A stretch of 28,766 nucleotides of DNA from a virus. Below the pieces are notes generated by a model that saw only the letters and a list, made by a program, of their open reading frames with translations, did not search any database and was not told where the DNA came from. A program made the translations under genes and the position numbers. Shown piece after piece: positions 1 to 28,766 of this stretch. The stretch lies in IMG/VR virus record IMGVR_UViG_3300031963_012095, positions 1 to 28,766 of that record, one strand, 5' to 3'. The first letter of the stretch is position 1, and each line of letters begins with the position of its first letter.

Positions 1-1
1 A

Positions 2-241
2 GGATATTTTGCCACGGTCGAGCCACCGCCATTCCCTGTTGCTGGGTACGGTCCAACCAAGACCTACACAGGCGTATCAATCCGTTGTCCAATTCTCATC
101 TTGAATGTATCGCCAATCAGCGACCAAGATGGTAACGACATCGTGACAGTGTCATGGCAAATGTTGTATGATAGTACTGCAGGGAGCGCAGGTGACTTGC
201 GGATTATCAACCAAATACCAACACTGCCAGTTGCGGGCTAA
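2..241 (+). CDS. C-terminal part of probable major tail tube protein (5' partial)
   Basis: An open frame enters from the left edge and ends at TAA 239-241, giving 79 residues with no start codon in view. The visible part is beta-rich, with segments such as YTGVSIRCPILILNV and DIVTVSWQMLYDS, and ends LPVAG. It lies just upstream of the frameshifted tail chaperone and the tape measure gene, which is where tailed phages normally keep the tail tube gene. The tail tube call rests on position and general beta character; I see no diagnostic motif. A different small tail or neck protein is possible. Confidence 0.5.
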   Translation, partial: GYFATVEPPPFPVAGYGPTKTYTGVSIRCPILILNVSPISDQDGNDIVTVSWQMLYDSTAGSAGDLRIINQIPTLPVAG

Positions 242-265
242 ATATAACACATAGGAGAGGAACGT

Positions 266-556
266 ATGTCTGATTCAAACGCACAATCACTTTGGGGAGA
301 TGACAAAAATCCAGAGCAAGTATTTGAGATTAACCTGAAACGGTTACGCATGCGAGATTATGCGGACTTTGAGAAACATGAAGGCAAAATGCCGATGGAA
401 GTTCAAGTTCGCATTCTTGCACGAGTAACAGGCAGAGATGAAGAGGATATTTGGGATTTGGACATTGAGGCATACGCTCAATTGAACGTGCAGTTAGATA
501 AGGCGATGGGCAATCTTATAAAAAAAGTGAACGCAGGCAACTCCTCCTCTACGTAA
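266..556 (+). CDS. Tail assembly chaperone, short (G-like) product
   Basis: A 96-residue acidic protein that starts at ATG 266 behind a good ribosome site (AGGAGAGG, about 5 bases upstream). It sits between the tube gene and the tape measure gene, the place of lambda gpG and its analogues. Proteins of this class bind the tape measure and tube subunits during tail assembly and are absent from the finished virion. The segment EINLKRLRMRDYADFEK and the helix-rich body fit chaperones of this class. Near its 3' end the gene carries seven A residues at 520-526 in the phase needed for a -1 shift, so a longer product is expected (see 266-735). Function is inferred from position, size and the frameshift signal. 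Confidence 0.8.
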   Translation: MSDSNAQSLWGDDKNPEQVFEINLKRLRMRDYADFEKHEGKMPMEVQVRILARVTGRDEEDIWDLDIEAYAQLNVQLDKAMGNLIKKVNAGNSSST

Positions 557-735
557 ACAACGATAATGTGGAGTTACCTGCGTGGGTGACGTTTTGTGAA
601 CTTGCTGAAATGTGGCACACACCCCCATGGGAGTTAGAAAAAGCTGATGATAACGGCGACCTGCTTCAATGGGGGATGCGTGCTATGTTATGGCGGTCAA
701 CCAAAAACAAGAAACAGGAGATAAGAAATGGCTGA
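266..735 (+). CDS. Tail assembly chaperone, -1 frameshift (GT-like) product
   Basis: Ribosomes that slip by -1 on A_AAA_AAA (520-526) read on from 526 to the TGA at 733-735, adding 69 codons to the first 87 for a 156-residue protein. The -1 frame has no stop across this stretch and encodes a convincing domain: ELPAWVTFCELAEMW, then HTPPWELEKADDNGD and WGMRAMLWRS. Trp/Pro-rich T domains of this kind are typical of GT chaperones. The extension has no good start codon of its own, and its end overlaps the tape measure start (728), as in lambda. In the standard model the G part multiplies along the tape measure while the T part recruits tube subunits. Shifting is predicted, not shown. Confidence 0.8.
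520..583 (+). promoter_or_regulatory. Programmed -1 ribosomal frameshift site: slippery A7 plus downstream hairpin
   Basis: The 0-frame codons ATA AAA AAA GTG place the heptamer A_AAA_AAA at 520-526, a valid X_XXY_YYZ slippery site. Four bases later an inverted repeat begins: arm 531-544 (ACGCAGGCAACTCC) pairs with arm 570-583 (GGAGTTACCTGCGT) in 13 of 14 positions, with one C-A mismatch and a 25-base loop. A stable stem just past the slip site is the usual stimulator. The stem lies inside coding sequence in both frames. Confidence 0.82.
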
Positions 736-3385
736 AGTTGGAGTACGAATTGTTGGTGAAGACCAAGCAAGTGCTGCTCTGCGTTCAGTTGCCGAATCTT
801 CTCGCAATACCGCACAAGAAGTAAACACGCTTGGTGGGTCGTGGAGCAGTTTAAGTAATACGATTGCGTCTGGCGTGGTTAAAGGTCAAGCAATTATCAG
901 TTTTCTTCAAGGAACGTTGGCATCAGTATCAAATGTCACTGCTGGTATACGTGATTTTGCGCAACAATCCGAACAGATGAATCAAAGTCTTGAGGGTGTG
1001 CGCATGTCATTTACCGTGCTGACAGGTAGTGGTGAAACAGCCAATCGCTTGTTGGATGAAATGAAAACCGCGGCTCGTGAAACCGTGCTTAGTTTTGAAG
1101 AGTTTCGTAACGCATCAAAATACTTGCTCGGCTTTCAATTTGACGCAAAAGACGTGGTGCAAATCACCAAAGACATTGGCGCGGCGGTGTATGCGCTTGG
1201 TGCGCAAAACATGGGTGGCATGGAGCGTATCATTCGTGCGCTTGGTCAAATGAAAGCGCAAGGTCGTGTATCTCGTGAAGAACTAAATCAGTTGTCTGAA
1301 GTTGGTCTTCCTGCGTTAAAAATGCTTGCAGACTCATTTGGCGTAACAACTGCCGAAATGAGCAACATGGTTAAAAACGGTACAGTTCCTGTTGAGGCTG
1401 CTATTACAGGTTTGATGGGGCAGATACGAGAATTGTACGGTTCGCAAACGCAAGCGTTGTCTGGTAGTTTTGAAGTTATGACTTCAAACTTTGGTGACTT
1501 TGTTAATCAAGCGCAACAAGCACTTGGCTCGGGTATTTTTGAAACAAATAAAAAACGACTACAAGAACTGACGCAAATTGTCGGCAGTCCTGTGTTTATG
1601 AAAATTGCCAACGAACTTGGTGGTCGTATTGGTGATGCGTATCGCAGATTTAACGATGCTGCGGTGTTTCCTGCTATTCAAGCCGTGCAACAATTTATGA
1701 ATGTGCTGGATATGAGCAATCCACGTCCTGCAATCATGGAATTGATGCAAAATCTTGAAGGCATTATGATGCAGTTGGTAAATCAATATTTTGGTGGCAC
1801 TGGCGCATCAGTTGTGCGCAATTTTATGAGTTTGCTGAATCAACTTTCGGAAGGCATCATATCGCTTACCGAAGGTCGTAACATATACGAAGTGTTTGAT
1901 AGAATTAGCAAGGTTGGTCAAGACTCTACCGCAGGTCAATTCGTTGGCATGCTTGCACAAGGATTGATAAGTCTTGGTCGAGCATTTGAAGAAGTTCAGT
2001 CTATCGCTTCTCCATTCGTAAATCAAACACTGAGCGCAGTGCGTGAAGGCGTAAGCACATTATCATCTATTGTGCAACAAGTTTCGCCATCTATTCAAAA
2101 TAGTTTCAGTTCAATTCTTTCTACTATTGGAAATCTAGGCAAAGGAATTGCAACTGCTATCAACACAGGTGATACTGACCAACTTATGGGGACAATTACA
2201 AGTTCATTGTCTAAATTGTGGACATGGATTGACCAATGGGGTTCACGCTCGTTAGATTCACTTGTTAATACAATGGATAAGTTGTTTAGTGGTAATTTCG
2301 ATGACAGTCCATTTTTGTCAAAACTTAGCGAAATCATGAATAAAGGTGCAAATATTCTTGGTCAACTTGGAAATGCGTTTACCAGTAGTTTTGGCGAAGA
2401 ATTATTTCCCATGCTTTCGCCACGGCTAAATGCACTTGGTAATTGGCTTCAATCGCAATTTAGTATTATTGTAGACGGTGTTGGTCAAACAATGAATGAC
2501 CGATTGCCACCTACATTTCAGATGGCTTTTAATACCGCAACGACAGCGTTTCAAAATTGGTTAGCGGAACTTGGTGTTGTCACCAAAAAGGGTTTAGCCG
2601 AATGGTTAATGCCCAATCTTGCTGGTTCTCAATTGTTTTCAGACTATTTGCAAAACGAAAATGCACGTATTGCACAAGAAATTGCGCAACGCAATCAGGT
2701 ACTTGCGCAAGGTAACGAAACACTACAACAGCAATTAAATAATTTGCCACAAATTAATGAATACTTTCGTGGTTTGGGCGATACATCAGGTCTTGTTAAT
2801 CAATTTCGTAACATACAACAAGAAACTGCGCCAATGGCACAAGCGACTGGTCAAGAGTTGTTGGCAAACATGTTATCTGGCGTGCGCTTGTCGTCGTCGC
2901 CAATATCACAATCTATTGAGTCAGAAACATCGTCAGCAGTGATTTCTACCGCAAACAACCTTGCATCATCAGGTGCAGTTAGTTCAGCGTGGGAAAGTGT
3001 TGGTCGAAACATGGCAATTTCTGTAAGTCGTGGGTATCAATCAGGATTTTCAGAACTTACACAAGACATACAAACATCAATAGGTATTCCAGAAATTAAT
3101 CGACAACTTGGAGATAGTATTGCTGAAATCAATTCACTTAATTCACGAGTATATGTACTTGAAAGTATGGGAAAAAGTCTAGGTTCGCCATCTCAACCCG
3201 ACAGCATGCAAGGTAATATGTTATATGATGTTCCGTACACCACTGCTTCTACTGTATCAGGTCGAGCTGGAACTACAAACAACAACAGTGTTGTGAATGT
3301 AAATATCAATTCTGCCAAGGGGAATGAAACTGATTTGCAATCAATGGCACAATATCTTATGCTAAGAAAATCATTTAACTTCTAG
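728..3385 (+). CDS. Tail tape measure protein
   Basis: An 885-residue protein starting at ATG 728, inside the end of the frameshifted chaperone, after a purine-rich AGGAGATAAGAA site. The N-terminal third matches the tape measure domain family (TIGR02675 type): SGETANRLLDEMKTAA, the stretch with RIIRALGQMKAQGRVSREEL, and LSEVGLPALKMLADSFGV. The rest is long amphipathic helix and Ser/Gln/Asn-rich sequence, with a low-complexity tail (NNNSVVNVNIN). Tape measure proteins set tail length at roughly 1.5 angstroms per residue, so this one predicts a tail near 130 nm if it is not processed. I see no lytic transglycosylase or peptidase motif. The next gene starts 11 bases downstream. Confidence 0.93.
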   Translation: MAEVGVRIVGEDQASAALRSVAESSRNTAQEVNTLGGSWSSLSNTIASGVVKGQAIISFLQGTLASVSNVTAGIRDFAQQSEQMNQSLEGVRMSFTVLTGSGETANRLLDEMKTAARETVLSFEEFRNASKYLLGFQFDAKDVVQITKDIGAAVYALGAQNMGGMERIIRALGQMKAQGRVSREELNQLSEVGLPALKMLADSFGVTTAEMSNMVKNGTVPVEAAITGLMGQIRELYGSQTQALSGSFEVMTSNFGDFVNQAQQALGSGIFETNKKRLQELTQIVGSPVFMKIANELGGRIGDAYRRFNDAAVFPAIQAVQQFMNVLDMSNPRPAIMELMQNLEGIMMQLVNQYFGGTGASVVRNFMSLLNQLSEGIISLTEGRNIYEVFDRISKVGQDSTAGQFVGMLAQGLISLGRAFEEVQSIASPFVNQTLSAVREGVSTLSSIVQQVSPSIQNSFSSILSTIGNLGKGIATAINTGDTDQLMGTITSSLSKLWTWIDQWGSRSLDSLVNTMDKLFSGNFDDSPFLSKLSEIMNKGANILGQLGNAFTSSFGEELFPMLSPRLNALGNWLQSQFSIIVDGVGQTMNDRLPPTFQMAFNTATTAFQNWLAELGVVTKKGLAEWLMPNLAGSQLFSDYLQNENARIAQEIAQRNQVLAQGNETLQQQLNNLPQINEYFRGLGDTSGLVNQFRNIQQETAPMAQATGQELLANMLSGVRLSSSPISQSIESETSSAVISTANNLASSGAVSSAWESVGRNMAISVSRGYQSGFSELTQDIQTSIGIPEINRQLGDSIAEINSLNSRVYVLESMGKSLGSPSQPDSMQGNMLYDVPYTTASTVSGRAGTTNNNSVVNVNINSAKGNETDLQSMAQYLMLRKSFNF

Positions 3386-3396
3386 GAGTAACGATT

Positions 3397-6300
3397 ATGG
3401 GATTGTGGGACATACTTGTACCATCAGAGCCAGGGGTATTGCATAACTTAATTGCAAATCCATCGTTTGAATATGACAACAACGAGATTGATGTGGCACG
3501 ATTAAATCCTCCAAGTGGTGGGTCAACCGTTGCCGAGATTGCATCATTCCGCACACTTCCAGCGAACACAGGTATTACATATTGGACTGCATTAAAAGGA
3601 GCAGGAGTTGCTCGCTCATCATCATGGGCATCTCGTGGCTCATACAGTTTAAAAATCAATGCAGGGACATCTACCAATGGTGGCACTGTGTATGACCCAC
3701 GATTATCATCGCCATCTCCAAGTGTAGGCGTTTCTGTATCTGAAGTTGCACCATCGGACAACATACCACCTGCGTGGTCAAACATTCCAGCATCTCGACA
3801 ATTTCACGTTGCAGTATTTGGTTTAACTGATACAGGTATGGCATTGGCTAATGGTATTAGTGATACACAATTTTATTACAATACCGATACGGAAGACATT
3901 GTTGCGTATCCGACAATGGATGCAAAAAGAGGTCATACCACACCGTATTTTTCTAGCCTTCCAAGCATCACAAGTAATCCTGGTAAATCCATAAAGGTGG
4001 TTATTAGCGGTGGTCAAGACTCAACTGCAAATGCAACTATTCGAGGTTGGGCAGTGTGGTACAGTATGGACACCACAACTACAAAACGGTACGTTCTTGC
4101 ATCAATTGTTCCTGCATCTGCCGACGTTGGAACAAGCACAACAGTATTTATTCACAAAGTAATTAATCAAGTAAATGTTGACACTGTATTAACTCCAACA
4201 TTGTGCACGGGCAAAATCTACATGTATCCGTTTGCGGTTGACGGTGAGTACATTGTCAAAGGTGTTAACACATCGTTTTTGACTGAATGTCCAGCAGGTA
4301 CAGATTTATATGTCCTTGCCGACATTAACCAGCCAAATGGTGAAAAACAATTTCTGGGAAGAGTTGCAGACCAGGGAAAGGTTACTGTAACGGGTGGCAA
4401 CACTGTTTCCGTTACAGCAGGTGGTGACAGTGTCACGGTAAGCGGATTTCCCACTGCGCCATTTTTGGTCGGAAGAGAAATATACACGTCTGCTGGTGTG
4501 TTGATTGGAACGGTTAAACGTGCGTTAAGCAACACATCGGCAATCCTTGAATCAAACGCAACAATCAACTACAGCGGTAGTTATCAATATTCTGTTGCAA
4601 CACAAACAGAAATCCGCATTCAACAAAAATCTACTACAACACCAATTGGATTTGATTTTTATCGCATGGTATCTACCAACGTGCAATCATATCCAGACAA
4701 TCCAATAGGTGCAATTAGTGCATTTAGTTGCAATCCCTCATCAAATACAAATTTCTTACCTGCGTCAATGGGAATTAATTGTAGTGCGCCATATTTCGGT
4801 ATTACCAATAACACATTTGCAAATAACACATATAAGCATCATTTGTATCTTGATTGGTATTTGTCATCACCAAATCTTATCAATCCAAATGCCACATACA
4901 CTGACACTGGTGCAAGATGGAAAGTGATGCTGGTCAACATTACATCGGATGCAATACAGCCAGCAGGGTTGACTATTACCACTCAGCGAGGTAATGTATC
5001 GGCAACCATAACAAACGCTTCTGGCTTTGCGCAAGGTGATTGTATTTACACTACAAATTATGAGTTTGTAGGAGAAATTAAAACAATCAATGGAAACTCT
5101 ATAACATTTTATAACTTAGCATTTATTTCTCTTACTGCAAGTGCGTTCCGAAAACTTGCATTTAATGCAGGTACGTCGTTAGGTACATTAGATGCCAGCA
5201 ACGCAACACAATTAAACGCAAAACGCATGGGATTGCGCACAAAGTTTTTGGTAACGCCACCGTCAGGTGACACATCACGCATGCAATTGCGATTTCAATA
5301 TACAGGCACAACAAGTGATGCAGATTTGTATATTGATGGCATACAATTTGTTGATTCGGGGATGATTTGGCGGTCATACGATTATTACGGTAACTCATTA
5401 AACACGTATGTCAATCCTCCGCAATTTAGTGACTGGAATTGGGATGATGTCGATTTTTCGTATGTAGACGGTGACGTTCCTGGCGCAATATGGGCAGACA
5501 CAATGCCTACGCAAAGCGGTACATATAGCAACACGTTTCCGTATTTTACAAATGACGGTGTGTGGCATGCAGACTTTGATGAATATGATTCATCACAATC
5601 TGGTCATGGCATGGGAACGCCTCGGTTTCGGCAACAGTATCAATGGCGAAACGAAGCCAAACCTGTATATGGCGTATCAGTACCAGGTTTATCACAAAGT
5701 TCATTGTTGACACAAACATTTACCACTGGATTTTGGGCTTCATTAGACACCGATAACATCAATGTTGTGGTAGAGCCGACAATTTCTGGTACGGGTATGC
5801 CTGAAATAGCAACAACTGCATTGGAATATGGCATCACTGACGGTGGATTTGTGCAACGACAAGTTGCACGAATGCGAAACATGCAGTTCAATGTCACAAT
5901 ATCCGCCAAATCATGGGTTGGATTGCACGCAAATCGTCGTTCATTAATTAACTTGCTTAAGTTCGACCAACTTGCGCAACAAGGCGAAAGAATGTTGCGA
6001 TACACAGGCGCAGACACGCCTGTGGTAACTCGCATTACATATATCGGCGGATTAGAGTTTAGTGGCGTGCAAACACAAAGTTTTACTGAAGTTCTTGGTT
6101 TGCGTTTTTTAAGTGCTGACCCATATTTTTATACAGAAGTACCGTTTACGCAAAATGTTAGCCCGTCATCAACGTTAAACGAGTCTGCAAGCGTGTACTA
6201 CAAATTAGGGAATGCATCTGAATGGACTCCGTTAAACTTTCACAAAAACGAAATGACATTAACTGCTGACGAGTTGATTGTAAATGGCGAAAGCACGCCT

Positions 6301-9300
6301 CAATTACAATCTCAAAATGCATTTTGGGATTTGCAGTTTGCTCCATCAATTCCAAAAGCTATTGGATGGTTGCAGTCGCCAAGTGGTAATGTGTCAACAT
6401 TAGTGGTGGGTGGTAATTTTGCGTATCCGTTTTCAACTATTGCATTTTTCTATGTATCAGGATTTACACCTGATACAAAATCACCTGCAAGCAAAATTAG
6501 TTTTAATACGGGTTTGGGAACATTGACATCAAACACTGTCAGTGCCATTGTTACTTTTTCTGACTTTGAAGCAATACAAAATTCAGATGTTGGAAAGTTT
6601 TTGTTTGTTGGCGGTGATTATTTAGGAAAAATTGCAAGCGTTCAATCGTCAACGCAATGCACTTTAACAGAAAACGCAGTTACCACTTATGCATCGCAAC
6701 CGTATCAAAAAGTAACGTTGTCTACCGTTGATATAAACACAAATCCCACACAAGTATATGGAAAACAATTATTTCAACTTACAGGTGGCAGTGCGGTAGG
6801 CAACGCATCGGTAAATGCAATCTATCAAGAAAGTGCTAACAGTATTTTGGTTGTCGGAGACTTCTATCAAGTTATTGATTTTGGCGACCGCACACCAAAC
6901 ACCAATCTTAATACATCCGATGTTTTTGTAAATGACGGAAAAGTCAATACAACTGTTCGATTTGGTAGCAATAATATATCAACGCAGTATCCATATTTTC
7001 GTATTGCACGTTTTGTTATGAACGACAATGGTCGCATCGTAGCATACCCTGTTGATAGTCAGTTTGAATATGATTCAGTATCAAATACCTATCGTTCACT
7101 ACTCTTTAATCAAATTAACAACCAAGGACTTAATGCAATTACACAATCACCATCTGGATACACATTTGTTGGTGGTGATGTAAACACAAGTATTATTCCA
7201 CTTGACGACACGTTAACCAACACATTTGCGCCATATCCTGCATATCGAGGTCCGTCTGCGTTTGCTCGTACATCATCTCAATCAAATGTGTACACTATCA
7301 ATCCCAATATTGTTACGCAGAACAATATTAACTCGTTAGAGTACGCTGGTTTTGTGGGGTATCAATTAGGCGTTAGTCGATTTGGCACACTTACTACTAA
7401 TGTAGGAAGTCATTTGGTAACTGTTGGAAATGCATTTAATAGTAGTGGTGTTTTATTTGATGGCACACCATTTACCACAGCAGATATTGGAAAATTAATT
7501 TTTACTGATGTTGGTATTTATGTAGGACAAATTGCTTCTATTGCTGGTGGTGCAACATCATCAACTGTAGCGTTGCTTGCATCCCCTGCGCAAGTTCAAT
7601 TTACTGAAGTTGGATTTAGTGTATTAGGCGATATTAAATCGTTAACCACGGACAAAAAAGCAAACGGCGCAAACGTGTTTGCAGTAATTGATTCATCAGG
7701 TGAAAACATTGAATACCGTGCTTCTTTGTATGCATATGTTCCAAATGCCAAAAACGTTGGCAAAATGTCATTTGTTGATGGGTCAACATCAGTAGCATTG
7801 GTTGGTAGTACATTTGCCACTGCGTTAGGGACAAACAATCAAGGTAAGATTCAATGTTCCATTTCAAGTGATGTGGTAAAGGGTGATAAAACTAATTTTA
7901 CAGTTAATATGGTGGGTAATTATCTAACAACAAGTGATGGCTCTTACATTGGACAAGTAAAAGTAGTAAATAATGCAACACAATTAACGCTTACACGAAA
8001 TGCGTTTGTTGATGTTGGTCAAGTGATTACCAATGATTTTTTGTCAAAATTTAAAGGACTAGTTTCTGTTGCTACAAACAACAGAGGGAATCCGTTAAGT
8101 ACCATTAATGGCTCACCTACAAGTGGGCAAAGAGTTAATTTTTCCATACCAGAAGTCACTGCAGGAAGTTATTTTTACCTGTATTATCCAAGTAGTCAAA
8201 CAACAGCGGAATGTGAACAAATTGCATCTGTATCTACTACTGGTAACGGGTCAATAACGTTAACAACAAATAGTAAATCAAAAGTTGACATTAATAAAAC
8301 TGTTAATCGTACACCAGTTACCAATTGGATTGTGTGGCCTACCAATCAAATATACGAAAATTTCAATGTTATAACAAACAAAATATTCACTGATGGCGAT
8401 GGGTATTTATTAAGAGGTGGACAGTTACGAACTGTTGTGGAAGATTCGACAGTGCTTCCATCGGGAGTTGCAAAATTAAGAACGCCATCATCATACACAA
8501 CAAGTACCACTCAATATTTAGGCACTAACTATAATGCGTATACACTATACACATCAAAAGCATCAGATGCAGCAATTGTCAATTTTGACTCATTGGGGTC
8601 TAATTTAATTCTTAATTCTATTGTTCGTCGCAAATTTGACGCATCTTCTAGCGTCAAAGCCACTGCATACGACCCAACTATTAGTTCAGATGCTGTTACA
8701 GGGTTCGGTAACGTATTTGCGTCGTATTCTTTTGGTACTATTGCGCCAATATTTGATAATGATGGAGCAACTAATAGTTTTTCTGTGTCAGGAACAACCA
8801 TTTCATCAGGAATAACTGTTGTTTCAAATAGGCATTTTTATGCACGAGTTAATGATAGAATTGTATATTTTGGAAAAACTACAGGGACAAATACTCTTGG
8901 CACAAACTATTATGGTGATGTAATCAATGCCTCACGTCAATGGTGGTCGTTACCTGATACCACAAACACACTTCCCGATGCAAATTCAACCAAACTTGTT
9001 AAAGGTATAGGAACAATCAAATCAGGCTCAAACTTGGTTAATGGAACAGGTACATTATTTTCGCAATATGATGTAGGAAGAAGCGTCTACACATTTCAAA
9101 ATAATAAATGGATATTTATCTGCGTTATCAATGGATTTACAAACACAACACTTGTCACTACTACAGCACAACAATATAGTTGGATGGGTAATATTGATTA
9201 TTGGCTCAGTGGCGGTTCACCAGTTTCAACCGACAACAATGTAACGTGGTATCCATATCAATTTGCGTTTCCATTAGGCGGTCAACTTGGTTACGAATAT

Positions 9301-12300
9301 CTTTCCAATACTGCGTTTGGTATGGAAACGTCGTCAACACAACCAACTATCAGTGGCGCAAATGCAATTATTAATGTGATAAATAATCCTGTACCTGTCG
9401 GGTTAAGAGCAAATGTATATGAACTGTATGCATACTTAATGAATACTCCACCAAGCATTAACAACATTCAACCGAATGTCACTGGTCAGTGGACGTGGAT
9501 AGGAACAATTAGCAGTACAACCGCAAATACTATTACAATTTCTGCGTTTAGTGGCGCAACCACAAATATTACCGTGTTGGCTAGTAGTTTAAATCGAGGT
9601 ACGCTATCAAGTACCAGCACGGTAAATGCCTATCAATTAATAGGTCGTCGCATATATCGCTCTAATGGCGTATTTATTGGTGTCGTGGAAAAAGCATTAA
9701 GCAATACTGTAGTGCAATTTTTAAACAACGCCCCATCAACATACGCTGGTACGTTTTATTACATGTATAATTTTCCAAATTTAGACAATAGAGGTACTCC
9801 GTTAAGTATTGTTCGAGCGGTAACTATTCAAACAAATGTACCATCGTCGTATCAAAAAAATGACGAATTGTACACGTATGCAAGTGCATCAAATCCTGTG
9901 TTGCAATATCTTGGGACAATACAGCAAGTATTTCCCGTAAACAGCTCTAATGTTGAAGTTTCATACATGCCATATTGGGCAACCCCCAACAATATAATTG
10001 ATTCAAGTAATGTGTACTTGTCTGGCTTGACCGCAGATTCCAATGGAAATGTTGTTCAAAACACAAGTGGGTCGGCAACCATACTCAAGGCATCAAAGTC
10101 GCTTAAAGCATCGCAAGATGCCAACTATTTTGCTGATGTGATTGGTGTTGTGCGCACTGTTTCGCCTAATCCATATAATGTTGAGCAAACAGCACGAATT
10201 TCGTGGGACCAAGCAGCAGATGATTTTGACAGTACAATACCGAGCATTCATCAAGTAGAGCCAATCTATGACGCAACGGTAACTGCTACAGCTAATACAA
10301 ATACACTTACATTTAATCAAGTGGTTCGTTCACTATCAAACACCAGTGCAGTGACTGCTGGATTTTCGTACACATTGAGTGGTTCTCCAAATACCATTCA
10401 AAATAAATCATTATTTCGACCAGACGGTCGATACATGGGGTCATCAACAACTGCTGGAACAACAGGAACGTTGTTGTTTGGTACGTCTAACAATGCAAAC
10501 ACTGCTTCATCATTTGCATACATGGATTATTCAAGTCTTGGAACTATTACATTTAATAGCACGTCTAGCGACATTGGAACATACACGCAAAATGGAGGCA
10601 TTGCATTATCGGTGTTAGACGGTAAAGCGTTATTCCGTGCATCTGATGGCGCATTTATTGGTATTGTCAACTACACGTACTCAACTAATGGCATTCGACT
10701 TACTGCAAATGCATTAGCAACCGTATCAAATGGCACATTTGCGTATGCAAATGCATCCAAGCTAAATACAATTACTACAAGTACATCAAGTACATCGGTA
10801 ACGGTAGTAGGTGGAGGATATTCATATGGCAGTGCAACATCAGTTACGCAATTCTCGTTATTGAATCGGTCACTGTTTAGGTCTTTTGCTTCACCCAACA
10901 TCAATAGTCCATTTGATATGTTTTTTGGAAATGTAACAAGTGTTACACAAAATGCAACCACTAACACTGCTACATTGACAGCAAACTCACGAGGTAATGT
11001 CACAAATGAGTCGTTTATTCACATGCCTTTTTCTGGAACTGGTAACACCATTGTAAACAATGCCACGCTAACAACTACTGGTAATATTATTTCTACAGTT
11101 GCAGGTAATACAGCATTCACAGTTGCAGGTACGCCCACAGCCACATCACTGGTGGGAAGTGCGTTGTATACAAATGTAGGAGGTTTGTTTATTGGTATTG
11201 TGCGAAGTGCATCAAGCGCAACAGCAGGAACGTTCGAAGAAGGGGCTGCCACAACCACTACAAACGCACTTTACCGACATGCGTCAACTCCATCTTTTAC
11301 ATTAGCAGGAACAAACACACCAGCCAATGTTGCCATTTTTCGCAACACAGGTGAGTTTATGGGAATACGACGAGGTAATGTTCAAGCAAATTTTAGTCGG
11401 CACCCACGATTTATTAACACAACTGCATCAACATATATTTATGCCAATACAACACAAACTGGTGCAAATACAACGGCTGGCAATACGATTACTGTTGCAT
11501 TAGGCTCTCGCTCAGTCACGGTTGCAGGAACGCCTACTGCAACTGATTTGGTTGGCAGTGCGCTATACACAATCGCAGGTGCGTTTGTTGGTATTGTGCA
11601 AAGTGCATCAAGTGCAACATCTGCTACGCTTGAGTCTGGCGCAGTCACTGCAATGAGCGCATCTACATATAATTACACATTTTCCACTGTTGCTATTACC
11701 AATACAAGTACGTCATCAAACATTGTCACAACCATTGGTACTGGTATAAGTTTGAGCACGTTTATTGGTCAAGCAATATTTACGTTAGGAACACCGACAT
11801 CAGGCACTGATTGGAATTACGTTTACATTGGCACAGTAGTAGACGTGGGAACAAATCAATTAATTCTTTCATCAAACGCCACAATAAATATTAACGACCC
11901 ATTAGGCAAAGTTATTATATACGCACCATCAACAATTGCCATGCAATTACGAACGGCAAATCAACAATCGACAGCGTCATTTAGCACTATATCAACAACA
12001 AGTGGAAGTACAGCATTAACCGTGTATGGTCAACCAGATGCATACTCGCTAGTAGGAAAGACGTTGTTTCAATCTGATGGAATTACGTCTGTCGGCACAG
12101 TAGTAAGTGCGACATCTGCTACGCAAGCAGTGCTTTCTTCTAATGCACCTGCCACATACTTTGGAAATTATCAATACACATCGTCGCAATCAATTTCACC
12201 GCTTGTTACAACTACAAACGTCCCTGTGTCGGTGTTTGCAAATACAACTGCAATTTGGCAAACTGATGGCTCATATATGGGTATATTGGGAGGCGCAATT

Positions 12301-14760
12301 AATGCAACGCAATTGAACTTCGTCAATATGCCATATGCAAATACAAATAGTGTAAATAGTTATTTTATATGGTCTGATGCATCAAGCGTTGCCAATAATG
12401 ACACAACGCACATATTAATATATGGGGCAGGGAATACAAATACTATTACTATTGGTATTAATGAAACATCAGGTACATACACTGGTGCAGACATTATTGG
12501 TGTAGGGCACGGAATTTTTAATAGTTTAGGTAGATATATTGGAAAAATCGCATCGGTCAATACCGTTGCAAACACATTTACACTGGCATCTCCATCACGC
12601 ATCAATGTAGTTGGCGAATTTTACTATTACGCACCAAATCCGCATTTAGTAGTATTTAACGGTGCTGATATCGCATTAAGTAAAACTCAACAAATTATTA
12701 ATACAGATAACACTTCTCGAATCAGTGTAATTGATTACGCTTCATCAGTGGTTGGAGTAACAAGTTCGCCAGAAGTGTTTGGTACAATACTTGGTCAATC
12801 TTCAAGCATTGGTAATTCGTATTTGGCATCGTATTCTGGACCTGTAGATAATAATAAACTGCGATTTATTTATCCTGGCGATGTTATTCGTACACGAGAT
12901 GCAAATGATGGAAATGCATTTGCAATACGAGACAATGATATTGTTGGACAGGTTGTGCAAATAAATTACACTTCCTCTGGCGGAAGTGTAACCACGACAT
13001 TGCCAATTTTGTCTGCGCTCTCGGTTCAAAAAGTTCGTGTACATCGAAAGCACGTTAATTCAGAGTTTATTGGACAAATGCCTGGAACAATTAACGCAAA
13101 AATCACTATAGGAGGAATGGGTGGCACACAAGCAACTATTTATGGTGTTGGTACTCGCTTTTTCTTGTTGACACGGGATTACTTAAATAGAAATAACATG
13201 AACGGTACAGGGTTTTATGTTAAAAGCAGTACAAGTAATACATGGACAAAAATTGGCACAATATTTGATGTAATAAGCGACACTGAGATGATTGTGACGT
13301 TGTCGGCAACCACAATATCCGACTTTGCTAGCGCATCATTTAATGGCGGATATTCAATGCGGTCAATTCCAGGCGTTGGTTTGATTAATATTACATCAAC
13401 AGGAATTGTCAGAGGTCAATCATTAGGCGTTCAACCTATTTTTAACCAACAACTTTATCCTGGTTGTGTAATAACAGTATTTTCAATAGGGAATTCAAAT
13501 CCTGATGGACAGTATCGTGTAGTAGATATTCATTCAGACACCGTAATGCAAATAACTAATGTCGATGGCAGTCCATACACAGGTGGATTAAAATTAAGTC
13601 GCAATTTTAATATTGAATATGTGTATGATGAATATCCGTTGATAGACACAGGGTTGGCAACTTTTACCAATCAAGATTGGCAACCAATGGGGTTGACTGA
13701 CGGTCCGATTAACGATATTACCACAACACAAAATGGTACTTTAGTTATCAGTGGCAGTTTTTATAGTTGGATAGATGCATCTTATGTGGGAACAAACGCC
13801 AACTATAATCTTGTTAGACGCAACGTAGGAAATATTGCAAAAATCACGCCGTTAATTTCTGATGGCAAATTGTTTGATGCGTATGCATCGCCAATTGTTG
13901 GCACTTCCTACAATAAAAATGGATTTAATGGTGGCGTTAATGTTGTGCGAGATATAACCGACATTAATCCAATCAATGGATATGTAGGGAGTGGTGACAA
14001 ATTACTTATCGGCGGTACATTTACAGGTTCGCTAAATAACGACTCTGTTACTCACGGCGTGGCATATGCGGAGGGTTCCACTATATCTGGAAATCTTCAA
14101 ACAATCGTAAACGCAGACATCGTGTTTCCTGTGGCTCGCAGTAACTTAAATCTTATTCGCTCGCAAACAACAGCAATTGCGTCAACAAATCGCATGCGTA
14201 AATATTACACAAATCCAATTACCAACATACTTGATGGTATATCAGGTTCGAATATTGCAATTGTGCATCATGGATTTGCAAATAATAGTGTTGATGTCAG
14301 CACTATTCAGAACAAAATGCAATATTTCTCATTACGCATTCGAGGAAACGCATCGGTATATCCTATTATTCGCATTCGCAATAGCCAATTAAATCGCACA
14401 ATTTACGAATTGTATCAAACTGAAACGGGTGCAAGAATTCGATTTGATAACGCAGGTTTGCGAGTGTTGGCTTACGAAGAAATTGTTATTAATTTAATAC
14501 CTGGTCAACGGTCAATCACATCAAACATTCGTGGTAATATGATTTCGTTTATAAGTCCAACATCTAATTTTGTTGATTGGATTTTGCTTGGCGCAAACAA
14601 TTCTGCAGGAAAGTATACACAATCGTATGACGATTATCGAATTAACGTTATTGGCATTCACGCTCAAGAAGGAATGAACATTACCGTAAATTACATCCCT
14701 CGGTTCTGGTCATTTGATGCAAACAACATGTTCTTTGGCACAACAAAGGCTGGACTATGA
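3397..14760 (+). CDS. Giant distal tail (Dit-like) protein with split Sipho_tail domain and about 18 beta modules
   Basis: This 3,787-residue protein starts at ATG 3397 after TAGGAG. Residues 17-90 (NLIANPSFE ... RGSYSLKIN) look like a CBM4/9-type jelly roll; a related strand (DLYIDGIQFVD) occurs near 645. Residues 801-915 carry the Sipho_tail/Dit signature: MPEIATTALEYGI, RRSLINLLKF, ITYIGGLEFSG, LGLRFLSADPYFY. The C-terminal Dit part is at about 3630-3787: NRTIYELY, LIPGQRSITSNIRGN, WILLGANN, PRFWS. Between them lie propeller-like repeats (about 988-1330 and 3427-3565; VVGGNF, LLIGGTF). There are also many degenerate modules of the form LVGxxLYTxxGxFIGxVxSASSATxxTLxxxA. The Dit part should join tube and hub at the tail tip; the insertion may extend outward as a fibre or adhesin, which is inference. 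Its TGA overlaps the next ATG. Confidence 0.85.
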   Translation: MGLWDILVPSEPGVLHNLIANPSFEYDNNEIDVARLNPPSGGSTVAEIASFRTLPANTGITYWTALKGAGVARSSSWASRGSYSLKINAGTSTNGGTVYDPRLSSPSPSVGVSVSEVAPSDNIPPAWSNIPASRQFHVAVFGLTDTGMALANGISDTQFYYNTDTEDIVAYPTMDAKRGHTTPYFSSLPSITSNPGKSIKVVISGGQDSTANATIRGWAVWYSMDTTTTKRYVLASIVPASADVGTSTTVFIHKVINQVNVDTVLTPTLCTGKIYMYPFAVDGEYIVKGVNTSFLTECPAGTDLYVLADINQPNGEKQFLGRVADQGKVTVTGGNTVSVTAGGDSVTVSGFPTAPFLVGREIYTSAGVLIGTVKRALSNTSAILESNATINYSGSYQYSVATQTEIRIQQKSTTTPIGFDFYRMVSTNVQSYPDNPIGAISAFSCNPSSNTNFLPASMGINCSAPYFGITNNTFANNTYKHHLYLDWYLSSPNLINPNATYTDTGARWKVMLVNITSDAIQPAGLTITTQRGNVSATITNASGFAQGDCIYTTNYEFVGEIKTINGNSITFYNLAFISLTASAFRKLAFNAGTSLGTLDASNATQLNAKRMGLRTKFLVTPPSGDTSRMQLRFQYTGTTSDADLYIDGIQFVDSGMIWRSYDYYGNSLNTYVNPPQFSDWNWDDVDFSYVDGDVPGAIWADTMPTQSGTYSNTFPYFTNDGVWHADFDEYDSSQSGHGMGTPRFRQQYQWRNEAKPVYGVSVPGLSQSSLLTQTFTTGFWASLDTDNINVVVEPTISGTGMPEIATTALEYGITDGGFVQRQVARMRNMQFNVTISAKSWVGLHANRRSLINLLKFDQLAQQGERMLRYTGADTPVVTRITYIGGLEFSGVQTQSFTEVLGLRFLSADPYFYTEVPFTQNVSPSSTLNESASVYYKLGNASEWTPLNFHKNEMTLTADELIVNGESTPQLQSQNAFWDLQFAPSIPKAIGWLQSPSGNVSTLVVGGNFAYPFSTIAFFYVSGFTPDTKSPASKISFNTGLGTLTSNTVSAIVTFSDFEAIQNSDVGKFLFVGGDYLGKIASVQSSTQCTLTENAVTTYASQPYQKVTLSTVDINTNPTQVYGKQLFQLTGGSAVGNASVNAIYQESANSILVVGDFYQVIDFGDRTPNTNLNTSDVFVNDGKVNTTVRFGSNNISTQYPYFRIARFVMNDNGRIVAYPVDSQFEYDSVSNTYRSLLFNQINNQGLNAITQSPSGYTFVGGDVNTSIIPLDDTLTNTFAPYPAYRGPSAFARTSSQSNVYTINPNIVTQNNINSLEYAGFVGYQLGVSRFGTLTTNVGSHLVTVGNAFNSSGVLFDGTPFTTADIGKLIFTDVGIYVGQIASIAGGATSSTVALLASPAQVQFTEVGFSVLGDIKSLTTDKKANGANVFAVIDSSGENIEYRASLYAYVPNAKNVGKMSFVDGSTSVALVGSTFATALGTNNQGKIQCSISSDVVKGDKTNFTVNMVGNYLTTSDGSYIGQVKVVNNATQLTLTRNAFVDVGQVITNDFLSKFKGLVSVATNNRGNPLSTINGSPTSGQRVNFSIPEVTAGSYFYLYYPSSQTTAECEQIASVSTTGNGSITLTTNSKSKVDINKTVNRTPVTNWIVWPTNQIYENFNVITNKIFTDGDGYLLRGGQLRTVVEDSTVLPSGVAKLRTPSSYTTSTTQYLGTNYNAYTLYTSKASDAAIVNFDSLGSNLILNSIVRRKFDASSSVKATAYDPTISSDAVTGFGNVFASYSFGTIAPIFDNDGATNSFSVSGTTISSGITVVSNRHFYARVNDRIVYFGKTTGTNTLGTNYYGDVINASRQWWSLPDTTNTLPDANSTKLVKGIGTIKSGSNLVNGTGTLFSQYDVGRSVYTFQNNKWIFICVINGFTNTTLVTTTAQQYSWMGNIDYWLSGGSPVSTDNNVTWYPYQFAFPLGGQLGYEYLSNTAFGMETSSTQPTISGANAIINVINNPVPVGLRANVYELYAYLMNTPPSINNIQPNVTGQWTWIGTISSTTANTITISAFSGATTNITVLASSLNRGTLSSTSTVNAYQLIGRRIYRSNGVFIGVVEKALSNTVVQFLNNAPSTYAGTFYYMYNFPNLDNRGTPLSIVRAVTIQTNVPSSYQKNDELYTYASASNPVLQYLGTIQQVFPVNSSNVEVSYMPYWATPNNIIDSSNVYLSGLTADSNGNVVQNTSGSATILKASKSLKASQDANYFADVIGVVRTVSPNPYNVEQTARISWDQAADDFDSTIPSIHQVEPIYDATVTATANTNTLTFNQVVRSLSNTSAVTAGFSYTLSGSPNTIQNKSLFRPDGRYMGSSTTAGTTGTLLFGTSNNANTASSFAYMDYSSLGTITFNSTSSDIGTYTQNGGIALSVLDGKALFRASDGAFIGIVNYTYSTNGIRLTANALATVSNGTFAYANASKLNTITTSTSSTSVTVVGGGYSYGSATSVTQFSLLNRSLFRSFASPNINSPFDMFFGNVTSVTQNATTNTATLTANSRGNVTNESFIHMPFSGTGNTIVNNATLTTTGNIISTVAGNTAFTVAGTPTATSLVGSALYTNVGGLFIGIVRSASSATAGTFEEGAATTTTNALYRHASTPSFTLAGTNTPANVAIFRNTGEFMGIRRGNVQANFSRHPRFINTTASTYIYANTTQTGANTTAGNTITVALGSRSVTVAGTPTATDLVGSALYTIAGAFVGIVQSASSATSATLESGAVTAMSASTYNYTFSTVAITNTSTSSNIVTTIGTGISLSTFIGQAIFTLGTPTSGTDWNYVYIGTVVDVGTNQLILSSNATININDPLGKVIIYAPSTIAMQLRTANQQSTASFSTISTTSGSTALTVYGQPDAYSLVGKTLFQSDGITSVGTVVSATSATQAVLSSNAPATYFGNYQYTSSQSISPLVTTTNVPVSVFANTTAIWQTDGSYMGILGGAINATQLNFVNMPYANTNSVNSYFIWSDASSVANNDTTHILIYGAGNTNTITIGINETSGTYTGADIIGVGHGIFNSLGRYIGKIASVNTVANTFTLASPSRINVVGEFYYYAPNPHLVVFNGADIALSKTQQIINTDNTSRISVIDYASSVVGVTSSPEVFGTILGQSSSIGNSYLASYSGPVDNNKLRFIYPGDVIRTRDANDGNAFAIRDNDIVGQVVQINYTSSGGSVTTTLPILSALSVQKVRVHRKHVNSEFIGQMPGTINAKITIGGMGGTQATIYGVGTRFFLLTRDYLNRNNMNGTGFYVKSSTSNTWTKIGTIFDVISDTEMIVTLSATTISDFASASFNGGYSMRSIPGVGLINITSTGIVRGQSLGVQPIFNQQLYPGCVITVFSIGNSNPDGQYRVVDIHSDTVMQITNVDGSPYTGGLKLSRNFNIEYVYDEYPLIDTGLATFTNQDWQPMGLTDGPINDITTTQNGTLVISGSFYSWIDASYVGTNANYNLVRRNVGNIAKITPLISDGKLFDAYASPIVGTSYNKNGFNGGVNVVRDITDINPINGYVGSGDKLLIGGTFTGSLNNDSVTHGVAYAEGSTISGNLQTIVNADIVFPVARSNLNLIRSQTTAIASTNRMRKYYTNPITNILDGISGSNIAIVHHGFANNSVDVSTIQNKMQYFSLRIRGNASVYPIIRIRNSQLNRTIYELYQTETGARIRFDNAGLRVLAYEEIVINLIPGQRSITSNIRGNMISFISPTSNFVDWILLGANNSAGKYTQSYDDYRINVIGIHAQEGMNITVNYIPRFWSFDANNMFFGTTKAGL
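11119..11690 (+). repeat. Higher-order tandem repeat of two beta modules (399-bp period) inside the giant tail gene
   Basis: The module containing AGTPTATSLVGSALYT (from about 11122) recurs as AGTPTATDLVGSALYT (from about 11521), exactly 399 bases or 133 codons later. Both continue into GIV(R/Q)SASSAT. Between them is a second module type ending in a Tyr-rich strand (STYIYANT). It starts with a motif (FRNTGEFMG) that is echoed at about 10420 (FRPDGRYMG) and 12260 (WQTDGSYMG). DNA identity is clearly lower than protein identity, so the duplication is not recent. Confidence 0.7.
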
Positions 14761-15971
14761 TATTTCCAAATGCAAAGTACGAAATATTTGTATGCGATAA
14801 TCTCGGTAACATTATTGCGCCATTTAACGTGGTAGATTTCAATTTGTTTATCGAATTGTCAATTACTCGTGCAGTTGGTGAAATAGGTGCGTGCTACATT
14901 CGATTAAGTGGTGGCTCAAATAGTGCTGCGGTACTGACATTCATGTCACGATTTGGCATGTTGAAAAAAGACACCATTTTGGTGATTTACCGCACTGTCG
15001 GCAACCAACGAATGTTGTTGCTTGATACTGTATGGTTTGTGCGGTCAATTGAACAATTTCGTGAAGCAACAGGTTCATTTGTAATCAAGATGACTGCGTA
15101 TGATACAAACTACTTGCTTGCCAGTCGCATCACTAGCGCACAGTTTGGCAATAAACCCGAAACAGCGTATAAGGACATAACCAACTCAAACATAATGTTT
15201 GATTTAGTAAGAAACAATATTGGTTCTAACGCAGGAATTCGAAGATTGGCAAACTTCAGTGAGGGACGAGAACTAAGTAATTACGGTTATAAGATTAATC
15301 ATTACACAGATAATAAGGGAATGCCTTTTGCATATGCAAACTTACTTACTGCATTACAAGAATTGTCGCAAATGACGCAAGTACCTGTTGATGTAAACGA
15401 AACTCTTGCGCCTGTGTATTTTGATACAATTGCCACTAGTTCTAATCAGTATGTATTCACGCAATTTCCAAATCAACGAGGTGTTGATAGGCGTTTTATT
15501 GATGGAAGCAACAAAGCTGTGTTGTTAAGTGATACATCAAGCCAATTACAAGATATTCGTCTCATAGTTGATTGGCAAGAAGAAAAAACCGCAGTTATCA
15601 GTGTATATCAAGCGTTGTCAGGTAATGTTCAAGTTATTTCAAGTGCAACATTTATTGACAAAACACGTATTGCAAATTCGCCGTTTTCATATCGAGAAGT
15701 GTTATTACAAGCCAAAACATCAAGTGTTGCAGGTGAAGCGGAAAAGTTTATCAAAGAACCGATTAATTATCCTATGTATGCGGTATACGCAACAATACAA
15801 GATTCCCCAGGCTTTTTATTTGGTATTGACTGGGGGTATGGTGATTTTGTCACAATCAATGCATTTGGGTCTATTGTAGACGTAAGAATTAATGCCATCT
15901 CAATTACGGTGACAAATAAGTCAGAACAAATTGCTACGCAAATGCAAGTGTCGGAGGCATACACACAATGA
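14757..15971 (+). CDS. Tail hub / Tal-like protein, siphovirus Gp37-like
   Basis: A 404-residue protein whose ATG overlaps the previous stop (ATGA), implying translational coupling. The N-terminal half has features of the Siphovirus ReqiPepy6 Gp37-like family (PF14594): a beta-rich opening, then LLLDTVWFVRSIEQFREATG and a stretch with KMTAYDTNYLLASRITSA. The C-terminus (FGIDWGYGDFVTINAFGSIVDVRINAISITV) resembles the closing strands of hub domains, where bound loops are followed by a long beta hairpin. Such proteins form the trimeric hub at the tail tip beneath Dit and close the channel until infection. The neighbours (Dit-like before, tip protein after) agree. No peptidase motif is visible, so it is probably a structural hub without a tail lysin domain. 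Confidence 0.75.
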   Translation: MIFPNAKYEIFVCDNLGNIIAPFNVVDFNLFIELSITRAVGEIGACYIRLSGGSNSAAVLTFMSRFGMLKKDTILVIYRTVGNQRMLLLDTVWFVRSIEQFREATGSFVIKMTAYDTNYLLASRITSAQFGNKPETAYKDITNSNIMFDLVRNNIGSNAGIRRLANFSEGRELSNYGYKINHYTDNKGMPFAYANLLTALQELSQMTQVPVDVNETLAPVYFDTIATSSNQYVFTQFPNQRGVDRRFIDGSNKAVLLSDTSSQLQDIRLIVDWQEEKTAVISVYQALSGNVQVISSATFIDKTRIANSPFSYREVLLQAKTSSVAGEAEKFIKEPINYPMYAVYATIQDSPGFLFGIDWGYGDFVTINAFGSIVDVRINAISITVTNKSEQIATQMQVSEAYTQ

Positions 15972-16486
15972 CCGACCCAATGATTCGTCAAGTAAACGCA
16001 TTAAATCGAACGGTTGGCAGACTTCAGTCAGCGCATACCCTTGCGTTTACTCAGGAAATGTCGTATATAACATTAACTAACTCGGAATCGCAAATAACTG
16101 ACCCATTTGCGTGGACATTTTTACAGTGGGGATATGCAAGTAACAGTTCTGCGAGTGATAATGGAATTGAAACACAATTTCCATTTTCTGAAGGTTCGTC
16201 TTTTTTATATACACCTCGTCAAGGGTATTACAACGCTACAGTAACGTTGTCTTTTGACAACATTCCAACCACACTAATTATGAGATTGTATATTAACGAT
16301 GTTATTATTAATCAGTTGCAACAAACAGGAAACACTTCAAATACGTTTTCATTTATTTTTTTTGCTGAAGAAAATGACATCATACAATTTGCTTTTAATA
16401 GCGACGTTAATACTGCGGTTTTGAGTGTTGCGCCAAGTGTTTACTACGCAGGTTCGCCATTGTTGATTATTACCAAAATAGTGTAG
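15968..16486 (+). CDS. Probable tail-tip protein with jelly-roll (C1q/TNF-like) domain
   Basis: A 172-residue protein starting at ATG 15968, overlapping the hub gene's stop by ATGA. Residues 1-30 (MIRQVNALNRTVGRLQSAHTL) could be a short coiled coil or trimerisation helix. The rest is beta-rich: YNATVTLSF, LIMRLYINDVIINQL, FSFIFFAEENDIIQFAF and GSPLLIITKIV. The spacing resembles C1q/TNF-like jelly rolls found at the ends of phage receptor-binding proteins. Coupling to the hub gene suggests it sits on the tail tip and may contact the host surface. The fold is inferred from strand pattern only and no specific family is recognised with certainty. Confidence 0.5.
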   Translation: MTDPMIRQVNALNRTVGRLQSAHTLAFTQEMSYITLTNSESQITDPFAWTFLQWGYASNSSASDNGIETQFPFSEGSSFLYTPRQGYYNATVTLSFDNIPTTLIMRLYINDVIINQLQQTGNTSNTFSFIFFAEENDIIQFAFNSDVNTAVLSVAPSVYYAGSPLLIITKIV

Positions 16487-16495
16487 GAGAATAAC

Positions 16496-16909
16496 ATGAT
16501 TAGTAGATTTTTAAATAGAGTGCAACGATTGTATCTAACGTATCCTATTTACGTCAAACATGTTGATTACTATGGAAAAGAATGTGCAATTCCTGAAGAT
16601 GAATCACTTATTGATGAGCCATATTCTAAAGATGAGGCTATGCGAATGGTGCGATTGCGTAGAAATGAATTGCTCGTTGCAACTGATTGGACGCAAATGC
16701 CAGATGTTAATATTGACGACCTTACACGTCAACGATACCGTGAATATCGTCAAGCACTGCGAGATTATCCGCAACTTATTAACCTCGACGATTGGTCTGC
16801 ACCTGCATGGCCAACGTTAATTCTTGATATATCACTAGAAGTTACACCAGAAGTTACACCAGAAGTTACACCAGAAGTTACACCAGAAGTTACACCAGAA
16901 GTTTCTTGA
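16496..16909 (+). CDS. Phage_tail_APC-like tail assembly chaperone with C-terminal EVTP repeats
   Basis: A 137-residue protein with a strong ribosome site (TAGGAG) before ATG 16496. The core VRLRRNELLVATDWTQMPDV, followed by YREYRQALRDYP and a final AWP, is the signature of the Phage_tail_APC family (PF16778), usually found at the end of tail or tail-fibre operons. The family is named as a tail assembly chaperone, but its exact role is poorly defined. The C-terminus is unusual: five perfect EVTP repeats from 12-bp DNA units, then EVS. The TGA stop (16907-16909) lies inside the -35 box of the next promoter, so this gene's end and the following unit are fused. Confidence 0.82.
   Translation: MISRFLNRVQRLYLTYPIYVKHVDYYGKECAIPEDESLIDEPYSKDEAMRMVRLRRNELLVATDWTQMPDVNIDDLTRQRYREYRQALRDYPQLINLDDWSAPAWPTLILDISLEVTPEVTPEVTPEVTPEVTPEVS
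16838..16906 (+). repeat. 12-bp tandem repeat (GAAGTTACACCA) at the end of the APC-like gene
   Basis: Five identical 12-bp units run from 16838 to 16897, followed by a partial sixth (GAAGTT) at 16898-16903. Each unit encodes Glu-Val-Thr-Pro, so gain or loss of units keeps the frame. The perfect identity suggests recent slippage. The array stops three bases before the promoter's -35 box. Confidence 0.95.
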
Positions 16910-16935
16910 CAAAATATATATTTGTGTGATACAAT
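16906..16935 (+). promoter_or_regulatory. Sigma70-type promoter P1
   Basis: The -35 is TTGACA at 16906-16911, then an 18-base spacer and the -10 TACAAT at 16930-16935, with an extended -10 TGA just upstream. The -35 overlaps the stop codon of the preceding gene. Spacer start and leader are nearly identical to P2 and P3. It should drive the gene at 16973. Confidence 0.85.
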
Positions 16936-16972
16936 TAGCCTTGTAGTTGTTACATGAAAGGAACAAACTATC

Positions 16973-17467
16973 ATGGCGAAGTTTAGTCAGTTAGAGATTG
17001 GTCAAGAGTGGGCGTTTTCACAGCACTACCAAGGATATGCTGAAGTGCCATGGGGTGCTGGCAAAGTCGTAATTGTGGACACACAGCCACATTACAAGTT
17101 TAAGTCAAGTCGTTTTGCCACTTCGATGTATCGCCCTGCAAAACAGGGTGAGCGTGGGATGTATGTCAAGGTTCGTTTTGATGGGTATTTGAGCGATGAG
17201 TTTGTGTATGCTCCTCACTTGTTTAAGAAGTGGGATGTATATCAAGAATTGTTGCAAAAGCAAACAGAATTTGCTGATAAGCAACAGCGTGTTTTGGAAG
17301 AAGCGGAGCGGTTTCGTCAAGTAAATCTTGTCCCAAAACTTCGTGATATTGCGGAAATGCTTTCCGAATTGACGCAAACGCCAATTACTCGGTTTGAACT
17401 TGAAAAGTTGCAGTTGCCACATGCAGAATTGTTGCACGAACTGCTTACTGAAAAAACCTACAAGTAA
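16973..17467 (+). CDS. Small phage protein of unknown function, paralogue A
   Basis: A 164-residue protein beginning MAKFSQLEIGQEWAFS; start fixed by AAAGGA 10 bases upstream and by the matching start of its paralogue at 17590. The N-terminal half is a compact beta-rich domain with VPWGAGKVVIVDT, GERGMYVKVRFDG and FVYAPHLFKKWD. The C-terminal half is helical and charged (LLQKQTEFADKQQRVLEE), perhaps a coiled coil. It has its own promoter (P1) and terminator, so it looks like a moron-type unit inserted after the tail operon. I do not recognise a characterised family. The beta domain might be a small nucleic-acid- or protein-binding barrel, but nothing proves it. Confidence 0.8.
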   Translation: MAKFSQLEIGQEWAFSQHYQGYAEVPWGAGKVVIVDTQPHYKFKSSRFATSMYRPAKQGERGMYVKVRFDGYLSDEFVYAPHLFKKWDVYQELLQKQTEFADKQQRVLEEAERFRQVNLVPKLRDIAEMLSELTQTPITRFELEKLQLPHAELLHELLTEKTYK

Positions 17468-17475
17468 ATTATCAA

Positions 17476-17522
17476 CAAGTCCGTCAACGTGTTGAAACAA
17501 CATTTTGGCGGATTTGTTTTTT
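17476..17522 (+). terminator. Intrinsic terminator after paralogue A
   Basis: Arm 17476-17487 (CAAGTCCGTCAA) pairs with 17505-17516 (TTGGCGGATTTG) over 12 bp including two G-U pairs. An inner stem TGTTG/CAACA caps it, and six T follow. The T-run is followed directly by the -35 of promoter P2. Confidence 0.85.
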
Positions 17523-17524
17523 AT

Positions 17525-17552
17525 TTGACAAAATATATATTTGCGTTATAAT
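17525..17552 (+). promoter_or_regulatory. Sigma70-type promoter P2
   Basis: TTGACA at 17525-17530, a 16-base spacer and a consensus TATAAT at 17547-17552. It is nearly identical to P1 and P3 through the spacer and drives the gene at 17590. Both boxes are at consensus, so constitutive transcription by the host housekeeping polymerase is expected unless repressed. Confidence 0.9.
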
Positions 17553-17557
17553 TACTT

Positions 17558-17572
17558 ATGTAGTTGTTACAT
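17558..17572 (+). promoter_or_regulatory. Inverted repeat in the conserved leader (possible operator or 5' hairpin)
   Basis: ATGTA-gttgt-TACAT lies 6-20 bases past the -10 box, around the expected transcription start. The P1 copy (16941-16955) has one changed base in the left arm. The P3 copy diverges in the right arm. It could be a repressor site or a small 5' hairpin; conservation by recent duplication alone is equally possible. Confidence 0.4.
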
Positions 17573-17589
17573 GAAAGGAACAAACTATC

Positions 17590-18132
17590 ATGGCGAAGTT
17601 TAGTGAGTTGGAAATTGGTCAAGAATGGGCTGAATCTGGCGAGCGCACTCCTGCATGGCAAGTGCCATGGAGTGCCAGTCGGGTGGTGATTGTAGACACA
17701 CATCCGTATGACAAGAATTCGTGGAAGAATGTGTATACTCGTGCAAGCAAGGGCACTCGTGGAATGTACGTCAAGGTCAAGGTGCTGGGTTGGGTTAATC
17801 CAACTGTTGATTTGGAAAACGCTCGTGACTCATATGTATACGCTCCTCACTTGTTCATGAAGTGGGATGAGTATAAGGTCAAGTTTGACAAACAAAAAGC
17901 CGACCGTGATGCCTACAACGAGCAACAGTCTAATCGCTTGCGTCATTCGGAGCAAGTCATTCGTCCAAAGGTTGTCAATATGGTTGCGTTAATGACAAAA
18001 ATTCTGCAAGCAGATAATCGTAATCGTATTTCCGAGTATGATTTGAAAGGCATGATTTCAAACCACAATGCTGAAAAGTATGTGGATTTGATGATTCGCT
18101 TGCTCGAAGCCGAGTTGGATAAGTCCAAGTAA
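17590..18132 (+). CDS. Small phage protein of unknown function, paralogue B
   Basis: A 180-residue paralogue of the gene at 16973. Shared blocks in the same order are MAKFSELEIGQEWA, VPWSASRVVIVDTHPY, RGMYVKVKV and YVYAPHLFMKWDEYK, followed by a charged helical tail (KFDKQKADRDAYNEQQ). The tail has diverged strongly between the two, while the N-terminal domain and leader DNA are nearly the same. That points to duplication of a whole promoter-gene unit followed by tail divergence. It has its own promoter (P2) and terminator. AAAGGA lies 10 bases before ATG, the same unusually long spacing as in paralogue A. Function unknown. Confidence 0.8.
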   Translation: MAKFSELEIGQEWAESGERTPAWQVPWSASRVVIVDTHPYDKNSWKNVYTRASKGTRGMYVKVKVLGWVNPTVDLENARDSYVYAPHLFMKWDEYKVKFDKQKADRDAYNEQQSNRLRHSEQVIRPKVVNMVALMTKILQADNRNRISEYDLKGMISNHNAEKYVDLMIRLLEAELDKSK

Positions 18133-18147
18133 GCCAATTTCTCACTA

Positions 18148-18193
18148 AAAAAGACTATTGCGTTGCTGAAATCAGTATCGCAATAGTCTTTTT
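18148..18193 (+). terminator. Intrinsic terminator after paralogue B
   Basis: A perfect 15-bp stem pairs 18148-18162 (AAAAAGACTATTGCG) with 18179-18193 (CGCAATAGTCTTTTT) around a 16-base loop. The arms carry A- and T-tracts at the outer ends, so it can work on either strand. Promoter P3's -35 begins three bases after it. Confidence 0.92.
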
Positions 18194-18195
18194 AT

Positions 18196-18223
18196 TTGAC
18201 AAAATATATATTTGCGTTATAAT
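18196..18223 (+). promoter_or_regulatory. Sigma70-type promoter P3
   Basis: TTGACA at 18196-18201, a 16-base spacer identical to that of P2, and TATAAT at 18218-18223. It drives the gene at 18257. The shared sequence continues past the -10 into the leader before diverging. Confidence 0.9.
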
Positions 18224-18256
18224 TACTTATGTAGTTATTGAATGAAAGGAACAGAC

Positions 18257-18736
18257 ATGACTACAGATGAGCAAAAGTCAACACACGTAGATGTTGAACT
18301 GCCCGAAGTAAAAGTTGATGTGGAAGTTAAAACGGTAAAGAAGAAGGCGTTGACTGACCGTCAGTGTCGTTCAATCTTCAACAAAGCACATCACGCTGGT
18401 GTGCAGTCCGCTAAGCGATGCAAGCCTGTGCCAATGGTTGTTGGCACTCCCAAAACTCCATTCGGAAACAACATTGATACATCAAAAAAGATGTATTACG
18501 TTGAGGGTGGCGTATGTGGGTTTGCGTGGGTCGAGATTCACCCAGCACGAGGAAAATTTGTGCAGTGGTTGAAGAAAAACGACCACGGACACAAGAGCGA
18601 TTACTTTGGCGGATGGCACATCGGTGTGTTTATTAACACTCAATCGTTAGCACGCAACGAGGCATACGCCCGTGCGTTTGCACAGGTGCTGTGTGACAAC
18701 GGGATTAACGCCCGAGCAAACTCACGCATCGACTAA
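18257..18736 (+). CDS. Conserved phage protein of unknown function (CGFAWV / PARG type)
   Basis: A 159-residue protein. I chose ATG 18257 over the in-frame ATG 18242. The upstream one lies inside the leader shared with P1/P2 and would swallow the AAAGGA ribosome site, while 18257 lies six bases after it. Residues 1-30 are charged and Val/Lys-rich, probably flexible. The rest has MVVGTPKTPFG, YYVEGGVCGFAWVEIHPARG, FVQWLKK, GGWHIGVF and NARANSRID. As far as I recall, this set of motifs recurs in conserved hypothetical proteins of many unrelated phages with no assigned role. It may bind a ligand or nucleic acid, but I cannot support that. Third unit in the promoter-gene-terminator series. Confidence 0.8.
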   Translation: MTTDEQKSTHVDVELPEVKVDVEVKTVKKKALTDRQCRSIFNKAHHAGVQSAKRCKPVPMVVGTPKTPFGNNIDTSKKMYYVEGGVCGFAWVEIHPARGKFVQWLKKNDHGHKSDYFGGWHIGVFINTQSLARNEAYARAFAQVLCDNGINARANSRID

Positions 18737-18784
18737 AAAAAGCACGTTTCTTGTCTGGCAATCAGATAAGAAACGTGCTTTTTT
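18736..18784. terminator. Bidirectional intrinsic terminator between convergent genes
   Basis: Arms 18736-18756 and 18764-18784 pair almost perfectly (core AAGCACGTTTCTT, one G-U pair) around a 7-base loop, with A-tract and T-tract ends. It should stop + strand transcription from P3 and - strand transcription from the nuclease gene, which ends at 18798. Confidence 0.92.
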
Positions 18785-18797
18785 GTGTGCTTTTGGG

Positions 18798-19250
18798 TTA
18801 ACTATTTTTGATATTTTTGCGAGGTACTTTTATTTTGGCATGTTGTCTGTCATATGCATCAAGTGCCATATCAAGATTGTATTTTTTAGGGTCACGACCA
18901 ATGTACTCTACAATGGTAATCGCCGCACGCACCCATCCGTAGCACACATCTGTTTTCCATCCTTGTGCTTGCAGAACATCTAGCCATACTAGTTGCTCTT
19001 TCGTGGTGCGATTCACTCCTGCTTTCATTTCAATAGCAAGACCATTGTATTTTCCAAATCCAATTGGAAACAACAAATCAGGTACGCCACGTTTAACCCC
19101 AGCCGCTTTCATTTGCGCCGCCACCACAGGATGTCGATGACCTCCATTTGGTACGTGAAACAAATACTGCAACATTGGTTCTTGCGATTCAATCATCGCC
19201 AAAAACTCAAACAATGTTTTCTGTTCAATTAATTCATTTTGTTTTGCCAT
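18798..19250 (-). CDS. VRR-NUC domain nuclease
   Basis: A 150-residue protein read leftward. The start at 19250 is chosen because AAGGAG lies six bases upstream; a longer frame to 19385 would run through a hairpin and the 43-residue gene. The VRR-NUC fold (PD-(D/E)XK superfamily) shows clearly. There is HVPNGGHRH near residue 32, GVKRGVPDLLFP with the metal-binding Asp at 58, and LAIEMK with Glu74 and Lys76. Gln86 lies in KEQLVWL and YGW at 104-106. Stand-alone phage VRR-NUC proteins are structure-specific endonucleases thought to resolve or trim branched DNA during replication or packaging. All expected catalytic residues are present. Confidence 0.93.
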   Translation of the reverse strand: MAKQNELIEQKTLFEFLAMIESQEPMLQYLFHVPNGGHRHPVVAAQMKAAGVKRGVPDLLFPIGFGKYNGLAIEMKAGVNRTTKEQLVWLDVLQAQGWKTDVCYGWVRAAITIVEYIGRDPKKYNLDMALDAYDRQHAKIKVPRKNIKNS

Positions 19251-19270
19251 GTCATTCTCCTTGTAACAAA

Positions 19271-19305
19271 AACACCGCACCACAAAATTGCTGTGGTGCG
19301 GTGTT
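19271..19305 (-). terminator. Terminator-like hairpin between the 43-residue gene and the VRR-NUC gene
   Basis: A perfect 14-bp GC-rich stem pairs 19271-19284 with 19292-19305 around a 7-base loop. Read on the - strand it is followed by a short T-run and then the VRR-NUC ribosome site. It should end much of the transcript of the 43-residue gene, so nuclease expression would depend on read-through. Confidence 0.8.
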
Positions 19306-19323
19306 GTGCGCTCATGCGTTATT

Positions 19324-19455
19324 CTAGCTCCAACCAAAAATGCGGAAAATTGATTCCAAGATAACCGTAGTAACTGCGTTGGCAATCACATAGCCAACTA
19401 CAAATCCGACAATGACTACCAATAGAAATATCGTCCATTCAAAAACTGCGTCCAT
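19324..19455 (-). CDS. 43-residue single-span membrane protein
   Basis: A short - strand gene from ATG 19455 to TAG 19324. It starts MDAVFEW and has one long hydrophobic stretch at residues 8-30 (TIFLLVVIVGFVVGYVIAN); the C-terminus is short and amphipathic (ESIFRIFGWS). AAAGGA lies just upstream, the same ribosome-site motif used by the three + strand units, and a good sigma70 promoter precedes it (19482-19510). The combination of promoter, ribosome site, intact frame and terminator makes it a credible gene despite its size. A holin-like, superinfection-exclusion or membrane-modifying role is possible, but nothing selects among these. Confidence 0.75.
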   Translation of the reverse strand: MDAVFEWTIFLLVVIVGFVVGYVIANAVTTVILESIFRIFGWS

Positions 19456-19481
19456 AATGTTCCTTTCCTGAGCGCATTTTT

Positions 19482-19510
19482 ATAATAACACACCATATAC
19501 ACTTTGTCAA
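19482..19510 (-). promoter_or_regulatory. Sigma70-type promoter on the minus strand
   Basis: Read leftward: TTGACA (19510-19505), a 17-base spacer, then TATTAT (19487-19482), about 27 bases before ATG 19455. It should drive the 43-residue gene and, by read-through, the VRR-NUC gene. It resembles P1-P3 in layout but not in spacer sequence. Confidence 0.85.
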
Positions 19511-19516
19511 TTTTAT

Positions 19517-20191
19517 TTACATTCCATTTAATAATTGTGTAATAAAATCTTGAATACGATTCACAAAATCTGGCGTTTCTTGCTCTGCAACATCATCAAC
19601 AGTATTCCATCGACCACGATGAATTGAAGATTGCGTTGCACGACGTTGCACCCATTTAGCGTAAGGTACATTGTTATCAATATTTACTGATGCCGCTGCG
19701 TTTGCAATTGATGGTACAGAATCTATGGAATATGTCACGTCAATATCAAACGAAACAGTTGCCACACGCCATCCTTGTTGTAAAGCAAATGTGCGATTAT
19801 ATGTACTTCCCGTAGGTGCAGGTGGATATTGCATTAATTTTGTGCGCATTTGTTCTGCACTTAGCGTTGCTTCAGCAGAAATGATAGACGGAATGCTTTC
19901 CGCAAGTCCATCACACACATCTGCAAATTCATAAAATCCCTCGCCTGGACTTCCTGAAGAACGATTCGGTTTGCGTGATGATGCGTAGTTTTTTGTAACT
20001 GCACGAGGATTTGAGCCACGAATATCAGATATACGACTACTCAGCATGGATGTAAGTTTTGAAAAAAAAGCAGATGGCGTAACCGAACTCCAAGAGGTTA
20101 CGCCACGAATAATTTGTTGTGATTGTTGTGCAATCGCACCAGATATGTTGCTTAAAAAAGAACCTACTTTGTTTGAAATAAAGTTAAACAT
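19517..20191 (-). CDS. HK97-gp10-like head-tail joining / minor structural protein
   Basis: A 224-residue protein starting at ATG 20191 after AAAGAG. The C-terminal half has motifs seen in HK97-gp10-like phage proteins: MRTKLMQYPPAPTGSTYNRT, LQQGWRV, VPYAKWVQRRATQSS and HRGRWNTVDDVAEQ, then a helix (FVNRIQDFITQLL). The N-terminal 90 residues are Ser-rich and variable, perhaps an extension. Family members sit at the connector or tail terminator region and help join heads to tails. It lies 32 bases after the terminase small subunit gene on the same strand, so the two are probably co-transcribed. It is odd that a structural gene is read against the main tail operon. Gp10-like is my best match; exact position in the virion is unknown. 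Confidence 0.6.
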   Translation of the reverse strand: MFNFISNKVGSFLSNISGAIAQQSQQIIRGVTSWSSVTPSAFFSKLTSMLSSRISDIRGSNPRAVTKNYASSRKPNRSSGSPGEGFYEFADVCDGLAESIPSIISAEATLSAEQMRTKLMQYPPAPTGSTYNRTFALQQGWRVATVSFDIDVTYSIDSVPSIANAAASVNIDNNVPYAKWVQRRATQSSIHRGRWNTVDDVAEQETPDFVNRIQDFITQLLNGM

Positions 20192-20223
20192 AAAATCTCT
20201 TTGTTGTATAATGATTATCAGGG

Positions 20224-20832
20224 TTACTTGGTATGATTGACAGAGACGGTGCTGTCAATTGGCGACAAATCGCTATCATTTTGTGCCACTTCATCATCAC
20301 CCCACTCTTCGCCGTCATCCTCATATTCCTCCCATTCCTCATCATTACCTTCACTATTGGCACCCATAGCAAGTAACCCTGCATGTTGCATTTGTTGTGC
20401 TTGACTTGGTTCGTCGTCAAAATCATCAGCGTACTGCACATCTTCGTACACCACTTTAATAACTTGACGCACATCGGTTTGTGTTTTTTCAGGCGCATCA
20501 ATACCAGCAATCTTGGCACGACGTTCCATGATACGCAAACATCGGTCAACGGCTTGCAACTGTAATGGGTCAGCATTGTTTCGGGCTTTTTGATATACTG
20601 ACAAAAACAAGTCGTCCAATCGCCGAAGTTCTACTTCTCGTAAATCGTTTGAAGCTTCTTTCTCGGTTGCCGACAATAATCGACTGACCGCACGATATGC
20701 CGCTGTGCGATTTGAATAATTCAATCGTTGCGCAATTAATTCGTATGATATTCCTGCTTTTCGCAGTTCGAGTGCCTGTACCGCACGTTCTCTTTTGTCA
20801 ATAACAACTGGCGATGTGCGTGATTTGTTCAT
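20224..20832 (-). CDS. terS: Terminase small subunit
   Basis: A 202-residue protein. The start at 20832 (MNKSRTSPVV) follows GGGAGA; a longer frame to 20874 adds 14 residues without a ribosome site. Residues 14-54 form a helix-turn-helix: RAVQALELRKAGISYELIAQ and LNYSNRTAAYRAVSRLL. They are followed by a helical oligomerisation segment (LREVELRRLDDLFLSVYQKA ... LQAVDRCLRIMERRAKIAGI), the usual small-terminase layout. The C-terminus is extremely acidic (residues about 136-185). Small terminases bind the packaging site and present DNA to the large subunit. No large subunit gene is in the window, so it must lie elsewhere, which is less common than an adjacent pair. Confidence 0.82.
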   Translation of the reverse strand: MNKSRTSPVVIDKRERAVQALELRKAGISYELIAQRLNYSNRTAAYRAVSRLLSATEKEASNDLREVELRRLDDLFLSVYQKARNNADPLQLQAVDRCLRIMERRAKIAGIDAPEKTQTDVRQVIKVVYEDVQYADDFDDEPSQAQQMQHAGLLAMGANSEGNDEEWEEYEDDGEEWGDDEVAQNDSDLSPIDSTVSVNHTK

Positions 20833-20920
20833 ACAATACGTCTCCCATTGTGTGGTATTGCACAATTTTATCATTTCCTATATTATACAGATAGTCGCAT
20901 ATTTATTGTAGGAGGACTTT
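20833..20920. promoter_or_regulatory. Divergent intergenic region with weak promoter-like sequences
   Basis: This 88-base A+T-rich gap separates the leftward terminase gene from the rightward 73-residue gene. On the + strand TTGCAC (20858-20863), 17 bases and TATTAT (20881-20886) form a weak promoter candidate. On the - strand TATAAT (20887-20882) overlaps it but lacks a good -35. Some promoter is expected here from gene orientation; the exact elements are uncertain. Confidence 0.4.
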
Positions 20921-21142
20921 ATGTCACAGATTGACAACATCACCGCTCGTAGCGTAAGTTGTGACCCATGCGAAGTTGGCTATTACAAGCCAGGGACAAA
21001 CGCCAAAGACCAAACACCAAAAACAGGCATTAAGCGTGGTACTGACACCAACACATTTGGTCCGCCACGTCAGGGGTATCGTTCAGTTGATGCGTTGCCG
21101 AAAACCAGAGGGGATTACTACATTCCTGGCACAAACAAGTAA
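20921..21142 (+). CDS. 73-residue hypothetical protein with two YYxPGTN motifs
   Basis: A small basic protein with an excellent ribosome site (AGGAGG, six bases before ATG 20921). It contains YYKPGTNAK near residue 21 and YYIPGTNK at the very end, with FGPPRQGYRS between. The repeat suggests two copies of a short binding or packing motif in an otherwise polar, Pro/Gly-rich, probably unstructured chain. Two Cys (SCDPCE) lie close together, but there are too few ligands for a zinc site. No family recognised. It is the first gene of the rightward region that ends in the three large repeat-rich proteins, and its ribosome site implies high expression. Confidence 0.75.
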   Translation: MSQIDNITARSVSCDPCEVGYYKPGTNAKDQTPKTGIKRGTDTNTFGPPRQGYRSVDALPKTRGDYYIPGTNK

Positions 21143-21266
21143 CCTCACGCTTGTGTATTGAATCGCACTGTTTTATTTTTATTACAAACAAAAAAATTGC
21201 TTTCCCCTCATTTAAACTAGCAATCTGGTGCGACAATCAATATGTGCTCATAGAGAAAGTCTAATT

Positions 21267-23357
21267 ATGAGCAAACTATTTTCCCCCATCACTCAAATGC
21301 CTGGAAATTCAGGTAAAAGCAGTACAGCATCGGCTATGACACGATATGCTGTCAACAAATCATTTTCAAAAGGAGAAAATATGGCAAAACGAACAAGTTT
21401 AAAAGATTTATTTGCTAGTGCTTATGCACTAGTGGGACGAAAACCAAAAAGAAGACGGGTTTCAACAGTGGGTACTGGTACTGGTACTGGTACTGGTACT
21501 GGTACTGGTACTGGTACTGGTACTGGTACTGGTACTGGTACTGGTACTGGTACTGGTACTGGTGGTGCACGTCCAGCAACTGGCGGTACTGGTACTGGTA
21601 CTGGTACTGGTACTGGTACTGGTGGTGCACGTCCAGCAACTGGTGGTGGCGGTGGTGCAACTGGTGGCGGTAAACGCAAAAAATCATCTAAAACTGCAAG
21701 CCCAGCACCTGTTTACATATCACCAATGTCAAGTACAACAACAAGACCAGTTGGTCCTTTCGGAAGGTTAATGGGTTATACCGTTGGGGGGTTGTCAACA
21801 GTACCATATCGAGCTGCTAATTTTGGAGTTGGAATAGCTCGAGGTACTAATAAAATCCTTGCCAATATGGCTAGAGCGTCAGAAGAAAGTCTTGCTGGCG
21901 CACTTAGTGCGGCACGAAGTGCTAAAAACAAAAGATTAGGAACTGTCGCATCGTTAAATAGCGATTTTGACGCAAACATAGCATCTGCTAACACTAGAAG
22001 TAAAAATTGGGGAGAATGGGCGCAAGGAAACCCGACACTTGCCGCACTTATGCTTGGTGGTACAGTTGGTGCAGGTGTTGGCGCAACAAAAGCAGTGATA
22101 GAAGCTGCGAATCGTTTTAATAACTGGCGCAATCCACCTGCTGATGAAGGTCCAAAAGGGTTTCGTGATAATCGCCGTATGACCGCAGGAGGGTCTGGTG
22201 CAATGGGTAAGAGAATGACAAAACGCTCAATGCGCAAAAATGCACCTGGCGTATATGGGAATAACAACGCTCGCATGAGAGAAGAGATGCGTCGTTCAGG
22301 TTCGGCGCAATATCGTGGCAATCCACAAGCAACCACTGTTGCAAGTCCGCTTGAGCAAATGTATGCGTATATTGCACCTCGTGTTGTATCAGCAGCTAAG
22401 CAAGCCGAACAATTTGGTAGACAAACATACGGTAACGCTTTAAATTACGGCGGTCAGGTTGCCGACTTAATTGCAAACGAGCGAGCAAAAGGAATTGGTC
22501 CAATGTCTGGTAGCGTAACAGTTGTTACTAATCGCAATACGGGTCAAACCAAGCGAGTGGCAATGCCCACTGCGCAAGAAGTATATGCTCGTGCGAAAAC
22601 AGTAGGTCTACGACCACAGTCAGGTCAGTATGGTGATGCGTCAGCTGTTGAGCGAGCATTGCAGTTTGTACGTGATTGGGGTGAGAGCAATCTTCCAACA
22701 CAAGCACCGAAACTTACTGGTGGATTAGGCGACACATATCGTAATAAAACTATTCGCAATGCAAAGGGTGATTGGGTTTCTGCATATACCGATTTACCAG
22801 GTGGTTCAAAACAAGCAATTCGAGAGGACAAGCGACTTGGTGGTCTTGCAGTTAAACCTAGCATGCAGGTTTGGGATACCGCTACCATGTCATCACGAAG
22901 CAAGCCTCGTTGGTCGGAACAGATGAAGGCAAAAGAAAACTACGTATACGACAAAGACGCTCAGCGATATAAGTCAACAACACGTAGAGATAGCAACGCA
23001 ATTACTGCGTTTGAGCAAAAGCAGAAGCAATATCGTCCCAAAGCTATTTCTGCGTCACAAACTGCCGAGGCAATTGCAGCTGCATTGGAAAATCAAGGTG
23101 GAAGTCGATATAGAATTGTGATTGACCCTAAAAATTTTAATAAGTCTATGAAAAAAAGTCAATCAATGCGCAAACCTTCACGACATGATTTGTATGGTCA
23201 CGCATCAATGGGTGGTCGAGCCATGATGAAGTCAGTATCAAGCCTGAGAAATGCAGGAACACGACATTTGGTTGGCGGATACCGAGGTGGCACACGGCTT
23301 CATAAAGCGGCAACGCCCACGTTGGCAACTCGTAACTTCCGAGCAAAGTACGAGTAA
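21267..23357 (+). CDS. Large basic, Gly-Thr-repeat protein of unknown function
   Basis: A 696-residue protein if it starts at ATG 21267 (MSKLFSPITQ), or 658 from ATG 21381 (MAKRTSLKDL). The second start has the better ribosome site (AGGAG, five bases upstream). The first resembles the start of the protein at 27253 (MSKYSTPIMP), which is why I prefer it; both may be used. About residues 69-118 are two runs of Gly-Thr (15 and 6 units) joined by GGARPATG. The rest is rich in Arg, Lys, Gly, Ala and Ser with few hydrophobic cores. One small-residue segment (LAALMLGGTVGAGVGAT) might be membrane-seeking. It looks like a mostly disordered, perhaps virion-associated, DNA-binding or injected protein; that is inference. 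No recognised domain. Confidence 0.7.
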   Translation: MSKLFSPITQMPGNSGKSSTASAMTRYAVNKSFSKGENMAKRTSLKDLFASAYALVGRKPKRRRVSTVGTGTGTGTGTGTGTGTGTGTGTGTGTGTGTGGARPATGGTGTGTGTGTGTGGARPATGGGGGATGGGKRKKSSKTASPAPVYISPMSSTTTRPVGPFGRLMGYTVGGLSTVPYRAANFGVGIARGTNKILANMARASEESLAGALSAARSAKNKRLGTVASLNSDFDANIASANTRSKNWGEWAQGNPTLAALMLGGTVGAGVGATKAVIEAANRFNNWRNPPADEGPKGFRDNRRMTAGGSGAMGKRMTKRSMRKNAPGVYGNNNARMREEMRRSGSAQYRGNPQATTVASPLEQMYAYIAPRVVSAAKQAEQFGRQTYGNALNYGGQVADLIANERAKGIGPMSGSVTVVTNRNTGQTKRVAMPTAQEVYARAKTVGLRPQSGQYGDASAVERALQFVRDWGESNLPTQAPKLTGGLGDTYRNKTIRNAKGDWVSAYTDLPGGSKQAIREDKRLGGLAVKPSMQVWDTATMSSRSKPRWSEQMKAKENYVYDKDAQRYKSTTRRDSNAITAFEQKQKQYRPKAISASQTAEAIAAALENQGGSRYRIVIDPKNFNKSMKKSQSMRKPSRHDLYGHASMGGRAMMKSVSSLRNAGTRHLVGGYRGGTRLHKAATPTLATRNFRAKYE
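21471..21644 (+). repeat. GGTACT hexanucleotide repeats with a duplicated 24-bp linker
   Basis: Fifteen perfect GGTACT units (21471-21560) are followed by a 24-bp linker encoding GGARPATG, six more units (21585-21620) and a second linker copy with one changed base. Each unit adds Gly-Thr without shifting frame. This is a slippage-prone minisatellite with a second-level duplication of array plus linker. Confidence 0.97.
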
Positions 23358-23372
23358 GTAAGTTGGTAAGGC

Positions 23373-23414
23373 AACGTGGGGAATGAAAAGAGATTTCTTC
23401 CCCACGTTTTGTTG
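23373..23414 (+). terminator. Hairpin with short T-run between the two large repeat-rich genes
   Basis: An 11-bp perfect stem pairs 23373-23383 (AACGTGGGGAA) with 23398-23408 (TTCCCCACGTT), followed by TTGTTG. The stem is strong but the T-run is short, so it may be a partial terminator or an mRNA-stabilising end. Confidence 0.6.
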
Positions 23415-23431
23415 CAGTTATAGAGGTATAT

Positions 23432-26400
23432 ATGACTAAATCACGTAAGGTAATGTCGTTTCAAGAATACATGCAAAACATTGCAAAATCTGCGTCAACC
23501 AAAAAACGGTCACGCATAAAAAAAGAAGATACGTCGCCTCCAATTACGCCAACGCCAACAGCGACATATACGTATACGCCAACTGCAACACGCACAGTTA
23601 GTCCAACGATGACTGCAACACGCACAGTTAGTCCAACAATGACTGCAACGCCAACAGTTGTGCCAGAGTATGTAAAAAACGTAGTAAGAAAACCTTCTGC
23701 ACCTTTGGCAAGAGTTACAAACACGCCTGATGTTGAGCCTAGTATAACAACAACAAGCACACCTGAAACTGAACAAACTGCAACAACCATTCCATCAATT
23801 ACTCCTACTCGATACACAACAAACCCTAACGACAAATTTACAGGTAGAGTAGATGCAATTAGTAGTAGTCCTATGCCATTAATGGGAAGTGCAGTTCCAG
23901 TAGAAGAAGCAATGTCTGGCGAAAGAGGTCAAGGAATTAAAGACATGACAGGGCAAGATGCAATATCATTTGGTCCAACTGCATGGCCTGTTCAACCTTC
24001 GGCTACGGCATTTAGACCAGCTGGATTTCCTGCAGCATTTGTTGCTGAAGAAAAAGACATGCCTGTAATATCGCAAGGCAGGTCACAAGAACTTGCAAGC
24101 AATGTGGGGAAAATGGTTGAAGATTTGCAAGTCATTTTTGGACCGCAATCAGATGTATTCAATGAAATTAATCCAGAAAACATAAAATTAAATGCATCAA
24201 TGTTTCCTACAAATGCAGTAACAGATAAAGATGGAAAGCCTTTAGTGCCTGAAACGTTAGCAGAATTAATTTCATTGCCATACAGTGCTGCGTTGCAAAG
24301 AAAATATCGAAGAAGCACGTATAACATGGATGACTTGAATGTTCTAGCAGGTTTTTCAAACGACATTAACAGCGTATCCACAGCTGTCTTTAACGAAGCA
24401 AGGGGAACTGGCGAAAATGCACGAGCAAATGCACTAGCAAGATTTAACGCAGTTGGAGCAGCTACCAGAGAACAGGAAATGAATTCAATTTTTGGTGCAT
24501 CTGACCAAAATTTAAAAAGTCAAAGTGAAATAAATTCAGATATTGCAAACATCGCATCGCCACTTGGTGTTTCATTTGCAAACATGTATCGTGCACAACA
24601 AATTGCAAACAGAGCTAGAGATGTAGAAGCTACACTATTAAATGAAGCTAATAATGTAGAAGTTACAGGTAAATTGCCAGATAATATTAAAGCAATTCAA
24701 TCTGGCGTAGAGGATGATGCAAAAGTTGCTCTTGCTAATATTACAAATTTAATTAATTCTGGCAAAACAAATGTAAGTGCTACAGACATCATTAGATTGA
24801 TGAATGCAAACGATTATAAAGACCCAAACAAGCAATTGAAATCAGGTAGAACCAAAAGTGGACTTGAATACATTGATGTGCCAATTAATGGTCAAATATA
24901 TCGTCTTGCTACAAATGGCGAATATACAAGAGCTATTTCAGCCACTGACATGACGCAAACTGCACAAGCAAGAAGAAATCCAGTCTCAACAACGCCAACT
25001 GCAAATGCATCTCCTGTTGCTACAACAAGCCCAAATGAGGCTATTGAAAGACAAAAAGCGTTAGACGCACAAAGATTGGGAACAATTGACGAGTATGTTG
25101 GCGCAGAAAGTTTTGGCGGTAACGAACTTGCTCGATTGATTAATGAAGCAGTATATGGAGATGGGACAACCCCTGGTAACTTTAAAATTATACAAACAGA
25201 CCCAAATACAAAAGAACAATTTATTGAAACAAAACGAGGGCGCACATATGTACAGGTTGATAATAATGGAAATATTATTCCTGTAGATATTCGCACCAAA
25301 CCGACATTAACTGCATTGGCAGGGAAAAAACCTGGTGATGTTACCGAAAATCCATCGCCATCGCCATCTCCTGTTGTTACACCAACAATGAGTCCAAATG
25401 AGGCTATTGAAAGACAAAAAGCGTTAGACGCACAAAGATTGGGAACAATTGACGAGTATGTCGGCGCAGAAAGTTATGGCGGTAACGAACTTGCTCGATT
25501 GATTAATGAAGCAGTATATGGAGATGGGACAACCCCTGGTAACTTTAAAATTATACAAACAGACCCAAATACAAAAGAACAATTTATTGAAACAAAACGA
25601 GGGCGCACATATGTACAGGTTGATAATAATGGAAATATTATTCCTGTAGATATTCGCACCAAACCGACATTAACTGCATTGGCAGGGAAAAAACCTCAAG
25701 ACGATAATATTACATTAAACCCCAACGAGGGTGTTGACGCAAATAATTTGCCATTGAATGACATTGATGATTTTGATTTTTCTCGCATTCCTGTAAATGA
25801 AAATGCGTTATACGATTTTGTGTCAAAGCAACCTGAACTTGCAAGACGTTTGGGCATTTCAAGCGACGTTGATAATGTTCGAGTTCGACCTGTAGGCAAT
25901 GCTATGGATTACAAATTTACAGAAGCTCTTGGATATAGTCCAGATGAAAACACTGTTTTAGCGTTGGATTCAAGTAAATCTCCTAGTTGGTATGTTCCGT
26001 CAGTATGGACAACAGTTCCATCGACAAGTGCGAGAGGGCAAGATTCATCAGAAAGCGAACAACCATACTGGGAACAATTTACGCCAAATGGTATGCGTCC
26101 ACCTAGTGCACCGAGTGCGCCAACAGCTCCTGCTGAGCAGGGATGGGGTGGGCAATTTTGGAATTGGATTACCAGTCCTTTTAGTGATGCGCAAGGAATG
26201 GGTGCACCAAAAGCATATGCCGCAGATAGAAAAACCGCAACGCCATCTGCTCCATCAGGAACTGCAATTGCTGCGCAACAACAAGCAACAGGTTCTAAAA
26301 CGGTTACGCCGACACCGACACAAACTACAACGCCGACATCAACTGCAACACGCACTGTTAGCCCGACAATAACCGCAACACCAACTGCAACTGCATCGCA

Positions 26401-27253
26401 AGTTATGGCACCTAAAGTTAATCCTGCGCAAATTGCAGTTCAGCAACAAGAATTGCAACGACAAAAAGCGCAACAACAAGCACAAGCGGTGCTCAGTTCG
26501 TCGCAAAACAAAGCAGTTTCACGTTGGTCAGCACCAAGCGGAGCAATGCAAGCGGCACAACAACAAGCACAGGCGCAACAGCAAGCGCAACAAGCACAAA
26601 AACCTATGATGCCACAACCGCAGCCGTTTGACCCATCCAAAATGGGGTATACTGCGCCAACTGCAACAACACAATATGGTGCATATAAACCAACGGGGTC
26701 GGCAACCGCTGGAACGCCAGCTACGGCGACGCAACCAATGACAGCAACACAACCAATGAACACTACGAAACCAACAACGCAAACAAGTGGTTCACGAGGA
26801 AGCGCGGCGATGAAACGTGATAAAAAGAAGTCAGGTAAGTTAAAAAAAGATATTAGTGTTGGAACTGGGTTGACTGCACATGCAACGCAACCTGTAAAAG
26901 AATCGCCGATGCCAAAAATTAAAACATCGTATGGTCGATACAAATATCCAAAACCAACTGCCACTTCCAAATATGGCGTTACAAATGACACATTTAAAAA
27001 ACAAGACGGAATGGTTTATCCTCGTCAAAATGTAATGCCAGCACCACCTGCACGTCAACATAATCGGGTGCAACAAATGCCAATGAGTTACGAGTCTCCA
27101 CAATATGTACGAAAAATGGCAGGTAGTGAAACAATGAATGACATGCAGTTTACCGCACCTGCGTTACCAAAACAAGAAAATAAACCTGCATCACTATCAC
27201 ATACAAAGTACACATCATTAAACAACGATAAATATAAAAAACGAGGTGAGTAA
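23432..27253 (+). CDS. Large Thr/Pro/Gln-rich repeat protein of unknown function
   Basis: A 1,273-residue protein from ATG 23432 (AGAGG upstream). It has a basic N-terminus, then Thr/Pro linkers built on TATRTVSPT that recur near residue 970. A more ordered, helical region (about 210-500) includes LPYSAALQRKYRR and FANMYRAQQIANRARDVEA. Two nearly identical 101-residue copies at 534-634 and 655-755 contain LDAQRLGTIDEYVGAES and KIIQTDPNTKEQFIE. Next come an aromatic patch (GQFWNWITSPF, about 907-917), a Gln/Ala-rich coiled stretch (about 1000-1060) and a Lys/Tyr-rich tail. The layout of small ordered blocks on long flexible linkers suggests a large structural or surface protein. No enzyme domain is seen. 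Its TAA overlaps the next ATG (TAATG). Confidence 0.75.
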   Translation: MTKSRKVMSFQEYMQNIAKSASTKKRSRIKKEDTSPPITPTPTATYTYTPTATRTVSPTMTATRTVSPTMTATPTVVPEYVKNVVRKPSAPLARVTNTPDVEPSITTTSTPETEQTATTIPSITPTRYTTNPNDKFTGRVDAISSSPMPLMGSAVPVEEAMSGERGQGIKDMTGQDAISFGPTAWPVQPSATAFRPAGFPAAFVAEEKDMPVISQGRSQELASNVGKMVEDLQVIFGPQSDVFNEINPENIKLNASMFPTNAVTDKDGKPLVPETLAELISLPYSAALQRKYRRSTYNMDDLNVLAGFSNDINSVSTAVFNEARGTGENARANALARFNAVGAATREQEMNSIFGASDQNLKSQSEINSDIANIASPLGVSFANMYRAQQIANRARDVEATLLNEANNVEVTGKLPDNIKAIQSGVEDDAKVALANITNLINSGKTNVSATDIIRLMNANDYKDPNKQLKSGRTKSGLEYIDVPINGQIYRLATNGEYTRAISATDMTQTAQARRNPVSTTPTANASPVATTSPNEAIERQKALDAQRLGTIDEYVGAESFGGNELARLINEAVYGDGTTPGNFKIIQTDPNTKEQFIETKRGRTYVQVDNNGNIIPVDIRTKPTLTALAGKKPGDVTENPSPSPSPVVTPTMSPNEAIERQKALDAQRLGTIDEYVGAESYGGNELARLINEAVYGDGTTPGNFKIIQTDPNTKEQFIETKRGRTYVQVDNNGNIIPVDIRTKPTLTALAGKKPQDDNITLNPNEGVDANNLPLNDIDDFDFSRIPVNENALYDFVSKQPELARRLGISSDVDNVRVRPVGNAMDYKFTEALGYSPDENTVLALDSSKSPSWYVPSVWTTVPSTSARGQDSSESEQPYWEQFTPNGMRPPSAPSAPTAPAEQGWGGQFWNWITSPFSDAQGMGAPKAYAADRKTATPSAPSGTAIAAQQQATGSKTVTPTPTQTTTPTSTATRTVSPTITATPTATASQVMAPKVNPAQIAVQQQELQRQKAQQQAQAVLSSSQNKAVSRWSAPSGAMQAAQQQAQAQQQAQQAQKPMMPQPQPFDPSKMGYTAPTATTQYGAYKPTGSATAGTPATATQPMTATQPMNTTKPTTQTSGSRGSAAMKRDKKKSGKLKKDISVGTGLTAHATQPVKESPMPKIKTSYGRYKYPKPTATSKYGVTNDTFKKQDGMVYPRQNVMPAPPARQHNRVQQMPMSYESPQYVRKMAGSETMNDMQFTAPALPKQENKPASLSHTKYTSLNNDKYKKRGE
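23582..23641 (+). repeat. 30-bp tandem repeat encoding TATRTVSPTM
   Basis: Two 30-bp units (23582-23611 and 23612-23641) differ at one base, and a diverged partial unit follows. A related unit occurs near 26342 in the same gene. They build the Thr/Pro-rich linkers. Confidence 0.9.
25031..25333 (+). repeat. 303-bp direct repeat, copy 1
   Basis: Matches 25394-25696 over 303 bp with two differences by my reading: one silent T/C and one T/A changing Phe to Tyr (AESFGG versus AESYGG). It encodes a 101-residue domain within the 1,273-residue protein. Confidence 0.97.
25394..25696 (+). repeat. 303-bp direct repeat, copy 2
   Basis: Second copy, offset 363 bases from copy 1 and in frame with it. The 60-bp spacer encodes a Ser/Pro/Thr linker (TENPSPSPSPVVTPTM), so the duplicated unit is one domain plus one linker. 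Confidence 0.97.
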
Positions 27254-28766
27254 TGTCTAAATACTCAACGCCAATTATGCCAAAATTCTTTAAAGACTCA
27301 ACCATGCCTCGTCGCATGGTTGGGTCAATGTTGAAAAAAGCCAAAAAAACAACACCTAAAAGAAACGTGTTGAGTACGTTTGGGGCTGATACCGCTCCAA
27401 CTGCGTCAACTGAATTAATGGGATATGATTTTACAGGATTACAACAACTTAGTTCTCGAGATTTGCAAACGCTTGCAGAAAATCCTGATTTGCGCAAAGA
27501 TTTTTTTGAACGAAATCCTCGCATAGTTGGCGCAATACGTCGTCAAGCAGGTGAATTTAAAGCAAAAAACGTAAAAGGAGCAAGAGTAAACGCAATAAAT
27601 TGGTTGGCTGATTCATTAAACGTAAAACCAATTGCTCCTCGAACAAACACGAACATTAAAGGCAAGGCACGAGTAATCAGTCCAGATAATATGGACGAAG
27701 CAATGCGTCGTCGATTTGGTGAGCGAATAACTAATCAAGCACAACGCTCATTGACTGGTACTCGATATGTGCCGACACGATTGTTGCAACGCAGTATCAA
27801 TGATATTGATAGTAAAATAGAAGGCTTACGTGCACAGCGAAAAGATGCAAGTGCACAAACTGAACGAGGCATCAATCAAGAAATTGAATCGTTGCGGTTC
27901 GAGCGACAACGAGTTCAAGGAATTATTCGAAATCGCAATGCGCCATTTGTACAAGAAAAACTAACGCCAATTAAAACACTGCAATCGCAAATGGGTCGTG
28001 TAGATAGAGAAATTGGCGATTTGACTGATGAATTAAAGTTGTCACCAGGTGAATCAGGTCGAGCGTTGGAACAAGAAATTGGCGAGTTGCAAGGTCGTCG
28101 TGCTGAATTGCAACGAACGATTGAATCTGCCAAAAACAGTCCGTGGTACATTCGTAATCAAGGCAGAACTGTATCTCGTTTACGACCTGAACTTGGCGCA
28201 AGTGTTAAGTCTCCTGCAACGCAAGGCATTGGCGGTCGTCCATACATGGTTACTCGCCAAGACCGAAAAACCTTTTTTAATCAAGCATCTGAAGATGCAC
28301 GTACAGGACGAAACAGCCGTGCGACACCTGCACCTGTAGATGTCACTCCTGAGCCACCAACACCAACTGCTACGTCATCGGCAACCGCAACGTCAAATGT
28401 TGGCGCAACGCCACGGAGGGGTCGAGGTCGCCCACGCAAAAACAATACCGTATCAACATTGGGTGCACGACCATCACGACGAGGTAATCAACCACCATTA
28501 ACAGGCAATGCATTTATAGATAATTTAAAAAGCACTGGATTACTTCGTGATACACGTCGGGTTTCAACAATAAGTTCGCAAGCACCAAAAATATTTGCAT
28601 TAGCAGATAGCAGACGTGCACCATCGCCCAGTGCAATGATTGCCATGACTGGTGTAATACCAGAAGATTTGGCATATGCATCACGTATGGTGAAAAAACC
28701 AAATGCTGGTCAAATCATTGGAGTAAATGACAAACTATATGAAGTGGTTGATGGTAAGGCAATTCC
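27253..28766 (+). CDS. Large basic coiled-coil protein with AT-hook motif (3' partial)
   Basis: An open frame from ATG 27253, overlapping the previous stop as TAATG with GAGGTGAG upstream, runs 504 codons to the window edge without a stop. The start MSKYSTPIMPKFF is followed by a Lys/Arg-rich segment. Around residues 175-300 is a likely coiled coil (SINDIDSKIEGLRAQRKD, EIGELQGRRAELQRTIESA). A Thr/Pro linker comes next (PEPPTPTATSS). At about residues 386-395 lies RRGRGRPRKN, an AT-hook-like core (RGRPRK) that binds the A/T minor groove in other proteins. The rest is basic and variable. The role is unknown; a DNA-binding virion or nucleoid-like protein is an inference from the motif and charge. 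Confidence 0.75.
   Translation, partial: MSKYSTPIMPKFFKDSTMPRRMVGSMLKKAKKTTPKRNVLSTFGADTAPTASTELMGYDFTGLQQLSSRDLQTLAENPDLRKDFFERNPRIVGAIRRQAGEFKAKNVKGARVNAINWLADSLNVKPIAPRTNTNIKGKARVISPDNMDEAMRRRFGERITNQAQRSLTGTRYVPTRLLQRSINDIDSKIEGLRAQRKDASAQTERGINQEIESLRFERQRVQGIIRNRNAPFVQEKLTPIKTLQSQMGRVDREIGDLTDELKLSPGESGRALEQEIGELQGRRAELQRTIESAKNSPWYIRNQGRTVSRLRPELGASVKSPATQGIGGRPYMVTRQDRKTFFNQASEDARTGRNSRATPAPVDVTPEPPTPTATSSATATSNVGATPRRGRGRPRKNNTVSTLGARPSRRGNQPPLTGNAFIDNLKSTGLLRDTRRVSTISSQAPKIFALADSRRAPSPSAMIAMTGVIPEDLAYASRMVKKPNAGQIIGVNDKLYEVVDGKAI

Follow-up and report, generated by a model that had tools for sequence, protein, structure and literature searches.

Three predicted promoter–gene–terminator units behind the tail operon of an uncultured phage: a probable local cluster within a phage-wide set of short transcription units

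Three short transcription units are predicted in a row 3′ of the tail operon in the phage DNA analysed here, and they form a local cluster within a phage-wide set of such units rather than a special slot for genes acting in the lysogen. The window, i.e. the whole stretch under analysis, is the 28,766-nt IMG/VR record IMGVR_UViG_3300031963_012095, from an uncultured phage. A first-pass annotation had described three consecutive units in this position (P1–A–T1, P2–B–T2 and P3–C–T3), and sequence prediction places the three promoters, the three genes and three strong terminators where that annotation had them; its interpretation as a whole is partly supported. The explanation we favor, which we hold to be probable though by no means secure, is that A, B and C belong to a dispersed group of short, mostly single-gene units that share a host-polymerase promoter module and are each closed by a terminator. 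The region is a tidy and fairly ordinary piece of phage gene wiring, a fresh example of a known gene organization, and does not establish a new mechanism. Its interest is threefold: (i) a genome-wide promoter module, with terminators directly 5′ of the next promoter, occurs in an uncultured group without cultured relatives, (ii) the region is a clear instance of a multi-unit block passing between lineages and (iii) the orphan genes A/B and C, together with the promoter motif, make a defined set for testing host modulation.

Arrangement of the units

The features of the region are as follows (window coordinates, strand).
16496..16909, +: tail (fibre) assembly chaperone gene, with which the tail operon ends (Pfam Phage_tail_APC, E 1.5e-14)
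16906..16935, +: P1, TTGACA-N18-TACAAT, 11/12 consensus match with an 18-nt spacer, PWM score 27.0
16956..16964, +: ribosome site GAAAGGAAC, seen in the sequence and common to the three leaders
16973..17467, +: gene A, 164 aa (ORF; counterparts in lineages L055 and L059)
17474..17524, +: T1, intrinsic terminator, fold −24.7 kcal/mol, ending in a T run
17525..17552, +: P2, 12/12 match to TTGACA-N16-TATAAT (also by PWM)
17590..18132, +: gene B, 180 aa, paralogue of A (ORF; protein comparison)
18148..18193, +: T2, intrinsic terminator, inverted repeat, fold −26.9 kcal/mol, T run at end
18196..18223, +: P3, 12/12 match to TTGACA-N16-TATAAT (also by PWM)
18257..18736, +: gene C, 159 aa, with ATG at 18257 (the listed ORF begins at 18242)
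18736..18784, no strand assigned: T3, terminator between the convergent genes C and VRR-NUC, fold −31.5 kcal/mol, T run at end
18798..19250, −: VRR-NUC nuclease gene, right border of the exchanged block (Pfam VRR_NUC, E 2.5e-7)
19271..19305, −: T4, terminator of a fourth unit (terminator scan, fold)
19324..19455, −: 43-aa ORF of the fourth unit, which reads as a membrane peptide (from the sequence)
19482..19510, −: P4, TTGACA-N17-TATTAT, same promoter class as P1–P3 (consensus scan, PWM)

Each of the three genes is followed, as had been proposed, by a strong predicted intrinsic terminator. T1 and T2 were missed by a simple terminator scan and were detected by folding, T2 also as an inverted repeat. 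Their T runs end 2–3 nt 5′ of the next TTGACA, in agreement with the earlier remark that they nearly touch the following −35. T3 has an A run on its 5′ side and a T run on its 3′ side, and is thus predicted to work, probably, in both directions.

The first unit differs in its left border. The TGA at 16907-16909 that stops the tail chaperone gene falls within the TTGACA of P1. As no terminator lies 5′ of P1, gene A is left open to the tail operon. Read-through from the operon should pass P1, reach gene A and end at T1, which would probably terminate the tail transcript as well. The chaperone gene carries 12-base tandem repeats, TTACACCAGAAG, at 16833-16903. At the protein level they give a C-terminal PEVT repeat; the copy number differs among relatives, and the repeats sit at the left border of the exchanged block.

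Promoters P1–P3 and their leaders

The promoters were scored against the sigma70 consensus, on the assumption that the host polymerase recognizes them. Matches to TTGACA-N15..19-TAYAAT number three in the window, as compared with a mean of 0.18 and a maximum of 2 in 60 dinucleotide shuffles. The first-pass annotation had P1, P2 and P3 nearly identical from the −35 into the leader. This is borne out for P2 and P3, which show 94% ungapped identity over 68 nt (from just 5′ of the −35 into the leader), but P1 is less alike, with 75% identity to P2. Between the A and B units, the initial 101 nt (leader plus gene start) show 86% identity.

A recurrent promoter class in the phage group

The window was compared with two further IMG/VR lineages, L055 (G001, 40.5 kb) and L059 (G002, 30.4 kb, with its close relative G003); two short IMG/VR contigs besides these match the window exactly from end to end of the contigs. 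P1–P4 belong to a class of promoters that recurs in this group. In 11 distinct variants, TTGACAA-nn-T-r-TATAT is invariant (T at position 10, TATAT at positions 12–16), while the distance to the −10 varies from about 16 to 20 nt; most variants are accompanied by a GAAAGGA ribosome site. The PWM scan finds the class nine times in G001 and four times each in the window and G002, compared with fewer than one, at much lower score, in shuffles. Three of the nine G001 sites are in the block, one stands before a small membrane gene and five are in the right arm:
31526, 32583, 33189, -36909, -37782: right-arm promoters of G001 (PWM)

Behind the right-arm promoters lie genes for proteins of 263, 131, about 220 and 171 aa, except at 32583, where a tmRNA-like RNA follows; the absence of a ribosome site there is explained by this RNA gene. 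Strong hairpin terminators lie shortly 5′ of the G001 promoters at 3858, 4632, 32583, 33189 and -36909. In the window, a fourth unit on the minus strand (19510-19271) lies upstream of VRR-NUC. All three lineages have this unit, but L055 and L059 carry other short hydrophobic ORFs in place of the 43-aa ORF. As judged from these predicted elements, the promoter–gene–terminator layout is common for the non-structural genes of this phage group. The set is not strictly monocistronic, since promoter 31526 precedes two overlapping ORFs and VRR-NUC lies downstream of T4 without a promoter of its own.

A scan of the collection with a degenerate promoter plus ribosome-site pattern found at least three copies per contig only in the window's group, and one place each in unrelated contigs. 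Being genome-wide, the promoter class is the mark of a phage regulon and not of genes taken up recently. An exact promoter match in contig L006 is isolated, before an unrelated gene, and was set aside. Two unrelated larger phage contigs (L088 and L098, 72 and 145 kb) share one terminator hairpin and T run placed directly 5′ of a TTGACAAAATATATAT promoter, as in the window.

The tmRNA-like gene of G001 (32622-32755; L070:12622-12755) is 134 nt long and directly 3′ of its class promoter. It matches Rfam RF00023 with 66 bits against a cut-off of 47 and is not reported by ARAGORN; the tRNA-like ends and the CCA end are kept and most of the usual internal domains are missing. A tmRNA consisting of the tRNA-like domain only is listed for mycobacteriophage DS6A (PMC4131195).

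A more elaborate proposal is that TTGACAA-nn-T-r-TATAT combines a promoter with the operator of a phage regulator, driving a dispersed single-gene regulon that would include the very short tmRNA-like RNA, and that the block consists of host-modulating genes exchanged by recombination. We regard this as doubtful. In the preferred explanation, that of short units on a shared module, the host housekeeping RNA polymerase would read each unit from TTGACAA-nn-T-r-TATAT and an intrinsic terminator would close it, leaving the transcription and dosage of each gene uncoupled from the late tail operon. Expression of A, B and C would probably be early or constitutive rather than late. The 5′ leaders are partly common by descent, so that conservation of the spacer need not mean function.

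Exchange of the block between lineages

In L055 and L059 the three-unit block also lies between the tail chaperone and VRR-NUC genes, and there too the stop codon overlaps the −35. The suggestion that the cassette is a reusable expression slot, into which different genes are placed, survives in part. The module appears portable, in that the same promoter stands before several unrelated genes in G001, as the proposed comparison of relatives was meant to reveal, but different genes were not found in the A/B/C slot: all three lineages hold the same three gene families there, and among the three there is no empty site, no other gene at the site and no relative without A, B and C. What does vary is the apparent order of the first two units and the ancestry of the block as a whole.

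The first gene of the L055/L059 block groups with window B (support 85). The second is closest to window A (46% identity, with a grouping support of only 48), and in L055 the terminator region following the A counterpart aligns with the one following A. Taken together, these relationships suggest that the first two units have swapped order between the window and L055/L059.

L059 is the nearest lineage to the window over the greater part of the tail and terminase flanks. Within the block, L055 and L059 are mostly 90–99% identical to each other, falling to 72–78% where the first two genes become variable towards their 3′ ends; the window is ~40–65% identical to them over A and B and 68–88% over C and T3. 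dS between L055 and L059 is 0.31 for A, 0.63 for B, 0.13 for C and 0.38 for VRR-NUC, as compared with 1.37 and 1.69 for two tail genes and 1.60 for the gene at 19517-20191; values further right are intermediate (0.99 for the terminase small subunit and 0.72 for a 73-aa gene). Informative sites uniting L055 with L059 number 612 of 716 in the block versus 364 of 1,300 in the flanks; as these sites are linked rather than independent, a chi-square value computed on them cannot be read as a true probability. These contrasts between block and flanks, in site counts and in dS, indicate that the whole block has passed as one unit between the L055 and L059 lineages and that the flanks have not. In our model, relatives would swap as one piece the segment that runs from the chaperone 3′ end across A, B and C to VRR-NUC, probably by recombination in the conserved borders.

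The proteins encoded by the block

A and B are paralogues of ∼40% identity (42% and 38% in two comparisons), and C, as had been noted, is unrelated to them, a comparison of B with C giving no similarity (E 5.8). A, B and C are all under purifying selection, with dN well below dS. For A/B there is no usable match in Pfam or PHROGs, and neither A/B nor the tail protein has a relative in host genome contigs, where no host or prophage was identified. Searches of cultured phages matched neither the region at the DNA level nor, at the protein level, B, C, the 404-aa tail protein or a distant A/B relative in contig L079. The matches to cultured phages are those of the terminase small subunit (phages of Microbacterium, Arthrobacter, Gordonia and Thermobifida, 32–43% identity among the matches listed) and of VRR-NUC, which matches many. 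The terminase resemblance points to an actinobacterial host.

Distant relatives of A/B, with 27–30% identity to A, occur in other uncultured phages among small genes near the terminase genes. In the phages with these distant relatives (L078:60-860 and L079:7950-9620), another recurrent promoter-like leader, CCCAGT...TATACT...AGAGAGGAGAAC, stands before several small genes. The C-terminal domain of gene C (CGFAWVEI...SRID, with SRxD among relatives) has relatives at 48 viral loci, and the protein matches PHROG 22149, which has no known function.

The structural model of gene A (mean pLDDT 82) shows a small β-barrel followed by a long helix. In fold comparison it reaches Z scores of up to 6.9 (DIM2, then PWWP, Tudor and KOW barrels), which may reflect a common arrangement only and is too weak for assigning a PWWP-, Tudor- or KOW-like function. 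The model of gene C (mean pLDDT 79) gives weak matches only, several of them ferredoxin-like, and its best fold comparison, to the EBNA1 DNA-binding domain (Z 5.8), may likewise reflect no more than a common arrangement. Neither model has a Foldseek match at E < 0.001. A, B and C may be small modulators that bind host components or nucleic acids, i.e. candidate nucleic-acid- or protein-binding proteins.

Comparison with known systems and alternative explanations

The nearest described system is ESAS/SAS of the Cluster K mycobacteriophages, which works alike, with two defining sequence features absent here. In Adephagia, seven SigA-like promoters with an inverted repeat precede genes, some of them just past the late operon (PMC11373665, PMC3203893). 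In both systems several near-identical SigA-like promoters (−35 to −10 with a symmetric element) are scattered in front of individual non-structural genes. These genes come from different families, and some lie just beyond the late structural operon; each system also has a shared sequence at its ribosome sites. G001 has nine such recurrent promoters and the window four. The window phage, however, has only an AT palindrome, AAATATATATTT, or a short TATAT core inside the spacer in place of an imperfect 15–17 bp inverted repeat, and its leaders carry GAAAGGAAC rather than the 13-bp GGGATAGGAGCCC before the start codon. It also has strong terminators directly 5′ of the next promoter and is much richer in A+T. 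A looser parallel, in architecture, is with the host-takeover genes of SPO1 and 0305phi8-36, which are monocistronic (PMC2147016). A module of the SPO1 type is a group of such genes that come on first once the phage DNA has been injected. There, too, small genes each apparently have their own short transcript and a recurrent promoter class, but the units here are behind a tail operon and only three are in a row.

The first-pass annotation had viewed the triplet as moron architecture. Morons are single coding regions with a promoter and a terminator, located between genes that are adjacent in relatives (PMC4378225). The lambdoid and Mu-like examples share with A, B and C this layout beside structural genes (PMC4378225, PMC2147016), and each coding region here does have its own promoter and terminator by prediction. 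As an explanation, however, the moron account goes further: the genes would have been gained singly, be expressed from a repressed prophage and act on the host through exclusion, host change or counter-defence. The G+C contents of A, B and C (43.2, 44.8 and 47.7%) exceed the 37–42% of the tail genes, but within the window terminase and 709-aa genes also reach 44–46%. The genes have no relatives in cultured phages, and in Adephagia the lysogen expresses some of the genes that follow ESAS promoters just beyond the late operon (PMC11373665). Against this, the promoter is of the phage's own recurrent class, the three units are exchanged as a block, all three families are present at the site in every one of the three lineages compared, and no tyrosine integrase was found in four contigs, which may be incomplete. 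We therefore consider gain as classical morons unlikely.

A less likely account still is that A and B arose by tandem duplication together with their promoter and that the whole set serves late virion assembly along with the tail operon. The position directly behind the tail chaperone gene, the predicted read-through into A and the 86% identity of the A and B unit starts would fit. However, each gene has a consensus housekeeping-type promoter, the terminators would cut B and C off from the tail transcript, the same promoters serve non-structural genes in G001, and the distant A/B relatives are near terminase genes rather than in tail operons. We find this quite improbable. That VRR-NUC is a homing-type nuclease driving the spread of the block is barely credible: it borders the exchanged tract on the right and is 97–98% identical in all lineages, but its dS between the window and its relatives is an ordinary 0.74–0.77, so that the protein identity is largely due to purifying selection, and its relatives in 620 phage records fit a general DNA-processing role.

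Long proteins of low complexity, in which pieces such as MMKSVSSMRSAGTRHLVGGYRGG recur, are encoded at 21228-27253 of the window and in L069/L070, G001 having several such genes, and GT-rich repeats occur within coding sequence at about 21460-21620 of the window.
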